Shown in pieces: positions 1 through 64,000 of a DNA stretch of 64,000 nt. Where the stretch lies: positions 1,612,001 through 1,676,000 of the forward strand of contig NZ_CP023690.1 of assembly GCF_008704795.1 (NCBI RefSeq). Reading direction: 5' to 3'. The translations under genes were made by a program, and so were the position numbers. The notes beneath the pieces are model-generated. The model worked only from the letters and a program-made list of their open reading frames with translations. It did not search any database and was not told where the DNA came from. Each line of letters begins with the position of its first letter. Position 1 is the stretch's first letter. This DNA is from Streptomyces spectabilis. GTDB taxonomy: Bacteria > Actinomycetota > Actinomycetes > Streptomycetales > Streptomycetaceae.

Positions 1-650
1 ACCGGGAACCGGCTGAGGCTGTTGCTGGACACCAGCTGGGACCGCAGCCGCGGATCGACGTCCATGAGGCCGAGCTTCCACGCGGCGAGGGCCGCGATGG
101 CCTCCGCCATCGGCGCCGGGACCGGGGTGCCCGCGGTGAACGTGCCGATGGCGGCGACCCCGGCCGTGCGGTGGTTGAAGCCCTGTGTGTGGGCGCCGAC
201 GACGGGCCGGTCGACGCCGCCCGCGCGGCCCTCGTAGATCGTGCCGCAGCGGTCGACGAGGAAGTTGTAGCCGATGTCGTCGAAGAGCCGGGCCCCGGTC
301 TGGCCCGCCGTGAGGGCCCGGATGATGCGTGGCGCGTCGGCGCAGTCGTACGCGTTCGGCGAGTCCGTGTGGTGGACGAAGACGGCGACGACGGGGCCGC
401 CGTAGCGCACCGGCGGAGCGGTCTCGCGGGCGTCGCCGAGCCACTCGGCGCGCGGCACGATGGGCGGCCGGGCCGCGCTGTGGACCGCCGTCACCGCGGC
501 GGCGCGCCGGCGCCCGTCGTCCTCGGCCGCGTGCTCGACGCCCACCGCGCACAGCGCGAGCGCCCCCACGGCCACCAGGCCGGGCACACCGGCGAGGGCC
601 GCGCGCCCGGCACGCGGCAGCCCCGCCACCGTCTCCCGCAAGGCACGCAT
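1..650 (-). CDS. Peptidoglycan-recognition-type N-acetylmuramoyl-L-alanine amidase, partial (3' end outside window)
   Basis: Reading the minus strand from ATG at 650 gives 216 residues without a stop. Residues about 17-37 are hydrophobic after a basic start, a signal peptide or membrane anchor. A PGRP/amidase_2 domain follows: RAEWL near residue 67, VHHTDSPN near 92 (first zinc-ligand His), YNFLVDRCGTIYEGRAGG near 128, and GAHTQGFN near 152. This family cleaves the bond between muramic acid and the stem peptide, outside the membrane. The later zinc ligand lies beyond position 1, so catalytic competence cannot be judged. The following minus-strand region upstream (651-769) separates it from the LysR gene. 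The family call is firm; the physiological role is not. Confidence 0.88.
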   Translation of the reverse strand, partial: MRALRETVAGLPRAGRAALAGVPGLVAVGALALCAVGVEHAAEDDGRRRAAAVTAVHSAARPPIVPRAEWLGDARETAPPVRYGGPVVAVFVHHTDSPNAYDCADAPRIIRALTAGQTGARLFDDIGYNFLVDRCGTIYEGRAGGVDRPVVGAHTQGFNHRTAGVAAIGTFTAGTPVPAPMAEAIAALAAWKLGLMDVDPRLRSQLVSSNSLSRFP

Positions 651-769
651 GCCTCCCACTCTCCGGTCGGCCGACCGCGCCCGCGCGCGGGGTGCGCCCG
701 GTCGGGGGACGCCTCCCCCGGCGCGAAGGCGGCGCGGCGCGCCCGCAGCCGGCCGGAGGCCCGCTGCCT

Positions 770-1723
770 TCAGACGTGCGCCGCGCGGCTCGCCCCCTGA
801 GCGGGCCCCGTCTGCGCGGGCACCGTGGCCATGCTCCCCGCGCCGCAGTCGGCGGCCACCGTGTCGGCGAAGGCGCGCGCGAGCGGGCTGAGCGCGTCCC
901 AGCGGCGCACCGCCCAGCCCACGGAGAGCGCGGGCAGCTCCGGCACCGGAACGAGGCGCAGCCCCGGCGGTCCCGACGCGCGCCAGCCGGGCAGCTCCGG
1001 CACGACGGCCTGGCCGACGCCGAGTTCGGTGAGCAGCAGCGCGGTGTCCCAGTCGGCCACGCTGGTGTGGCCCTGCGGCCGAAGGCCCGCCTCGGCGAGG
1101 GCCGCGTCGAGGCGCGAGCGCGAACTGGACACCTCCGGCGGCCGGATGAGCTGCACGCCGGCCAGGTCGGCGAGGGTGACGCGCCGCTTGGCGGCCAGGG
1201 GGTCGCCGCACGGCACGGCGAGCACCCAGCGCAGATCGGCGACGGGCCGCTGCTCGATGCCCCGCACGGGTTCGCCGATGGTGACCCAGGCCAGGTCCAG
1301 GTCGTCGGCGGCGAGCGCGTCGAAGCAGGCACGGCTCGAACTCGCCGTCTGGAACTCCAGGGCCACCTGCGGAAACCGCTGCCGGAAGCCGACGATCGCG
1401 TCGGCCATGAAGTGCCGCACCGTCGTGGCGCCCGTGGTGATGCGCACCGCGCCGCTCTCGCCGCGCACCAGGTCGCGCAGGCGGCGCAGGGCGAGGTCGA
1501 TGCCGCCGATGCCGTCGGACGCGGCGGCGTGCAGGATGCGCCCCGCCGACGTCGGCACGACACCGCGCGCGTGCCGCTCCAGAAGGCTGACGGCCAGCTC
1601 CTTCTCCAGGCGTTTGACGTGCTGGCTCACCGCCGACTGCGTACAGGAGAGGTCGCGCGCCACGGCGCTGAGGCTGCCGGCACGGCAGACGGCGATGAAG
1701 ACACGGAGATCGTCGAGCGTCAC
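770..1723 (-). CDS. LysR-family transcriptional regulator
   Basis: A 317-residue protein starting MTLDDLRVFIAV. The N-terminal winged helix-turn-helix (about residues 1-60, with SAVARDLSCTQSAVSQHVKR) is a standard LTTR DNA-binding domain, and residues about 88-295 are the periplasmic-binding-like effector domain. Length is normal for the family. It is divergent from the secreted protease gene across a 339-bp region that holds an inverted repeat about 110 bp upstream of the start, so self-regulation or control of the protease is possible. The effector and target are not deducible. Confidence 0.93.
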   Translation of the reverse strand: MTLDDLRVFIAVCRAGSLSAVARDLSCTQSAVSQHVKRLEKELAVSLLERHARGVVPTSAGRILHAAASDGIGGIDLALRRLRDLVRGESGAVRITTGATTVRHFMADAIVGFRQRFPQVALEFQTASSSRACFDALAADDLDLAWVTIGEPVRGIEQRPVADLRWVLAVPCGDPLAAKRRVTLADLAGVQLIRPPEVSSSRSRLDAALAEAGLRPQGHTSVADWDTALLLTELGVGQAVVPELPGWRASGPPGLRLVPVPELPALSVGWAVRRWDALSPLARAFADTVAADCGAGSMATVPAQTGPAQGASRAAHV

Positions 1724-2062
1724 GGCACGAAGCTAGGCCGTTCCCGCCGTCAGTGCCACATCCGGGGTGTGCCTCCGGGCCCGGCCCCGGTCCGGCTCCG
1801 GCCGGGCCCCCGACTGGGGCCTCCGCACCGTGTGCATGTTGCACAGATCACACGGGTCCGCGGGGCGCCGGGGAACCCCACTCCCTATTTCACCGTTGAA
1901 CAAGATGAGGGTCCCGACCGCGATTCCCCCGTCCGGCCGGGGCCCTCTCGCATGCACCCCCTGCCGACACTTCTGACCGACACACGCCTCCCCTGTTTGT
2001 CATGTACAGACCTACTGTCGTGAGCGGCAGCACCTTCCCCCACCGCCCTCCAAGGAGGCAGC
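1724..2062. promoter_or_regulatory. Divergent intergenic region between LysR gene and protease
   Basis: This 339-bp region holds the promoters of both flanking genes. It contains the short inverted repeat TGTGCA-TGT-TGCACA at 1831-1845, and an AAGGAGG ribosome-binding site at 2052-2058 for the protease GTG start at 2063. No convincing ORF lies here. Confidence 0.6.
1831..1845. promoter_or_regulatory. Inverted repeat TGTGCA-N3-TGCACA, candidate operator
   Basis: Perfect 6-bp arms separated by 3 bp, 108 bp upstream of the LysR start and 218 bp upstream of the protease start. The shape fits a LysR (T-N11-A) or a CRP-like site; neither is established. Confidence 0.4.
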
Positions 2063-3236
2063 GTGTTAAGACGCGTCATCGCGGCGGCCGCTCTCGTGGT
2101 CACGGCCGCCCTCGTCCCCGCCGCACCGACGACGGCGAGCGAAACGCCACCGGCCCCCGTCCGCACCGCCCCGGTTCCCGCCGCCGGCGAGGAGAGGGCG
2201 GTCGACCTCCGGCTCGGCTCCCCCGGCAGTCCGGCCCGGCAGGAGATCCGGCACCCGGGGGCGGCGTACGTCAAGGTGCACTTCGCCCGCGTCGCGCTCG
2301 CGCCCGGCGACCGCCTCACCGTGGCCGACCCGGCCGGACGCGAGGTGCACACCTACCACGGCGATCCCACCCGCGGCGCCGGGCGACGGGGGCTTCACCC
2401 GGCACGGCCGCACCGGCTTCGCCGCGATGTCGGTCGACGGGGACACCGCGGTGGTCACCCTGCACACCACCCGCGGCGAGCGGGGCTCGCACGCCAGGGT
2501 CGACCGGTACTGGCGCGGCTACACCCCGGCGGAGTTCGCCGCCGAGAACCCGGCGACGCGCAGCGTGTGCGGCGCCGACGGCCGCCGTGACGCGGTCTGC
2601 TACAAGACCAGCCACCCCGCGCACTACGCCGCGTCGCGCGGCGTGGCCCGCATGCTCCTGAACGGCGGGGGCTACTGCACCGCCTGGCGCGTGGGCCGCG
2701 GCAACCACATGATGACCAACAACCACTGCATCAAGACGCAGGCCGAACTGGACAGGGTGGAGCTGCAGTTCGACTACGACTGCGCCACCTGCGGCGGCAA
2801 CGACCCGCGCCCCGGCACCAAGGTCGGCGCGAACGCCCTGCTCCGCACCTCCGCGAGCCTCGACTTCACGCTCTTCAGCGTGGACAACTTCGACCAGATC
2901 ACCCAGTTCGGCACCCTGTTCCTGGAGACCCGCGCGCCGATCGCCAACGAGCAGGCGTACATCGCCGGACACGGCGACACCCGGCCCAAGCGCATCTCGA
3001 TCTACGAGGAGCGCGACGGCGGCGCCTACTGCGGCGTGCGGACCCCGCAACTCGGCTCCGAGGACGTCGGATACAACTGCGACACCTCCGGCGGCAGCTC
3101 CGGCTCCCCGGTGCTCGCCGGCTCCTCCCACAAGGTGATCGCCCTGCACTGGGGCGGCTCCTGCCCCACCAACGTGGGCACCCGCATGGAGAAGATCTAT
3201 CCGCAGGTCCAGGACCTGATCGACAACCGCCCGTAG
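2063..3236 (+). pseudogene. Secreted trypsin-like (S1) serine protease, interrupted by a 1-nt frameshift; TTA second codon
   Basis: GTG start at 2063 behind AAGGAGG gives a signal peptide (LRRVIAAAALVVTAALVPAA) and about 105 residues in one frame. The protease domain continues one base later (2384-3236). The catalytic His is in TNNHC (about 2724), an Asp is in SASLDFTLF, and the Ser is in CDTSGGSSGSPV (about 3099). Removing one G from the runs at 2381-2383 or 2388-2392 joins the two parts into about 390 residues. The fold resembles secreted lysyl-endopeptidase-like S1 proteases. Codon 2 is TTA (2066-2068), which in Streptomyces makes translation depend on the bldA tRNA. The downstream part has intact motifs and normal codon use, so a sequencing error or a very recent mutation is likely. 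Confidence 0.8.
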
Positions 3237-3365
3237 GCCGACGGCACGCAGGGGCGGAGCGCGGCACGTGCGCCCCGCCCCCACCTCCACACCCCCGCGC
3301 CACCCCTTCGGGCGGAATATGCCAACCGTCCCGCGCCGGGCTGGACAGGACGGCATCATGCGTCC

Positions 3366-3626
3366 ATGGACGGTGCCAAGCCTGTGCAGGTCTTGTTCCC
3401 ACCCGACGAGTACGACGCCGTACTGCGGCATGCGGACGGACTCGGCCTCACGGTCCCGGAGTTCATACGCCGGGTGGCGGCCGGGCACGTCCGGCGGGGC
3501 GGCGACGCGCGCGGAACCGGCGCGGTCCGGCGGGGCGCGAGCGTGCCGCCGGTGCGGCGCCGTCTCGACGCCTCGTCCGCCCCCGCGCTCCAGCGGTTCC
3601 TCGACACCCTGGCGACGGGGACCTGA
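3366..3626 (+). CDS. Small hypothetical protein, possible ribbon-helix-helix type
   Basis: 86 residues starting MDGAKPVQVLFPPDEY. Residues 8-38 (VLFPPDEYDAVLRHADGLGL, then TVPEFIRRVA) look like a beta strand followed by two helices, as in CopG/Arc-type DNA-binding proteins. The basic, Arg-rich middle is followed by a short C-terminal helix. It lies between the protease and the convergent asnB, and its last codon is 28 bp from the asnB stop. No partner toxin is visible. Function is unknown. Confidence 0.6.
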   Translation: MDGAKPVQVLFPPDEYDAVLRHADGLGLTVPEFIRRVAAGHVRRGGDARGTGAVRRGASVPPVRRRLDASSAPALQRFLDTLATGT

Positions 3627-3653
3627 CCCCGGCGCGGCCCGAGCGACAGGGCG

Positions 3654-5495
3654 TCAGCCCGGTGCGATCTCCGGCTTGTACAGGTCGAGCCAGACGGCCA
3701 GGTCGAGGGCGCGCTCGATGCCGCGCCGCGAGGCGGGCCTGATCTGCGGCGTCTCGCGGTGCGCGAGGCGCCGCAGCGCGTCCCGGTCCACGAGGTCGAA
3801 GACCGGGTGCCCGGGCTGCGCGAGCAGGTCCTTGGCGTGCTCCTGCAGCGCGAAGGCGTACTTCGGGTCCTGCGTCGACGGGTACGGGCTCTTCACCCGG
3901 TCGTACACCGACCGCGGGAGACGGTCCGCGGCGGCCTCCCGCAGCAGCGACTTCTCCCGGCCGTCGAAGGTCTTCAGGGCCCACGGCGCGTTGTAGACGT
4001 ACTCGACGAGGCGGTGGTCGCAGAACGGTACGCGCACCTCCAGGCCGACGGCCATGCTCGCCCGGTCCTTGCGGTCGAGCAGCACCCGCACGAAGCGCGT
4101 CAGATACAGATGGCTGATCGTGCGCATGCGGTACTCGACGTCGCTCTCGCCGTCGAGCCGTTCGACGGCGGCCACGGCCCCCGCATAGCTGTCGCCGACG
4201 TAGGACGGCAGGTCCAGGGTGTCCAGGACGTCACGGCGCAGCAGCCCCGTCTCGTCACCGAGGGTCTCGGCGTGCCGCACCAGCCAGGGGAAGGTGGTGC
4301 CGCGCCGCGCCTCCTCGTCGAAGAACTGGAGGTAGCCGCCGAAGACCTCGTCCGCCGACTCGCCGGACAGGGCGACCGTGGAGTGCTCGCGGATCGACTG
4401 GAACAACAGGTACAGCGAGGCGTCCATGTCGCCGAAGCCGACGGGCATGTCGCGCGCGGTGAGCATCTTCGCCCGCACGTGGGGGTCGGCGAGGGCCTGC
4501 GCGTCGAGCACGATGTCGCGGTGGTCGGTGCCCGCGAGGCGCGCCACGTCGTGCGCGTAGGGGGAATCCGGCGTCGCCCGCAGCGCGTCCGCCACGAAGT
4601 TGTCGTTCTGCCCGGCGAAGTCGACGGAGAAGCTGCGCAGCGTCTCGCCCGCGTCCTTGAGCTGGTGGGCGGCGAGGGCCGTCAGAGCGGAGGAGTCAAG
4701 TCCGCCGGAGAGCAGGACGCAGCGCGGTACGTCGGAGACGAGCTGGCGGCGCACGATGTCGTCGAGCAGGGTGCGGACGGTGGCCACGGACTCGTCGCGG
4801 CCGTGCTCGTGGGGCCGCGTCTCGAGCCGCCAGTAGGTGCGGGCGCGGGTGCCGTGGCGGTCCACGGTGACGACCGTGCCGGGCTCGACCTCGCGCATCC
4901 CGTCCCACACGGCGTGCCCCGGGGTCTTCACGAAGGCGAACACCTCGCGCAGCCCGTCGACGGTCACGCGCGCCCGGGCCAGCGGGTTGGCGAGGATCGC
5001 CTTGGGCTCGGAGCCGAAGAGGACGCCGTCGGGGGTCGGGCGGTAGTAGAAGGGCTTGATGCCCATGCGGTCGCGCACCATGACGAGGCGCTGCCGCGGG
5101 CCGTCCCACACGGCGAAGGCGTACATCCCGTTCAGCCGCTCGGCGACCTCCTCGCCCCACTGGAGGTAGCCGCGCAGCACGACCTCGGTGTCGGAGGCGG
5201 TGGTGAAGGCGTGGCCGAGCCCGGCCAGTTCGGCGCGCAGCTCGGTGAAGTTGTACGTCTCGCCGGAGTAGACGAGCGCCACCGTGCCGCCCGGCGTCGT
5301 CACGGTCATGGGCTGGCGCCCGCCGGGCAGGTCGATGATGGCCAGGCGCCGGTGGCCGAGCGCCGCGGGGCCCTCCGCCCACGTGCCGCGGTCGTCCGGG
5401 CCGCGACAGGCCATCGTCTCCGTCATCGCGTCCAGGACCCGGCCCTCGGTCCGCAGGTCGCGGTCGAACGAGACCCAGCCGGTGATTCCGCACAT
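3654..5495 (-). CDS. asnB: Asparagine synthetase (glutamine-hydrolysing)
   Basis: 613 residues starting MCGITGW; after Met removal Cys2 is the class II glutaminase nucleophile. The N-terminal Ntn amidotransferase domain (about 1-210) has the RGPDD and YSGETYNF motifs. The synthetase domain carries the pyrophosphate loop LLSGGLDSSAL near residue 265 and SGESADEVFGGY near 390. It makes asparagine from aspartate, glutamine and ATP. Length is typical of AsnB. A secondary-metabolite asparagine-synthase-like role is possible but nothing around it suggests a cluster. The ATG is preceded on its strand by GGGAGGAACCTGT. Confidence 0.96.
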   Translation of the reverse strand: MCGITGWVSFDRDLRTEGRVLDAMTETMACRGPDDRGTWAEGPAALGHRRLAIIDLPGGRQPMTVTTPGGTVALVYSGETYNFTELRAELAGLGHAFTTASDTEVVLRGYLQWGEEVAERLNGMYAFAVWDGPRQRLVMVRDRMGIKPFYYRPTPDGVLFGSEPKAILANPLARARVTVDGLREVFAFVKTPGHAVWDGMREVEPGTVVTVDRHGTRARTYWRLETRPHEHGRDESVATVRTLLDDIVRRQLVSDVPRCVLLSGGLDSSALTALAAHQLKDAGETLRSFSVDFAGQNDNFVADALRATPDSPYAHDVARLAGTDHRDIVLDAQALADPHVRAKMLTARDMPVGFGDMDASLYLLFQSIREHSTVALSGESADEVFGGYLQFFDEEARRGTTFPWLVRHAETLGDETGLLRRDVLDTLDLPSYVGDSYAGAVAAVERLDGESDVEYRMRTISHLYLTRFVRVLLDRKDRASMAVGLEVRVPFCDHRLVEYVYNAPWALKTFDGREKSLLREAAADRLPRSVYDRVKSPYPSTQDPKYAFALQEHAKDLLAQPGHPVFDLVDRDALRRLAHRETPQIRPASRRGIERALDLAVWLDLYKPEIAPG

Positions 5496-5805
5496 ACAGG
5501 TTCCTCCCGCCGAAGTAGTTGTATCTAGCAGCTATATCGCCAGACTCCGCCGCCGACCGCATACGGTCAACGAGCCCGTAACCCCGCGAACCCGTCCGAC
5601 CCACCGGGTTTCGGCCGCACCGGACCCGAGGTCAAGAAGTCACCATGACCGGACGGCCGCCGCTACCGCACCCGAACCCATGGCCCGCACGCCCGGAACA
5701 TCACATTCGGGCCATCCGTAAAGCTTTGCTCAACACATGTGCACACATCCCTCAACTCGACGCGCGCCGCCGGACGCCGGGGCGGCACGGCCGACGGGTC
5801 CGAGG
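5496..5805. other. Intergenic region upstream of asnB
   Basis: About 310 bp between asnB and the TetR gene. The part next to asnB is relatively AT-rich (TATAGC and TAGATACAAC on the minus strand) and probably holds its promoter. No RNA gene or credible ORF is seen in the rest. Confidence 0.5.
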
Positions 5806-6399
5806 TCACCCGGGCGTCAGACAGGCCTGCACGGCGGGCGCGTAGCGGTCGGTGATCTCGGGGATCGCCATCGCCCGCAGATGGGGGCCGCGGGCGATGC
5901 CGTACATCACGCCCAGGCCGAGCAGCATCGCCACCGCCATCTCGGCGCGCAGCCCCGCGTCCGCACCCGGGAGGCGCTCGCCGAGCCTGCGCACCACCTG
6001 CGTGCGGAAGTTGGCCCGCAGCACATAGCCGTGCTCGCGGTGCAGCGGGGCGAAGACGATGCGCAGGATGGGGTCGGCGCCCTGCTCGGCCTGGCTGGTG
6101 AGCAGGTGGTGGACCATGTGGCGGCCGAGCCCCTCCAGGGGCGCGTCGAGGATGGCCGCGGCGTCCGCCTCGAAGGACATGATCTGCGCGAACAGCGCGT
6201 CCTTGCTGCCGAAGTACTTCAGGACCAGCGGCGGGCTCACCCCGGCGCGCTCGGCCACCGCCCTGAGGGTGATGTCGGCGTGCGCGTGCCGCGCGAGCAG
6301 GTGCCGGGCGGCGCGCGTGATGGCGGCCTTGGTCGCTTCGGCGTCACGGCGCGCGGGCCCCGTCACGTGCCGGTGCGGCCCGGGGGTCGAGCTGGTCAT
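5806..6399 (-). CDS. TetR/AcrR-family transcriptional regulator
   Basis: 197 residues from ATG at 6399 (MTSSTPGPHRHVTG). The helix-turn-helix lies at about residues 20-70 (ATKAAITRAARHLLARHA, then ITLRAVAERAGVSPPLVLKYFGSK), followed by an all-helical ligand domain. A longer reading upstream exists but has no family similarity. It is divergent from the Gfo/Idh/MocA oxidoreductase across a 459-bp region that contains a strong inverted repeat at 6593-6632, a possible operator. The ligand is unknown. Confidence 0.92.
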   Translation of the reverse strand: MTSSTPGPHRHVTGPARRDAEATKAAITRAARHLLARHAHADITLRAVAERAGVSPPLVLKYFGSKDALFAQIMSFEADAAAILDAPLEGLGRHMVHHLLTSQAEQGADPILRIVFAPLHREHGYVLRANFRTQVVRRLGERLPGADAGLRAEMAVAMLLGLGVMYGIARGPHLRAMAIPEITDRYAPAVQACLTPG

Positions 6400-6858
6400 G
6401 GCGTCACTTTCCCTCACCGGCCGCCCGGTCGCGGCGGCCGGGTCCGAGGGTAGGGGGCAGCCGCCCCACAGGCCACGGACGGTTGCACAGGGCGCAACAG
6501 CCCCGCCATGAGCCGCACCACCGGATATCGGGAAACTCCAGGACAGTCGGGACAGTTCACGCGCGATTCCCGGACATCTTCCCCGGGAGCGAGTGAATGA
6601 CAATTCACCTGGCGTGCCGAATTGCCATTCACCCGCCGAGAGTTGACAGTACGTCGAATGACCGGCCGGACTTCGGGCACAGCCCCTGGGAATCGCCCCG
6701 GCGACCGCGCACCCTTCGCCGCAAGGTCCGTACCTTTATGGCCGAGGGCCGTCACGGGCTGTCCCCGCACGCGTACGGAGATCGCTCCGGGCCGCCTCCT
6801 GGCGGCCGCCGCCACCCGGCCCGAGGAGCGCCCCGCACCACTCCGCCATACTGCGGCC
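6400..6858. promoter_or_regulatory. Divergent regulatory region with a near-perfect inverted repeat
   Basis: 459 bp between the TetR and oxidoreductase genes. It holds the inverted repeat at 6593-6632 and, just before it, two GGACAGT-like direct repeats (around 6541-6557). No credible ORF lies here on either strand. Confidence 0.5.
6593..6632. promoter_or_regulatory. Inverted repeat, 14-bp arms, candidate TetR operator
   Basis: The left arm GTGAATGACAATTC (6593-6606) pairs with GAATTGCCATTCAC (6619-6632) with one mismatch and a 12-bp spacer. It lies 194 bp upstream of the TetR start and 227 bp upstream of the oxidoreductase start. TTGACA at 6643 could be a -35 element pointing to the oxidoreductase. 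Confidence 0.5.
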
Positions 6859-7803
6859 ATGACCAGATTTCGTGTGGGCTTGATCGGTACGGGTCCCTGG
6901 GCGACCGCGACGCACGCGCCGGTGCTCGCCGCGCATCCGGACGCCGAGCTCGCGGGCGTGTGGGGCCGCCGCCCCGAGGCCGCCGCCGAGCTCGCGGCCG
7001 CGCACGCCACCACGGCGTACGAGGACGTGGACGCGCTCATCGCCGCGAGCGACGCGGTCGCCTTCGCCGTGCCGCCGGACGTACAGGCGCCGCTCGCGGC
7101 GCGGGCCGCGCGGGCGGGCCGCCATCTGCTCCTGGACAAGCCGGTGGCCACGGACGCGGCCGCGGCGCACGCCCTGGCCGGGGAGGTGGAGCGGGCCGGC
7201 GTGGCCTCCGTGGTGTTCTTCACACTGCGGTTCGCCCCGCCCATGGCGGACTGGCTGGCCGCGCGGGCGCAGGAAGGGCCGTGGTTCACCGGGCGCGCCG
7301 ACTGGTACAGCTCGTTCTACGCCGCCGACGGGACCGGCGCGTTCGACTCGCCGTGGCGGGCGAGCAAGGGCGGCCTGTGGGACGTGGGGCCGCACGCGCT
7401 GTCCGTTCTGACGGCCGTACTCGGCGAGATCACGTCGGTCACGGCGGCTCCGGGCCCCGCCGACACGGTCCATCTCGTCCTCCGGCACGCGGGCGGCGCG
7501 TCCAGCACGGCGACGCTGACGCTGTGCGCGCCGGAGCGGGCGTCGGGCGTGAACCTTGAGTTCCGCGGCGAGCGCGGGACGGCGTCCCCGGAGGCGTTCG
7601 GAGAGACAGGGTGGGGCGATTCGGGCGTCGCATTTCAGTCAGCCGTGAGCGCGCTCGTGACGGCGGCACATGCCGGACGGCCGCACGCGTGCGACGTGCG
7701 ATTCGGTGCGCATGTGACGGAGATCCTGGCAGCGGCGGAAAATCAGGTATCGGCACTCGACGGCGCGACACAAGGGGGCCGAACGCGGACTCAGGCGTCT
7801 TGA
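6859..7803 (+). CDS. Gfo/Idh/MocA-family NAD(P)-dependent oxidoreductase
   Basis: 314 residues from ATG at 6859. The N-terminal Rossmann fold begins VGLIGTGPWATATHAPVL (GxGxxG-type nucleotide binding). The DKPVAT motif near residue 95 is the family's EKP-type catalytic lysine. The C-terminal alpha/beta domain has WRASKGGLWDVGPHAL, which includes a GGL-x5-H substrate pocket. Upstream in-frame codons extend the frame but lack similarity. There is no clear Shine-Dalgarno; a CATACT -10-like hexamer lies 6 bp before the ATG, so a leaderless transcript is possible. The substrate is probably a sugar, polyol or related small molecule and cannot be set from sequence. Confidence 0.92.
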   Translation: MTRFRVGLIGTGPWATATHAPVLAAHPDAELAGVWGRRPEAAAELAAAHATTAYEDVDALIAASDAVAFAVPPDVQAPLAARAARAGRHLLLDKPVATDAAAAHALAGEVERAGVASVVFFTLRFAPPMADWLAARAQEGPWFTGRADWYSSFYAADGTGAFDSPWRASKGGLWDVGPHALSVLTAVLGEITSVTAAPGPADTVHLVLRHAGGASSTATLTLCAPERASGVNLEFRGERGTASPEAFGETGWGDSGVAFQSAVSALVTAAHAGRPHACDVRFGAHVTEILAAAENQVSALDGATQGGRTRTQAS

Positions 7804-7821
7804 GCGAATACCAGCCACAAG

Positions 7822-7848
7822 GGCCGCCCGGAACAACACGGGGCGGCC
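7822..7848 (+). terminator. Hairpin after oxidoreductase gene
   Basis: GGCCGCCC at 7822-7829 pairs perfectly with GGGCGGCC at 7841-7848 across an 11-nt loop, 18 bp past the stop. There is no U tract, as is usual in Streptomyces. Confidence 0.55.
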
Positions 7849-8256
7849 GGTACCGTGGCCGCTACGTAATGGCGAGTGACGGCACCGGCCGCAGCCAGTG
7901 AACCCAGGAACCGAACCGGGTAGTAACTGCCACGCAGGTACACACTGCTCAGTTTCCGACCACACAGATCGGAATACGAACAACCGGTCCCGCGCGCTAC
8001 CCGACTACGACCCCGTAGGCGGAGGGGGTATCCGACGCCGAGGAATTTCAGCCAATTTCATGCTCCCCGAACAAGATGCCCCTGAGTTGTGCCCGCGAGC
8101 CCACCGACGATCAAACCTGCAGGTCGGTGACCCCGCCCACTCCATGATGCCGCACGAGCTGATCGTTTTCTTCAGGCAATGTTTATGCCCAAAGACGATG
8201 CGAATATTTAGACTGCTGATGCTCAACTCGGCGTGTACGAAGAGGGATTACCCACC
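7849..8256. other. Long leader/promoter region of the MmyB-like regulator
   Basis: About 410 bp of comparatively AT-rich non-coding DNA before the regulator. It contains TTTATGCCC and AATATTTAG stretches at 8178-8214 that could hold a promoter, and a GGCA-N7-TGCC inverted repeat near 8176-8190. A 120-codon plus-strand reading exists but has poor codon use and overlaps the next start. Confidence 0.45.
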
Positions 8257-9078
8257 ATGAACAAGACGGCGCTACGCGCTCTGCTCCGCGAACGACGCGC
8301 CCTCATCGCCCCTGAATCGCACGGCTTCGTCCGCTCGAGGGGGCAGGGCAGACGGGCTCCGGGGCTCTCCCAGCATCAGGTGGACCAACTCCTGCACCGC
8401 ACCCTTGGTACGTACCACCGCCTCGAGTCCGGCAACTACCCCAACCCACCGGCCGCCCTCCTGCGCGACGTGGCCCGCCTCTTCGGGCTGAACGAGCAGG
8501 AGTGGGTGTCGTTGTGCCGCTACGCCCTGCTCCAGGACCCGCCGGGGCCGCTCCACCTGTCGTCCGGCAAGGAGGTGCCCGGCGTCTGGCGCGAAGCGGT
8601 GAACGGCATCTCGCACATCGCGTACATCGCGGACGCGTCCTGGGACATGCTCGTGTACAACGACGCCTGCGCCGCCGTCTTCCCCGGCGGCGAGGTCCCG
8701 CCGAACATCATGCGCTGGATGGTCCTCAGCCCGGTGGCCCGCGAGATCCTCCTCGACTGGGACACCGCCTGGGCCCCCATGCTGCTGCCGCAGCTGCGCA
8801 GCGCGCTCGCCACCCGGCCGGAGGACGAGACGCTCCAGCAGATCGAGAAGGAGGTCCTGGCCGACCCCATGGCCGCGCCGCTGTACGGCGCGGACAAGCC
8901 CTACCCCCACCCCGACGGCGACGAGCGGCCCCTGCTGCACGCCGAGAAGGGGCCGGGCTGGGTCACGATGTGCGCCGCCCAGCCGCTGACCGCTCCGGGC
9001 GCCCGGATGATGATCCTGGTGTTCCACCCCGGTCGCGAGCGCGTCCACCCCCGGGCGCCGATGCTCCGGGCCACCTGA
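8257..9078 (+). CDS. Helix-turn-helix regulator with MmyB-like ligand-binding domain
   Basis: 273 residues from ATG at 8257 (MNKTALRALLRERR), with AGAGGG about 11 bp upstream; a GTG at 8233 is an alternative. Residues about 1-80 hold an XRE-type DNA-binding domain (LSQHQVDQLLHRTLGTYHRLESG). Residues about 95-265 match the MmyB-like PAS-type domain, including the WDMLVYNDA motif near 130 (consensus NxxWxxLAxN). These regulators often sit beside biosynthetic genes. Here the next gene is a type III polyketide synthase in the same orientation, which is the likely target. The inducer is unknown. Confidence 0.88.
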   Translation: MNKTALRALLRERRALIAPESHGFVRSRGQGRRAPGLSQHQVDQLLHRTLGTYHRLESGNYPNPPAALLRDVARLFGLNEQEWVSLCRYALLQDPPGPLHLSSGKEVPGVWREAVNGISHIAYIADASWDMLVYNDACAAVFPGGEVPPNIMRWMVLSPVAREILLDWDTAWAPMLLPQLRSALATRPEDETLQQIEKEVLADPMAAPLYGADKPYPHPDGDERPLLHAEKGPGWVTMCAAQPLTAPGARMMILVFHPGRERVHPRAPMLRAT

Positions 9079-9310
9079 CGGCTCCGCGCGGGCGGACACC
9101 GCCCGCGCCGCCCCACGCTCCACCCGGGCACCGCCTGATCGCCGCACCCGGGCCCGCTCCTCCCGACGGCCGCGAGCGGGCCCGCCCGACGACCCCTCCC
9201 AGGTCCGTGGACCTGCGCTGGAACCGCCGCGCCAGGAAGCACGTTCGACGAGGTGCAGTACGTTTCCTTATGTCCTCCACATCCGACCTGCGCCCGGCGG
9301 GAGTTCCTTC

Positions 9311-10351
9311 GTGTCCGCATATGTCCTCAGACCCCAGACCGTCGTCGGTGACCACAAGGTCACGACCGCGGAGATCACCGACGACATACGCCGGCACCAC
9401 CCCGAGCACCCCCGCCTCCCGGCGTTCCTGCGGGTCATCGGCAACTGCGGAGTCCAGACCCGCTACTTCTCCCGGCCCCTCGACTCCCCGACCGTCGCCG
9501 GCACGGCCGATGTGCACGAGCGGGCCAACGCGGCCTTCGACGACGCCCTGGCCATGGCCGAGCGCGCGGCCACGGCCGCGCTCGCGTCGGCCGGGCTCGC
9601 CGCGACCGACATCGACGCCGTGGTCACCACGCACACCACCGGCTGGTCCGTGCCCAATCTGGACATCCACCTGATCGAGCGGCTCGGTCTGCGCCCCACC
9701 GTGCGCCGCGTCGCGCTGACCACCCTTGCCTGCCCCGGCGGCACCCAGTCCCTGATCCGGGCCGCCGACCTGGTCGCCGTCCGGCCGGGCAGCAAGGTCC
9801 TGGTGGTCGCCGCGGAGGTCATCTCGTCCGTCTACCACCACAACGACACCGGCATCGAGGCCATGATCTACAAGGCCCTGTTCGGGGACTCGGCGGGCGC
9901 CACCGTCGTGACGGACGAGCCCCTCGGCCCGGGCCTGGTGATCGAGGACTCGTACGAGTACGTGCTGCCGGGCAGCACCGACCGCCAGCGCGGCCGGATC
10001 ACGGCCGACGGGTTCCACTTCGACTCCACCAGAAAGGCGCTCACGGCCGCGGACGACGTCCTTCCGCAGCTTCTGGAGTGGGTCGGTCCGCAGACGGCCG
10101 AGTTCGCCGTCATCCACCCGGGCAGTCCGCGCATCATCTCCGACACCGCGGCCGCCCTCGGCCTCAGCGCCGATGACACGCGTCACTCCACCGACACGCT
10201 CGCCGAGGAGGGCAACCTGGGCGGGGTGAGCGTGCTGCGCGTCCTGGAGCGCACGCACAGCGCCCCGCCCGCCGACGGCGCGCGCGGCTACACCGTCGCC
10301 TACGGCCCCGGCTTCACCACGGCCGCGCTGCGCTGCCGCTGGCACGGATGA
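9311..10351 (+). CDS. Type III polyketide synthase (chalcone/stilbene synthase family)
   Basis: 346 residues from GTG at 9311 with GGCGGGAG upstream. The Cys-His-Asn triad of the family is visible: Cys in TTLACPGGTQ (near 139), His in FAVIHPGSPRII (near 263) and Asn in EEGNLGGVSVL (near 300). The GPGF loop near the end (VAYGPGFTTAAL) is also present. It condenses malonyl-CoA onto an acyl-CoA starter without an ACP. The sequence around the Cys is not that of the tetrahydroxynaphthalene synthase RppA, so the product is open. No methyltransferase, P450 or oxidoreductase follows, so any pathway is very short or completed elsewhere. Confidence 0.93.
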   Translation: MSAYVLRPQTVVGDHKVTTAEITDDIRRHHPEHPRLPAFLRVIGNCGVQTRYFSRPLDSPTVAGTADVHERANAAFDDALAMAERAATAALASAGLAATDIDAVVTTHTTGWSVPNLDIHLIERLGLRPTVRRVALTTLACPGGTQSLIRAADLVAVRPGSKVLVVAAEVISSVYHHNDTGIEAMIYKALFGDSAGATVVTDEPLGPGLVIEDSYEYVLPGSTDRQRGRITADGFHFDSTRKALTAADDVLPQLLEWVGPQTAEFAVIHPGSPRIISDTAAALGLSADDTRHSTDTLAEEGNLGGVSVLRVLERTHSAPPADGARGYTVAYGPGFTTAALRCRWHG

Positions 10352-10505
10352 GACGTCCCTGAAGCAGCGGCGCGGGGGCCGCTGCTCGACCTCTCAGCCC
10401 TGCGCTGCGGCTTCCCAGTCCCGCGGCATTTCGTCCTTTCGGCCACCGTGATCCGGCCACCTGACCGATGGCGCGGACCCGGGGGCGTCCGGGACGGTGG
10501 AGAGC

Positions 10506-10790
10506 ATGGACACGGCATGCACTCCCAGGTGGCGGCTCGTCGCGGTGGCCGTCGCCGCGGTGGCGGCGGCCGCCGTGGCCGTCGCCCTCGCCGTGGCGGC
10601 ACCCGCGCACCAGGGACAGGCACGGACGGCCGTCACCGACGGCGGGCAGCGGTCCGCCGCCTCGGACTGGCGCCTGGACGCGACCGCCCTGGGCCTGACG
10701 GCCGCCGGGTCCACCGCGGTGCTCCTGGTGCTGCGCCGGGGAGGCCGCGGCGGCACCCGGCGCCCGGTCCCGCGCGAGGCGGCCCGCTGA
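10506..10790 (+). CDS. Small membrane protein, translationally coupled to TRIC channel
   Basis: 94 residues from ATG at 10506 (MDTACTPRWRLVAVAVAAV). It has one Ala/Val-rich membrane segment at about residues 11-32 and a second at about 58-75 (LGLTAAGSTAVLLVLRR). Its stop codon overlaps the next start (TGATG, shared A at 10790), so the two genes are read together. I do not recognise a family. The coupling suggests an accessory role for the channel, or simply a polar membrane peptide. A start at 10497 is an alternative. Confidence 0.6.
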   Translation: MDTACTPRWRLVAVAVAAVAAAAVAVALAVAAPAHQGQARTAVTDGGQRSAASDWRLDATALGLTAAGSTAVLLVLRRGGRGGTRRPVPREAAR

Positions 10791-11416
10791 TGCTGCACAC
10801 GCTGTACCTCGTCGGCATCGCCGCCTTCGCCGCCAGCGGCGTGCTCGCCGCGCACCGGGCGCGCATGGACCCCTTCGGCGGGCTCGTCCTCGCCTTCGTG
10901 GCCTCCATCTCCGGCGGCACGCTGCGCGACCTCATCCTGGACCGCCATCCCCTGTACTGGACCCACGACTGGGTCCTGCTGACCGTGATCGCGGTCACAG
11001 GCGTCACCACGATGCTGTACCTGCGCCGCCGCGAGCTGCCGCAGCGCACGCTGATGGTGGTGGACGCGGTGGGGCTCGCCGTGGTGACCGTCATGGGCGC
11101 GCAGGCCGCCATCGACGCGCACGTCACCCCGCTCGCCGTGATCATCCTGGCCGTCCTGACGGGCGTGACCGGCGAGGTCCTGCGGGACGTGCTGTGCGGA
11201 CAGTTCCCGCCGCTGCTGCTGCGCGAGGAGGTGTACGCGACCGCCGCGCTCGCGGGCGCGGGCTGTTACCTGGGCCTGCACCACGCGGGCGCCTCCCCGA
11301 CCGCCACGACGGTGACCTCGGCCGCCCTCGTCCTCGCGCTGCGCCTCGCGGCGATCACCAAGTCGCTGCACCTGCCCCCGCTGTCCCGCGCCCCACGCCC
11401 TCACGCGGACCGCTGA
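10790..11416 (+). CDS. TRIC-family (UPF0126/YicG-like) membrane protein, probable cation channel
   Basis: 208 residues from ATG at 10790. The protein has the internal duplication of prokaryotic TRIC channels: two three-helix repeats, each with a glycine-rich kink and a conserved LRD. These are ISGGTLRDLILDRHPLYW near residues 38-55 and TGEVLRDVLCGQFPPLL near 126-142. About seven membrane helices are predicted. TRIC proteins form trimeric K+-permeable channels. The start overlaps the stop of the preceding small membrane protein. Confidence 0.9.
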   Translation: MLHTLYLVGIAAFAASGVLAAHRARMDPFGGLVLAFVASISGGTLRDLILDRHPLYWTHDWVLLTVIAVTGVTTMLYLRRRELPQRTLMVVDAVGLAVVTVMGAQAAIDAHVTPLAVIILAVLTGVTGEVLRDVLCGQFPPLLLREEVYATAALAGAGCYLGLHHAGASPTATTVTSAALVLALRLAAITKSLHLPPLSRAPRPHADR

Positions 11417-11479
11417 CCTCCTGGCTCCTACGGAAGAAATCCAGTTGTCCGGCGCGGGGCCCCCTGCTGAAGTGGCCGG

Positions 11480-12283
11480 ATGGACTCGACCGAGGCACTC
11501 ACGGCGTACGACCAGCAGATCCGGCAGAGCCCGGACCCGGACGGGCCCGGCGGGCGCGTGGAGCGGACCGACGGTGTCGTCCGCCATGTGGGCGCCGCCG
11601 CCCATGACTGGAACGGCGTGGTGTGGTCGGACCTCGACCAGGACACGGCCGACGCGGCGATCGCCGCTCAGGTGCGTCTGTTCGGCGGCCTCGGGCGCGA
11701 GTTCGAGTGGAAGCTGTACTCCCACGACCTGCCCGCCGACCTGCCCGAGCGGCTCCTCGCGGCCGGATTCACGCCCGAGCCCGCCGAGACCCTGATGGTC
11801 ACGGAGGTCGACGCGCTGGCCCTCGACGCCACCGTGCCCGAGGGGATCGAGCTCGTCCCGGTGACGGACGAGGCGGGGGTGCGGCTGATGGTCGCCGCGC
11901 ACGACCGGGCCTTCGGCTCGGACGGCAGCGCGCTCGGCCGCCAGGTCCTCGACCAGCTGACGGCCGCGCCCGACACGCTCGCCGTGGTCGTCGCCATGGC
12001 CGGGGACGAGCCGGTCAGCTCGGCGCGCATCGAGTTCAGGCCCGGCACGGACTTCGCGGGCCTGTGGGGCGGCGGCACGGTGGCCGAGTGGCGCGGCCGC
12101 GGCGTCTACCGCTCGCTGATCGCCCACCGGGCCCGGCTCGCCGCCGCCCGCGGCGTGCGCTACCTCCAGGTCGACGCCTCCAGCGAGAGCCGCCCGATCC
12201 TGCGGCGGCTCGGCTTCACCGAACTGGCCACGACCACGCCGTACGTGTACGCGCCCGGGGAGCCGCTCAGCCCAGGAGCTTGA
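11480..12283 (+). CDS. GNAT-family N-acetyltransferase
   Basis: 267 residues. The C-terminal GNAT domain (about 145-255) has the acetyl-CoA loop in LWGGGTVAEWRGRGVYRSLI (R-x-x-G-R-G type) and a typical final strand (RYLQVDASSESRPILRRLGF). The N-terminal 110 residues resemble the long N-terminal extension of many actinobacterial GNAT proteins. The last 17 bp overlap the convergent hydrolase gene. The acceptor substrate is unknown. Confidence 0.88.
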   Translation: MDSTEALTAYDQQIRQSPDPDGPGGRVERTDGVVRHVGAAAHDWNGVVWSDLDQDTADAAIAAQVRLFGGLGREFEWKLYSHDLPADLPERLLAAGFTPEPAETLMVTEVDALALDATVPEGIELVPVTDEAGVRLMVAAHDRAFGSDGSALGRQVLDQLTAAPDTLAVVVAMAGDEPVSSARIEFRPGTDFAGLWGGGTVAEWRGRGVYRSLIAHRARLAAARGVRYLQVDASSESRPILRRLGFTELATTTPYVYAPGEPLSPGA

Positions 12284-12821
12284 TGATCGCCTCGGCGGTG
12301 TCCGTCTCACCGAGCAGCGGGAAGACCTTCTCGACGGCGGCCAGATGGGCCTGCTCGTCCATGTCGGTCACGGCGTCCACGGCCACCGTCACGTGGTACC
12401 CGTGCTCGTGGGCGGCCCGCGCCGTGGACTCCACGCCGAACGCCGTCGCGATGCCGCCGATGACGACCTGGGTGACGCCCCTGCGGCGCAGCTGGAGGTC
12501 GAGGTCGGTGCCGTGGAAGGCGCCCCACTGGTGCTTGGTGACGACGACGTCGCCGTCCTGGCGGTCCAGTTCGGGCCGCAGCTCCGCCCAGTCGGCGGGC
12601 GTCGCGCCGCCCCCGCCGAGCGTGACCTCGGTGCGCCCCGGCGCCCTGCCGGTCACGCGGACGAGGACGACGGGCAGCCCGTGCGCGCGGAAGGCGGCGG
12701 CGAGCCGGGCCCCGCGCTCGACGATCCGGTCGGCCGGGTGGAGCGTCGGCAGGGCGGTGATGCCCTTCTGGAGGTCGACGAGGACGAGGGCGGTCTTCGG
12801 GTCGAGCGTGGTGGCGGTCAT
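12267..12821 (-). CDS. Isochorismatase-fold hydrolase lacking the nucleophilic cysteine
   Basis: 184 residues with the isochorismatase-like alpha/beta fold. The Asp is in LVLVDLQKG (near 16) and the Lys in VVTKHQWGAFHGT (near 96). At the cysteine position the sequence reads GGIATAFGVESTAR (near 127), with Gly instead of Cys. Cysteine-using members (nicotinamidase, carbamoylsarcosine hydrolase) need that residue, while true isochorismatases such as EntB have Gly there. A chorismate-type or other non-thiol hydrolysis is therefore more likely than amide hydrolysis. It lies 61 bp downstream of the MarR gene in the same direction and probably forms its operon. Confidence 0.88.
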   Translation of the reverse strand: MTATTLDPKTALVLVDLQKGITALPTLHPADRIVERGARLAAAFRAHGLPVVLVRVTGRAPGRTEVTLGGGGATPADWAELRPELDRQDGDVVVTKHQWGAFHGTDLDLQLRRRGVTQVVIGGIATAFGVESTARAAHEHGYHVTVAVDAVTDMDEQAHLAAVEKVFPLLGETDTAEAIIKLLG

Positions 12822-12882
12822 CGGGATGCCTTTCTCGTACAGGGTGGGCGCACGCCCCGCACCGGGCGGGCGGCGCGGGGCG

Positions 12883-13332
12883 TCAGGGGCGGACCAGCCG
12901 CTCCAACAGCACGACGGCGTCGGCCAGCTGCCGTTGCTCGCGCTCGTCGAGCCGGTCCGCGACGGCCGCCGCGAGCCAGTTCCGCTTGGCGTCCCGCGCC
13001 TCGGCGAGCACCCGGCGGCCGTCCTCGGTCACGGACACCACGGACCGGCGTCCGTCGTGCGGGTCCGGCGCGCGCCCGACCAGGCCTTCGGCTTCGAGGG
13101 CGCCGACCGTCAGGCGCATGGACTGGGGGCGCACGTGCTCGGCGCGGGCCAGCTCCGCCGTGGTGGCGGGCCCCTCCGCGAGCAGGGCGAGCGCGGATCG
13201 CTGCGAGGCCGTGAGGCCGGTCTCCGGCGTCTGCGTACGCAGCCTGCGCACGACGTGCCGGACGGCGGCGGTGAGGTCGGCGGCGATCTGCTCGGGCCCG
13301 GGCCCCGCCGTGCTTCCTGACGTGTCGGTCAT
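12883..13332 (-). CDS. MarR-family transcriptional regulator
   Basis: 149 residues from ATG at 13332 (MTDTSGSTAGPGPEQ). The winged helix-turn-helix is at about residues 40-110 (TASQRSALALLAEGPATTAE, LARAEHVRPQSMRLTVGALE, then a PHDGRRSVVSVTEDG wing). It is the first gene of a probable two-gene operon with the isochorismatase-fold protein. A perfect 22-bp palindrome 22 bp upstream of its start is very probably its own operator. Upstream codons in frame would cross that palindrome and are less likely starts. Confidence 0.93.
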   Translation of the reverse strand: MTDTSGSTAGPGPEQIAADLTAAVRHVVRRLRTQTPETGLTASQRSALALLAEGPATTAELARAEHVRPQSMRLTVGALEAEGLVGRAPDPHDGRRSVVSVTEDGRRVLAEARDAKRNWLAAAVADRLDEREQRQLADAVVLLERLVRP

Positions 13333-13354
13333 GACGGCACCGTACGAAATGAGA

Positions 13355-13376
13355 AGGCAGACTTGCAAGTCTGCCT
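13355..13376. promoter_or_regulatory. Perfect 22-bp palindrome, probable MarR operator
   Basis: The left half AGGCAGACTTG is followed by its exact complement, centred on the GC at 13365-13366. It has the size and symmetry of MarR-family operators (core ACTTGCAAGT). It lies just upstream of the MarR start, where binding would repress the operon. Confidence 0.8.
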
Positions 13377-13384
13377 GCCTATTT

Positions 13385-13430
13385 CCCGGAGGCCCGTGAC
13401 GACTCCCGGAGGCCCGTGACGACTCACGGG
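13385..13430 (-). terminator. Hairpin after asparaginase gene, within a 20-bp tandem duplication
   Basis: CCCGTGA-CGAC-TCACGGG (13413-13430) forms a 7-bp stem and 4-nt loop just past the stop of the asparaginase gene. A perfect 2 x 20 bp tandem repeat (13385-13404 and 13405-13424, starting CCCGGAGGCC) overlaps it. Confidence 0.5.
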
Positions 13431-13443
13431 GACCCGCGGCGCC

Positions 13444-14583
13444 TCAGCTGTTCGGCGGCGTCTCGTCCGGGAAGATCTTCGTGACCACCTTGCCGTCCTC
13501 GGTCAGATAGCCGTGCAGCATGCCGGGGCTGCTGTGCGGCGCGTCGAACTCGCCGTCGGGCGCGAGCGCGATCACACCGCCGTCGCCACCGAGGGCCGGA
13601 AGGCGCTTGACGATCACCTCGTACGCGGCCTTCGCCACGTCCACGCCCTTGAACTCCATGAGGTGCGAGAGCGTCGCCGTGGCCGCGCCCCGGATGAACA
13701 CCTCGCCCGCGCCGGTGGCGCTCGCGGCGACCGTGCCGTTCTTGGCGTACGTGCCCGCGCCGATCAGGGGCGAGTCGCCGACGCGGCCGGGGAGCTTGTT
13801 GGTCAGGCCGCCGGTCGAGGTCGCCGCCGCCAGGTCGCGCCGCTTGTCGACGGCCACCGCGCCGACCGTGCCCTTGGACTGCGCGTCGGCCAGGGCGGCC
13901 GGTGAGTCCCCGGCAGGACCAGCAGCCCCCTTCCCCCCCTTCTCGGCCTCCTTGGCGGCCATCAGGGCGTCCCAGCGGGCCTGCGTCCAGTAGTAGTCCT
14001 GCGTGACGGTCCGCAGCCCCTGCCGGGCCCCGAAGTCGTCGGCCCCCTCGCCCGCGAGCAGCACGTGCTTCGACTCGTCCATCACCGCCCGGGCGCCCTC
14101 GATGGGGTTGCGCAGGCTCTTCACGCCCGCCACGGCACCGGCCTTCAGGTCCGAGCCGCGCATGATCGACGCGTCCAGCTCATGGCCCGCGTCGGCGGTG
14201 AAGACGGCACCCTTGCCCGCGTTGAACAGCGGGTTGTCCTCCAGCTTCGTGACCGCCGCCTGGACGGCGTCCACGCTCGAACCGCCCTTGTCGAGCACCT
14301 TCCGCCCGGCTCTGAGGGCCTCGGTGAGCCCGTCCCGGTACGCCTTCTCGCGCTCCGGCGTGGTCTTGTCCCGGTCGAGGGCGGTGCCGGCGCCGCCGTG
14401 CACGGCGAGCACCACGTTCCGGGCATCGGGCCTGGCCTTGCCCGTGGGCCGGGCGTCGGCGGCGGCAGCGGCGCGGTCCTCCGGCGCGCGCTCGCCGCCC
14501 CTCGGGAGGGCGAGCGTGGTGGCGGTCACCGCGGCGGCGGTGGCGAGAGCGGGAATCAGCCAGGTCAAGGGACGTATGCGCAT
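13444..14583 (-). CDS. Secreted plant-type L-asparaginase / isoaspartyl peptidase
   Basis: 379 residues from ATG at 14583, with AAGGAG 7 bp upstream. A signal peptide occupies about residues 1-25 (MRIRPLTWLIPALATAAAVT). The rest is a Ntn hydrolase of the asparaginase_2 family: VLAVHGGAGTALD near the start, NPLFNAGKGAVFT, and the autoprocessing and nucleophile Thr in KGTVGAVAVDKRRDLAAATS. The precursor is cleaved before that Thr to give alpha and beta subunits. It hydrolyses asparagine or isoaspartyl dipeptides, here outside the membrane. The segment before the Thr is rich in Gly, Ala and Lys, as expected for the flexible cleavage linker. Confidence 0.93.
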   Translation of the reverse strand: MRIRPLTWLIPALATAAAVTATTLALPRGGERAPEDRAAAAADARPTGKARPDARNVVLAVHGGAGTALDRDKTTPEREKAYRDGLTEALRAGRKVLDKGGSSVDAVQAAVTKLEDNPLFNAGKGAVFTADAGHELDASIMRGSDLKAGAVAGVKSLRNPIEGARAVMDESKHVLLAGEGADDFGARQGLRTVTQDYYWTQARWDALMAAKEAEKGGKGAAGPAGDSPAALADAQSKGTVGAVAVDKRRDLAAATSTGGLTNKLPGRVGDSPLIGAGTYAKNGTVAASATGAGEVFIRGAATATLSHLMEFKGVDVAKAAYEVIVKRLPALGGDGGVIALAPDGEFDAPHSSPGMLHGYLTEDGKVVTKIFPDETPPNS

Positions 14584-14736
14584 GGGCACTCCTTGGCAGG
14601 ACGGCGACGGGGCCACCGTAAGGGCATGCACATGACGCCAACCAGAGGGCGTGCCACCGACCGGAGGGGCGGCGGCACGCCCCGAGGAGAGCGGCGGCGT
14701 CGAGGAGAGCGGCGGCGCCGCCCCCTCCGCCCCGCC

Positions 14737-15963
14737 TCAGCGGATCGGCAGCCCCGACAGCGTGCGCGCGATCACCAGGCGCTGGATCTCGCTCGTGCCC
14801 TCGAAGATCGTGTAGATCGCGGCGTCCCGGTGCATGCGCTCCACCGGGTACTCGCGCGTGTAGCCGTTGCCGCCGAGGATCTGGATCGCCTGCGCGGTGA
14901 CCTTCTTGGCGGTCTCGCTGGCGTACAGCTTGGACATGGAGCCCTCGGCGCTCTCGAACTTCTTGCCCGTGACCGCCATCCAGGACGCCCGCCACACCAG
15001 GAGCCGGGCCGCGTCGATCCGCGTGCGCATGTCGGCGAGCTGGAAGGCGACGCCCTGGTTGTCGATGATCGGGCGGCCGAACTGCTCGCGCGTCTTGGCG
15101 TACTCCAGCGCCTCCTCGTACGCGGCGCGGGCGGTGCCCACCGCCATCGCGCCGACGGCGGGGCGCGAGGCCTCGAAGGTGGCCATGGCCGCGTTCTTCA
15201 CGCGCTCGCCGCCGCTCTTGGCACGCTCGCGCGCGCGGGCAAGGCGTTCGTCGAGCTTCTCCTTGCCGCCGAGCAGACAGGAGCCGGGGACGCGCGCGTC
15301 CTCCAGGACGACCTCGGCGGTGTGCGAGGCGCGGATGCCGTGCTTCTTGAACTTCTGCCCCTGGGACAGGCCGGGCGTGCCCGGCGGCACGATGAAGGAG
15401 GCGTGCCCCTTGGAGCCGAGATCGGGATCGACCACGGCGACGACGACGTGGACGTTGGCGATGCCGCCGTTGGTCGCCCAGGTCTTGGTGCCGTTCAGGA
15501 CCCACTCGTCCTTGGCCTCGTCGTAGACCGCGCGGGTGCGCATCGAGGCCACGTCGGAGCCCGCGTCCGGCTCGGACGAGCAGAAGGCGGCGACCTTCAC
15601 GTCGTCGACGTCGCCGTACATCTGCGGGATCCAGGTGCCGATCTGCTCCTCGGTGCCGTTGGCGAGGACGCCCACGGCGGCGAGGCCGGTGCCGACGATG
15701 GACAGGGCGATGCCCGCGTCGCCCCAGAACAGCTCCTCCATGGCCATGGGTATGCCGAGCCCGGTGGGGTCGAAGTACTGCTGGGCGTAGAAGTCCAGGG
15801 AGTAGATGCCGACCTTCGCGGCCTCCTGGATGACCGGCCAGGGCGTCTCCTCGCGCTCGTCCCACTCGGCGGCCGCCGGACGGATCACGTCGGCGGCGAA
15901 CCCGTGGAGCCAGTCCCTGACCTCCTTCTGCTCGTCGTTGAGCTCCATGGTGAACTCGGCCAT
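14737..15963 (-). CDS. Acyl-CoA dehydrogenase
   Basis: 408 residues with the three ACAD domains. The N-terminal helices are at about 1-120; the middle beta domain has [16 protein letters not shown], matching the FAD-binding signature; the C-terminal helical domain has [19 protein letters not shown]. Near the end it carries [15 protein letters not shown], where the E before GTS is the usual catalytic base. It oxidises acyl-CoA to enoyl-CoA with ETF as acceptor. The start follows CCTGGAGGGGTC. It is divergent from a TetR gene, and two inverted repeats lie in the 162 bp between them, so TetR control by acyl-CoA is plausible. Chain-length preference is unknown. Confidence 0.94.
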
Positions 15964-15992
15964 GACCCCTCCAGGCTGCGAACCCGTGCTAC

Positions 15993-16029
15993 GTTACTTG
16001 CGGTAACTGGAGTCTGTTACCGGCCGGTA
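15993..16029. promoter_or_regulatory. Two adjacent inverted repeats, candidate TetR operators
   Basis: GTTAC-TTGCG-GTAAC (15993-16007) has perfect 5-bp arms. TACCGGCCGGTA (16018-16029) is a perfect 12-bp palindrome within GTTACCGGCCGGTAGC, so both share the GTTAC half-site. They lie 30-66 bp upstream of the acyl-CoA dehydrogenase and about 100 bp from the divergent TetR. Confidence 0.6.
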
Positions 16030-16125
16030 GCCTCTGTCAACTCCCGGCAGCCCGTTCGATGCTCCAAGGCTTCCGGGTGTTACGTTGCGCGTTGCGTCAG
16101 GAATCGCACGGGCGGAGAACACCAC

Positions 16126-16779
16126 ATGGAGACCACGCAGCGGACCGATCAACAGCGGTCCGCCGAGCAACGACGGCGCGACCTCCTTGAGGCGGCCGAC
16201 CGCGTCGTGCTCCGCGAAGGGCCCGGCGCCTCGATGAACGCCATCGCAGCTGAGGCGGGCATCACCAAGCCCATCCTGTACCGGCACTTCGGCGACAAGG
16301 GCGGCCTCTACGCCGCGCTCGCCAAGCGGCACACGGACGCGCTGCTCGCCTCGCTGCGCGCGGCTCTGGACGCCCCCGCCGAGCGCAGGGAGCGCGTGGA
16401 GTCCACGCTCGACACCTACCTCGCGGCCATCGAGGCCCGGCCGCAGGTCTACCGCTTCCTCATGCATCCGTCGGAAGCCGTCTCGTCGGGCGAGACCGGC
16501 GGCGAGGGCTTCGACGTCGGACTGCACTCCGCTCCCCTGCTTCGGCGCCTCGGCGAGGAGCTGGCCGAGGTCATCGAGGAGCGCGTCGACCTCGGGCCGG
16601 GGAGCGCGGAACTCGCGCGCGTGTGGGGCCACGGCATCGTCGGCATGATGCACGCCGCGGGCGACTGGTGGCTGGGCGAACGCCCGTGCTCCCGCGCCCA
16701 GTTGGTGCGCAGCCTCGCGGACCTGCTGTGGGGCCGCCTGGCCGCCGCGGGCAACCGGGTGGGCGGGCCCGGCTTCTGA
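16126..16779 (+). CDS. TetR/AcrR-family regulator, probable control of acyl-CoA dehydrogenase
   Basis: 217 residues from ATG at 16126 (METTQRTDQQRSAEQRRR). The helix-turn-helix is at about 18-65 (RRDLLEAADRVVLREGPG, AIAAEAGITKPILYRHFGDK). The C-terminal helical domain includes GIVGMMHAAGDWWLGE, typical of the TetR_C family found beside fatty-acid genes. Its position opposite an acyl-CoA dehydrogenase, with GTTAC-type inverted repeats between, suggests a fatty-acyl-CoA-responsive repressor. Confidence 0.93.
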   Translation: METTQRTDQQRSAEQRRRDLLEAADRVVLREGPGASMNAIAAEAGITKPILYRHFGDKGGLYAALAKRHTDALLASLRAALDAPAERRERVESTLDTYLAAIEARPQVYRFLMHPSEAVSSGETGGEGFDVGLHSAPLLRRLGEELAEVIEERVDLGPGSAELARVWGHGIVGMMHAAGDWWLGERPCSRAQLVRSLADLLWGRLAAAGNRVGGPGF

Positions 16780-16805
16780 GGCGCGGGCAGGTCCGGGCGC
16801 CCGGG

Positions 16806-17351
16806 TCAGGCGGTCGTCGCCCAGGGCGCCCGCGCCGCCTGCCGCAGGACGCGCCGCTTGCGCCAGCCCGTGACGTGGTCCGTGTACACCCCGCCCGCCA
16901 CGTGGTCGCTCTCGTGCTGCAGACAGCGCGCGAAGAATCCGGTGCCGTGCACCCGCACCGGGTCCCCCGTCACCGTCACGCCCTCGACGACCGCGTGGTC
17001 GAAGCGCGGCGTGGCCGCCTCCAGGCCGGGCAGCGACAGACAGCCCTCGGGGCCGCGCACGGTCACGCCGTCGAGATCCACCACACGCGGGTTCACCACG
17101 TGGCCGAGGTGCCGCACGTCCTCGTCGTCGGGGCAGTCGTACACGAACACCTGGAGGCCCACGCCGACCTGGTTGGCGGCGAGGCCGACGCCCCGGGCCG
17201 CGTACATGGTGGCGAACATGTCCTCGACGAGCGCGGCCAGTTGGGGCCCGAAGTCCGTCACCTCCGCACAGGGGGCGTGGAGCACGGGGTCACCGAGCAG
17301 GGTCAGGGGTCGTACGCGCCCTGAGGCGCCCGGGATCGAGCCGTGTCGCAT
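16806..17351 (-). CDS. def: Peptide deformylase
   Basis: 181 residues from ATG at 17351 (MRHGSIPGASGRVRPL). All three deformylase motifs are present: GVGLAANQVG near residue 58, EGCLSLPG near 105 and QHESDH near 147. The last supplies the two metal-binding His, with the Cys in the second. It removes the formyl group from new polypeptides. The longer in-frame reading upstream lacks similarity. Streptomyces usually has several deformylases; this is one copy and its essentiality cannot be judged. Confidence 0.95.
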   Translation of the reverse strand: MRHGSIPGASGRVRPLTLLGDPVLHAPCAEVTDFGPQLAALVEDMFATMYAARGVGLAANQVGVGLQVFVYDCPDDEDVRHLGHVVNPRVVDLDGVTVRGPEGCLSLPGLEAATPRFDHAVVEGVTVTGDPVRVHGTGFFARCLQHESDHVAGGVYTDHVTGWRKRRVLRQAARAPWATTA

Positions 17352-17488
17352 GGCCGCAAGAGTACGGTCCAGGGGACAGCAGTGGTGCCGGGTGGTGGTG
17401 CGATTCGGGCTTGTCAGTCGATCTCGATAGGCTGGGCCGACACGATGCCGGGCAGGCGCGGCGCCGTACGCAAGGAGGACCCAGAACG

Positions 17489-18736
17489 ATGGCAGGACAC
17501 CCTGGCAGCTCAGAGTCGCTGTCGGCACGCGCCAAGCTGGCCGTGACGGCGGGCAAGGCGGCCGCGGCGGTGTCGCGCGCGGCGGGCCGCGGCAGCGGTT
17601 CGGTGATCGGCGGCAAGGTCGCGCTCAGACTCGACCCGGAGCTCCTCGGCCGGCTGGCGAACCACCTGGACGTGGTCCTCGTCTCGGCCACGAACGGCAA
17701 GACGACCACCACGCGCCTGATCGCCGAGGCCCTGCGCGCCAGTGGCCCGGTCGTGTCCAACGCCCTCGGCGCGAACATGCCCGCGGGCATCACCTCCGCC
17801 CTCGCGGGCGGCTCGGACGCCAAGTTCGGCGTGATCGAGGTCGACGAGAAGTACCTGGCGGGCGTCGCCCGCGACGTCGACCCCAAGGCGATCGCGCTCC
17901 TGAACCTGTCGCGCGACCAGCTCGACCGCGCCGCCGAGACCCGCATGCTCGCGGAGAAGTGGCGCGAGGGCCTGGCCGGCACCAAGGCCGTCATCATCGC
18001 CAACGCCGACGACCCGCTGGTCGTCTGGGCCGCCTCCTCCTCGCCGAACGTGGTGTGGGTGGCCGCGGGCCAGGCCTGGAAGGACGACGCCTGGTCGTGC
18101 CCGGCCTGCGGCGGCGTCATGCAGCGCCCCGGCGACGACTGGTACTGCGGCGAGTGCGGCTTCCGCCGCCCCACGCCCAGCTGGGCCCTGTCCGGCGACC
18201 ACGTCCTGGACCCGCACGGCTCGGCCTGGCCGATCCACCTCCAGCTCCCCGGCCGGGCCAACAAGGCCAACGCCACCTCGTCCGCCGCCGTCGCCGCCGT
18301 CTTCGGCGTGCCGCCGCAGGTCGCCCTGGAGCGGATGTATCAGGTGCAGGCCGTCGCCGGCCGCTATGACGTGGTCCAGTTCCAGGGCCGCGACCTGCGG
18401 CTCCTGCTCGCGAAGAACCCGGCGGGCTGGCTCGAAACGTTTTCGCTCATCGACGGCCCCCCGGCCCCGGTGATCCTCTCGGTGAACGCGCGCGGCGCCG
18501 ACGGTACCGACACCTCCTGGCTGTGGGACGTCGACTACACCCGCCTCGCCGGTCACCCGATCTTCGTGCTCGGCGACCGCAAGCTGGACCTCGCCGTCCG
18601 CCTGGAGGTCGCGAACCTGGACTTCCGCGTCTGCGAGACCCTCGACGAGGCCGTGCAGCTCGCGCCGCCCGGCCGCATCGAGACCATCGCGAACTACACC
18701 GCCTTCCAGGACCTGCGCCGCCGCGTGGGCAACTGA
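17489..18736 (+). CDS. murT: Lipid II isoglutaminyl synthase, MurT subunit
   Basis: 415 residues from ATG at 17489 with AAGGAGG 11 bp upstream. It is a Mur-ligase-like protein: the P-loop is in SATNGKTTTTRLIAEAL near 65, followed by the central ATPase domain. A Cys4 zinc ribbon (CPACGG near 204 and CGECGF near 221) distinguishes MurT, and a DUF1727 C-terminal domain is present. With GatD it amidates the alpha-carboxyl of D-Glu in lipid II. gatD begins 25 bp downstream, so the two form an operon. Confidence 0.96.
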   Translation: MAGHPGSSESLSARAKLAVTAGKAAAAVSRAAGRGSGSVIGGKVALRLDPELLGRLANHLDVVLVSATNGKTTTTRLIAEALRASGPVVSNALGANMPAGITSALAGGSDAKFGVIEVDEKYLAGVARDVDPKAIALLNLSRDQLDRAAETRMLAEKWREGLAGTKAVIIANADDPLVVWAASSSPNVVWVAAGQAWKDDAWSCPACGGVMQRPGDDWYCGECGFRRPTPSWALSGDHVLDPHGSAWPIHLQLPGRANKANATSSAAVAAVFGVPPQVALERMYQVQAVAGRYDVVQFQGRDLRLLLAKNPAGWLETFSLIDGPPAPVILSVNARGADGTDTSWLWDVDYTRLAGHPIFVLGDRKLDLAVRLEVANLDFRVCETLDEAVQLAPPGRIETIANYTAFQDLRRRVGN

Positions 18737-18761
18737 CCGCGCCGACCGTCACTGAGGACCA

Positions 18762-19496
18762 ATGAGCATGAGCGACAACAGCCTCCGGCTGGTCTGGGTC
18801 TACCCCGACCTGCTGTCCACGTACGGCGACCAGGGCAATGCCCTGGTCGTGGAGCGCCGCGCCCAGCAGCGCGGCCTCCAGGTCGAGCGCTACGACGTAC
18901 GCAGCGACCAGCCGGTGCCCACCTCCGGCGACATCTATCTGATCGGCGGCGGCGAGGACCGGCCGCAGCGGCTCGCGGCCGAGCGCCTGCGCCGCGACGG
19001 CGGCCTCCAGCGGGCCGTGGGCAACGGCGCGATCGTCTTCTCGGTCTGCGCGGGCTACCAGATCCTGGGCAACGAGTTCATCAACGACCTGGGCCAGCGC
19101 GAGCCCGGCCTCGGCCTGCTCGACGTGGTCTCCGTGCGCGGCGAGGGCGAGCGCTGCGTCGGTGACGTCCTCGGCGACATCGACCCGCAGCTCGGCCTGC
19201 CGGAGCTCACCGGCTTCGAGAACCACCAGGGCGTCACGCACGTCGGCCCGAACGCCCGCCCCTTCGCCCGCGTCCGCCTCGGCAAGGGCAACGGCACGGG
19301 CGACGGCACGGAAGGCGCCTACAACGGCACCGTCTTCGGGACGTACATGCACGGGCCCGTCCTGGCCCGCAACCCGCTGATCGCCGACCTGCTCCTGAAG
19401 CTGGCGCTCGATGTGAACGCGCTGCCGCCGACGGACGACCGGTGGTACGAGGCGCTGCGCGCTGAGCGGATCGCGGCGGCTCAGCAGCCGGCCTAG
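18762..19496 (+). CDS. gatD: Lipid II isoglutaminyl synthase, glutaminase subunit GatD
   Basis: 244 residues (MSMSDNSLRLVWVYPDLLST). It is a class I glutaminase with the nucleophile Cys in FSVCAGYQILG near residue 95 and a His in GTYMHGPVL near 195. It supplies ammonia to MurT for amidation of lipid II. The spacing (25 bp after murT) and its orientation make one transcript. Confidence 0.96.
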   Translation: MSMSDNSLRLVWVYPDLLSTYGDQGNALVVERRAQQRGLQVERYDVRSDQPVPTSGDIYLIGGGEDRPQRLAAERLRRDGGLQRAVGNGAIVFSVCAGYQILGNEFINDLGQREPGLGLLDVVSVRGEGERCVGDVLGDIDPQLGLPELTGFENHQGVTHVGPNARPFARVRLGKGNGTGDGTEGAYNGTVFGTYMHGPVLARNPLIADLLLKLALDVNALPPTDDRWYEALRAERIAAAQQPA

Positions 19497-19558
19497 CTGC
19501 CCGGCGTGCGGCTCCTGCCCCAGGGGAAACCGTTCGCCGCGCTGCGCGCTTGTCCTCA

Positions 19559-19597
19559 AACGCCGGACGGGCTGGATTCTTCCGCCCGTCCGGCGTT
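19559..19597 (+). terminator. Strong hairpin after gatD
   Basis: AACGCCGGACGGG (19559-19571) pairs perfectly with CCCGTCCGGCGTT (19585-19597) across a 13-nt loop. This CGCCGGACGGG hairpin is a very common terminator-like element in Streptomyces genomes. Confidence 0.8.
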
Positions 19598-19716
19598 CGT
19601 GTGTCCGATGGGTGGGCGGCGCCTGCGAAGGCGGGCGGTGCGCCGGTAGGGTGGCCGGGATCCTCCAGCCGGACGACGGGGTCCGGTCACCGCCCGATTG
19701 CAAAGGGTTTCGCACC

Positions 19717-20742
19717 ATGCGACTTGGTGTCCTGACCTCCGGCGGCGACTGCCCCGGTCTCAATGCCGTCATCCGCTCCGTCGTGCACCGTGCCGTCGTC
19801 GACCACGGCGACGAGGTCATCGGCTTCCACGACGGCTGGAAGGGCCTCCTCGAATGCGACTACCGCAAGCTCGACCTGGACGCGGTCGGCGGCATCCTGG
19901 CGCGCGGCGGCACCATCCTCGGCTCCTCCCGGGTGCAGCCCGCCCATCTGCGTGACGGCGTCGAGCGCGCCAAGGGGCACGTCGTCGAGCTCGGCCTCGA
20001 CGCGATCATCCCGATCGGCGGCGAGGGCACGCTGAAGGCCGCCCGGCTGCTCTCCGACGCGGGCCTGCCGATCGTCGGCGTACCCAAGACCATCGACAAC
20101 GACATCGCGGTCACCGACGTGACGTTCGGTTTCGACACCGCCGTCGGCGTCGCCACCGAGGCCCTCGACCGCCTCAAGACCACCGCCGAGTCGCACCAGC
20201 GCGTCCTGATCGTCGAGGTCATGGGCCGCCACACCGGCTGGATCGCGCTGCACTCGGGCATGGCGGCGGGCGCGCACGCCGTCGTCGTGCCGGAGCGCCC
20301 CTTCGACATCGAGGAGCTGGCGAAGAAGGTCGGCGAGCGGTTCGAGGCGGGCAAGAAGTTCGCCATCGTCGTGGCCGCCGAGGGCGCCAAGCCGCGCCCC
20401 GGCACGATGGAGTTCGACGAGGGCGGCAAGGACGTCTACGGCCACGAGCGGTTCGCGGGCATCGCCCGGCAGCTCTCCCTCGAACTGGAGCAGCGCCTCG
20501 GCAAGGAGGCACGCCCGGTGATCCTCGGCCACGTACAGCGCGGCGGCACGCCCACGGCGTACGACCGCGTGCTCGCCACCCGCTTCGGCTGGCACGCGGT
20601 GGAGGCAGTGCACCGCGGCGAGTTCGGGCGGATGACCGCGCTGCGCGGCACCGACATCGTGATGGTCTCCCTCGCCGAGGCCGTGGAGACGCTCAAGACC
20701 GTGCCCGAGCAGCGGTACGAGGAAGCGGAGTGCGTGCTCTAG
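19717..20742 (+). CDS. pfkA: 6-phosphofructokinase
   Basis: 341 residues from ATG at 19717 (MRLGVLTSGGDCPGLNAVIR). It carries the family motifs GGDCPGLNA, GGEGTLKAA near 104 and PKTIDNDIAVTD near 124, plus the MGRHTGWIAL substrate loop. The GEGT/PKTIDND combination is that of actinobacterial ATP-type enzymes; pyrophosphate-dependent enzymes have GGDD at the first position. It phosphorylates fructose 6-phosphate in glycolysis. Streptomyces carry several pfkA copies, so which this is remains open. Strong hairpins flank it on both sides. Confidence 0.95.
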   Translation: MRLGVLTSGGDCPGLNAVIRSVVHRAVVDHGDEVIGFHDGWKGLLECDYRKLDLDAVGGILARGGTILGSSRVQPAHLRDGVERAKGHVVELGLDAIIPIGGEGTLKAARLLSDAGLPIVGVPKTIDNDIAVTDVTFGFDTAVGVATEALDRLKTTAESHQRVLIVEVMGRHTGWIALHSGMAAGAHAVVVPERPFDIEELAKKVGERFEAGKKFAIVVAAEGAKPRPGTMEFDEGGKDVYGHERFAGIARQLSLELEQRLGKEARPVILGHVQRGGTPTAYDRVLATRFGWHAVEAVHRGEFGRMTALRGTDIVMVSLAEAVETLKTVPEQRYEEAECVL

Positions 20743-20782
20743 GCCGCCGCCCGGCCCCGCTGGGGTCACCCGGGTCCTGAAT

Positions 20783-20814
20783 CCGCCCCCGGTCGCGAGC
20801 GCGACCGGGGGCGG
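20783..20814 (+). terminator. Strong hairpin after pfkA
   Basis: CCGCCCCCGGTCGC (20783-20796) and GCGACCGGGGGCGG (20801-20814) form a perfect 14-bp stem with a GAGC loop, followed by TTCTAC. It separates pfkA from ctaG. Confidence 0.88.
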
Positions 20815-20869
20815 TTCTACTCTGGTGCGGACACACAGGACACAATCTGCACGAAACAGGAGCCAGCGG

Positions 20870-21841
20870 ATGGATCACGGCGGGCACGGCATGCATGGCA
20901 TGGACCATGGGATGAACATGGATCTGCCGCCGTTCACGCTGGCACGCGGTCTTGAGATCTCGGTCGAGCCCTTCTTCCTCATCAGCTGCCTGGTGGCGCT
21001 CGGCCTGTACGCCTGGGGCGTCACCCGCCTGGTGCGGCGCGGCGACAAGTGGCCCGTCGGGCGCACGGTGTCGTTCGTCGTGGGCGTGCTCACGATCCTG
21101 CTCGTGATGTGCACCAAGCTGAACGACTACGGCATGGTCCTGTTCAGCGTGCACATGGTGCAGCACATGATCATCAGCATGCTGTCCCCGATCCTGCTGC
21201 TGCTCGGCGCGCCGATCACGCTCGCGCTGCGGGCGCTGCCGGTCGCGGGCCGGGGCCGCAAGGGGCCGCGCGAGCTGCTGCTCGCCCTGCTGCACAGCCG
21301 GTACGTACGGATCATCACGCACCCCGCGTTCACCATCCCGATGTTCATCGCGAGCCTGTACGCGCTGTACTTCACGCCGCTGTTCGACACCCTCATGGGC
21401 TCCAAGGCCGGGCACATCGGGATGATGCTGCACTTCCTCGCCGTGGGCCTGGTCTTCTTCTGGCCGATCATGGGCATCGACCCGGGCCCGCACCGGCCCG
21501 GCCATCTGATGCGGATGCTGGAGCTCTTCGCGGGCATGCCGTTCCACGCGTTCTTCGGCATCGCCTTGATGATGGCGTCCGAGCCCATGATCGAGACGTA
21601 CAAGAACCCCCCGGCCTCGCTCGGCGTCGAAGCGCTCGCCGATCAGAACGCGGCGGGCGGCATCGCCTGGGCGTTCAGCGAGATCCCGTCGGTGCTCGTC
21701 CTGATCGCCCTGCTCTTCCAGTGGTACCGCTCGGACCAGCGCGAGGGCCGGCGCAAGGACCGCGCCGCCGACCGCGACGGAGACAAGGAGCTGGAGGCGT
21801 ACAACGCCTATCTGGCGTCACTGGCGTCGCGCGGGCGCTAG
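20870..21841 (+). CDS. ctaG: CtaG-type cytochrome c oxidase assembly protein with His/Met-rich N-terminus
   Basis: 323 residues from ATG at 20870 with CAGGAG upstream. About seven membrane helices carry the Caa3_CtaG family pattern, including SVHMVQHMIISMLSP near 103, and HIGMMLHFLAVGLVFFWPI near 181. The first 22 residues (MDHGGHGMHGMDHGMNM) are packed with His and Met, a likely periplasmic copper-binding tail. The family helps load copper into cytochrome c oxidase. A 52-residue membrane protein follows in the same direction. Confidence 0.92.
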   Translation: MDHGGHGMHGMDHGMNMDLPPFTLARGLEISVEPFFLISCLVALGLYAWGVTRLVRRGDKWPVGRTVSFVVGVLTILLVMCTKLNDYGMVLFSVHMVQHMIISMLSPILLLLGAPITLALRALPVAGRGRKGPRELLLALLHSRYVRIITHPAFTIPMFIASLYALYFTPLFDTLMGSKAGHIGMMLHFLAVGLVFFWPIMGIDPGPHRPGHLMRMLELFAGMPFHAFFGIALMMASEPMIETYKNPPASLGVEALADQNAAGGIAWAFSEIPSVLVLIALLFQWYRSDQREGRRKDRAADRDGDKELEAYNAYLASLASRGR

Positions 21842-21939
21842 CGCCTGGACCTCCTCACGGGTGAGGATGGCATCGAGGCCACGGTCTCGGTGCCCCGGAT
21901 ACCGGACGCCCGAGCCGTCTGTCGTGAGGAGGCAGGGCG

Positions 21940-22098
21940 ATGCCCGGTTCTACGAAGACGATGGGCGCGTTCACCATCGGCGGTCTGGTGATGGTGACCG
22001 CCTACACGGTGGCGCTCGGCAGCAACGGCTGGCTGTGGTTCGGCTGGGTGGTGCTCGGCCTGATCACGGTGGCGATGGTCTTCTCCCGGCCCACGTGA
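21940..22098 (+). CDS. Small conserved-looking membrane protein (52 residues) downstream of ctaG
   Basis: ATG at 21940 is preceded by GAGGAGG 9 bp upstream and the frame runs to TGA at 22096-22098. The peptide starts MPGSTKTMGAFTIGGLVMV and has two hydrophobic stretches (about 9-26 and 29-48) joined by SNGW, ending FSRPT. The good ribosome-binding site and high GC3 support a real gene. It lies 98 bp past ctaG and may be co-transcribed. Function is unknown; small membrane subunits of this kind can accompany respiratory assembly factors, but that is inference. Confidence 0.7.
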   Translation: MPGSTKTMGAFTIGGLVMVTAYTVALGSNGWLWFGWVVLGLITVAMVFSRPT

Positions 22099-22144
22099 CG
22101 TGGGGCCCGGGACGGGGCGGACCGTGCGGCCGGAAGCGCCCGGC

Positions 22145-22543
22145 TCAGAAGCGGAACACGTGCCCCGTCGACGCCTGCATCTCGCACGCGTTGCCGTACG
22201 TCTTGTGCCAGGCGACCGGCCGCCCCTGGAACGTGCCGGTCGCGCCGACGGTCACCGGGGCGTACTCCTTGGTGCAGATCCGCTCCTCCCGCGGCAGCCC
22301 GCCGAAGTCCCCGCCCGCGCGGTCCAGCTCCGCGCAGGCCTCCCGGGCGAACGGGTGGTGCCCGGACGGCTCGGGGGCACAGCGCAGCAGCACCCCGCGC
22401 ATCCAGGTGTTCTGATCGCCCGACAGCGTCAGGAAGAGACCGCGCTCACCGGGCGCCCTGCGGTCGGCGGACACGGCCGCCGTCGGCGCGGCGGACCCGG
22501 CGAGCGCGAGCAGCGCGGCCGAGGTGACGAGGAGCGGGCGCAT
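22145..22543 (-). CDS. ssi: Subtilisin-inhibitor-like (SSI family) secreted protease inhibitor, predicted P1 Lys
   Basis: 132 residues with GGAGG upstream and a signal peptide at about 1-25. The mature domain has the four SSI cysteines (LRCAPEPSG, EACAELD, RICTKEYAPV, NACEMQAS) and the closing VFRF. In SSI the reactive bond follows Met in CPMVYDPV. The aligned residues here are CTKEYAPV, giving P1 Lys and predicting inhibition of trypsin-like more than subtilisin-like proteases. SSI-type inhibitors are abundant extracellular proteins that control Streptomyces proteases. Confidence 0.93.
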   Translation of the reverse strand: MRPLLVTSAALLALAGSAAPTAAVSADRRAPGERGLFLTLSGDQNTWMRGVLLRCAPEPSGHHPFAREACAELDRAGGDFGGLPREERICTKEYAPVTVGATGTFQGRPVAWHKTYGNACEMQASTGHVFRF

Positions 22544-22874
22544 GGGACCTCCGGGGGGGCGAGGGCGGACGCCGTGTCACGGCCGAGGACATCCGGCGTC
22601 ACGGACGGTGGCGTCAGGGGCGTCCGGGCACCGGCCCAGCACGCCGTACCACGACGGGCCGGACCCGCCGGGCGACGGTGACCCTGCCGCAGAGCACCCC
22701 CGCGGGGCGGTGTCCGGCCAGGGGCCGCGCCGCGCACTCCCCCGCACGGCCCACGGCAGGACCCGAACGGGCCAGTGCGCCGCGCGATCGAATCGACCCG
22801 AACGGGCTCTCGCCTAGGCGCCGCCGATTGACTACTGTGCGTCGGCAGCACCCCCGGGGGAAGGCGGCGCCCGC
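22544..22874. other. Intergenic region between SSI-like gene and plsC
   Basis: 331 bp divergent region. Two copies of GACCCGAACGGGC lie about 40 bp apart near 22753 and 22795. TTGACT near 22827 could be a -35 element for plsC. No credible ORF is present. Confidence 0.45.
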
Positions 22875-23618
22875 ATGTTCTACCTGGTCCTCAAGTACGT
22901 GTTGATCGGGCCTCTGCTCCGGCTGATGTTCCGGCCCCGGATCGAGGGGCTCGAGCACATCCCGGAGTCCGGCGCGGCGATCGTCGCCGGGAACCACCTG
23001 TCGTTCTCCGACCACTTCCTGATGCCCGCGATCCTCAAGCGGCGCATCACGTTCCTGGCCAAGGCCGAGTACTTCACGGGTCCTGGCGTCAAGGGCCGCC
23101 TCACCGCCGCGTTCTTCCGCAGCGCAGGACAGATCCCGGTGGACCGCTCGGGCAAGGAGGCCGGGCAGGCGGCCATCCGTGAGGGGCTCGGCGTGCTGCG
23201 CAAGGGCGAGCTGCTCGGCATCTACCCCGAGGGCACCCGCTCGCACGACGGACGTCTGTACAAGGGCAAGGTCGGCGTGGCCGCGATGGCGCTCAAGGCG
23301 CAGGTGCCGGTGATCCCGTGCGCGATGATCGGCACGTTCGAGGCACAGCCGCCCGGTCAGGTGGTGCCGCGCTTCAAGCGCGTGACGATCCGCTTCGGCG
23401 CGCCCCTGGAGTTCTCGCGGTACGCGGGCATGGACGGCGAGAAGGCGGTCCTGCGCGCGGTCACCGACGAGATCATGTACGAGATCCTCGGCCTGTCGGG
23501 GCAGGAGTACGTCGACAAGTACGCGGCCGTGGTGAAGGCGGAGGAGGCCGCGGGGGAGACTGCGGAGGGCGGGCGCTCCGCGGCGGAGCGCCGGTTCCCG
23601 AGGATGCCGCTGAGCTGA
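22875..23618 (+). CDS. plsC: 1-acyl-sn-glycerol-3-phosphate acyltransferase
   Basis: 247 residues starting MFYLVLKYVLIGPLLRL, an N-terminal membrane-associated helix. The four PlsC motifs are visible: NHLSFSD (HX4D) near 41, the RSAGQIPVDR block near 82, YPEGTRS near 119, and VPVIPCAM near 145. It acylates lysophosphatidic acid to phosphatidic acid in membrane-lipid synthesis. The C-terminal 40 residues are Glu/Ala-rich and not conserved. Confidence 0.94.
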   Translation: MFYLVLKYVLIGPLLRLMFRPRIEGLEHIPESGAAIVAGNHLSFSDHFLMPAILKRRITFLAKAEYFTGPGVKGRLTAAFFRSAGQIPVDRSGKEAGQAAIREGLGVLRKGELLGIYPEGTRSHDGRLYKGKVGVAAMALKAQVPVIPCAMIGTFEAQPPGQVVPRFKRVTIRFGAPLEFSRYAGMDGEKAVLRAVTDEIMYEILGLSGQEYVDKYAAVVKAEEAAGETAEGGRSAAERRFPRMPLS

Positions 23619-23690
23619 GCCGCTCGGCGGCGTGGCGGCGGTGCGGCGGCACCAGCGTGCGGAACGCGGGACACGGGACACGGAACGCCA

Positions 23691-23730
23691 TCGGGAGACC
23701 GCCCGGCCGAGGCCGCGGGCGATCTCCCGA
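23691..23730. terminator. Bidirectional hairpin between plsC and tap
   Basis: The arms 23691-23705 (TCGGGAGACCGCCCG) and 23716-23730 (CGGGCGATCTCCCGA) pair over 15 bp with one mismatch. They sit between two convergent genes. Confidence 0.75.
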
Positions 23731-23752
23731 CAGTGGTCGTCGCGCAGGGGTG

Positions 23753-25372
23753 TTACGGCTTGGGCGTGGCGTGCGGGGCGCAGGTCACGTCACGGCTGTC
23801 CACCTTGCCGGTGAGCAGGTAGGCGTCGACCCGCTCGTTCAGGCACGGGTTCTCCAGGTTGGTGATGCCGTGCGAACCGGCGTCCTTCTCGGTGATCAGA
23901 CGCGAGCCCTTGAGGCGCTTGTGCAGCTCCACGCCGCCCTCGTAGGGGGTGGCGGCGTCACGCGTGGCCTGGGCGATCAGCGTGGCGGGCAGACCCTTGC
24001 CGGTCTTGACCTCGACGGGCTGGTGCTGCTTGCTGGACCAGGTGGCACACGGCAGGTTCATCCAGGCGTTCGCCCAGGTCATGAACGGGTGGTCCTTGTG
24101 CAGACGGGTGTTGTCCCGGTCCCACTTCTTCCAGCTGGTGGGCCACTTGGCGTCGGCGCACTCGACGGCGGTGTAGACCGCGTTGCTGTTCTCCGAGGCC
24201 TTGTTGCCCGCGATGTCGGACATGTCCGGGCTGGCGGCCTTGATCAGCGGCTGCCGGTCACCGGCGACGAACTTGCTCCAGTTGGTGGCGATCGAGACCC
24301 AGGTGGAGTCGTAGTACGGGGCGCTCTGGAAGTACGACGTCAGCTCGGCCGGGCCGACGACCCCGTCGAACGGCGCCTTCTTCGCGGCGGCACGCAGCTT
24401 CGTCCACTGCGCGGCGACCTTCTTCTGCGTGTCACCGAGGTGGAAGACGGAGTCGTACTTGGCGACCCACGTCATCCAGTCCTTCAGGCGCGTCTCGAAG
24501 GCGACATCCTGGTCGAGGTTGGCCTCGTACCAGATCTTCTCCCGCGAGGGGTTCACGACGGAGTCGAAGACCATGCGGCGCACGTGCGAGGGGAAGAGCG
24601 TCGCGTACACGGCCCCCAGGTACGTCCCGTAGGACACACCGAGGAAGTTCAGCTTCTTCTCACCGAGCGCGGCGCGGATGACGTCGAGGTCGCGCGCGGT
24701 GTTCGGGGTGGTCATGTGGGGCAGCATCCAGCCGCTGCGCTCCTGGCAGCCGTCCGCGTACTCGGCGGCGAGCTTGCGCTGGGCGCGCTTGTCGGCCGCG
24801 GAGTCGGGCACCGGGTCGAGCTTGGGCGCCTTCACGAACTCCTGCGGGTCGACGCACGAGATCGGCGTCGAGTGGCCGACGCCGCGCGGGTCGAACCCGA
24901 CGAAGTCGTAGGCCTTCGCGGTCTTCTCCCACAGCTTGCTCTTGTTCACGACACGCAGCGGGAAGCGCATGCCGGAGCCACCGGGGCCACCGGGGTTGTA
25001 GACGAGCGCGCCCTGGCGCTCCTCCTTGGTCCCGGTGTTGCCTATGCGGTCCACGGCCAGCTTGATCTGCTTGCCGTAGGGCTTGGCGTAGTCCAGCGGA
25101 ACGGTGACCCACCCGCACTGCACGGGCTTCGCGAATCCCCAGTCCTCCGGACAGTCCTTCCAGGCGACGCCCTTCTTCGCGGCCCGCGCCGCGGCGATGG
25201 CGGCCCCCCGGGCCTCACGGTCCTTCGCGTACGCGGCCTTGCCGCCGGCGGCGTCAGCACTGGCGGCGGGCGCACCGAGCGCCCCCGCGATCAGCGTCGC
25301 CGCAACAAGAGCACCCGCGGACCCGAGCGTCATCGCTCGTCTGCTCCGCGCGGTCATCTGGGTACGTGTCAA
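23753..25372 (-). CDS. tap: Secreted tripeptidyl aminopeptidase (alpha/beta hydrolase, S33)
   Basis: 539 residues. The chosen TTG start at 25372 (M)TRTQMTARSRRAM has GGGAGG six bases upstream; the ATG at 25357 would be too far from it. A signal peptide ends near APAASA. The catalytic core has the oxyanion NPGGPGGSG, the nucleophile Ser in GVSYGTYLG near 226 and a His in DAGSHGI near 508. A C-terminal TAP-like domain is present (PCLNERVDAYLLTGKV). Length and motifs match Streptomyces Tap/Slp proteases, which trim tripeptides from secreted-protein N-termini. It sits next to the urease operon with about 220 bp of leader. Confidence 0.95.
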   Translation of the reverse strand: MTRTQMTARSRRAMTLGSAGALVAATLIAGALGAPAASADAAGGKAAYAKDREARGAAIAAARAAKKGVAWKDCPEDWGFAKPVQCGWVTVPLDYAKPYGKQIKLAVDRIGNTGTKEERQGALVYNPGGPGGSGMRFPLRVVNKSKLWEKTAKAYDFVGFDPRGVGHSTPISCVDPQEFVKAPKLDPVPDSAADKRAQRKLAAEYADGCQERSGWMLPHMTTPNTARDLDVIRAALGEKKLNFLGVSYGTYLGAVYATLFPSHVRRMVFDSVVNPSREKIWYEANLDQDVAFETRLKDWMTWVAKYDSVFHLGDTQKKVAAQWTKLRAAAKKAPFDGVVGPAELTSYFQSAPYYDSTWVSIATNWSKFVAGDRQPLIKAASPDMSDIAGNKASENSNAVYTAVECADAKWPTSWKKWDRDNTRLHKDHPFMTWANAWMNLPCATWSSKQHQPVEVKTGKGLPATLIAQATRDAATPYEGGVELHKRLKGSRLITEKDAGSHGITNLENPCLNERVDAYLLTGKVDSRDVTCAPHATPKP

Positions 25373-25593
25373 GTGAGGCCTCCCGCACATCGTTTCGGTC
25401 ATTCCCTCGGTACGGGGATACTTCCGTCTGCGGGGGTGGTCAGGACAGGTGTGGTTGTTGTTCTTTACCAATCCGATAAACGGACCGGCCAGTACGGTGA
25501 ACGGTTCATGCACTTCAGTGGGCGGATGACGGGGCTCCGCTTGGGGCGGGGAGTCAAACATCGAGACGAAGGGCCTCGCCCCCGCTCAGCGGC

Positions 25594-26379
25594 CTAGCCC
25601 CACCGTTCCAAGGCCTCGTCGAGGACCCGGCGCAGGTGTAGGGCGTCCGGGGCGACGGCGGTCACGAGGGCGCCGGGGCCGGCGAGGGGGGTGAGTGCGG
25701 CGTGTTCCCCCAGGGCGGTGGCGGGCGGCATGGCTGAGTGGAAATCGGGGCGTACGAGGAGGAGTTGCCCCACTGCCCGGTGGCGGCCAAGGACCGCCGG
25801 GCCGTCCCAGCCGGGTGGGGCGCCGGGACCGCAGGTCAGTTGCTGGTCGAGGAGGGGGCGGCCGGCGTGGTGGACGGTGAGGCGGGTGTGGAGGAGGCCG
25901 GAGGGTTCGGCGGTGCGGCCGAGGGCCTGTTCCTCGCGGAGGACCAGGCGGCCGCCCTCGGCGACGTCCACCCGGGTGGTGACGCGCAGGTCGCTGCCCT
26001 GTACGGAGATCAACTGCTCCGGGAGCCAGCGCAGTTCCGCGTCCTCGGCGACCGTGAGACGCACGTCGTAGTGCGCCTCACGGTCGTCCTGGCCCGGCAG
26101 GGCCATCGTGGCCGCCGCCGAGCCGATGTGGAGCCGCGCCCCGGGCGCCGCCGTCGCCTCGACGGTGAGGTGGTCGCCGCCCAGCGGGCCGCTCATCGCG
26201 CCGACCAGCAGGACGTGGGCCGCCGGGCCCGGGGCGCGGACGCGGCGCAGGGCCAGCGGCCCCTCGCCCTCCAGGACGGGCAGGGCGGTGCCGCCGCGGC
26301 CGTCGGGCCGGGCGGTGACGCGGGCGACGGCTCTGACGCCCGCGGAACCCAGGTCCCGCACCACCGTGGGGCTCGTCAT
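25594..26379 (-). CDS. ureD: Urease accessory protein UreD
   Basis: 261 residues from ATG at 26379; the start overlaps the ureG stop (ATGA), showing translational coupling. It has the UreD/UreH beta-rich fold features: [20 protein letters not shown] and [18 protein letters not shown]. UreD is the scaffold that holds UreF and UreG on the apo-urease during nickel insertion. It is the last gene of the operon. Confidence 0.94.
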
Positions 26380-27062
26380 GCGTCGGCCGCGACCCAGGCC
26401 GCGTACTGCGCGCGCACCCACGCGGCGACCGCCGTCACGCCCTCGGCCGAGCGCAGCGACTGGAAGACGACCGGCAGTTCGGCGCGCTGTGCCTTGGCGT
26501 CCGCCGCCATGCGGGCCAGGTCCGAGCCGACGTACGGGGCCAGGTCCGTCTTGTTCACCACGAGCAGGTCGGCCGTCGTCACGCCGGGGCCGCCCTTGCG
26601 CGGGATGTCGTCACCTCCCGCCACGTCGATGACGAAGATCTGGGCGTCCACCAGGCCGCGCGAGAACGTGGCCGTCAGATTGTCGCCGCCGGACTCGACG
26701 AGGATCAGGTCCAGGGGGCCCACCTCGTCCTCCAGGTCCTCCACCGCCTCCAGGTTCGCGGAGATGTCGTCCCTGATCGCGGTGTGCGGGCAGGCTCCCG
26801 TCTCCACGGCGGTGATTCGCTCCGGCGGCAGCACGGCCTGCTTGAGCAGGAACTCCGCGTCCTCGCGGGTGTAGATGTCGTTCGTGACGACGGCGAGGGA
26901 CAGTTCCTCGCGCAGCGCGTGGCAGAGGGCTGCCACCGTGGCCGTCTTGCCCGTGCCGACCGGGCCGCCCAGGCCTATGCGGAGGGCACGCCGACGGCCG
27001 TCGGGGCGGTGCGCGTCCGCGCTCACGGCCGTGGCCTCGTCGTGGGTGTGGTCCAGGTGCAT
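26376..27062 (-). CDS. ureG: Urease accessory GTPase UreG
   Basis: 228 residues. After a His-containing N-terminus ([10 protein letters not shown]) it has the P-loop [14 protein letters not shown] near 31, the metal-site CPH in [13 protein letters not shown] near 90, and the NKTD guanine motif near 169. It couples GTP hydrolysis to nickel delivery to urease. With no ureE in the operon, the N-terminal histidines may help bind nickel; that is inference. Confidence 0.97.
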
Positions 27063-27137
27063 GGTTCTCCTTGGTTCTCGTTCGTTCGTGGCGGACGTTC
27101 CGTTGGGTGACCTGGGGCGGGAGCGGGCAGAGGCGGG

Positions 27138-27815
27138 CTACGACGCGAACAGCCGTACCGGCCACGCCGCGTGCGCCTCGCCCCCGATCTCCAGGAGCGG
27201 GGCCGATGCCGCCGGAAGGGCGTCGAGTCCCTCGTCGGGTACGCGTCCCGCCGCGGCGGCCGCGGCCGCCGCCACCCGGTCCACGTCGTCGCCGAGCCGC
27301 GCCAGGGCGGCCGTCGCGTCGAAGGGGTCGAGGCTCAGCAGGCGCACCACCGCCGTGGCGGGGCCGCTGATGGACTCGTAGGCCGCGCAGTACGCCGCGT
27401 CGGCGGGCCCGAGCCCGGCCGCCCGCGCCGCCGCCCCGAGGACCACCGGCTGGTGGGCGCCCTTGGGGAAGGCCCTGGCCAGCGCGTCGAGGTCGGGTGA
27501 CGGCCAGGTGGCGCGGGCCGCCCGAAGCAGCTGGCGACCCAGCTTGCGCGCGGCGGTCCGCAGGGCCAGGGACGGGGTGCGCGCGTCGGCGGCGGCGTCG
27601 AGGGCGGTCGGTTCGGCGACACCGAGTGCGGCGGCCGCCGCCAGGGCGGCGGACACCAGGCCCGTGGTGTGCAGCCGACCGCGGCAGAAGGCCTCCAGGC
27701 TCGGCGCCCCGGTGACCCGCCCGGCCTTGACGGCCGCCTCGGCGCCGCCGGAGTGCGCGTGCCCTCCGGCGGGGAAGCGCCCGTCGGCCAGGATCAGAAG
27801 TGCAGCTCGTGACAT
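27138..27815 (-). CDS. ureF: Urease accessory protein UreF
   Basis: 225 residues from ATG at 27815 (MSRAALLILADGRFPAGGHAH); a TTG at 27827 is an alternative. The start matches the family pattern of an N-terminal helix, then GxFPxGxxxHSxG (FPAGGHAHSGG). It is all-helical with an Ala-rich body. UreF activates the GTPase UreG and gates nickel transfer. It lies 71 bp downstream of ureC and 75 bp upstream of ureG. Confidence 0.93.
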   Translation of the reverse strand: MSRAALLILADGRFPAGGHAHSGGAEAAVKAGRVTGAPSLEAFCRGRLHTTGLVSAALAAAAALGVAEPTALDAAADARTPSLALRTAARKLGRQLLRAARATWPSPDLDALARAFPKGAHQPVVLGAAARAAGLGPADAAYCAAYESISGPATAVVRLLSLDPFDATAALARLGDDVDRVAAAAAAAAGRVPDEGLDALPAASAPLLEIGGEAHAAWPVRLFAS

Positions 27816-27886
27816 GTCGTACGACAACCCGAAGTGAGGAACCCAGAGTGAGGGAGAGGGGACGGTAAGAAGGGGAGAGAGGGCGG

Positions 27887-29608
27887 TCAGAAGAGGAAGT
27901 ACCGCTGTGCCAGGGGAAGTTCCGCCGCCGGTGACGGCTCCACCAGCTCCCCGTCGATCGTGACCGCGAAGCTGTCGGGCGCCACCTCCACCCGGGGCAG
28001 GGCGTCGTTCTCCCGCATGTCCGCCTTCGTACGCCCCCGGGTGGAGCGGATGGCCACGAAGCGCCGTTCGAGGCCGAGGCGCTCGGGCAGGTCGTCGTCG
28101 AGGGCCGACTGGGTCACGAAGTTGAGGGAGTTGAGCGAGGGGGCCCGGCCGCGGCCGCCGAACATCGGTCGCGGGAGGACCGGTTGCGGGGTGGGGATGG
28201 AGGCGTTGGCGTCGCCCATCTGCGCGTACGCGATCTGCCCGCCCTTGAGGACCACCTGCGGTTTGACGCCGAAGAAGGCGGGTTCCCAGAGGACCAGGTC
28301 GGCCAGCTTGCCGCTCTCCACCGAGCCGACCTCGTGCTCGATGCCCTGGGCGATGGCCGCGTTGATCGTGTACTTGGCGACATAGCGCCGGGCCCGGTGG
28401 TTGTCGGCGCGGGTGTCGCCGGGCAGTGCGCCCCTGCGGCGCTTCATCACGTGTGCCGTCTGCCAGGTGCGCAGGATGACCTCGCCGACGCGGCCCATCG
28501 CCTGGGAGTCCGAGGACATGATGGAGATCGCGCCCAGGTCGTGCAGGACGTCCTCGGCCGCGATGGTGGTGGGGCGGATGCGGGACTCGGCGAAGGCCAG
28601 GTCCTCCGGGACCGCCGGGTTGAGGTGGTGACAGACCATCAGCATGTCGAGGTGCTCCTCGACGGTGTTGACGGTGTGCGGGCGGGTCGGGTTGGTCGAG
28701 CTGGGGAGCATGTTCGGCAGCGAGACCGCCGTGATCATGTCGGGGGCGTGGCCGCCGCCCGCGCCCTCGACGTGGAAGGCGTGCATCGTACGCCCGCCGA
28801 CCGCGGCGAAGGTGGCGTCGACGAAGCCCGCCTCGTTCAGGGTGTCGGTGTGGACGGCGAGCTGGGCGCCCGTGTCCTCGCAGACGTTCAGACAGGCGTC
28901 GATGACGGCGGGGGTCGCGCCCCAGTCCTCGTGGATCTTGAAGCTGACGGCGCCCGCGCGCAGCTGCGCGTGCATCGAGGCGGCGCTCGTGGTGTTGCCC
29001 TTGCCGAGGAAGCCGATGTTGACGGGGCTGTTCTCCATCGCGGCGAACATCCGTGCCAGGTGCCAGGCGCCGGGCGTGATGGTCGTGGCCTTGCTGCCCT
29101 CGGCGGGCCCCGTGCCGCCCCCGATGAGCGTGGTGACGCCGGAGGCGAGGGCCTCGTCGACGATGGTCGGCGAGATGAAGTGGATGTGCGTGTCGATGCC
29201 GCCCGCGGTGAGGATCTTGCCGTTGCCCGCGAGGATCTCGGTCTCGGGGCCGATGACGAGCTCGGGGTGCACCCCGTCCATGGTGTCCGGGTTGCCCGCC
29301 TTGCCGATGCCGGTGACGCGGCCGTCGCGGATGCCGACGTCGGCCTTGACGACGCCCCAGTGGTCGATGATGAGCGCGCCGGTGATGACGGTGTCGGGCG
29401 CGCCCTCGGCACGGGTCGTGCGGGACTGGCCCATCGACTCGCGGATGACCTTGCCGCCGCCGAACACGGCCTCGTCGCCGGAGCGTCCGGGGCCGCCCGA
29501 GCGGTCCTCCTCGATCTCGACGAGCAGATCGGTGTCGGCGAGCCGGACGCGGTCGCCGGTGGTGGGGCCGAACAGGTCCGCGTACGCGGCTCGGGACAGC
29601 TCAGGCAC
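27887..29608 (-). CDS. ureC: Urease alpha subunit
   Basis: 573 residues. The nickel site is intact: DTHIHFI near residue 140, the carbamylated Lys in SFKIHEDWG near 222, and VHTDTLNE and [13 protein letters not shown] near 250-280. The mobile-flap residues in MVCHHLNP near 323 and the Asp in [11 protein letters not shown] near 363 follow. It hydrolyses urea to ammonia and carbamate. The start overlaps the ureB stop by 8 bp. Confidence 0.98.
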
Positions 29609-30014
29609 GTGTCGCTCCGTTCGCTTCGCCGTCGGCGCCGGAGGCGTTCGGTGCGTCGAGCGCGCCCCGGGTCTCCCCGCGCAGTCCGGGTACGACGCGG
29701 GCGCCGGCGAGGGGGACGAGCTCCACGTCCACCGGAATGCCGGGTTCGAAGCGCACGGCGGTGCCCGCGGCGATGTTGAGCCGCTTGCCGTGCGCGGCGC
29801 CGCGGTCGAAGTCGAGACCGGGGTTGGCCTCGGCGAAGTGGTAGTGGGAACCGACCTGGACGGGCCGGTCGGCGGCGTTCAGGACGGTGAGGCGGGTCGT
29901 CTCGCGGCCCTCGTTGAAGGGGACGGGCTCCTCGGCGAAGAGGATCTCCCCGGGAATCGGCCCGGGGACCGGTCCGGGTATCGGTCCGGGGCACGCGCCG
30001 GTCGCGGTGTTCAT
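29601..30014 (-). CDS. ureB: Urease beta subunit with Pro/Gly repeat N-terminus
   Basis: 137 residues from ATG at 30014 ([18 protein letters not shown]). The conserved core [20 protein letters not shown], then [19 protein letters not shown] and [16 protein letters not shown], is typical UreB. Residues 8-20 are a short Gly-Pro-x repeat not found in most UreB proteins, and the C-terminus carries about 25 extra residues. It overlaps ureC by 8 bp. Confidence 0.95.
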
Positions 30015-30030
30015 GCTGCGCGAACTCCCG

Positions 30031-30333
30031 TCACACGATCGGGTCATGGACGGTGACGAGCTTGGTGCCGTCCGGGAAGGTCGCCTCGACCTGGACGTCG
30101 TGGATCATCTCGGGGATGCCCTCCATGACGTCGTCCCGCGTGAGCACCCTGCGGCCCGACGACATCAGGTCGGCGACGCTGCGGCCGTCCCGGGCGCCCT
30201 CCAGGATGTGCGAGGTGATGAGGGCGATCGCCTCGGGATGATTGAGCCTGAGGCCGCGCGACCTGCGCTTCTCGGCCACGTCGGCGGCCACATGGATGAG
30301 CAGTCTCTCCTGCTCGTGCGGGGTCAGTTGCAC
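30031..30333 (-). CDS. ureA: Urease gamma subunit
   Basis: 100 residues from GTG at 30333 ([20 protein letters not shown]) with GAGGTGGGAC upstream. It has the typical UreA length and motifs [20 protein letters not shown] and [21 protein letters not shown] longer in-frame reading upstream is ruled out by family length and the ribosome-binding site. It is the first gene of ureABCFGD; a GlnR-like site lies about 160 bp upstream. Confidence 0.97.
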
Positions 30334-30489
30334 GTCCCACCTCACAGTCCTCACCCCGGACCGCGCGGGGTCCGGCTGCCGCGGCCACCGCGACGGGCAT
30401 AGATGTAACACGCAGCGACTTACGTGCCGGTGTCCACCTTCGCTTACGGAATCCCCAGGTGGCGTGGCAGAGGAGGCTAGTTGGACGGA

Positions 30490-30505
30490 GTTTCAGCGAG
30501 GTTAA
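30490..30505 (-). promoter_or_regulatory. Putative GlnR-binding site upstream of ureA
   Basis: On the minus strand the sequence reads TTAAC-CTCGCT-GAAAC, matching the actinobacterial GlnR half-box pattern gTnAC-N6-GaAAC at nine of ten positions. It lies about 157 bp before the ureA start. GlnR is known to control urease genes in Streptomyces; this particular site is inferred. Confidence 0.6.
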
Positions 30506-30618
30506 CCAGCCCTTGACCCGATCATGACCGCCAGCGGGGCTGCGGCATACCCGGAGCGGCCCGCGCGGGCCGCTCCGCGGCGCCTGACACATCCGTCCCG
30601 CATGCGCGCGCCCGCCCG

Positions 30619-30900
30619 CTACGTCATCCGCGGCCCGCGGTGCTCGGCCGCGATGCCGAAGCGCTGCCGCTCCCCTGCGGCGGCCGCGGCCGCGCCGCCG
30701 ACCGCCGACACCGAGGTGATCACCGGCTCCTGCGCGGGCTCCTCCGCCTCTTCGAGGCGTCGCAGGTCGCCCGCCGACACCAGGGCCACGAGCGGCTTGC
30801 CGTGGCGCGTGACGACCACGCGCTCACCGCCGTACACCACGCGGTTGATCAGGTCGGCGAGCTCCGCCCGGGCTTGCGTCACCGGAATCTCGTAGGCCAT
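30619..30900 (-). CDS. Phd/YefM-family antitoxin, no adjacent toxin
   Basis: 93 residues starting [20 protein letters not shown], a classic Phd/YefM N-terminus, followed by [20 protein letters not shown]. The C-terminal half (Glu-rich, then an Ala run) is where toxin binding usually occurs. Neither neighbour (ureA, ClpP-like) is a toxin. It may be a solitary antitoxin-derived repressor or act on a distant partner. Confidence 0.88.
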
Positions 30901-30990
30901 GGCCCCATCATAACGTCACGTACGTCCTGTACATTTTTTACAGAAGGCCGCCGCGGTGGGCGGCGGCCGCGTGCTGCCAGGAGGCGTGCC

Positions 30991-31619
30991 ATGCGCGGAC
31001 CGTCCGCCCGTTCCGTCCTGCCGGAGTTCACCGAGCGCACCAGCTCGGCCCGCGCACCTGGGATCCGTACTCCAAGCTCCTGGAGGAGCGGATCGTCTTC
31101 CTCGGCACACCGATCGACGACGTCTCGGCGAACGACGTGATGGCCCAGGTCCTCTACTTGGAGCACGCGGCTCCGGACCGGGACATCTCGCTCTACATCA
31201 ACTCCCCCGGCGGCGACTTCAGCGCGACGACGGCGATCTACGACACGCTGCTGTACGCCTCCTGCGAGGTGGAGACCGTCTGCCTCGGCCAGGCCGCCTC
31301 CGCCGCCGCGGTGCTGCTCGCCGCGGGGACCCCCGGCAAGCGGGCGATCCTGCCCGGCGCCCGGGTGCTGCTCCGGCAGCCCGCGCTGCCCGAGCCGGTG
31401 CGCGGCCAGCCGACCGACCTGAGGATCCGCGCGGAGGAACTGCGGCGCACCCGTGCGCTCCTGGAGGGGATGCTCGTCCGGCACACCGGGCGTACGCCCG
31501 AGCAGATCTCGGCGGACATCGAGCGGGACACGGTGCTCGACGCCGAGGCCGCCCTCGCCTACGGTCTGGTGGACCGGGTCGTCCCGAGCCGCAAGGCCGC
31601 CCGCCCGGACGCGGGATGA
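30991..31619 (+). pseudogene. ClpP-like protease subunit, frameshifted and missing the catalytic His
   Basis: ATG at 30991 behind CCAGGAGG gives [18 protein letters not shown], then the frame is lost. The rest ([19 protein letters not shown] onward) continues in another frame to 31619. One extra base near 31047-31055 would restore a 209-residue ClpP. Ser is kept in [12 protein letters not shown] and the Asp in ERDTVLD, but the His of the usual HQP motif is Arg ([10 protein letters not shown]). Restored or not, it should not cleave peptides normally. Related ClpP paralogues in Streptomyces can be regulatory, so a non-catalytic ring subunit is an alternative to decay. The restart at ATG 31137 would remove the N-terminal axial loop. 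A 101-residue gene follows 7 bp later. Confidence 0.8.
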
Positions 31620-31626
31620 GGCGCCG

Positions 31627-31932
31627 GTGCTCCCCGAACTGCCACCGCTGCCCGCCCTGACCCGCGCCGAAGGCGAGCTGGTCGACGCCTATCTGGCGGT
31701 CCTCGACCTGCTCGGCCGGATCAACCCGGCCCGCGCCGAGCACACCTACGGCGGGCTGCGCGCCGCGCAGGCGCTGATCACCCGGGCGACCGAGCTGCAC
31801 GACGCGCTGGCGCTCATGCATCAGCGCGGGGAGAGCGAGGTGCACGCGCCGACGCTCGCGCGAGCGATGCGCGTCCTGGACGGCGAGCGGCGCGCCGCGC
31901 GCGTGACGGTGCCGCCGCCGACGGGCCCCTGA
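31627..31932 (+). CDS. Hypothetical helical protein coupled to ClpP-like gene
   Basis: 101 residues from GTG at 31627, only 7 bp after the ClpP-like stop. The sequence is helical and acidic/basic-mixed (ALTRAEGELVDAYLAVLDLL, GGLRAAQALITRATELHDAL) with no cysteines or membrane segment. I do not recognise a family. Its tight spacing argues for co-transcription and possibly a functional link with the ClpP-like protein. Confidence 0.6.
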   Translation: MLPELPPLPALTRAEGELVDAYLAVLDLLGRINPARAEHTYGGLRAAQALITRATELHDALALMHQRGESEVHAPTLARAMRVLDGERRAARVTVPPPTGP

Positions 31933-32439
31933 CACGGGGCCGGCCGCCGCCGTCGGCATGAAGGTCCGTCATGATTCAGTCCGATTCACCCCCCACGACC
32001 GGCTGTCCCGTGCCAGACTTCCAGCCAGCCCCCATTCCGTTTTCGGCCTGGTACTCCAGTGCGCCGGTCGCATCTGACGCCGCGGAACGCGCCCCGGACC
32101 CAGCGCGCCTGCGCCATCCGCCCGTTGCCGGTATACGCGGATGTCAAGCCGAGTCCGGGGTTGCCTCGGAGATGACCAGAGATGATCGCCCCTTTTGCGT
32201 AACCGGCGGTCGTTCCAGTGGGCTCCCGAAGTCGCTCAACTCCCTTACAGCACAGCCGGATTCGGGCGTTCCGCCGCTGATGGGGCAATCATCGCCGAGT
32301 GTGACCTAGAACCCATTCGGGCTCTGTCCACCGGAACGGGTCAGGCGTGAGGAGCCTCACATACCGCCGATCCGGCTCGGTTTTTTCGCCCCTCTCGGGT
32401 GAAGATCCCTTCCGACGACAAGCCCCCGCCACAGGCGGC
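31933..32439. other. Intergenic region and promoter upstream of the riboswitch
   Basis: About 500 bp without a credible gene; a 112-codon plus-strand reading (31971-32309) has poor codon usage. The promoter for the riboswitch leader is expected here, but no clear -35/-10 pair stands out. Confidence 0.4.
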
Positions 32440-32632
32440 GGGGCGATCCGGGCGGACGCCGAGTCCTGCCGCCGCCCGGGTGCCCGGTCGACATCTGTGC
32501 ACCGGCAGGAGTGGAGGACCCAGCAAGGCGGGCCGTCCGGCCAGTCCGGAAGGCCCTTGGGGTGAAGTCGCATCGCGCGGCCGGGCATCTTCGCCTGCCC
32601 GAACCCGACAGGTCATCCTTCACAGGCGGCTG
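32440..32632 (+). ncRNA. ydaO/yuaA-type c-di-AMP riboswitch
   Basis: The leader contains conserved blocks of the c-di-AMP riboswitch: CGCCGAGTCCTGCC near 32457, CTTGGGGTGAAGTCGCA near 32557, CTGCCCGAACCCGACAGGTC near 32591, and TTCACAGGCGGCTGACGAAG near 32620. These match the pattern upstream of rpf and NlpC/P60 genes in Streptomyces, which is established biology. The next gene is an NlpC/P60 hydrolase. Boundaries are approximate and I see no intrinsic terminator; the expression mechanism is unknown. Confidence 0.85.
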
Positions 32633-32646
32633 ACGAAGGGTTGCGC

Positions 32647-33123
32647 ATGACTGCGCTGCATCGTGTTCCGTCGCTGTTGACGAGAGCCAGTACGGCTTCG
32701 GCTCTCACGCTCGCCGCCGTGGGCGGCACCATCGTGGCCCCCGGACTCACGGGAGAAGCACAAGCGGCCACCTCGCACGGGACGAAGGCGCTCAAGGTCG
32801 CGGCGTCCAAGAAGGGCTCCCCGTACAGCTACGGCGCGGTCGGGCCGAACCGGTTCGACTGCTCGGGCCTGACGCTCTACTCGTACAAGCGCGTGGGCAA
32901 GAAGCTGCCGCGCACCGCCCAACAGCAGTACAACAAGACCCGCAAGGTCTCCTCCGCCAGCCGCACCCGCGGAGACCTGGTGTTCTTCCACTCCGGCCGG
33001 AACGTCTACCACGTCGGCATATATGCCGGTAAGGGGAAGATCTGGCACGCCCCGAAGCGGGGCACCGTGGTGCGGCTCGAGAAGATCTGGACCAACCAGG
33101 TCTGGTACGGCCGGGTCCGCTGA
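32647..33123 (+). CDS. Secreted NlpC/P60 peptidoglycan hydrolase
   Basis: 158 residues from ATG at 32647 with GAAGGG upstream; a TTG six bases earlier is an alternative. A signal peptide ends near GEAQAAT. The single NlpC/P60 domain (about 45-158) has catalytic Cys in NRFDCSGLTLYSY near 76, His in NVYHVGIYAG near 122 and a third residue in IWHAPKRG near 135. It cleaves within peptidoglycan stem peptides. Control by c-di-AMP fits wall remodelling during germination or osmotic change. Confidence 0.95.
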   Translation: MTALHRVPSLLTRASTASALTLAAVGGTIVAPGLTGEAQAATSHGTKALKVAASKKGSPYSYGAVGPNRFDCSGLTLYSYKRVGKKLPRTAQQQYNKTRKVSSASRTRGDLVFFHSGRNVYHVGIYAGKGKIWHAPKRGTVVRLEKIWTNQVWYGRVR

Positions 33124-33337
33124 CCCGCCGGCGGGCGGCGGCCTCCTCGGGGTCCGCGCCGTCGCCCGCACCTGGCGCCACCAGCGCCTTTCGCCGCCGT
33201 CCGGTCAGGGCTCGGGCGGCGGCACCAGCCGAGGGACGGTCCGTACGGCAGTCCGGGGCGGCGCCCCGGCGACGTCACCCGCCCGGCCCCGCCGTCAGCG
33301 CGGGAGTGGAGCGGCGCCGCGCGGATACTCGTGGACC

Positions 33338-33856
33338 ATGGCCGATCATCACCCCCACGCCGCGGGCACTTCCAGACCCAGCGCCTCCCGGCACACGCGC
33401 AACGAGACGCCGCTGGAGCGGGCCGACCGCAACTTCTCCGAGCTGCTCCAGGAGCTGCGGGTCACCCAGACCGGTGTCCAGATCCTCTTCGCGTTCCTGC
33501 TCACCCTCGCCTTCACGCCGCGCTTCCCGTCGCTCGACAGCGTGCAGCGCGCCACGTACGTCGTCACGCTGCTCCTCGCGGTGCTCGCCGCCGCGCTGTT
33601 CACGGCGCCCGCCGCGGTGCACCGCACCCTGTTCGCGCGCGGCGCCAAACCCCTGATCGTGCGGGTGTCCTCACGCCTGGCCGCCATCGGCCTCGCGGTG
33701 CTCGTGCTCGCCCTCACCGGATCCGTCCTCCTCGTCGTCGACGTGGCCGTGGGCCGCACCGACGGGGTGCTCGCGGCCATCGGCACGTTCGTGGTGTGCG
33801 GCGGCCTGTGGGGCGTGCTGCCCCGTCTGGTCGGCCGCGCGGGCCAGCGACAGTGA
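33338..33856 (+). CDS. Four-helix membrane protein (DUF6328 type)
   Basis: 172 residues from ATG at 33338. A His/Ser/Arg-rich cytoplasmic N-terminus precedes the conserved ETPLERADRNFSELLQELRV then TQTGVQILFAFLLTLAFTPRF. Four predicted membrane segments follow. The ADRNF-to-LLTL block is characteristic of the DUF6328 family, whose function is unknown. It stands alone between the NlpC/P60 gene and the convergent ATPase gene. Confidence 0.85.
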   Translation: MADHHPHAAGTSRPSASRHTRNETPLERADRNFSELLQELRVTQTGVQILFAFLLTLAFTPRFPSLDSVQRATYVVTLLLAVLAAALFTAPAAVHRTLFARGAKPLIVRVSSRLAAIGLAVLVLALTGSVLLVVDVAVGRTDGVLAAIGTFVVCGGLWGVLPRLVGRAGQRQ

Positions 33857-33892
33857 GCCCGCCCGGCCGAGGGGCGGCCGCGCCCCGGGGAG

Positions 33893-34324
33893 TCAGCTCT
33901 GCACCGGGACCGTCCACGGCAGCGTGATCCACACCGTCTTGCCGCCCTCGGGCGTCGGACAGACCATGAGTCTTCCGCCGCACTCGGCGGTGAGCCAGCG
34001 GACGATGACCATGCCTCTGCCGTTGTCCTGCTGGACGGCCGCGGGCAGCCGCTTGGGGTAGCGGGGGTGGCTGTCGGTGACGCCGATGCGCAGGCTCTCG
34101 TCGCGGTCGAGCCGGACGTCCACGGTGAAGGTGGGCGAGAGCCCGAGCGTGTGCTGCACCGCGTTCGTGGCGAGCTCGGAGACGATGAGCCGCACCGTGT
34201 CGGCCACATCCGTGTCCGCTGGGAGGCCCCACTCGGTGAGGATGTCCCCGACGTACCTGCGGGCGGTGGAGACCGACACAGGGTCGCTCGGCAGGGTGAC
34301 TGATGCTTCCTGGTGGTCTGCCAT
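33893..34324 (-). CDS. Anti-sigma-factor-like ATP-binding protein (HATPase_c)
   Basis: 143 residues from ATG at 34324 (MADHQEASVTLPSDPVSVST). The N-box is VRLIVSELATNAVQHT near 46 and the G-box region is DNGRGMVIVRWLTAECGG near 99; no kinase phosphoacceptor domain is present. This is the RsbW/SpoIIAB-like fold common in Streptomyces. It is divergent from an XRE-DUF5753 regulator and a DUF397 protein. Together they form the WhiJ/AbaA-like triad known to affect differentiation and antibiotic production. No sigma factor is adjacent. Confidence 0.9.
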   Translation of the reverse strand: MADHQEASVTLPSDPVSVSTARRYVGDILTEWGLPADTDVADTVRLIVSELATNAVQHTLGLSPTFTVDVRLDRDESLRIGVTDSHPRYPKRLPAAVQQDNGRGMVIVRWLTAECGGRLMVCPTPEGGKTVWITLPWTVPVQS

Positions 34325-34375
34325 GACGGCGCCGTCCCTTTCCCACCGGGACCGGACTTCCGACGCGTGGCGGAA

Positions 34376-34387
34376 GTACTCGAGTAC
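34376..34387. promoter_or_regulatory. Palindrome between ATPase and XRE genes
   Basis: GTACTCGAGTAC is a perfect 12-bp palindrome 52 bp upstream of the ATPase start and about 200 bp upstream of the XRE start, a candidate operator for the XRE protein. Confidence 0.4.
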
Positions 34388-34586
34388 CGTCCCGGAGCTG
34401 GTGCTTCGCGCCAGATTGCCACTCTCGGGCGGCCCGCGCCCGCCGATCCACCGAGATGTGCATATATCTGTCGCTCGAAGCGGTGAACTCTGCGACGGCA
34501 GACCGTATTTGGGCGCAACACTGGCAGTTCCTCTACCGTCCCCTACCGTTGGCGCGGACCTCCGGAAGGACCAGAAGGAGACAGCC

Positions 34587-35447
34587 ATGCAGTACGGTCC
34601 CGCGGTGCGCCGTCGCAAGCTCGGCGCGGAATTGCGGGCGCTGCGCGCCGAGGCCGGGCTCACGAGCGGCGAGGCGGCCTCCCTCGTGGGCTGGCACCAG
34701 TCGAAGGTGAGCCGGATCGAGACGGGCCGCAGCGGCGTGAAGGCCACCGACGTACGACTCCTCCTGGAAGCGTACGGGGTTCAGGACCCGCATCTGCGGG
34801 AGCTGCTCGTCGCGCTCGCGGGCGGGGACGACGAGCACGGGCGCCACCACTGGTGGCACGCCTACCGAGGGCTCCTGCCGCCCGCGTACCGCGACTTCAT
34901 CAGTCTGGAGTCGCAGGCCTGCCGGGTGCGGACCCTGGAGACCACGGTGGTTCCCGGTCTGCTGCAGACGCCCGAGTACGCCCGCGCGGTGACACGTGCC
35001 GCGCTCGGCGAGCGGCCCGAGGAGCAGGTCGAGGCCCTCGTGCAGGTGCGGCTCGCCCGGCAGGACGTGCTGCGCAGCGAGCCGCCGCTGCGGCTGAGCG
35101 TGATCCTGGACGAGGCGGTGCTCCGGCGGCAGGTGGGCGGGCCCGAGGTGCTTTCCGGACAGTTGCGGCGGTTACTGGACGCGGCCCGGCTGCCTCAAGT
35201 GCGGCTCCAGGTACTTCCGTTCGCCTCGGGCGAGCACATCGGGTTGATCGGCCCTTTCGTTATTCTCTCCTTTCCGAACATTTCTGATCTGGATGTGGTG
35301 GTTCTCGACCACTTGACGAGTAGCCTCTACCTCGAACGGAAAGAAGACCTTAGGGCGTACACCGACGCCTTCAACTCTCTTCGGGGACAGGCGCTTTCCG
35401 TTCAGGATTCAATGGATTTCATCGCCGGGTTAGGTGACGGCGCGTAA
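34587..35447 (+). CDS. XRE-family regulator with DUF5753 domain; two TTA codons
   Basis: 286 residues from ATG at 34587 with GAAGGAG upstream. Residues about 8-62 are a helix-turn-helix (LRAEAGLTSGEAASLVGWHQ, SKVSRIETGRSGV). Residues about 95-275 are the DUF5753 domain (SLESQACRVRTLETTVVPGL, LQTPEYARAV) typical of WhiJ-like proteins. In-frame TTA codons occur at 35172-35174 and 35430-35432, so translation should need the bldA tRNA. The last 60 codons are noticeably AT-richer than the window. DUF397 follows 9 bp after the stop. Confidence 0.95.
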   Translation: MQYGPAVRRRKLGAELRALRAEAGLTSGEAASLVGWHQSKVSRIETGRSGVKATDVRLLLEAYGVQDPHLRELLVALAGGDDEHGRHHWWHAYRGLLPPAYRDFISLESQACRVRTLETTVVPGLLQTPEYARAVTRAALGERPEEQVEALVQVRLARQDVLRSEPPLRLSVILDEAVLRRQVGGPEVLSGQLRRLLDAARLPQVRLQVLPFASGEHIGLIGPFVILSFPNISDLDVVVLDHLTSSLYLERKEDLRAYTDAFNSLRGQALSVQDSMDFIAGLGDGA

Positions 35448-35456
35448 GGAGGCACC

Positions 35457-35681
35457 ATGACTGCACTGCCTCGGTACGTTCCCTCCAGCACGTCTCTCAG
35501 GGGCGCGCGGTGGCGGCGCAGCAGCCGCAGCAACGGAATGAACAACTGTGTGGAGACGGCCCCGCTCGGCGCAGGACCCTTGACGGGCCTGCTCGCCGTG
35601 CGCGACTCGAAGAACGCGGCTGGCCCGGCCGTGCTCTTCTCCCCCACGGCCTGGGAAGTCTTCGTCGACGCCCTTCGATGA
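35457..35681 (+). CDS. DUF397-domain small protein
   Basis: 74 residues starting MTALPRYVPSSTSLRGARWR. The DUF397 signature is present: WRRSSRSNGMNNCVETAP, then VAVRDSKN-like LAVRDSKNAAGPAVLF, then SPTAWEVFVDALR. Its AAGGAGG site overlaps the TAA of the XRE gene, so the two are co-transcribed and probably coupled. DUF397 proteins pair with XRE-DUF5753 regulators, probably modulating them by contact. Confidence 0.95.
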   Translation: MTALPRYVPSSTSLRGARWRRSSRSNGMNNCVETAPLGAGPLTGLLAVRDSKNAAGPAVLFSPTAWEVFVDALR

Positions 35682-35758
35682 AGACCATGGCCCTTAGGTG
35701 AGGCCCGAGTGAGTGCGCCGGACCCCGGACCCAGGTCGTAGGTGCCAGATCTCAGGTG

Positions 35759-36895
35759 TCAGGGTGCGGTGCGGCTGATCACGGCGACGACCTCGGCGAG
35801 CTGCGTGTCGCTCAGGTCCGCGCGGGCGGTCAGCCGCAACCGCGAGACGCCGTCGGGGACCGACGGCGGACGGAAGCACCCCACAGCGAGCCCCGCGGAG
35901 CGGCAGTCGGCCGCCCAGTGCACCGCGGCCCCGGGCGACGGGGCACGCACCGAGACGACGGCGGCGTCCGGACGTACAGCCGAGAACCCCTCCCCCACCA
36001 GCAGTTCGTAGAGCCGGGTCGCCACCTCGCGCGCGCGTGCGGCACGCTCCGGCTCCCGGCACAGCAGCCGCAGCGCGGCGAGGGCCGCCCCGGCGGAGGC
36101 GGGCGCGAGACCCGTGTCGAAGATGAACGTACGGGCCGTGTTGACCAGGTGGTCGATGACCCGGGCCGGGCCGAGCACGGCGCCGCCCTGGCTGCCGAGG
36201 GACTTCGAGAGCGTGACGGTGACCACCGTGTCGGGCGCGCCCGCGAGCCCGGCGGCGTGGGCGGCGCCCCGGCCCCCGGCGCCGAGCACGCCGAGCCCGT
36301 GGGCGTCGTCGAGGACGAGCCCCGCGCCGGACTCCCGGCAGACGGCGGCCAGTTCGGCCAGCGGCGCGGCGTCGCCGTCCACCGAGAACACGGAGTCCGT
36401 CACGGCGATCGCGGGCCCCTCGTGGGTGCCGAGCGCCTTGCGCGCCGCCGCGGGGTCCGCGTGCGGCACGACCTGGGTGGTGCCGCGGGCCAGGCGGCAG
36501 CCGTCGATCAGCGAGGCGTGGTTGCCCGCGTCCGAGACGATCAGCGAGCCGTGCGGGGCCAGGGCGGTGACGGCCGCGAGGTTCGCCGCGTAGCCGGAGG
36601 ACAGCACGAGGGCGGACTCGAAGCCGCAGAACGCGGCGAGCTCCCGCTCCAGTTCCGCGTGCAGCTCGGTGGAGCCCGTCACCAGGCGCGAGCCGGTCGC
36701 GCCGCCGCCCCAGCGGCGGGCGGCGGCGGCCGCGCCCGCGGTGACCTCCGGGTGGCGGGTGAGGCCGAGGTAGTCGTTGCCCGCGAGGTCGAGCAGGGTG
36801 GTTTCGGCCGGGCGCGGGCGCAGGCCGCGGACGAGCCCGGCGCGCTCGCGCGCCCGCGCCTGCTCGTCGATCCAGTCGAACGGCGCGCTCGTCAT
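35759..36895 (-). CDS. bioF: 8-amino-7-oxononanoate synthase
   Basis: 378 residues of a PLP-dependent alpha-oxoamine synthase. Motifs are [34 protein letters not shown], the [12 protein letters not shown] block and the PLP lysine in [13 protein letters not shown] near 231. It condenses pimeloyl thioester with L-alanine, the first committed step of biotin synthesis. It is divergent from bioBAD, with a 176-bp shared region. Confidence 0.95.
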
Positions 36896-37071
36896 GGGGC
36901 CTCCAGGCCGTCGTCCGCTCGGGCGGTGCGAAGAGATGCGTTTGTAGACAGTGCACAGACCCTAGCCGTCGCGCCACCTGGCCATGGTGTGGCAATACCC
37001 ACAGCCGTCAGAGCTTCTGTTGTGTGGTTTCTCCATGGTCAGACGGACCGGCGTACGCCAGGATCGGCGCC

Positions 37072-38262
37072 ATGGATCTGCTCAACACGCTGGTGGACAA
37101 GGGGCTTCGGCGCGAGCTGCCGACCCGCGACGAGGCGCTGGCCGTGCTCTCGACCTCCGACGACGAACTGCTCGACGTGGTGGCGGCGGCCGGAAAGGTG
37201 CGGCGCCACTGGTTCGGCCGGCGGGTGAAACTCAACTATCTGGTCAATCTGAAGTCCGGCCTGTGCCCCGAGGACTGCTCGTACTGCTCGCAGCGGCTCG
37301 GCGCGGACACCGGCATCCTGAAGTACACCTGGCTGAAGCCGGACGAGGCGTCCGAGGCGGCGGCGGCCGGGCTCGCGGGCGGCGCCAAGCGGGTCTGCCT
37401 GGTGGCGAGCGGCCGGGGGCCGACGGACCGGGACGTCGACCGGGTCTCCGACACCATCAAGGCGATCAAGGAACAGAACGAGGGCGTCGAGGTGTGCGCC
37501 TGCCTCGGTCTGCTCTCCGACGGCCAGGCCGAGCGGCTGCGCGGCGCGGGCGCCGACGCGTACAACCACAACCTGAACACGTCGGAGTCGACGTACGGCG
37601 ACATCACCAAGACGCACACCTACGCTGACCGCGTCGACACCGTGCAGAAGGCCCACGCGGCCGGTCTCTCCGCCTGTTCGGGGCTGATCTCGGGCATGGG
37701 CGAGACGGACGAGGACCTGGTCGACGTCGTCTTCGCGCTGCGCGAGCTCGACGCGGACTCCGTGCCGGTGAACTTCCTGATCCCCTTCGAGGGCACCCCG
37801 CTCGCCAAGGAGTGGAACCTCACGCCGCAGCGCTGCCTGCGCATCCTCGCGATGGTGCGGTTCGTCTGCCCGGACATCGAGGTCCGCATCGCGGGCGGCC
37901 GCGAGCTGCATCTGCGCACGCTCCAGCCGCTGGCCCTGCACCTCGCCAACTCGATCTTCCTCGGCGACTACCTGACCAGTGAGGGCCAGGCGGGCAAGGC
38001 CGACCTGGAGATGATCGCGGACGCCGGTTTCGAGGTGGAGTCCGCTGACCAGGTGACGCTGCCGGAGCACCGCCGGCGCGGAGGCTGTGGTTCCGGTTCT
38101 GGCTCCGGCGCCGACGCGCGGGAGGGCTCGGGCTGCGGCTCCGGCTGCGCGCCCGCCGAGGCCCCCGGGTCCGCCGCGCAGGCCGAGCCCGGCGACGCGC
38201 GCACCGATCTGGTGGCGGTGCGCCGCCGGGGCGCGGGGACGGACGTGGCGCCCAATGCGTGA
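37072..38262 (+). CDS. bioB: Biotin synthase with Gly/Ser/Cys-rich C-terminal tail
   Basis: 396 residues from ATG at 37072. The radical-SAM cluster is [10 protein letters not shown] near 64. The BioB-specific residues follow ([25 protein letters not shown], and [11 protein letters not shown] near 280). It inserts sulfur into dethiobiotin. After residue about 340 comes a tail of roughly 55 residues with [10 protein letters not shown] and [12 protein letters not shown], absent from most BioB proteins but seen in some actinobacteria. The stop overlaps bioA by 8 bp. Confidence 0.96.
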
Positions 38263-39556
38263 CCTGGACCTGCGGGAGATCCTCGACCTCGACCGCGCGC
38301 ACGTCTGGCACCCCTACGGGCCGATGCCGGGCAGGCAGGAGCCGCTGGTCGTGGAGGAGGCGAGCGGGGTACGGCTGCGGATCGCGGGCGTCGGCGACGT
38401 GGTCGACGGGATGTCGTCGTGGTGGTCGGCGATCCACGGCTACAACCACCCGGTCCTCAACGAGGCGGCGCGCGACCAGCTCGGCCGCATGAGCCACGTC
38501 ATGTTCGGCGGCCTCACCCACGAGCCCGCCGTGCGCCTGGCCAAGCGGCTCGTCGACCTCACGCCCGCGGGCCTCGAACACGTCTTCCTCTCCGACTCCG
38601 GCTCGGTGTCGGTCGAGGTGGCCGTCAAGATGTGCCTCCAGTACTGGCGCTCCGTCGGCAGGCCCGAGAAGCAGCGGATGCTCACCTGGCGCGGCGGCTA
38701 CCACGGCGACACCTGGCAGCCGATGGCCGTGTGCGACCCGCAGGGCGGCATGCACTCCCTGTGGCAGGGCGTCCTGCCCCAGCAGGTGTTCGCCGACCTG
38801 CCGCCCGCGGGCTTCGACGCGTACGACGACGCGTACGCGGAGCACCTGCACGACGTGATCGGTCGGCACGCCCACGAACTGGCCGGTGTGATCGTAGAGC
38901 CGGTGGTGCAGGGCGCGGGCGGCATGCGCTTCCACTCGCCCCGCTATCTGCGGGCGCTGCGCGAGGCCTGCGACGCGCACGGCGTGCTGCTCGTCTTCGA
39001 CGAGATCGCGACGGGCTTCGGCCGCACCGGCGCGCTGTTCGCGGCCGACCACGCGGCCGTCACGCCGGACGTGATGTGTCTGGGCAAGTCGCTGACCGGC
39101 GGCTATCTGACGATGGCGGCGACGCTGTGCACGCCCCGGGTCGCCGACGGCATCGCCCGCGGCGAGGTGCCCGTGCTCGCGCACGGCCCGACCTTCATGG
39201 GCAACCCCCTGGCCGCCGCGGTGGCGAGCGCCTCCATCGACCTGCTGCTCGGCCAGGACTGGCAGACCGAGGTCAAGCGGATCGAGACGGGCCTGCGGGC
39301 CGCCCTCGCCCCGGCCGCGGAGCTTCCGTACGTCCGTGACGTACGGGTTCTCGGGGCACTCGGGGTCGTGCAGCTCGACCACCAGGTCGACATGGAGGCG
39401 GCGACGCGGGCGGCCGTGGGGGCGGGGGTGTGGCTGCGGCCGTTCCGCGACCTCATCTACACGATGCCGCCCTTCATCACCGGGGACGACGACGTGGCGC
39501 GCATCGGGCGCGCGGTGTGCGCGGCGGCGCGCGCGAGCGGGGAGGCACGGGCGTGA
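38255..39556 (+). CDS. bioA: Adenosylmethionine-8-amino-7-oxononanoate aminotransferase
   Basis: 433 residues from ATG at 38255, overlapping bioB by 8 bp. It is a class III PLP aminotransferase: HVWHPYGPM near 17 and [16 protein letters not shown] near 51 are BioA-specific. [15 protein letters not shown] near 247 and the PLP lysine in [16 protein letters not shown] follow. It makes 7,8-diaminononanoate. Its stop overlaps the bioD start (GTGA). Confidence 0.96.
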
Positions 39557-40257
39557 GCGTGATCGTGGTGTCCGGTACGGGCACGGAGATCGGCAAGACG
39601 GTGACCACGGCGGCCGTCGCCGCCCTCGCGCTCGCCGCGGGGCGCAGCGTGGCCGTCCTCAAGCCCGCGCAGACCGGCGTCGGCCCCGGGGAGCCGGGCG
39701 ACGTCGCGGAGGTGCAGCGGCTCGCGGGCGGCCGGGTGACGGGCGCCGAACTGGCCCGCTTCCCCGAGCCGCTGGCTCCGGCGACGGCCGCCCGGCGCGC
39801 GGGGCTCACGCCCGTCACGGCCGCCGACGTCGTCGAGGCCGCGCGGAAGCTGGACGCCTCGCACGACCTCGTCCTGGTCGAGGGCGCCGGGGGACTGCTC
39901 GTGCACCTCGACGAGAGCGGCGCGTCCCTCGCGGACGCGGCGCGCGAGCTGGCGGCGCCGGTGCTCGTCGTCACGACGCCGGGGCTCGGCACCCTCAACG
40001 TGACCCAGCTGACCGGCGAGGCCCTGCGGGCGCGCGGGATCGACTGCCTCGGCGTGGTCATCGGCAGCTGGCCCGCCGAGCCCGGCCTCGCGGAGCGCTG
40101 CAACGTGGCGGAGCTGCCCGGGGTCGCGGGGGCGCCGCTGCTCGGGGCGGTGCCCGAGGGGGCCGGGGGGCTGAGCGGGGAGGAGTTCCGGGCGGCGGTC
40201 CCGCAGTGGCTGGGGCCGGAGCTCGGGGGTGCTTGGGGTGGGGTTTCCCTCCCCTAG
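39553..40257 (+). CDS. bioD: Dethiobiotin synthetase
   Basis: 234 residues from GTG at 39553, overlapping bioA by 4 bp. It has the P-loop-like [32 protein letters not shown] near 37, and the [14 protein letters not shown] motif near 107. It closes the ureido ring of dethiobiotin with CO2 and ATP. It is the last gene of bioBAD. Confidence 0.95.
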
Positions 40258-40326
40258 CGCGGCCCTTCGCGAAGGCGGGGGGCGCGGGGGCGGGAAAGGC
40301 CCGTCCGAGGCGTGAGGCCGCGGCCG

Positions 40327-40414
40327 GAGGCCGGTTGCGGGAGGGCCGGAGGCCGGTTGCGGGACGGCGAGAGGCCGGTTGTGGGACGGCGAGAGGCCGG
40401 TTGCGGGGCGGCCG
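40327..40414. repeat. Four tandem copies of a 22-bp repeat
   Basis: Units at 40327-40348, 40349-40370, 40371-40392 and 40393-40414, each beginning GAGGCCGGTTG. Units 2 and 3 differ by one base; units 1 and 4 vary in the last 8 bp. The array lies in the 200-bp gap between bioD and the methyltransferase and is not obviously coding. Confidence 0.9.
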
Positions 40415-40457
40415 GAGGGGGGAAGAACCAGCCATCCCTCTCCGTGAGGAGGCCTCC

Positions 40458-41129
40458 GTGCCGACCGCCAAGCCTGCCCCCCGTGCCCCCGTCCACCACC
40501 CCCTCTTCGCCCGTCTCTACGCCCGCGTCAGCGTCGCGGCCGAGCCGACGATCGCCCCGTACCGCGCGGAGCTGCTCACCGGGGTCTCCGGCCGCGTCAT
40601 CGAGGTGGGCGCGGGCAACGGGCTGAACTTCCCGCACTACCCCGCCGCCGTCTCCGAGGTCGTCGCGATCGAACCGGAGCGTCTGCTGCGCCAGTTGGCC
40701 GTGTCGGCGGCGCTGCGCGCGGACGTGCCGGTGGACGTGGTGCCGGGCGCGGCGGAGGCCCTGCCGGTCAAGAGCGAGGCCTTCGACGTGGCCGTCGCCT
40801 CGCTGGTGCTGTGCAGCGTGCGGGACGTGCCGCGCGCGCTCGCGGAGCTGCGGCGGGTCCTCCGGCCGGGCGGCGAGCTGCGGTTCTTCGAGCACGGCCG
40901 GGCGCGGGGCGCGGCCTTCGCCACGGCCCAGCGCGCCCTGGACCGCACGGTGTGGCCGCTGCTGTTCGGCGGCTGCCACACCGCGCGGGACCCGGTGGGC
41001 GCGCTGCGCGCGGCCGGGTTCGAGATCGGGCCCTACCGCCGGGTCCTCGTGCCCCCGAAGCGCCCGCGCCTGCCCACGTCGCCCTGCGTCCTCGGCACCG
41101 CGTGGCGGCCGCCGGAGGACGGGGCCTGA
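40458..41129 (+). CDS. Class I SAM-dependent methyltransferase
   Basis: 223 residues from GTG at 40458 with GAGGAGG upstream. Motif I is VIEVGAGNGLNFPHYP near 47. The acidic and aromatic motifs IEPERL and DVAVASLVLCSVRDVPRALAEL, then the RVLRPGGELRFFEHGR motif near 134, follow the UbiE/Methyltransf_11 pattern. The substrate is unknown. It stands alone, not obviously part of the bio operon because a repeat array separates them. Confidence 0.92.
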   Translation: MPTAKPAPRAPVHHPLFARLYARVSVAAEPTIAPYRAELLTGVSGRVIEVGAGNGLNFPHYPAAVSEVVAIEPERLLRQLAVSAALRADVPVDVVPGAAEALPVKSEAFDVAVASLVLCSVRDVPRALAELRRVLRPGGELRFFEHGRARGAAFATAQRALDRTVWPLLFGGCHTARDPVGALRAAGFEIGPYRRVLVPPKRPRLPTSPCVLGTAWRPPEDGA

Positions 41130-41134
41130 GGGTC

Positions 41135-41497
41135 TCAGAGCAGCTGGACCAGGTTCACCGCGTTGCCGTCCGGGTCCTTGATGTGGGCGACCCGCTGGCC
41201 CCACGGCATGTCGTTCGGCGGCCCGAGCACCTGGCCGCCGAGGTCCTCGACGGGGCCGAGCAGCGCGTCCACGTCCTCGACCGTGACACTGAGCAGCGAG
41301 CGCTGCGGTGCGTCCAGCGGGGCCTTCTCGTCGGCGACGATGCCGAGCTCCGACTCCCGTACGCGCAGGGCCACGAAGAACACCGGGCCTTCCTCGGGGA
41401 CGCGGGTGGTCTGCTCGGCGCCCAGGAGCTGGGCGTAGAAGGACTGGAGCCGGATCACGTCCGGGGTGACGAGCATCGGCTGGATGGTGGCGGGCAT
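41135..41497 (-). CDS. VOC-superfamily (glyoxalase-like) protein
   Basis: 120 residues from ATG at 41497 with CAGGAGG upstream. It shows the single-chain VOC pattern of two beta-alpha-beta-beta-beta units: VIRLQSFYAQLLGAEQ near 14, LLSVTVEDVDALLGPVEDLG near 67, and the closing VAHIKDPDGNAVNLVQLL. Such proteins include metal-dependent lyases, dioxygenases and drug-binding resistance proteins. Only the fold is certain. Confidence 0.9.
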   Translation of the reverse strand: MPATIQPMLVTPDVIRLQSFYAQLLGAEQTTRVPEEGPVFFVALRVRESELGIVADEKAPLDAPQRSLLSVTVEDVDALLGPVEDLGGQVLGPPNDMPWGQRVAHIKDPDGNAVNLVQLL

Positions 41498-41692
41498 GCC
41501 GGGCCTCCTGGGAGTCGCGCACGGGCGCGCGGGTGGGCAACGGGCGCGTGGGGGTGACCGGCGCGGGGCGCGAAACTCATCGGTGCCCGGCGCGGGGCGC
41601 GGCGGCGGCATGGGGTTCACGCGGCGGGGCTCGACCGTGCCACGGAGTTCACGCAGCGGGGCGCGCCCCCGCCGTGGAGGGCCCGGAGCCCG

Positions 41693-42063
41693 TCAGCGGC
41701 TCCACTGGCGCAGCTCGTGCGCTATCTCCCGTACGCCCGCCGCGTCCTCCTTCACCAGGCGGGCGAGGTCGCGTACCTGCTCGGGCGAGGTCACGACCTT
41801 CACACCGCTCGCGACGAGGTAGGCGTACGCGACGGACACCGCGAAGAGCGCGTTCGAACGCTCCAGGGCAGGCACGTGGAGGAGCACTTGGAGCAGGGCG
41901 GCGGCGCGGTCGTGCGGGCCCTCGTAGACGGGGACATCGAAGATCTCGGCCCCGTGCCGGGCCACGGCCGCCGTCAAGGCGCCCCAGTCGGTGACTTGGG
42001 GGTCTCCGGAGTCTTCTGTTCGGCGACCATCAGGAGCCAGGCGAGGTCGATGCGGAGGTTCAA
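41693..42063 (-). pseudogene. Fic-like toxin component of a TA pair, frameshifted
   Basis: Starting from TTG at 42063, 3 bp after the antitoxin stop, the frame reads (M)NLRIDLAWLLMVAEQKTPE and then runs into a stop. One missing base near 41998-42010 (for example a sixth C in the run at 41998-42002) restores the continuation VTDWGALTAAVARHGAEIFD, then EGPHDRAAALLQVLLHVPAL, ERSNALFAVSVAYAYLVASG. This matches the short Fic-like toxin proteins paired with RHH antitoxins in Streptomyces. The restored product is about 123 residues. No HPFxxGNG Fic motif is visible, as in this small family. Confidence 0.72.
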
Positions 42064-42066
42064 GAG

Positions 42067-42294
42067 TCAGCGACGACCTTCGCGGTCCGCGCCGAACTCC
42101 TCGGCGAACACCCCTTCGTACTGCTTCATGAAGTCGGCGGCGGCCTCCACGAACGTATGGCCGAGCTCGCCGACGTCCTGTTTGACCAGCTCTTCGATGT
42201 AGCGGTTCACGCTCATGCCGCGGGCCAGGGCGCGCTCGCGCGCGGCTCGGGCGGTGTGCTCGTCCACCCGCACGTTCAGCTGCGTCTTCGCCAT
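42067..42294 (-). CDS. Ribbon-helix-helix antitoxin
   Basis: 75 residues starting MAKTQLNVRVDEHTARAARE. Residues 4-45 are an RHH DNA-binding domain (LNVRVDEHTARAARERALAR, GMSVNRYIEELVKQD). The C-terminal segment AADFMKQYEGVFAEEFG is the expected toxin-binding tail. It is the first gene of the pair with the frameshifted toxin. A perfect inverted repeat 8 bp upstream is a likely autoregulatory operator. Confidence 0.9.
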   Translation of the reverse strand: MAKTQLNVRVDEHTARAARERALARGMSVNRYIEELVKQDVGELGHTFVEAAADFMKQYEGVFAEEFGADREGRR

Positions 42295-42302
42295 GCCCTC
42301 AA

Positions 42303-42322
42303 GCTAGCGCCGCCGCGCTAGC
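42303..42322. promoter_or_regulatory. Inverted repeat, probable antitoxin operator
   Basis: GCTAGCGC-CGCC-GCGCTAGC has perfect 8-bp arms and a 4-bp spacer. It lies 8 bp from the antitoxin start, as expected for a TA-operon operator. Confidence 0.7.
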
Positions 42323-42446
42323 ACCGACAAGGCGCCAGGACCGTGCCCCTTACATACGTCCGGGTGCCCGACCTGCGAGGGATACCGGCCACTCCGCGCC
42401 GCCCCTACCCTCTGAACCCTCTCCACCCCCAACCAGGGAGGCGGCC

Positions 42447-43295
42447 TTGTCCACACCTGCTTCGACGCCGCACGCGGAACGCGCCGAGCCCCCGGGCAGC
42501 GCCGCCCGCGCCCGCGGCCTGACCAAGGCCTACGGCTCGGGCGAGACCACCGTGCTCGCCCTGGACGCGGTGGACGTCGACATCGCGCGACGCCGGTTCA
42601 CCGCCGTGATGGGTCCCTCCGGCTCCGGCAAGTCCACCCTGATGCACACCCTGGCGGGGCTCGACTCGGTCTCCGCGGGCCAGGTGTGGCTCGGCGACAC
42701 CGAGATCACCGGCCTGAAGGAGCGCGAGCTGACGCAGCTCAGGCGCGACCGGGTGGGCTTCATGTTCCAGTCGTTCAACCTGATCCCGACGCTCAACGCC
42801 CGCGAGAACATCACGCTGCCCATGGACATCGCGGGCAAGCGCCCCGACGCCGAGTGGCTGGAGCACGTCATCGACACCCTCGGCCTGCGCGACCGGCTCC
42901 GGCACCGGCCCGCGCAGCTGTCCGGCGGGCAGCAGCAGCGCGTCGCCTGCGCGCGGGCCCTGGCGTCGCGCCCCGAGCTGATCTTCGCCGACGAGCCGAC
43001 CGGCAACCTCGACTCGCGGGCCGGGCTCGAAGTCCTCGGCTTCCTGCGCGAGGCCGTGGACGCGCTGGGCCAGACGGTGGTGATGGTCACGCACGACCCG
43101 GGCGCGGCCGCCCACTCCGACCTGGTGCTCTTCCTCGCCGACGGCCGGATCGTGGACGAGATGGACCGGCCGACGGCGGAGGCGGTCCTGGAGCGCATGA
43201 AACGGTTCGACGTGCTGCACGGGGCGCCCCACGCACCCGACGGGGCTCCCCATGACACCGGTGCCGCGCCGCAGAGCGCCCCCGACGAGGCCTGA
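42447..43295 (+). CDS. ABC transporter ATP-binding protein (MacB/LolD type)
   Basis: 282 residues from TTG at 42447 with GGGAGG upstream. Walker A is MGPSGSGKSTLM near 53, the signature is LSGGQQQRVACARAL near 156 and Walker B is ELIFADEPTGNLDSRAG near 178. The H-loop is VMVTHDPGAAAHSD near 213. A 30-residue tail rich in Ala, Pro and His (GAPHAPDGAPHDTGAAPQ) is unusual but low-complexity. The FtsX-type permease follows 11 bp later. Confidence 0.96.
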   Translation: MSTPASTPHAERAEPPGSAARARGLTKAYGSGETTVLALDAVDVDIARRRFTAVMGPSGSGKSTLMHTLAGLDSVSAGQVWLGDTEITGLKERELTQLRRDRVGFMFQSFNLIPTLNARENITLPMDIAGKRPDAEWLEHVIDTLGLRDRLRHRPAQLSGGQQQRVACARALASRPELIFADEPTGNLDSRAGLEVLGFLREAVDALGQTVVMVTHDPGAAAHSDLVLFLADGRIVDEMDRPTAEAVLERMKRFDVLHGAPHAPDGAPHDTGAAPQSAPDEA

Positions 43296-43306
43296 GGCGG
43301 ACCACC

Positions 43307-45913
43307 GTGCTGAAGTCCACGCTCCGGAGCTTCCTCGCGCACAAGGGCAGGCTCTTCCTCTCCGCGCTCGCCGTGATCCTCTCGGTGGCGTTCGTCGCGG
43401 GCAGTCTGATCTTCTCGGACACGGTCAACCGCACCTTCGACCGGCTCTTCGCGTCCACCTCGGCCGACGTCGCGATCTCCCCCAAGGACGACAGCGACGC
43501 GCGCGTGCCGACCGGACACACGCCGACGCTGCCCGCCGCCGTGGCGAAGGAGGTCGCCGAGGTCGACGGCGTCGCGGCCACGCACGTCGACGCGTCGGTC
43601 GAGAACATCACCGTCGTCGACCGCGACAACGACCCGGTGGGCCCGACGACCGGCGCCCCCACCATCGCCGTCAACTGGTACGAGACCGAGCGCAGCCCGG
43701 TGCGGCTGACCTCGGGCCACGCCCCGCGCGGCGCCGGCGAGGCCCTGCTCGACGCGGACACGGCCGACAAGAAGGACGTGGAGATCGGCGATCCGCTCAC
43801 CGTGATCGCCCCGCCCGGCTCCTTCGAGGTGAAGGTCGTCGGCATCGTCACGTTCCGCACCACCAACCCCGGTGCGGCGCTGCTGTTCCTGGACACCCCG
43901 ACCGCGCAGTCCAAGCTCCTCGGCGACAAGGACGCGGCGACGAGCATCGCCGTGGACGCGGCGCCCGGGGTGAGCGACGCGGAGCTGAAACGGCGCGTCG
44001 CCGCCGCGCTCGGCTCGTCGTCGGGATCCACGTCCGACTCGTCGTCGGGCTCGTCGTACGAGTTGAAGACCTCGGCCGAGCAGGCCGAGTCCGCCGCCGA
44101 CGAACTCGGCGGGTTCCTGGACGTCATCAAGTACGTGATGCTCGGCTTCGCCGGGGTCGCCGTCCTCGTCGGCGTGTTCCTGATCGTCAACACCTTCTCC
44201 ATGCTCATCGCGCAGCGCACCCGCGAGCTGGGGCTGTTGCGCGCCCTCGGCGCCGACCGCAGGCAGGTGCGCCGCTCGGTGCTCATCGAGGCCGTGCTCC
44301 TCGGCGTGGTCGGCTCCACCCTGGGACTCGGCGCCGGGATCGGGCTCGCGGCCGGGCTCATCGAACTGATGGGCCTGTTCGGCATGAACCTGAAGTCGAC
44401 GGAGATGGCGATCGGCTGGCAGACGCCCGTCGCCTCGTACGTCGTGGGCGTCGGCGTCACGTTCGTCGCGGCGTATCTGCCGGCGCGCCGGGCCGCCCGG
44501 GTCTCGCCGATGGCCGCGCTCGCGGACGCCGAGATCGCCGGTGTGGGGCGGCCGTTGAAGCTGCGGGCGCTCGTCGGAACCCTGATCGCGGCGGCCGGAA
44601 CGGCGGCGCTCGTGGGGTGCGCGGCCGCGAGCGACACCTCGACGTCGGCCTCGCTGCTCGGGCTCGGCGTGGCCCTCACCCTCGTCGCCATGGTCGTGGC
44701 GGGCCCGCTGCTCGTGCGCCCGGTGATCCGGGTGCTCGGCGGCGTCTTCCCGGCGGTCTTCGGGTCCGTGGGCCGCATGAGCCAGCGCAACGCGCTGCGC
44801 AACCCGCGCCGCACGGGCGCCACGGCGGCCGCCCTCATGGTGGGCCTGGCCCTGGTGGGCGGCCTGTCCGTGGCGAGCGCCTCGATGACGAAGTCGTTCG
44901 ACGAGCAGATCGACAGGACGCTGGGGGCGGACTTCGTCGTCAACGGCGCCGCCAACCCCTTCGCCCCGTTCCCCGCCGAGGTCACCGAGAAGGTGCGCGA
45001 GACGGAGGGCGCCGGGCTCACCGTGCGCAACCGCTTCGCGACCCTGAAGCTGCGCATGCCCGACGGCAAGACCGTGAAGTCCACCGCGGCGGGCTACGAC
45101 AAACGGGTCGACGAAGTCCTCAACCTCTCGTACGCGCGCGGCAGTACGGCCCGGGCCCTTGCCCCCGGACACGTCGCCATGGACAAGGACTTCGCCAGGG
45201 ACCACGACGTACGCGTCGGCTCGGTGCTGCCCGTGGAGGTCGCGGACAAGCGCGAGGCCGACCTCACGGTCGGCGCGCTCACCGACATGGACCTCGCGGA
45301 GGGCCCCGGCCTGGAGGGCGGGCTCTTCATGGGGCTCGGCACGCTGGCGAAATACGCTCCCGACGGACAGGACGCCACGCTCTTCGTCAACGCCGCCGAC
45401 GGCACGGACGCGGGCACGCTGCGCGACCGCCTCGAGTCCGTGCTCGACCCGTACCCGCAGTTGAAGGTGCTCGACCAGGCCGACTACAAGAAGCTGATCC
45501 GCGAACAGATCGCCGTGCTGCTCTACCTCGTGTACGCGCTGCTCGGCCTGGCGATCGTCATCGCCGTGCTCGGCGTGGTCAACACCCTCGCCCTGTCGGT
45601 CGTGGAGCGCACCCGGGAGATCGGGCTGCTGCGCGCGATCGGCCTCGCGCGGCGGCAGCTGCGGCGCATGATCCGCCTGGAGTCGGTGGTGATCGCGGTG
45701 TTCGGCGCGGTGCTCGGCCTCGCGCTCGGCCTGGTGTGGGGCGTGTCGATGCAGCAGGTCCTGGCGTTGCAGGGGCTCAAGGCGTTCGCGGTGCCGTGGT
45801 CGACGATCGTCGCCGTGGTGATCGGTTCGGTGGTCGTGGGGATCGTGGCGGCGCTGCTCCCGGCGCTGCGGGCCTCGCGCATGAACGTACTGGAGGCGAT
45901 CGCGCACGAGTGA
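43307..45913 (+). CDS. ABC transporter permease with two FtsX domains
   Basis: 868 residues from GTG at 43307. An N-terminal transmembrane helix (LSALAVILSVAFVAGSLIFS) is followed by a large extracellular domain and an FtsX domain with ERTRELG-like QRTRELGLLRALGADRRQVR near 303. A second extracellular part and a second FtsX domain follow, with VERTREIGLLRAIGLARRQL near 765. A Ser/Gly-rich insert (SSSGSTSDSSSGSS near 239) lies in the first extracellular domain. This MacB-like mechanotransmission type exports or extracts hydrophobic substrates without transporting them through the membrane core. The substrate is unknown. Confidence 0.95.
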   Translation: MLKSTLRSFLAHKGRLFLSALAVILSVAFVAGSLIFSDTVNRTFDRLFASTSADVAISPKDDSDARVPTGHTPTLPAAVAKEVAEVDGVAATHVDASVENITVVDRDNDPVGPTTGAPTIAVNWYETERSPVRLTSGHAPRGAGEALLDADTADKKDVEIGDPLTVIAPPGSFEVKVVGIVTFRTTNPGAALLFLDTPTAQSKLLGDKDAATSIAVDAAPGVSDAELKRRVAAALGSSSGSTSDSSSGSSYELKTSAEQAESAADELGGFLDVIKYVMLGFAGVAVLVGVFLIVNTFSMLIAQRTRELGLLRALGADRRQVRRSVLIEAVLLGVVGSTLGLGAGIGLAAGLIELMGLFGMNLKSTEMAIGWQTPVASYVVGVGVTFVAAYLPARRAARVSPMAALADAEIAGVGRPLKLRALVGTLIAAAGTAALVGCAAASDTSTSASLLGLGVALTLVAMVVAGPLLVRPVIRVLGGVFPAVFGSVGRMSQRNALRNPRRTGATAAALMVGLALVGGLSVASASMTKSFDEQIDRTLGADFVVNGAANPFAPFPAEVTEKVRETEGAGLTVRNRFATLKLRMPDGKTVKSTAAGYDKRVDEVLNLSYARGSTARALAPGHVAMDKDFARDHDVRVGSVLPVEVADKREADLTVGALTDMDLAEGPGLEGGLFMGLGTLAKYAPDGQDATLFVNAADGTDAGTLRDRLESVLDPYPQLKVLDQADYKKLIREQIAVLLYLVYALLGLAIVIAVLGVVNTLALSVVERTREIGLLRAIGLARRQLRRMIRLESVVIAVFGAVLGLALGLVWGVSMQQVLALQGLKAFAVPWSTIVAVVIGSVVVGIVAALLPALRASRMNVLEAIAHE

Positions 45914-45967
45914 CGGGGCTGGGGCCGGTGTCCAGTACCCGGTGCGCGGTGCCCGGTACGGTCGACG

Positions 45968-46002
45968 GGGCAGGGGCACGCGTCAGGGCAGGGGCACGCG
46001 TC
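45968..46002. repeat. 17-bp direct repeat before LLM oxidoreductase
   Basis: Two copies of GGGCAGGGGCACGCGTC (45968-45984 and 45986-46002) separated by 1 bp, between the permease and the next gene. Confidence 0.85.
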
Positions 46003-46031
46003 CCCAACCGCGCGACACGTGAGGAGAGTTC

Positions 46032-46922
46032 ATGACCAGGCCGTTCCGCTTCGGCGTCACGATGATGACCCCCTCGGCGGGGGACGAGTGGCGCAAGAAG
46101 TGCCGCAGGGCCGAGGAGCTCGGCTACGACGTGATCCTGGTCGCCGACCATCTGGGGATGCCCGCGCCGTTCCCCGCACTCGTCGCGGCGGCCGAGGCAA
46201 CTGAGCGGCCGCGGGTCGGCACCTTCGTCCTCAACGCCGGGTTCTGGAACCCCGTCCTGCTCGCGCGCGAGGTCGCCACGGCGGACGCGCTCACCGGTGG
46301 CCGGCTCGAACTGGGGCTCGGCACCGGGTACGTGAAGTCGGAGTTCGACGCGGCGGGCCTCCCGTGGCCCACGGCGGGTGCGCGCCTGTCCCATCTGGCC
46401 CGCACCATCGAGGAGCTGGACCGGCTGCTCGCCTCGACGGAGCACCGGCCGGAGCCCCGGCAGCGGCCGCGCCCGCCCTTGCTGGTCGGCGGCAACGGCG
46501 ACCGCGTCCTGAAGGTGATCGCCGAGCACGCCGACATCGCCGCGTTCACCGGGACGCGCACGGTCCCGGGCGACCCGGACGGCAAGCTGGCCGTCCTCAC
46601 GGCGGAGGCCGTGGACGAGCGCGTGGCCGCGTACCAGCGGTTCGCCGCGGGGCGCTCCGCCCCCGCCGAGCTGAACCTCCTGATCCAGGTGGTCGAGGAG
46701 ACGCGGGACCGGCGGGCCACCCTGCGGCCCTCCCTCGGGCGCGTCCCGCACCTCACCGAGGACGAGGCCCTGGAGGTGCCGATCCTCCTCCTCGGCACGG
46801 TCCGGCAGATGGCCGACCAGCTGCGCGCCCAGCGGGAGCGGTACGGCTTCTCGTACATCGCGGTCCTGGAGCAGAGCCTGGAGGCCTTCGGCCCGGTCAT
46901 CGAGGAGCTGCGCGGCGAGTGA
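46032..46922 (+). CDS. LLM-class F420-dependent oxidoreductase
   Basis: 296 residues from ATG at 46032 with GAGGAGAG upstream. It shows the luciferase-like TIM barrel: FRFGVTMMTPSAGDEWRKKC, VLVADHLGMP near 36, RPRVGTFVLNAGFWNP near 60, and ATADALTGGRLELGLGTG near 83. The PPLLVGGNGDRVLKVIAEHA motif near 149 matches the TIGR03621 subgroup. F420 use is inferred from the family. The substrate is unknown. Confidence 0.93.
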   Translation: MTRPFRFGVTMMTPSAGDEWRKKCRRAEELGYDVILVADHLGMPAPFPALVAAAEATERPRVGTFVLNAGFWNPVLLAREVATADALTGGRLELGLGTGYVKSEFDAAGLPWPTAGARLSHLARTIEELDRLLASTEHRPEPRQRPRPPLLVGGNGDRVLKVIAEHADIAAFTGTRTVPGDPDGKLAVLTAEAVDERVAAYQRFAAGRSAPAELNLLIQVVEETRDRRATLRPSLGRVPHLTEDEALEVPILLLGTVRQMADQLRAQRERYGFSYIAVLEQSLEAFGPVIEELRGE

Positions 46923-47042
46923 CGTACAGCCGTCCGGGCTCCGGGCTCTGTCCGGGCTCTCCACGCTCTTCGCGCTCTCCGGGCTCTGTCCGGATTCTGG
47001 AATTCCGGGTGGTGGGGCCGCGTCCGGTGATGGGATGCGGCC

Positions 47043-47468
47043 ATGGATGATCTACGGATTCGACCCGCCGCGCCCGCCGACCTGGACGCGGTCCTCGCCT
47101 TCTGGAAGGCGGCCGCGGAAGGCACGAGCATCAGCGACGACCGCTCGGGGGTGGAGCGGCTCGTGGCCCGTGACCCCGGCGCCCTGCTCCTCGCCGAGCG
47201 CGGCGGTGAGCTCGTCGGCACGGTGATCGCGGGCTTCGACGGCTGGCGGTGCCATCTGTACCGGCTCGCCGTGCACCCGGAGCAGCGGCGGCGCGGGATC
47301 GGCACGGCGCTGCTCGCGGCGGCGGAGGAGCGGTTCGCGGCGCTCGGCGGGCGCCGCGCGGACGCCATGGTGCTCAACCGCAACGAGCGGGCCCACCACG
47401 CCTGGCACGCGGCCGGGTACGCGCCCGAGCCGCAGTGGAGCCGCTGGGTGAAGCATCTCGACCGGTGA
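47043..47468 (+). CDS. GNAT-family N-acetyltransferase
   Basis: 141 residues (MDDLRIRPAAPADLDAVLAF). It is a compact single GNAT domain with the acetyl-CoA loop in LAVHPEQRRRGIGTALLAAA near 76-95 (R-R-x-G-I-G) and RNERAHHAWHAAGYAPEPQW at the end. The acceptor is unknown; the RimI/YpeA-like C-terminal pattern is general. Confidence 0.92.
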   Translation: MDDLRIRPAAPADLDAVLAFWKAAAEGTSISDDRSGVERLVARDPGALLLAERGGELVGTVIAGFDGWRCHLYRLAVHPEQRRRGIGTALLAAAEERFAALGGRRADAMVLNRNERAHHAWHAAGYAPEPQWSRWVKHLDR

Positions 47469-47650
47469 CTCCACGCGATCGTCCACTACAGAGCGCCACG
47501 CTCCCGCTAGTGCTTTGCTGATCCTTTAATATGAAGGGTCCCCTGTAACCCTGACGAAAGGTGTGAGCGTCCGCCCATGGGCGAGCCTCCCAGTACCCGA
47601 CATCGCGCATTCGCCACGCCCCTGGCCGATCATGGGACGGAGGTGACCCG
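47469..47650 (+). promoter_or_regulatory. Leader of the CNNM operon with several potential hairpins
   Basis: 182 bp with an AT-rich TTTAATAT near 47526 that may be a -10. The inverted pair ACGCTC/GAGCGT (near 47500 and 47567) is followed by the palindrome CGCCCATGGGCG just downstream. A CCTCCC near 47586 could pair with the GGAGG ribosome-binding site at 47638. It does not match any riboswitch pattern I know; regulation by a metal is speculation. Confidence 0.35.
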
Positions 47651-49087
47651 ATGACCGAAGTGCTCCTGCTCCTCGTGGCGGTGCTGCTCTCGCTCGCGTG
47701 CGGCGTCTTCGTCGCGGCGGAGTTCTCGCTCACCACCGTCGAGCGCAGCGAACTCGAGAGTGCGGCGGAGCGCGGCGAGCGCGGCGCCGAGAGCGCCCTC
47801 AAGGCGGTCAAGAACCTCACCTTCCAGCTCTCCGGAGCGCAGCTCGGCATCACCGTGACCGGCCTCGTCGTCGGCATGCTCGCCAAGCCCGCGATCGGCG
47901 ATCTGATCGAGGGCCCGCTCGGCTCCGCAGGCGTTCCCGAAGCGGCCGCGTCGACCGTCGCCCTCATGCTCGGCACGGCGCTCTCCACCGTCTTCCTGAT
48001 GGTCGTCGGCGAGCTGGTGCCCAAGAACTGGGCGATCTCCTCGCCGCTGCCCATCGCCAAGCGCGTCGCGACCCCGCAGCGGATCTTCAGCGCGGCCTTC
48101 CGGCCGTTCATCACGCATCTGAACAACACCGCGAACCGCGCCGTGCGCCGCATGGGCATGGAGCCCGCCGAGGAGCTCGCCTCCGCGCGCGGCCCCAAGG
48201 AGCTCGCGGCCCTCGCCCGGCACTCCGCGAAGGAGGGCGCCCTCGAGGCGGAGGCCGCCGAGCGGTTCATGCGCACGCTGAACCTCGCCGACCTGACCGC
48301 CGAGAACGTGATGACGCCGCGCGTCCAGGTCGTGGCCCTGGAGGCCCAGGCCACCTGCCAGGACGTCGCCAACGCCACCCGCGGGACCGGTCTGTCCCGC
48401 TTCCCCGTCTACCAGGGCTCCCTCGACACGGTCGTCGGCGTCGTCCACATCAAGGACGTCATCGCGCTGCCCGCCGAGCGCAGGCCCCGCCTGCCCGTGC
48501 GCGAGCTCATGCGCGAGCCGCTGCTCGTACCGGAGTCCCTGACCGTCGACCGGCTGCTCGACCGGCTCTCGGGCAAGCGCACCATGGCCGTCGTCATCGA
48601 CGAGTACGGCGGCACCGCGGGCGTCGCCACCCTCGAGGACATCGTCGAGGAGGTCGTCGGCGAGGTGCACGACGAGCACGACCCGCACGAGACGCCCGAC
48701 CTGGCCGCCGTCGGCACCGACGAGGACGGCCGCGAGCTGTACTCGGCGGACGGCGCGGCCCGCACCGACGAGCTGGCCCGCGTGGGCCTGCGCGTGCCGG
48801 ACGGCCCGTACGAGACCCTCGCCGGAGTCGTCGCGACCGAGCTCGGCCGCATCCCCGCCGTCGGCGACCGCGTCGACGTCGGCGGCTGGCACCTGGAGGT
48901 CGTGGACGCCAGTGGCCGCCGCGCCGCGCGCGTACTGCTGCGCGCCCCGGCGCCGACCGACGACGAGGGTACGGACGACGCGGACGAGGGTGGCGGCGAG
49001 GGCGAAAGGCACGGCCGTCACGGCAGCGGCGGGCGCCGCGGGGCCCGGATCCGTGCGCACCTGGAGAAGGGGAAGGACGAGCGATGA
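47651..49087 (+). CDS. CNNM/CorC-type (HlyC) membrane protein, first of pair
   Basis: 478 residues from ATG at 47651 with GGAGG upstream. Residues about 1-180 are the CNNM (DUF21) membrane domain with GVFVAAEFSLTTVERSELE and GELVPKNWAISSPLPIAKR. A CBS pair follows (VMTPRVQVVALE, RFPVYQGSLDTVVGVVHIKD, VVIDEYGGTAGVATLEDIVE). A CorC_HlyC domain occupies about 350-430. The C-terminal 50 residues are acidic then basic low complexity. Members act in Mg2+/Co2+ export. The stop overlaps the next start. Confidence 0.94.
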   Translation: MTEVLLLLVAVLLSLACGVFVAAEFSLTTVERSELESAAERGERGAESALKAVKNLTFQLSGAQLGITVTGLVVGMLAKPAIGDLIEGPLGSAGVPEAAASTVALMLGTALSTVFLMVVGELVPKNWAISSPLPIAKRVATPQRIFSAAFRPFITHLNNTANRAVRRMGMEPAEELASARGPKELAALARHSAKEGALEAEAAERFMRTLNLADLTAENVMTPRVQVVALEAQATCQDVANATRGTGLSRFPVYQGSLDTVVGVVHIKDVIALPAERRPRLPVRELMREPLLVPESLTVDRLLDRLSGKRTMAVVIDEYGGTAGVATLEDIVEEVVGEVHDEHDPHETPDLAAVGTDEDGRELYSADGAARTDELARVGLRVPDGPYETLAGVVATELGRIPAVGDRVDVGGWHLEVVDASGRRAARVLLRAPAPTDDEGTDDADEGGGEGERHGRHGSGGRRGARIRAHLEKGKDER

Positions 49088-50097
49088 CCGCCATCCAGCT
49101 GCTGATCGGCCTGGCGACGCTCGTCGTCAACGCCTTCTTCGTGGGCGCCGAGTTCGCGCTGATCTCGGTGCGCCGCAGCCAGATCGAACCGCACGCCGAA
49201 GACGGCGACCGGCGCGCCAAGAGCGTGCTGTGGGGACTGCAGCACGTGTCCGTCCTTATGGCCGCGGCGCAGCTCGGCATCACGCTGTGCACCCTGGTGC
49301 TCGGCGTCGTCGCCGAACCCGCGATCGCGCACCTGCTGGAGCCGCTGTTCGACGCGGTGGGCGTGCCGCACGGCCTGGTCCACCCCATCTCGTTCGTCAT
49401 CGCGCTGGCCGTGGCGACGTATCTGCACATGCTGCTCGGCGAGATGATCCCCAAGAACGTCGCCCTTGCCGAGCCGGTGCGCAGCGCGCTGCTGCTCGGG
49501 CCGCCCCTGGTGGCCCTCGCCCGCGCGCTGCGGCCGGTGGTCTTCACGATCAACGCGTTCGCCAACGGAATCCTGAAGCTGCTGCGGGTCGAGACGAAGG
49601 ACGAGGTCGCGGCGACCTTCTCGGACGCCGAACTGGCCCGCATCGTCCAGGACTCCAGCGACGCGGGCCTGATCGACGACCGCGCGCAGGAACGGCTGCA
49701 CGACGCGCTCGAACTCGGCCGCCGACCGGTGCGGGACGTGGTGCTTCCGCTGGAGCGCGTGGTCTACGCGCGCGTGGGCGTCACCCCGGAGAAGCTGGAG
49801 CGCCTGTCGGCGGACAGCGGCTTCTCGCGCTTCCCCGTCGTCGACGAGGGGCGCCGGATCGTCGGCTATCTGCATGTGAAGGACGCACTGGAGGTGTCGC
49901 CGCGCGACCTGCCCTTCCGGGTGGCGGACATGCGGCCGATCGCGCGCGTGCGCGAGACCACACCGCTGGACGGCGTCCTCTCGGCCATGCGGGGCAGCCG
50001 CACGCACGTGGCCGCCGTGCTCGGCGCGGACGGCCGTCTGGCCGGCATGGTCACGATGGAGGACGTGCTGCGGGAGCTGTTCGGACAGCCCGTCTAG
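49084..50097 (+). CDS. CNNM/CorC-type membrane protein, second of pair
   Basis: 337 residues from ATG at 49084, overlapping the previous gene by ATGA. The DUF21 membrane domain (NAFFVGAEFALISVRRSQIE, then LLGEMIPKNVALAEPVRSAL) is followed by two CBS motifs (FSRFPVVDEGRRIVGYLHVK and the VTMEDVLRELFGQ end). It lacks the CorC_HlyC C-terminal domain that the first protein has, so the two probably form a heteromer. Coupled tandem CNNM genes are common in Streptomyces. Confidence 0.94.
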   Translation: MTAIQLLIGLATLVVNAFFVGAEFALISVRRSQIEPHAEDGDRRAKSVLWGLQHVSVLMAAAQLGITLCTLVLGVVAEPAIAHLLEPLFDAVGVPHGLVHPISFVIALAVATYLHMLLGEMIPKNVALAEPVRSALLLGPPLVALARALRPVVFTINAFANGILKLLRVETKDEVAATFSDAELARIVQDSSDAGLIDDRAQERLHDALELGRRPVRDVVLPLERVVYARVGVTPEKLERLSADSGFSRFPVVDEGRRIVGYLHVKDALEVSPRDLPFRVADMRPIARVRETTPLDGVLSAMRGSRTHVAAVLGADGRLAGMVTMEDVLRELFGQPV

Positions 50098-50124
50098 TCC
50101 CCATAGAGCTCCCATGGGGACCTC

Positions 50125-50152
50125 CATGCGGTCCTTCATGCGGTCCTTCATG
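50125..50152. repeat. 12-bp tandem direct repeat
   Basis: CATGCGGTCCTT occurs twice in tandem (50125-50148) and is followed by CATG, starting the next unit. It lies just before the palindrome at 50157-50178. Confidence 0.7.
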
Positions 50153-50156
50153 AAAA

Positions 50157-50178
50157 CTCTAGAACGATGGTTCTAGAG
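50157..50178. promoter_or_regulatory. Inverted repeat CTCTAGAAC-N4-GTTCTAGAG between convergent genes
   Basis: It has perfect 9-bp arms with a GATG spacer. It lies 60 bp past the CNNM stop and 29 bp past the convergent holin-like stop. It could be a bidirectional terminator, but AGAAC-N4-GTTCT looks like a TetR/MarR-type operator, and no regulator gene is next to it. Confidence 0.5.
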
Positions 50179-50206
50179 CCGAGGCCTCAGCAAGGGCGCG
50201 CTTCCG

Positions 50207-50455
50207 TCACAGGACGGGGGCGCGCCCTCCGCCGTCCGGGGTCTCCGTGAAACCGGGTCCTGGCGGGCCGATCTTCGCCGAGCCGAGCGCGGTGAGGACG
50301 GCGAGCAGCGCCGCCATGCCCGCGGTGCCGAGGGCGGCCGTCCACGCCACGTCGAGGAGGTTCGTCGCCCCGGCGACGAGGACCGCGGCGAGTGCCTGCG
50401 CGAACGTGCGGACGGCACGCTCCGCGGTGGCTTTCCAGAAGGCAGCGCTCCACAT
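50207..50455 (-). CDS. Holin-like small membrane protein
   Basis: 82 residues starting MWSAAFWKATAERAVRTFAQ. It matches the phage-holin-like family (r1t type) with two membrane segments (AQALAAVLVAGATNLLDVAW and AGMAALLAVLTALGSA). The tail is polar (PGPGFTETPDGGG). No endolysin or phage gene is near, so it is probably a domesticated chromosomal holin-like protein. GGAG precedes the start. Confidence 0.8.
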   Translation of the reverse strand: MWSAAFWKATAERAVRTFAQALAAVLVAGATNLLDVAWTAALGTAGMAALLAVLTALGSAKIGPPGPGFTETPDGGGRAPVL

Positions 50456-50496
50456 GGCGGCCCCCTCTCCAGGAGCGAGGCCTCACGGTTGAGCCC

Positions 50497-51489
50497 TCAA
50501 CTGCCGCTATCGTCGCGTCCCTTGGTACCGCTTGTCGACGCGTCGGCAGCGGATCCCCCGGCGGCCAACCCGTCGGCGAGAGCCTCCTGGAGCCGGGTGA
50601 GGAAGGCATGGGCGGCGGGGCCCTGCGGGCCGTCCGCCCGGCGGGCGAGGACGATCCGGCCGCGCGGTCCCGGCTCGGCGAACGGCAGTGCCCGCAGACC
50701 GAGCTCCGCGGCCTCCGTCTCCGACGCGGGAAAGACCGCCACACCCAGCCCGCGCGCCGCGAGCTGGGCCACCAGCTCGGGCGCGGCCGCCTCGAAGGCG
50801 ACGCGCGGTGCGAACCCGGCCTGCGCACAGACCCGTTCCAGGACCGCCCGCAGACCGGTGCCGCGCGGCAGGCTGATGAGGGGCCGGTCCGCGAGCGCGG
50901 TCAACGGGAGGCCCGGCGCCGGACCGGCCGCCCGCTCCTGCGCGTACGCGATGAGCGGGTCGCCCTCCGCCACGACGACCGCCAAGGGCTCGTCCACCAC
51001 GATGTCCCAGAGGATGCCCTGCGGCGGGGCGTCGGTCGTCTGACCGACCAGGGCGACGTCGAGTTCACCCGCCCGCAGCGCGGCCAGCATGCGCTCCGAG
51101 GTGTCCTCGGTCAGGGCGATCTCGACGTGCGGATGCTCGTCGTGGAAGTCCGCGAGCAGCTCCGCCACGCCGAACATGCCGGTGGCGGAGCCCGAGACGA
51201 CCCCGAGCGTGACACGGCCGCGCAGCAGCCCGGTGAACTCGTCGGCCGTCTGCCGCATCCCCTCGACCGCGGCGAGCGCGGCCCGGGCGTACGGCAGCAC
51301 CGCCGCGCCCGCCTCCGTCACGGTGACCGTCCGGCCCGAGCGGTCCAGGAGCCGCTGCCCCAGCTCCCGCTCCAACTGCCGGACCTGTGCGCTCACCCCG
51401 GGCTGCGCCACGTGCAACCGGGTGGCGGCGCGGGTGAAGTTGGCCTCTTCCACGACGGTGAGGAAGTACCGGAGCTGGCGAAGTTCCAT
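50497..51489 (-). CDS. LysR-family transcriptional regulator
   Basis: 330 residues starting MELRQLRYFLTVVEEANFTR. The helix-turn-helix at about 1-60 (AATRLHVAQPGVSAQVRQLE) and the effector domain at 88-300 (VTLGVVSGSATGMFGVAELL, the IVVDEPLAVVVAEGDPL block) are standard LTTR. A 30-residue Ser/Gly-rich tail is extra. It is divergent from a mycothiol-dependent isomerase-like gene across 70 bp, which is its likely target. Confidence 0.93.
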   Translation of the reverse strand: MELRQLRYFLTVVEEANFTRAATRLHVAQPGVSAQVRQLERELGQRLLDRSGRTVTVTEAGAAVLPYARAALAAVEGMRQTADEFTGLLRGRVTLGVVSGSATGMFGVAELLADFHDEHPHVEIALTEDTSERMLAALRAGELDVALVGQTTDAPPQGILWDIVVDEPLAVVVAEGDPLIAYAQERAAGPAPGLPLTALADRPLISLPRGTGLRAVLERVCAQAGFAPRVAFEAAAPELVAQLAARGLGVAVFPASETEAAELGLRALPFAEPGPRGRIVLARRADGPQGPAAHAFLTRLQEALADGLAAGGSAADASTSGTKGRDDSGS

Positions 51490-51559
51490 AACGGAGAATG
51501 CTAGTCACGAGACGTACTGGCTCTTGGACTTATCGCACCACCCCTTGGATCTTGGAACC

Positions 51560-52237
51560 ATGGGGAACACGGAGAACACGGGGAACACAGGGAGCACGGG
51601 GCCTGGAACCGCGTCGCAGCAGCCCATACGGTCCGCCATCGCAGCCGAGCGCCGCGAGCTGGCCGATCTCCTGGAGAGCCTGACGCCCGAGCAGTGGGAC
51701 ACGCCGTCGCTGTGCGCGGGCTGGCGGGTGCGCGAGGTCGCGGCACACATGTCGCTCGGCTTCCGCTATCCGCTCCCCCGCGTCCTGTGGCAGCTCGTCA
51801 GGGCGGGCGGCAGTCTGCACCGCATGACGGACCGCTGCGCCCGCGCGGACGCGGCGGCGTACGGGACCGCCGAGCTCGCCGGATTCCTGCGTGAGCACGC
51901 GCACCACCCGTGGACCCCGCCCGTCGGCGGCTTCGCCAGCGCGCTCGGCCACGACGTGGTGCACGGCATGGACATCACCGTGGCCCTCGGCCTCGACCGG
52001 CGGGTACCGGAGGACCGGGTGCGGATCCTCCTGGACCACGTCACCGTCAAGAGCGCCAAGTTCTTCGGCGCCGACCTCACCGGGGTCCAGCTCTGCGCCG
52101 ACGACCTCGACTGGACGTACGGCTCCGGGGCGCCGCTGCGGGGATCCGGCCAGGACCTGCTGCTCGCCGCGTTCGGCCGCGCGGTGCCCGCGGGGCGCCT
52201 GCGCGGGGAGCGGAGCGAGCGCTTCACAGCGGCCTGA
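51560..52237 (+). CDS. Maleylpyruvate isomerase-family (mycothiol-dependent type, DinB-like) protein
   Basis: 225 residues from ATG at 51560. The MDMPI_N/TIGR03083 domain has IRSAIAAERRELADLLESLT near 24, SLCAGWRVREVAAHM near 50 (W-x-V-R-E-V-x-x-H, a metal His) and ALGHDVVHGMDITVALGL near 125. Many members are mycothiol-dependent S-transferases or isomerases. The first 20 residues are Asn-Thr-Gly repeats (NTENTGNTGSTG) from a 9-bp DNA repeat. It is divergent from a LysR gene. Confidence 0.88.
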   Translation: MGNTENTGNTGSTGPGTASQQPIRSAIAAERRELADLLESLTPEQWDTPSLCAGWRVREVAAHMSLGFRYPLPRVLWQLVRAGGSLHRMTDRCARADAAAYGTAELAGFLREHAHHPWTPPVGGFASALGHDVVHGMDITVALGLDRRVPEDRVRILLDHVTVKSAKFFGADLTGVQLCADDLDWTYGSGAPLRGSGQDLLLAAFGRAVPAGRLRGERSERFTAA

Positions 52238-52363
52238 GCGGAGCGCGCGGGCAGGCCTGTGCCGGGGCCGCACCGCGGTCGGCGCGGAGGGCCGCACCGG
52301 GGCCCGGGTGCCGTCGGGCGGCCCGTGCCCGGCACGGCCACGCGGGATACCATCGACCCCGCC

Positions 52364-53209
52364 ATGGAGATCAACGCCCACCACACCAGCCTCGTCGCGC
52401 TCGGCGACTCCTTCACCGAGGGCATGTCCGACCTGCTGCCCGACGGCGGCTACCGCGGCTGGGCGGACGTCCTGGCCGAGCGCGTCGCGGCCCGCACCCC
52501 CGGCTTCCGGTACGCCAACCTCGCCGTGCGCGGCAAGCTCATCGGGCAGATCGTCGACGAGCAGGTCGACGTGGCGGCCGGGCTCGGCGCCGATGTGATC
52601 ACGCTCGTGGGCGGCCTCAACGACACCCTGCGCCCCAAGTGCGACATGGTGCGCGTACGCGACCTGCTCGAACAGGCCGTGGAGACCCTCGCCCCGTCCT
52701 GCAAGCAGCTCGTCCTGATGCGCAGCCCCGGCCGCCAGGGCCCGGTCCTCGAACGCTTCCGGCCGCGCATGGAGGAGCTCTTCTCCCACGTCGACGACCT
52801 CGCGGCCCGCCACGGCGCGGCCGTCGTCGACCTGTACGGGTCGACGACGCTCGGCGACCAGCGCATGTGGGACGTGGACCGGCTGCATCTGACGGCCGAG
52901 GGGCACCGCAGGGTCGCCGAAGCGGTGTGGCAGACGCTCGGCTACGCGCCGCAGGAGGACTGGCAGGCACCCCTGTCCGCTGCCGTACGGCCCTCCTGGT
53001 CCGCGCGGCGCATCGCCGACGCCCGCTTCGCCAAGCAGCACCTGGCCCCGTGGATCGGCCGCCGTCTGACGGGCCGCTCCTCCGGCGACGGCAGGACGGG
53101 CGCCCATGTGGACCCCACCACCGGCCGCGCCTTCTGGGTCACCCCGGCCGACGCCACGGCTCCCGGCCCGGTCCAGGCCTGGCAGCGCGTGGAGCCCGAC
53201 CCGGCCTGA
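52364..53209 (+). CDS. SGNH/GDSL-family hydrolase
   Basis: 281 residues from ATG at 52364 (MEINAHHTSLVALGDSFTEG). Block I LVALGDSFTEGMSD holds the catalytic Ser. The oxyanion Gly is in NLAVRGKLIGQ and the Asn in VGGLNDTLRPK near 86. The Asp-x-x-His near 172 (WDVDRLHLTAEGHRRVAEAV) completes the triad. No signal peptide is seen, so it is cytoplasmic, an esterase or lipase-like acyl hydrolase. It has a C-terminal extension of about 70 residues after the fold. Confidence 0.93.
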   Translation: MEINAHHTSLVALGDSFTEGMSDLLPDGGYRGWADVLAERVAARTPGFRYANLAVRGKLIGQIVDEQVDVAAGLGADVITLVGGLNDTLRPKCDMVRVRDLLEQAVETLAPSCKQLVLMRSPGRQGPVLERFRPRMEELFSHVDDLAARHGAAVVDLYGSTTLGDQRMWDVDRLHLTAEGHRRVAEAVWQTLGYAPQEDWQAPLSAAVRPSWSARRIADARFAKQHLAPWIGRRLTGRSSGDGRTGAHVDPTTGRAFWVTPADATAPGPVQAWQRVEPDPA

Positions 53210-53302
53210 CCCCGCGGCACATCCGGGTACACCGTGCACCCGCCCCTCCCTTCGTAGGTTCAGACGAACCCAGCCATGGCGCTGGCCTGCAGAAACCGCC
53301 AG

Positions 53303-53308
53303 TAGAAT
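53303..53308 (+). promoter_or_regulatory. Probable -10 element (TAGAAT) of a leaderless purB transcript
   Basis: TAGAAT ends 8 bp before the purB GTG. With a typical 6-8 bp discriminator the transcript would begin at or next to the start codon, and there is no Shine-Dalgarno sequence. This is inferred from spacing only. Confidence 0.5.
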
Positions 53309-53316
53309 GGCCGACT

Positions 53317-54759
53317 GTGACTGCTGCGCCTGCTAAGCCCCGTATCCCGAACGTCCTCGCCGGGCGTTACGCCTCCGCCGAGCTCGCCACGCTCTGGTCG
53401 CCCGAGCAGAAGGTCAAGCTCGAGCGTCAGCTCTGGCTCGCCGTGCTGCGTGCGCAGAAGGACCTCGGCATCGAGGTGCCGGACACGGCGCTCGCCGACT
53501 ACGAGCGGGTCCTCGACCAGGTCGACCTGGCCTCCATCGCCGAGCGCGAGAAGGTCACGCGCCACGATGTGAAGGCCCGCATCGAGGAGTTCAACGCCCT
53601 CGCCGGGCACGAGCACGTCCACAAGGGCATGACCTCCCGCGACCTCACGGAGAACGTGGAGCAGCTCCAGATCCGGCTCTCCCTCGAGCTGGTGCGGGAC
53701 CGCACGGTGGCGGTGCTCGCGCGGCTCGGCCGGCTCTCCGGCGAGTACGCGGAGCTGGTCATGGCGGGCCGCTCGCACAACGTGGCCGCGCAGGCGACGA
53801 CCCTCGGCAAGCGCTTCGCGACCGCCGCCGACGAGCTGCTCGTCGCCCACCGCCGCGTCGAGGACCTCCTCGGCCGCTACCCGCTGCGCGGCATCAAGGG
53901 CCCCGTCGGCACCGCGCAGGACATGCTGGACCTGCTCGGCGGCGACGCGGACAAGCTCGCCGACCTGGAGCGCCGCATCGCGACGCACCTGGGCTTCGAC
54001 CGTGCCTTCACCTCCGTCGGTCAGGTCTACCCGCGCTCCCTCGACTACGAGGTCGTCACGGCGCTCGTGCAGTTGGCCGCCGCGCCGTCGTCCCTGGCGA
54101 AGACGGTCCGGCTGATGGCCGGGCACGAGCTGGTCACCGAGGGCTTCAAGCCGGGCCAGGTCGGGTCGTCCGCCATGCCGCACAAGATGAACACCCGCTC
54201 CTGCGAGCGCGTCAACGGCCTGACGGTCATCCTGCGCGGCTACGCCTCCATGACCGCCGAGCTCGCCGGCGACCAGTGGAACGAGGGCGACGTGTCCTGC
54301 TCCGTGGTCCGCCGCGTGGCCCTGCCCGACGCCTTCTTCGCGCTCGACGGGCTCCTTGAGACGTTCCTGACGGTGCTCGACGAGTTCGGCGCGTTCCCCG
54401 CCGTCGTCGCTCGAGAGCTCGACCGCTATCTACCGTTCCTCGCCACCACCAAGGTGCTGATGGCGTCGGTGCGGGCGGGTGTGGGCCGTGAGGAGGCGCA
54501 CGAGGCGATCAAGGAGAACGCGGTGGCTTCCGCGCTCGCCATGCGTGAGCAGGGCGCCGAGCGCAACGAGCTCCTCGACAAGCTGGCCGCCGACTCCCGC
54601 ATCCCGCTGGACCGCGCGCAGCTGGACGAGCTGATGGCCGACAAGCTGTCCTTCACCGGCGCCGCCAGCGACCAGGTCGCCGCGGTCGTCGCGCAGATCG
54701 AGGCGGTGCTCAAGGAGCACCCCGCGGCTGCTGCGTACACGCCGGGCGCCATTCTCTGA
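53317..54759 (+). CDS. purB: Adenylosuccinate lyase
   Basis: 480 residues from GTG at 53317 (MTAAPAKPRIPNVLAGRYAS). It is a fumarase-superfamily lyase with GHEHVHKGMTSRDLTENVEQ near 92 and MAGRSHNVAAQATTLGKRF near 149. The SSAMPHKMNTRSCERVNGL signature near 287 holds the catalytic Ser. It acts twice in purine synthesis, releasing fumarate from SAICAR and adenylosuccinate. A longer in-frame reading upstream overlaps the SGNH hydrolase and is not real. Confidence 0.97.
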   Translation: MTAAPAKPRIPNVLAGRYASAELATLWSPEQKVKLERQLWLAVLRAQKDLGIEVPDTALADYERVLDQVDLASIAEREKVTRHDVKARIEEFNALAGHEHVHKGMTSRDLTENVEQLQIRLSLELVRDRTVAVLARLGRLSGEYAELVMAGRSHNVAAQATTLGKRFATAADELLVAHRRVEDLLGRYPLRGIKGPVGTAQDMLDLLGGDADKLADLERRIATHLGFDRAFTSVGQVYPRSLDYEVVTALVQLAAAPSSLAKTVRLMAGHELVTEGFKPGQVGSSAMPHKMNTRSCERVNGLTVILRGYASMTAELAGDQWNEGDVSCSVVRRVALPDAFFALDGLLETFLTVLDEFGAFPAVVARELDRYLPFLATTKVLMASVRAGVGREEAHEAIKENAVASALAMREQGAERNELLDKLAADSRIPLDRAQLDELMADKLSFTGAASDQVAAVVAQIEAVLKEHPAAAAYTPGAIL

Positions 54760-54827
54760 GGCGCGGTACCCCGCGCTCCCTCAGGCGTCGCCCTTCCGGC
54801 GGGCCGTGGCCCGCGCACCCCGCACGG

Positions 54828-55529
54828 TCAGCTCCGTGCCCGGTGCGCGCCGCGGCCCGCCTTGCGTATGCGTACCGCCACGAAGGCCAGGACGGCGAGG
54901 GCCACGATGGCGAGGACGACCTTCGAGTACAGGCCGACGACGTCGGTGACTTCGTGCCAGCGGGTGCCGAGGGCGTGGCCGACCAACACGAAGGCGCTGT
55001 TCCAGATCAGGCTGCCCGCGGTGGTGAGGCCGAGGAAGACGGGCAGGGGCATCCGCTCGATGCCCGCCGGTATCGAGATCATGCTGCGGAAGATCGGCAC
55101 CATGCGGCCGAAGAACACGGCCTTGGTGCCGTGCCGTCCGAACCACGCTTCCGTCCTCTCTATGTCGGACGTCTTGACGAGGGGCAGGCGGGCGGCTATC
55201 GCGACGGTGCGGTCGCGGCCGAGCAGCGCGCCGATGGCGTAGAGAGCGATGGCTCCCGCCACTGATCCGGCCGTGGTCCACAGCAGCGCGGCGAGGAGAC
55301 TGAACTTGCCCTGGCTCGCGGCGAATCCGGCGAGCGGCAGGATGACTTCGCTGGGCAGTGGCGGGAAGAGGTTCTCCAGCGCGATGGCCGCGCCCGCGCC
55401 TGCCGCGCCGAGCGAGTCCATGAGGTCGGCGGCCCAGCCCGCTATTCCGCCCGCGGGCGCTTCCGCCGATGCGGACGCGTGGGTGGCGAAGAGGTGCGCG
55501 TCGAGTGTGCGTCCAGCTGTGAGGATCAT
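54828..55529 (-). CDS. DedA-family membrane protein
   Basis: 233 residues from ATG at 55529 (MILTAGRTLDAHLFATHASA). It has the DedA/SNARE-associated core: ALENLFPPLPSEVILPLAGF near 50, FGRHGTKAVFFGRMVPIFRS near 118, then MISIPAGIERMPLPVFLGLT. About five membrane helices are predicted. DedA proteins include flippases for undecaprenyl phosphate and phospholipids. The start is on the opposite strand to the histidine kinase gene, 156 bp apart. Confidence 0.93.
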   Translation of the reverse strand: MILTAGRTLDAHLFATHASASAEAPAGGIAGWAADLMDSLGAAGAGAAIALENLFPPLPSEVILPLAGFAASQGKFSLLAALLWTTAGSVAGAIALYAIGALLGRDRTVAIAARLPLVKTSDIERTEAWFGRHGTKAVFFGRMVPIFRSMISIPAGIERMPLPVFLGLTTAGSLIWNSAFVLVGHALGTRWHEVTDVVGLYSKVVLAIVALAVLAFVAVRIRKAGRGAHRARS

Positions 55530-55685
55530 GCCTTCGACAGTACGAAATGCGCAGGCCACGGCGGTATGAGGGCCGCCGCAGAGTTCCACTGCGGGACGCC
55601 GTAGCGCCTGGCTGTGGGGGTCCTCAGCAAGGTGTGCGGTTTTCCGCAGTCCGCCGCGAGCGGCGCTCGGCTAGCGTGATTGATC

Positions 55686-56828
55686 ATGCGAAGCTCTCTC
55701 ATTCGCCGACTGCGCGTCGCCGTGGGCGTGCTGCTCGGGTTCCTCAGCGTGGTCGTCGAGCTGATCCTCACCCTGGCGTCGGGCCTCTGGCTGCTGCTCA
55801 CGCTCGGGCGGTCCGGCGTGGGTCGTAGCGAGTCGGGCGTGGTCGCCCGGGCCGCCCGCCGGTGGGCCGACGTGCAGCGGCGCCGGATGGCGAGGTGGTA
55901 CGGCGCGGAGATAGCGCCGCCGACGAGCGGCGCGTCCGCGCTGGCCTTCGTCGCCACGCGCTGGCCGGTGGGGCTGCTCGGCGGCATGGTCCTGCTGTGC
56001 GCCTTGATAGGTGGGGGCTATGCCTCGCTGCTGCTGTGGGGCTGGGCCGCGGTCGATCTGAGCAGATGGCCGATGACCATGGGCGTCTCCGGCTTCGGCG
56101 GGTTGTTCCTGCTGTTCCTGGCCGCTCAGGGGGTAGGGGCGGTGGCGCTGATGGACGAGCGCCTCGCGCGGCACTTCCTCGGCCCGAGCGCCCGCCAGCG
56201 CATGCAGCGCCGCATCGGGGAGCTGGCGGAGAGCCGTGCCGGTGTCGTGGAGGCGGTGCACGACGAGCGGCGCCGTATCGAGCGCGATCTGCACGACGGC
56301 GTCCAGCAGCGTCTGGTGGCACTGGGCATGCTGCTCGGCCGGGCCCGTCGCACGCCTGATCCGAAGAAGTCGGCGGCGCTGCTGCGCCAGGCGCACGAGG
56401 AGAGTCAGCAGGCGCTGGTGGAACTGCGGGAGGTGGCCTGGCGCGTGTATCCGGCGGCGCTGGACGAGGGCGGGCTCGCGGCGGCTCTGGAGACGGTCGC
56501 GGAGCGCGCCGCGATCCCGGTCCGCCTGGACTGCGAGCTGCGGGCCTCACCGCCGCCCACGGCCCAGGCCGTCGCGTACTTCGTGGCCGCCGAGGCCGTG
56601 ACGAACGCGGTCAAGCACTCGGGCGCCAGCCTGGTCACGGTGCGTGCCGACGGCGCGGAGGGGGTGCTGCGGCTGCGGGTGGAGGACGACGGCCGTGGCG
56701 GCGCCGATCCGTCGGGCGGTGGGCTGCTCGGGCTGACGCGTCGGGTCGCGGCGCTCGACGGTACGTTCAGCGTGGCCAGTCCGGCCGGAGGCCCCACTGT
56801 CATCACCGCGGAGTTGCCATGCGTGTAA
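55686..56828 (+). CDS. Sensor histidine kinase (NarL-type, HisKA_3)
   Basis: 380 residues from ATG at 55686; a TTG 6 bp earlier is an alternative. Two N-terminal transmembrane segments lie around 15-40 and 90-125, with a third at 135-160. The HisKA_3 helix holds the phosphoacceptor His in RRRIERDLHDGVQQRLVALG near 198. The N-box is AAEAVTNAVKHSGAS near 302, and the G-box follows in DDGRGGADPSGGGLLGLTRR. It overlaps the response regulator by 10 bp, so they are a pair. The signal is unknown. Confidence 0.95.
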   Translation: MRSSLIRRLRVAVGVLLGFLSVVVELILTLASGLWLLLTLGRSGVGRSESGVVARAARRWADVQRRRMARWYGAEIAPPTSGASALAFVATRWPVGLLGGMVLLCALIGGGYASLLLWGWAAVDLSRWPMTMGVSGFGGLFLLFLAAQGVGAVALMDERLARHFLGPSARQRMQRRIGELAESRAGVVEAVHDERRRIERDLHDGVQQRLVALGMLLGRARRTPDPKKSAALLRQAHEESQQALVELREVAWRVYPAALDEGGLAAALETVAERAAIPVRLDCELRASPPPTAQAVAYFVAAEAVTNAVKHSGASLVTVRADGAEGVLRLRVEDDGRGGADPSGGGLLGLTRRVAALDGTFSVASPAGGPTVITAELPCV

Positions 56829-57463
56829 TGCTCGCCGACGATTCGACGCTGCTGCGGGAGGGGCTCGCTCGACTCCTTGCGGACGAGGGGCACGAGGTGA
56901 CGGCGTCCGTGGGCGATGCGCAGGCGCTGCTCGACGCGATCGCGGCCGATCCGCCGGACGCCGCGGTGGTGGATGTCCGGATGCCTCCGACGCACACGGA
57001 CGAGGGTCTGCGTGCGGCCCTTGAGATCCGTCGGTCCTGGCCGGGCACAGGGGTCCTGGTGCTGTCCCAGTATGTGGAGCGGCGGTATGCGACGGACCTG
57101 TTGACCACCGCCACGGAGGGGGTGGGCTATCTCCTGAAGGACCGGGTGGTGCAGGTCGACGAGTTCTTGGACGCCCTGGACCGGGTGGGTGCGGGTCGTA
57201 CGGCTTTCGACCCGGAGGTCGTGCGCCAGTTGCTGACGTTCAGCCGTCACGCCGATCCGCTGGCGCGGTTGACGGACCGGGAGCGCGAGGTGCTGGGGAG
57301 GATGGCGCAGGGGCATACGAACGCGGCGATCGCGGAGCAGCTGCACGTGTCGCAGAGCGCGGTGGAGAAGTATGTGAACGCGATCTTCGACAAGTTGGAG
57401 CTGTCGTCGACAAGCGGGTACAGCCGCAGGGTTCTGGCGATCCTGCGCTATCTGGGGTCGTGA
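56819..57463 (+). CDS. LuxR-family response regulator
   Basis: 214 residues (MRVMLADDSTLLREGLARLL). The receiver domain (1-120) has DD near 7, the phosphoacceptor Asp in PDAAVVDVRMPPTHTD near 50 and the KD end near 102. The LuxR helix-turn-helix (150-210) is LTDREREVLGRMAQGHTNAA, IAEQLHVSQSAVEKYVNAIF. It overlaps its kinase by 10 bp. The targets are unknown; autoregulation or the divergent DedA gene are candidates. Confidence 0.96.
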   Translation: MRVMLADDSTLLREGLARLLADEGHEVTASVGDAQALLDAIAADPPDAAVVDVRMPPTHTDEGLRAALEIRRSWPGTGVLVLSQYVERRYATDLLTTATEGVGYLLKDRVVQVDEFLDALDRVGAGRTAFDPEVVRQLLTFSRHADPLARLTDREREVLGRMAQGHTNAAIAEQLHVSQSAVEKYVNAIFDKLELSSTSGYSRRVLAILRYLGS

Positions 57464-57580
57464 GGTGAGGCCGTGGGGGTGGTGGCGGGATCGCCCGGTG
57501 GGGCGGAAGGGCCCGCCGGGGAGCGGGCGCTGCTCGTGGGCCATGGGGAGCAGGGCTGTTGGCGTTCCCGAAGGGCCGCT

Positions 57581-57622
57581 GGCGGGGCCGTCCCCGAGGG
57601 GGAGTGAGGGGGCGGCCCCGCC
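57581..57622. terminator. Bidirectional hairpin between response regulator and lysA
   Basis: GGCGGGGCCG (57581-57590) pairs perfectly with CGGCCCCGCC (57613-57622) across 22 nt, between two convergent genes. Confidence 0.65.
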
Positions 57623-57632
57623 TTCGCGGCGG

Positions 57633-59015
57633 CTAGAGGCCGACGTCCCGGCTGCGGATGTCCTCAAGGGACTCGCGGCGCACCAGGAGCCGGGCGTGGC
57701 CGCCTTCGACGGCGACGACCGGCGGGCGGCCGACGAGGTTGTAGCCGGAGGCCATCGACAGGTGGTAGGCGCCCGCGACGGGCACGGCGAGCAGATCGCC
57801 AGGGTGGGTGTCGCCGGGCAGTTGGATGTCGGTGGCGAGGACGTCCCCGGCTTCGCAGTGCCGGCCGACGACGGTGACGGTGGCGGGCGCGGCGGTGGAG
57901 CGGCGTCCGATGAGGCGCGGCAGATAGCGCACTCCGTACAGCGCGGGGCGCGGGTTGTCGCTCATGCCACCGTCGACGGCGACGAAGGTCCGCTCGCTGG
58001 TGCGCTTCACGGACAGGACGCGGTAGAGGGCGACACCGGCGGGTCCCGCGATGGCGCGGCCGGGCTCGACGACCAGACGGGGCACGGGGAGGCCGGCCGC
58101 CGCGCAGCTCTCGGCGAGTTCGGTGCGCACCTTGCGGGCCAGCGTGGTGATGTCGAGCGCGTCCTCGCCGGGGCGGTAGGCGATGCCGTGGCCGCCGCCG
58201 AGGTCCAGTTCGGGCAGGGTGATGCCGTGGTGCTCCTTGATGCGCGCCATCAGGCCGACGAGCCGGCGCACGGCGCACAGGTACGGCTTGTCCGTGGTGA
58301 TCTGCGAGCCCAAGTGGCAGTGCAGCCCGACCAGTTCGAGCCCGGGCTGGTCCAGGATGCGGGCGATGGCGTGCTGGGCGGAGCCGTCGGTGATGGACAG
58401 GCCGAACTTCTGGTCCTCGGTGCCGGTGCGGATCTTGCTGTGGCCACCCGCGGCGATGCCCGGGACGACGCGTACGAGGACCTTCTGGCGGCTGCCGTGG
58501 GGCACGGCCGAGGCGAGCCGGGCGATCTCCGACGCGCTGTCGATGACGATGCGCCCGACGCCGAGCCGCAGGGCGGCGTGCAGGTCCTGCGGGCTCTTGG
58601 CGTTGCCGTGCAGGACGATGCGGTCGGCGGGGAAGCCGGTGGTGACGGCGAGTTCGAGCTCGCCCGCGGAGCACACGTCGAGGCCGAGCCCCTCCTCCGC
58701 GACCCAGTGCGCCATGGCACGGCACAGGAAGGCCTTGGCCGCGTACAGCACGTCGGCGTTGGGGAAGGCGTGCAAATAGGTGCGGCAGCGGTCGCGTACG
58801 TCGGCTTCGTCCAGGAGGTAGGCGGGGGTGCCGAAGCGGTCCGCTATCTCGGTGAGTGCCACGCCGCCGACGGACAGGTCGCCGTGCGGGAGCCGCGTCG
58901 TGGAGTGCGGCCAGACCGTCAGGTCGTCGGCGGGGTCGGCCGCGGCGTCCAGGGGCGCGGCGGATGCGGGGGCCGCGGCGTGGTCTCGGGCCGCGGGCAG
59001 GTCGGCAAGGGTCAT
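57633..59015 (-). CDS. lysA: Diaminopimelate decarboxylase
   Basis: 460 residues from ATG at 59015 with GAGGAG 7 bp upstream; a longer in-frame reading is not supported. It has the alanine-racemase-like barrel with PLP lysine in DVLYAAKAFLCRAMAHW near 118. The conserved HGNAKSPQDL, GLHCHLGSQI near 238 and LDLGGGHGIAYRPGE near 270 follow, and VEPGRAIAGPAGV near 314 binds phosphate. The second-subunit catalytic Cys is in VVGRHCEAGDVLATD near 391. It decarboxylates meso-diaminopimelate to lysine. An Ala-rich N-terminal extension of about 40 residues is extra. Confidence 0.94.
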   Translation of the reverse strand: MTLADLPAARDHAAAPASAAPLDAAADPADDLTVWPHSTTRLPHGDLSVGGVALTEIADRFGTPAYLLDEADVRDRCRTYLHAFPNADVLYAAKAFLCRAMAHWVAEEGLGLDVCSAGELELAVTTGFPADRIVLHGNAKSPQDLHAALRLGVGRIVIDSASEIARLASAVPHGSRQKVLVRVVPGIAAGGHSKIRTGTEDQKFGLSITDGSAQHAIARILDQPGLELVGLHCHLGSQITTDKPYLCAVRRLVGLMARIKEHHGITLPELDLGGGHGIAYRPGEDALDITTLARKVRTELAESCAAAGLPVPRLVVEPGRAIAGPAGVALYRVLSVKRTSERTFVAVDGGMSDNPRPALYGVRYLPRLIGRRSTAAPATVTVVGRHCEAGDVLATDIQLPGDTHPGDLLAVPVAGAYHLSMASGYNLVGRPPVVAVEGGHARLLVRRESLEDIRSRDVGL

Positions 59016-59062
59016 GGCAAGCTCCTCGTTTCGCCTCGTCTTCACGTCGTCACCTGGCCGTC

Positions 59063-59599
59063 TCAGCCGATCCAGGCGGTCAGCGCGCCGACCAGGGCGG
59101 CGGCCCCGGTGACCCGCAGCGCACCCACGGTCTGCGGATCCCACTCCCGCCGGCGCGCGGGGCGGCGGGACGAAGGGGCGCCGACGGACGGCACGGCGAC
59201 CGGCGGTACGGAAACGGCCGGAGGTGCGGAAGTGACCCGCGATGCGGAAGTGACCCGCGGTGCGGAGGTGACCTGCGGCGCGGAGGAGGCCCGGGCTGTG
59301 GAGGTGACCGGTGCGTCGGAGGTGAGCCGCGGGTCGACGGTGACCCGGGTGACGCCCAGGGGTTCGGTGAGGGCGCGCAGCGCCGGTTCGGAGAGGCGGA
59401 TGCGGGGCTGGCGGGCGCCGAGCGTGGCGGTCAGCCGCTCCTCGGAGGTGAAGGCGACGGCGGTGCGGCCGCCGACGGGTGTGCGGAACAGGCGGGCGAC
59501 GAAGCCCGCGGGTCCCGGCCGGACGGGTACGAACAGCGGTCCGGCCGGGCCCCGTTCAGCAGGCTCGGGGTCTTCGCCGCACACCAGGGGCTGGGTCAT
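59063..59599 (-). CDS. SAV_915-like protein with hexapeptide repeats
   Basis: 178 residues from ATG at 59599 (MTQPLVCGEDPEPAERGPAG) with AAGGAGG upstream. Residues about 20-95 (PLFVPVRPGPAGFVARLFRT then GGRTAVAFTSEERL) match the SAV_915/SseB-like conserved block. Residues about 95-150 hold a TSAPxV-type hexapeptide repeat encoded by 18-bp DNA repeats. The end carries a short hydrophobic helix (VTGAAALVGALTAWIG). It lies 47 bp upstream of lysA on the same strand. Function is unknown. Confidence 0.75.
   Translation of the reverse strand: MTQPLVCGEDPEPAERGPAGPLFVPVRPGPAGFVARLFRTPVGGRTAVAFTSEERLTATLGARQPRIRLSEPALRALTEPLGVTRVTVDPRLTSDAPVTSTARASSAPQVTSAPRVTSASRVTSAPPAVSVPPVAVPSVGAPSSRRPARRREWDPQTVGALRVTGAAALVGALTAWIG
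59220..59330. repeat. Degenerate 18-bp tandem repeat inside SAV_915-like gene
   Basis: About six degenerate copies of a unit such as GCGGAAGTGACCCGCGAT lie in frame and encode TSAPxV-like hexapeptides. The number of copies is likely to vary between strains. Confidence 0.8.
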
Positions 59600-59977
59600 G
59601 GTTCCTCCTTGAGCAGCCTCGGGCGAGGCTCTCGTGGGTCGGGCGGGCGCCGCGGGCTCGGTCGCGCGGGCGCCGTTCGTCCGGTGACGAGCACCGGGCA
59701 CATGGTGACGTTATGCCCGGCACGGGGTGTCAACCGACCCTCCATGACGTCCCGTTGACGGCGAAGGGGTGCACGCTGACACTCTGCTGACGCGCCCCCG
59801 GCCGACGGGCCCGGAACGAGTGAACGGGGCGCGGCCGCGGGCGAGCCGCCGAGGTCCGCTGCACCCCTCGCCCGGCCGAGGCGCACCCGCGCCCGACCGA
59901 CGCACAGCCACGCCCGGCCCGAGGCGCAGCCCCGCCCGCCGCAGCCCGCCCGAGGCCCGGCGCTCAAGGCGCAGCCC
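59600..59977. other. Intergenic region between SAV_915-like gene and kdpE
   Basis: 378 bp, very GC-rich, with Pro/Arg-type low-complexity composition in every frame. The 120-codon readings here have no recognisable features. I see no RNA gene or strong hairpin. Confidence 0.45.
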
Positions 59978-60661
59978 TCACTCCTCGAACCGGTACCCCA
60001 TCCCCGGCGCGGTGATCAGATGCCGTGGATGGGACGGGTCGGGCTCCAGCTTGCGGCGCAGTTGGGCCATGTACACGCGCAGATAGTTGGTGCGCGTGCT
60101 GTGCGAGGGCCCCCACACCTCGCCGAGCAGCTGCTGCTGGCTGACCAGACGGCCGCGGTGGCGGATCAGGACCTCCAGGAAGTGCCACTCGGTCGGCGTG
60201 AGGCGCACGACGCGGCCGTCGCGCAAGGCCTTCTTGGCCAGCAGATCGAGGGTGAAGCCCGGGGTCTCGACGAGCGCCGGTGCCGCGTCGTGGTCCGCGG
60301 GCCGGGTCCTGCGGGCCGCGGCCCGCAGCCGGGCGAGGAGTTCGTCCATGCTGAACGGTTTGGGGATGTAGTCGTCGGCGCCCGCGTCGAGCGCCGCGAC
60401 CTTCTCGTCGGAGGCCTGGCGGGCGGACACGACGAGGATCGGGGCGCGGCTGAACCCGCGCAGCCAGCCGATCAGATCGATGCCGTCCATGTCGGGCAGT
60501 CCGAGATCAAGGAGGACCACGTCCGGCGGACGTGCCGACGCCAGACGCTGGGCCATGCCCCCGTCGACCGCCGCGTCCACCTCGTACTTACGCGCCTTGA
60601 GGTTGATCTCCAGAGCCCGTACGAGCTGTGGGTCGTCCTCGACCACCAGCACCCGGGTCAT
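59978..60661 (-). CDS. kdpE: KdpE-type response regulator
   Basis: 227 residues from ATG at 60661 (MTRVLVVEDDPQLVRALEIN). The receiver has Asp pairs near 9, the phosphoacceptor in DVVLLDLGLPDMDGIDLIGW near 52 and YIPKPFSMDELLARLRAAAR near 99. The OmpR/PhoB winged helix ends VYMAQLRRKLEPDPSHPRHL, ITAPGMGYRFE, the KdpE-like end. In Kdp systems KdpE activates kdpFABC at low K+. Here no kdpD sensor is adjacent, and it is divergent from a lone kdpB. Confidence 0.88.
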   Translation of the reverse strand: MTRVLVVEDDPQLVRALEINLKARKYEVDAAVDGGMAQRLASARPPDVVLLDLGLPDMDGIDLIGWLRGFSRAPILVVSARQASDEKVAALDAGADDYIPKPFSMDELLARLRAAARRTRPADHDAAPALVETPGFTLDLLAKKALRDGRVVRLTPTEWHFLEVLIRHRGRLVSQQQLLGEVWGPSHSTRTNYLRVYMAQLRRKLEPDPSHPRHLITAPGMGYRFEE

Positions 60662-60789
60662 CGGTGTGCCGCCTCCTGACAGTGGGGGCGGACCCTGCCC
60701 GCGACCGTACGCGGCCGAAGCGGAACGGGCCCACAGAATTAGTGCGGTCCCGTGAAGCAAAGCGCCCACCAGCGCGTTCGCCGCGTCTC

Positions 60790-60838
60790 TTGATGCCTCT
60801 CATACGGCGGGGTCAACTGCGTTGACGCCTCTCATACG
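60790..60838. promoter_or_regulatory. Two 17-bp direct repeats, candidate KdpE sites
   Basis: TTGATGCCTCTCATACG (60790-60806) and TTGACGCCTCTCATACG (60822-60838) differ at one base. Their starts are 32 bp apart, about three helical turns, as for a regulator binding one DNA face. Confidence 0.55.
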
Positions 60839-60900
60839 TGGGGGCCAAGGCCGTACGAGAACACGCCGGGGCGCGCGCGACGGCGTGGTTCCAAGAAAAA

Positions 60901-60942
60901 CGTCCCGGGTCCCGACCCCCCTCGTGGCCGGGACCCGGGACG
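60901..60942. terminator. Strong hairpin in the kdp leader region
   Basis: CGTCCCGGGTCCCG (60901-60914) pairs perfectly with CGGGACCCGGGACG (60929-60942) across 14 nt; AAGAAAAA precedes it. It may be a terminator or attenuator, or part of a structured leader. Confidence 0.6.
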
Positions 60943-61305
60943 TCCGCCTGGACGGACGACGGGTGCCCCGGTGCGGGGCGCACACGGTCCCTACCCCCGT
61001 ACTGGACCTGCGCGCTGTAGGCGGTGGTCGTCGTCACACGCCTTCGACCCCGCACCGGGTTCCGTTCGTCCGTCCCCCCGTGGTGATCAGTCTTGGGCCG
61101 GTTCCGGACGTTCCCGTTCTTGTTGACGCTCTCCTGATGCGCCATCAGGGCCTCTTGACGCGGTCTTGACGGGTGGTCAGGGGCGCTGTCAGAGCGTCAT
61201 CAATTCCCGGTCGCGAAGGTGAACCAGGGAGGGCCGCACGGCTACCTTCCTCTGCGCGCGGCCGCGCTCCGCGGCCGCTCCCCCTGCAGAAAGTCACCCT
61301 CACCG

Positions 61306-63519
61306 ATGCTTCCCGCCGCCTCGCAGCAAGCTCCCTCCCCGCCCGAGAAGCCCGAGAAGCCCGAGGACCCCGAGGGCCCCGGGGGCCGGTCCGGGCCCGG
61401 TCCACGGCTCCGCCCCGGCCGCCGGCACCGGGCCGGTACCGGCGGACTCGTCGACCCTGTGCAGTTGTTCACGTCGCAGCTGCTCACCTCGTTCCCCGAC
61501 GCCGTGCACAAGCTGCGGCCGCGCGCGCTGGTGAAGAACCCCGTCCTGTTCGTCGTGGGGTGCGGCGCGGTCATCACCACGGGCTCCGCCGTGCTCCACC
61601 CGTCGGTGTTCTCCTGGGTCATCAGCGGCTGGCTCTGGCTCACGGTGATCTTCGCGAACCTCGCGGAGGCCGTCGCCGAGGGCCGCGGCAAGGCGCAGGC
61701 GCTGGCCCTGCGCAAGGCGCGTACGGACACGGTCGCCCGCCGGCTGCGCCACAACTGGCGTATGGGCATGGACATCACGGGCGCGGAGACGGAGGCCGTC
61801 GCCGCGACCGAGCTGCGGCCCTTCGACTTCGTCGTGGTCGAGGCGGGCGAGCTGATCCCGGCCGACGGCGACGTCGTGGAGGGGGTCGCGGCGGTCGACG
61901 AGTCCGCCGTCACCGGGGAGTCGGCGCCGGTCATCCGCGAGTCCGGCGGCGACCGCAGCGGTGTGACGGGCGGTACGACGGTGCTGTCCGACCGGATCGT
62001 CGTACGCGTGACCTCGCGCGCCGGGCACTCCTTCCTGGACCGCATGATCTCGCTCGTCGAGGGCGCGTCCCGACAGAAGACGCCCAACGAGATCGCCCTG
62101 AACATCCTCCTCGCGGCGCTCACCGTCGTCTTCGTCCTGGTCGTCGTCGCGCTCCAGCCGATGGCCTCGTACGCGGACGCGGCGCAGCCCACGACCGTGC
62201 TCGTCGCGCTCCTGGTGACGCTGATCCCGACGACGATCGGCGCGCTCCTCTCGGCGATCGGCATCGCGGGCATGGACCGGCTCGTGCAGCGCAACGTGCT
62301 CGCGATGTCGGGCCGCGCGGTGGAGGCGGCGGGCGACGTGAACACCCTGCTCCTGGACAAGACCGGCACGATCACGCTCGGCAACCGCGAGGCGGACGCG
62401 TTCCTCCCGCTGCCCGGCGTCGACGAGACGCACCTCGCGGACGCCGCGCAGCTGTCGTCCCTCGCGGACGAGACGCCCGAGGGGCGGTCCGTCGTGGTGC
62501 ACGCCAAGGAGCGATACGGCCTGCGCGCCCCGGCCAGGGGCGAGCTGGCGAACGCCACGTTCGTGGAGTTCACGGCGCAGACCCGGATGAGCGGCATCGA
62601 TCTGCGCTGGGACAACGGCGCGGCCTGCGCGATCCGCAAGGGCGCGGCCGCCCAGGTGATCAGCTGGGTGGAGCTGCGCGGCGGCCGGGTGCCGCCCGAG
62701 GCGAGGGCGTTCGCCGACTCGGTGGCGACGTCGGGCGGCACGCCGCTGCTCGTCGCGGTGCACGACTGGGACGGGCCGCGCGTCCTCGGCGTCGTCCGCC
62801 TCAAGGACGTCGTGAAGGACGGCATCCGCGAGCGGTTCGCCGAGCTGCGCCGCATGGGCATCAAGACCGTGATGATCACCGGCGACAACGCGCTCACGGC
62901 GCGCGCCATCGCCCGGGAGGCGGGCGTGGACGACTTCCTCGCGGAGGCCACCCCCGAGGACAAGCTCGCCCTGATCAGGAAGGAACAGGAGGGCGGCAAG
63001 CTCGTCGCCATGACCGGCGACGGCACGAACGACGCGCCCGCGCTCGCGCAGGCCGACGTCGGCGTGGCCATGAACACCGGCACCTCGGCCGCCAAGGAGG
63101 CCGGGAACATGGTGGACCTGGACTCCAACCCCACCAAGCTCATCGACATCGTCGAGATCGGCAAGCAGCTCCTGATCACGCGCGGCGCCCTGACGACCTT
63201 CTCGATCACCAACGACGTGGCGAAGTACTTCGCGATCATCCCGGCCATGTTCGCGGGTGCCTATCCGGGTCTGGAGGCGCTCAACGTCATGGGGCTGCAC
63301 AGTCCGAAGTCGGCGATCACCTCCGCGATCATCTTCAACGCGCTGATCATCGTGGCGCTCATCCCGCTGGCGCTGCGCGGCGTCCGCTACACGCCCGCGT
63401 CGGCGCACGACCTGCTGCGCCGCAACCTCGCGCTGTACGGGCTCGGCGGGCTCGTCCTGCCGTTCCTCGGCATCAAGCTGATCGACTTGGCGATCTCCAC
63501 GGTCCCGGGTCTCGGCTGA
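61306..63519 (+). CDS. kdpB: KdpB, K+-transporting P-type ATPase catalytic subunit, without kdpA or kdpC
   Basis: 737 residues from ATG at 61306; GTG at 61219 would add 29. A Pro/Glu/Arg-rich N-terminal tail of about 50 residues precedes the conserved [21 protein letters not shown]-type motifs are complete: TGES in [13 protein letters not shown] near 204, phosphorylated Asp in [13 protein letters not shown] near 351, MITGDNAL near 527 and [12 protein letters not shown] near 570. The Kdp-specific [17 protein letters not shown] (Asp and Lys of TM5) is kept. KdpB normally works only with KdpA and KdpC; neither follows (272 bp, then an SDR gene). Confidence 0.95.
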
Positions 63520-63791
63520 CCCCGCGGCCCCCGCCCCACCGCTCGTATCAGGGCCCCGTCAAGGACCGTACGGACGGCTTGAAGCCCAGCTCAGGGGCCA
63601 GTTGGATGAGTGTCGTGAACAGCTTCGCGCGCCATGACGACCGGCCGCCCCATACGGCGGTGCCGGTCGCGCGCCCGTTCTCGTGACGGGGCGCTGAACC
63701 GGCACCGCATCAGCCGCACCCCCTTCACCCCGCATGCCCCCGCCCCCTTCCAGGGGCCGCCCCGGCATGCCCCGACCCAGGAAACACAGCC
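63520..63791. other. Gap after kdpB where kdpC would be expected
   Basis: 272 bp with no KdpC-like frame. A minus-strand frame ending at 63548 (LFTTLIQLAPELGFKPSV) has protein-like composition but no start codon, and I treat it as chance or a remnant. Confidence 0.5.
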
Positions 63792-64000
63792 ATGTCCTCT
63801 GCCTCCCTGTCCGGCCGCACCGCACTCGTGACCGGCGCCACCTCCGGAATCGGCTTCGAGACCGCCCGTCTCCTGGCCGAGCGCGGCGTCACCGTGCTGC
63901 TGCACGGCCGCACCGTCGACGAGGCCCGGGCCGCCGTCGACGCGCTCATCGCCGCGACTCCCGCCGACGCCGTGCGCCCGCACCCCGTCGCCGCCGACTT
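63792..64000 (+). CDS. Short-chain dehydrogenase/reductase, partial (runs off the window)
   Basis: ATG at 63792 with AGGAAA upstream gives 69 residues to the window end. It starts MSSASLSGRTALVTGATSGIG, then FETARLLAERGVTVLLHGRT. The TGxxxGIG motif marks the NAD(P) binding loop of classical SDR enzymes, and HGRT suggests NADP preference. The catalytic Tyr and Lys lie outside. The substrate is unknown. Confidence 0.92.
   Translation, partial: MSSASLSGRTALVTGATSGIGFETARLLAERGVTVLLHGRTVDEARAAVDALIAATPADAVRPHPVAAD

Follow-up and report, generated by a model that had tools for sequence, protein, structure and literature searches.

An intact kdpB gene without flanking kdpA or kdpC in Streptomyces spectabilis belongs to a conserved clade and may encode an alternative catalytic subunit of the Kdp pump

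The window analysed here, a stretch of 64,000 nucleotides of Streptomyces spectabilis (contig NZ_CP023690.1, positions 1,612,001 to 1,676,000), contains an intact and conserved kdpB gene that has neither kdpA nor kdpC in its flanks and belongs to a single clade of such genes (hereafter, solo kdpB), with an operator pattern present in about half of the loci. Selection has retained this lone copy in many relatives, and its probable role is that of a second engine, interchangeable with the pump's own. Our best reading, in which we place about as much belief as doubt and which is drawn from sequence comparison, is that solo KdpB would provide an alternative catalytic subunit under the same regulation as the pump, assembling in trans with KdpA and KdpC. 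With somewhat greater confidence we hold the wider statement that the solo KdpBs are an old lineage of Streptomycetaceae in which either one KdpA/KdpC module is driven by two KdpB engines under KdpE, or a KdpB pumps without KdpA, its K+ site being remodelled at positions 261 and 581 (E. coli numbering is used for all KdpB residues). KdpFABC has been portrayed as a single machine of four parts, with KdpA as the entry point for K+, and a lone KdpB lineage with an intact ion path offers a natural experiment on whether its engine is exchangeable or able to run alone. No account of a lone KdpB was found among the open-access papers searched with the phrases tried. One article (PMC10117811) deals with S. 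venezuelae development and with growth in the presence of 0.5 M NaCl or KCl.

The solo kdpB gene (61306–63519, plus strand), identified by its frame, TIGR01497 match, tree position and flanks, forms a divergent pair with a kdpE-like response regulator gene (59978–60661, minus strand; 227 residues), identified by its open frame and paralogue identity. The reading frame of kdpB stays open as far as 63519, and the ATG at 61306 is taken as the start from conservation with the nearest relative (locus L135). A short-chain dehydrogenase (SDR) gene begins at 63792 (63792–64000, plus strand) and continues beyond the window. The closest paralogue of the window KdpE is the KdpE of the genome's kdp operon (72% identity), all other listed matches being at or below 43%; its best NCBIfam match is NF007820 KdpE, at 214.9 bits, below the cut-off of 325. 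An Rfam search of 59500–64000 gave no match at the gathering score.

A whole-genome search for kdpA, kdpC and kdpD, as suggested in the initial annotation, revealed one complete kdpABCDE operon at 7053488–7061486 (about 7.05 Mb) and two kdpD genes in tandem about 77 kb from the window's kdpE. The operon holds the only kdpA and the only kdpC of the genome; a hidden second copy of either was ruled out, each search giving a single match. Thus, kdpB and kdpE indeed stand without adjoining kdpA, kdpC or kdpD, all of which lie elsewhere; that this KdpE lacks a KdpD holds for the immediate neighbourhood and fails genome-wide, where there are three kdpD genes. The initial annotation had posed a choice between the rest of Kdp lying elsewhere and a lone KdpB-like pump. 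Both halves proved true, with a complete operon at 7.05 Mb and, distinct from it, a lone KdpB that belongs to a conserved clade. Its overall interpretation is supported in part.

In a tree of 154 KdpB proteins, 59 solo sequences formed a single clade (SH-aLRT 100), as did 70 of 179 in a second tree, to which 28 loci had been added (14 of them solo, with flanks of 1.5 kb only) and from which three repeats of earlier loci were left out; two duplicate rows (L091 and L027) had been removed before the counts of 59. Both kdpA and kdpC flank 90 of the 95 canonical kdpB genes, in contrast to none of the 59 solo genes, so that in no solo locus, that of the window included, does kdpA lie immediately upstream. 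Five genera of the family Streptomycetaceae contain members of the clade: Streptomyces, with solo kdpB in at least 52 of the 392 genomes, and four more. These counts are lower bounds, with matches listed down to about 1024 bits, one list holding the best 80 matches, and two candidates scored per genome; the 49 copies scoring at least 1143 bits were classified, as were ten with lower scores (seven solo, three canonical), the remainder, such as that of genome G258, being left out. All 52 solo genomes also carry kdpC and another, canonical-type kdpB (one interrupted by runs of N), a co-occurrence with a naive chance of 0.0007, a P value that ignores relatedness, and kdpA was searched in the S. 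spectabilis genome only. Genome G075, with seemingly broken canonical kdpB copies, was considered as a natural test and rejected, the breaks being runs of N in the record.

The window KdpB scores 985.1 bits against TIGR01497 (kdpB, NCBIfam; cut-off, 527.9) and, as initially annotated, keeps the P-type motifs and the TM5 Asp and Lys, namely D307, TGES159–162, D518/D522 of GDGTND, D583, and K586. Among the solo proteins, T159, G160, and E161 are found in 59/59, and S162, D307, D518, and D522 in 70/70. The K+ path residues T75, L228, F232, D583, K586, and N624 are likewise invariant in 70/70, and P264 in 59/59. The K+ site is shifted at two positions, with Thr at 261 in 65/70 and Thr, Cys or Val at 581 in 65/70, making the solo KdpBs natural variants at this site, and the actuator domain is more diverged. 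Residues reported at the KdpA interface in the accessible parts of two articles (PMC6255902 and PMC8385062) are mostly retained: D300 in 59/59, G510 in 58/59, L228 and F232 in 59/59, V231 as Val or Ile in 59/59, and R651 in 55/59. Where KdpB has D300, four further P-type ATPases encoded in the genome carry Arg or His in place of Asp (by eye), and the KdpA of this genome contains R400, with which D300 is reported to pair. A further reported contact, D302, is Asn in the window KdpB and 46/59 solos, and is non-discriminating because it is Ser in all 37 Streptomyces canonical KdpBs.

The retention of the catalytic and tunnel residues and of most reported KdpA contacts argues for an exchangeable subunit. 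However, D300 and G510 lie near the active site and L228 and F232 by the ion path, so that all four may have been kept for reasons internal to KdpB; moreover, the KdpA–KdpB salt bridge is called dispensable in the accessible part of PMC8385062, which also counts against exchange. The main rival, a KdpA-independent P-type pump that would use its own catalytic residues and K+ site, gain access to the ion unaided and move K+ or another cation alone, appears unlikely. It would fit the absence of kdpA and kdpC from the flanks in 59/59 loci, a clade extending over five genera, the clade-specific changes at 261 and 581, the greater variation of TM3, which bears L228 and F232 (0.198 in solos versus 0.062 in Streptomyces canonical KdpBs), and seven loci (L183–L189) without any of the sought K+-related genes within 8 kb. 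Against it stand the retention of F232, L228, D300, G510, and mostly R651, the lack of an overall relaxation in the membrane, where 93 of the 96 positions invariant in canonical KdpB are also invariant in solos, and the presence of kdpC and a second kdpB in every solo genome checked.

Co-regulation with the pump is suggested by the intergenic region. Two 17-bp repeats at 60790–60806 and 60822–60838 (minus strand) stand 32 bp apart from start to start, as first annotated, and point towards kdpE in the manner of canonical kdpA promoters; both boxes are conserved in L135. Because these repeats match the doublets that precede canonical kdpA in Streptomyces, 60790–60838 is likely a KdpE operator, in agreement with the earlier suggestion of a KdpE target, and the boxes constitute a predicted KdpE operator for Streptomyces. 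With a matrix derived from the kdpA promoters of other genomes, own-genome sites being excluded, this doublet was the best match in the window (51.1 bits), followed by a weaker doublet in the same intergenic region (61123–61171, minus strand; 32-bp spacing; 20.4 bits), the third match scoring 0.5. The weaker doublet, also a predicted KdpE operator and conserved in L135, lies 135 bp before the kdpB ATG and is reversed relative to kdpB, an arrangement shared with other solo loci. A third, forward box (61187–61203, plus strand; by eye, unscored) follows 15 bp past it, and a forward box at an offset of 15–16 bp accompanies 22 of the 32 scored reverse doublets of solo loci.

Boxes were present in 37 of 42 canonical kdpA upstreams, with 56 sites on the gene strand versus one on the other. 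Doublets above 20 bits occurred at a spacing of 32 in 42/42 of these upstreams, at 43 in 9/42, and at each remaining spacing between 22 and 44 (21 in all) in 0 or 1, with a matrix trained on boxes from the same 42 upstreams, one species being counted twice. Upstream of solo kdpB, a doublet above 10 bits was found in 34 of 59 loci versus 0 of 590 shuffles, the best doublet probably belonging to the divergent neighbour in L141, L161, L135, L003, and L165; no doublet above this score was found in the other 25 loci, including all of L183–L189. We relied on the shuffles and the window scan, the first background having come from the same loci and holding real kdp promoters. A search of the S. spectabilis genome for boxes with at most one mismatch gave eight matches versus two for a reversed-pattern control. 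One box, at 9782272, has nearby genes without a visible link to K+. Between the two predicted operators lies a strong hairpin, as previously noted (60900–60943; −36.7 kcal/mol, z −5.9 versus shuffles), which is terminator-like for leftward transcripts because TTTTT follows it on the minus strand; its arms are changed in L135 and seemingly still pairable (by eye).

As an alternative catalytic subunit, solo KdpB would presumably act as follows. When K+ is short, KdpD/KdpE would turn on the kdpFABC operon and, with KdpE binding the upstream boxes, solo kdpB as well; solo KdpB may then enter complexes in trans with KdpA and KdpC, of which the genome has one each, to form a further version of the pump, its K+ site (261 and 581) and actuator domain tuned differently and its kinetics possibly altered. 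The more variable TM3, the reversed orientation of the weaker doublet, the 25 of 59 loci without a doublet, and a somewhat higher omega (the dN/dS ratio) speak against such an exchange.

The gene neighbourhood varies among solo loci. Searches within 8 kb extended as far as each locus reaches (3.5 kb leftward in the window; 6 kb in L026, L028, and L029). Outside L183–L189, a Kdp gene, APC permease, DUF4118 protein, cation/proton exchanger or Kup was found in 48 of 52 loci, SDR in 36, APC1 and APC2 in 28 each, DUF4118 in 27, KdpDs in 26, and KdpE in 8; L183–L189 had no SDR, APC, DUF4118 or KdpE gene within this distance. The supposition that the kdpE–kdpB pair might be conserved alone in other strains did not hold generally and was rejected, a lone kdpE directly adjoining solo kdpB only in the window and L135 among the annotated solo loci. 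That solo KdpB has a new partner from the gene island (APC permease, DUF4118 protein or SDR), or is a regulatory decoy such as an extra substrate of the KdpD serine kinase, seems less likely still than an independent pump. The frequency of K+-related, APC or DUF4118 genes nearby and of KdpDs would be in keeping with it, as would the invariant TGES serine 162, whose phosphorylation is reported to be mediated by KdpD in the part of PMC11018627 available. However, no neighbour is constant, for which reason a fixed protein partner was rejected, and a pure decoy would have no need of the invariant K+ path.

For the window kdpB, omega was 0.14–0.18 in comparisons with six of eight solo relatives and reached 0.28 and 0.31 with the remaining two, and the gene is hence not decayed; medians were 0.21 for solo and 0.15 for canonical KdpB. 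The decayed duplicate of a complete operon that the initial annotation had envisaged was accordingly rejected: the operon exists, and the window copy is intact. A redundant spare copy that raises the KdpB dose or heads towards decay, for which its identity to the genome's own canonical KdpB and the slightly raised omega could be cited, is the least probable explanation, given the single clade with near-fixed residues of its own, omega far below 1, and its own operator arrangement.

Compared with the genome's own kdpABCDE operon, the window shares the type of box in front and proteins that are 74% (KdpB) and 72% (KdpE) identical, whereas the operon is complete and its KdpB falls outside the solo clade. 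With regard to the known control of kdpFABC by KdpE/KdpD, the window has an adjoining KdpE paralogue and operator-like doublets before both genes, but no kdpD adjoins its kdpE. Relative to the E. coli Kdp structures (6HRA, 5MRW, and others), solo KdpB shares the catalytic motifs, ion-path residues, TGES serine, TM5 Asp and Lys, and most reported KdpA contacts, and differs in the changed positions 261 and 581, the more diverged actuator domain, its own promoter arrangement, and the absence of flanking kdpA and kdpC in all 59 loci.

The window contains a kdpB gene on the plus strand (61306–63519), whose product matches TIGR01497 far above the cut-off, and a divergent kdpE gene on the minus strand (59978–60661). 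The initial annotation had offered, as one of two alternatives, that the rest of Kdp lies elsewhere, and the whole-genome search bore this out, giving a complete kdpABCDE operon at 7053488–7061486 of the single 9.81-Mb contig on which the window occupies 1612001–1676000. This operon includes the only kdpA match in the genome (7053488–7055107), a second kdpB (7055248–7057254; 74% identical to the window kdpB), the one kdpC (7057303–7057962), and a second kdpE (7060809–7061486; 72% identical to the window kdpE). Since kdpA, kdpB, kdpC, kdpD, and kdpE are all found at this second locus, the window pair is an extra one. The accompanying claim that KdpE lacks KdpD holds for the immediate surroundings, where no kdpD lies beside the window kdpE, but not for the genome, which has three, one in the kdp operon and two in tandem. 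The tandem kdpD genes, arranged head to tail on the minus strand at about 1590176–1595387 (about 17 kb before the window start), have neither kdpE nor kdpFABC beside them.

Such a solitary kdpB (hereafter designated solo) recurs in related genomes. Among the best 80 loci of the matches listed in a scan of named genomes, kdpB without operon-flanking kdpA/kdpC was found in five, namely, those of Streptomyces sp. APSN-46.1, S. pathocidini, S. avidinii, Kitasatospora paracochleata, and Streptomyces sp. NRRL B-24484. A KdpB match at E ≤ 1e-150 was present in 344 of 392 genomes of the genus, 45 of the 392 containing 49 copies at 1143 bits or higher, with the next match at 1087 bits. Comparison of the 48 such copies outside the S. 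spectabilis genome and ten lower-scoring ones (seven solo and three canonical) revealed a solo kdpB in at least 52 of the 392 genomes. Neither kdpA within 500 bp upstream nor kdpC within 500 bp downstream flanked any of 59 solo kdpB genes; by the same test, canonical kdpB was flanked by kdpA in 93/95, by kdpC in 92/95, and by both in 90/95, leaving five exceptions. In a tree made by a quick method without bootstrap, all 59 solo KdpBs formed one branch (SH-aLRT 100). Canonical KdpBs, those of the Kitasatospora type included, lie next to it, the joining fork being weakly resolved. A family-wide search of 150 genomes gave 28 loci, 14 of them solo; the solos, which now span five genera, again formed one branch in the enlarged tree (70 of 179 rows).

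The window kdpB and its nearest relative share the start codon (ATG at 61306), and a large part of the intergenic arrangement is common to both. A doublet of 17-bp boxes, 32 bp apart from start to start (60790–60838, minus strand; CGTATGAGAGGC(G/A)TCAA read twice), matches those before canonical kdpA genes in both spacing and orientation to the gene. A second, weaker doublet lies before kdpB (61123–61171), followed at 61187 by a forward box that, as read by eye, resembles the reverse-doublet pattern of other solo loci. Just beyond the kdpE end is a third, weak doublet (59744–59792; 32-bp spacing, 0.5 bits). A strong hairpin between the first two doublets (60900–60943), with TTTTT next on the minus strand, could terminate a short leftward transcript begun near the weaker doublet.

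Upstream of 42 kdpA genes at least 74% identical to that of S. spectabilis (one species entered twice), a box with up to 4 mismatches occurred in 37, the gene strand bearing 56 sites and the opposite strand 1. All 42 exceeded 20 bits at spacing 32, partly by construction because the matrix was trained on these boxes; the sharp spacing preference, which is not by construction, was evident from 9/42 at spacing 43 and 0 or 1 at other spacings tried. Solo upstreams gave a doublet above 10 bits in 34/59, whereas none of 590 shuffles exceeded 0 bits. Some of the highest-scoring doublets are probably those of a kdpA or kdpE that diverges from the solo gene. Values above 20 bits were obtained for 27/59 at spacing 32; spacings 43 and 22 gave 10 and 7, respectively, echoes of an 11-bp period. 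A forward box above 5 bits followed 22 of 32 reverse doublets (>9 bits) in solo upstreams by 15–16 bp. The doublets are thus predicted KdpE operators, to which KdpE would bind. The exact box pattern occurs four times in the S. spectabilis genome: twice in the window, once in the kdpA promoter, and once more as a single box (9782272–9782288) near the chromosome end, whose neighbors have no obvious link to K+.

No neighbor was constant among the solo loci compared, and the adjoining kdpE seems to have been left over or recruited locally in this small lineage, not to be a fixed partner. A Kdp gene or a kind labeled K+-related in this analysis (APC1, APC2, DUF4118, cation/proton exchanger, and Kup) lay within 8 kb of solo kdpB in 48 of 52 loci outside a seven-locus subclade (L183–L189), and in none of those seven. 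APC1 corresponds to PF13520; no Pfam family matches APC2. A review counts KimA-like K+ symporters from Streptomyces among such permeases. Five of the seven subclade loci are set among a common group of unrelated genes, and different weak forward boxes precede their solo kdpB. A short-chain dehydrogenase gene, which in the window starts at 63792 and runs past its end (64000), is near solo kdpB in 36 of the other 52 loci.

Pairwise omega between the window kdpB and its solo relatives, estimated by a simple counting method, was 0.14–0.18 for six of them and, for two that are more distant, 0.28 and 0.31. The medians were 0.21 for solo and 0.15 for Streptomyces canonical KdpBs. Invariant canonical positions remained so in solos at 93/96 membrane and 187/204 soluble sites (helix borders approximate). 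It was in the actuator domain that solos differed most from the canonical KdpBs of Streptomyces, with the other canonical KdpBs as reference (ratio, 1.43), and the TM3 rate was exceptional (solos, 0.198; Streptomyces canonical, 0.062; other canonical, 0.233). Position 261, whose backbone is reported to bind K+ (PMC12629597), is T in 65/70 solos and C or A in 109/109 canonical KdpBs. At position 581, two residues ahead of D583, 65/70 solos have T, C, or V, and 106/109 canonical KdpBs have A.

We think that solo KdpB serves as a co-induced alternative catalytic subunit, which would be switched on together with the KdpA/KdpC module and exchanged into it. A stand-alone pump is less favored, because gate and contact residues are kept and solo kdpB co-occurs with kdpC and another kdpB (each in 52/52 solo genomes searched); these observations favor the exchange, short of proof. 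T75, S162, L228, F232, D300, D307, D518, D522, D583, K586, and N624 (E. coli numbering) are identical in 70/70 solo and 109/109 canonical KdpBs. PMC6255902 places D300, D302, and G510 at KdpA contacts and L228/V231 at the sealed interface; G510 is kept in 69/70 solos, and D302 is conserved in neither group. PMC8385062 assigns F232 to the tunnel constriction and R651 (64/70 solos versus 70/109 canonical) to a KdpA/KdpB intersubunit lipid site, and reckons the KdpA–KdpB salt bridge dispensable. No description of a lone KdpB was found in the open-access papers searched with the phrases tried, and P1A pumps are described as heterotetramers (PMC10654040). Judged by its sequence, the solo protein is a P1A KdpB, and what is new is its solitary state, its own clade, and its own promoter.
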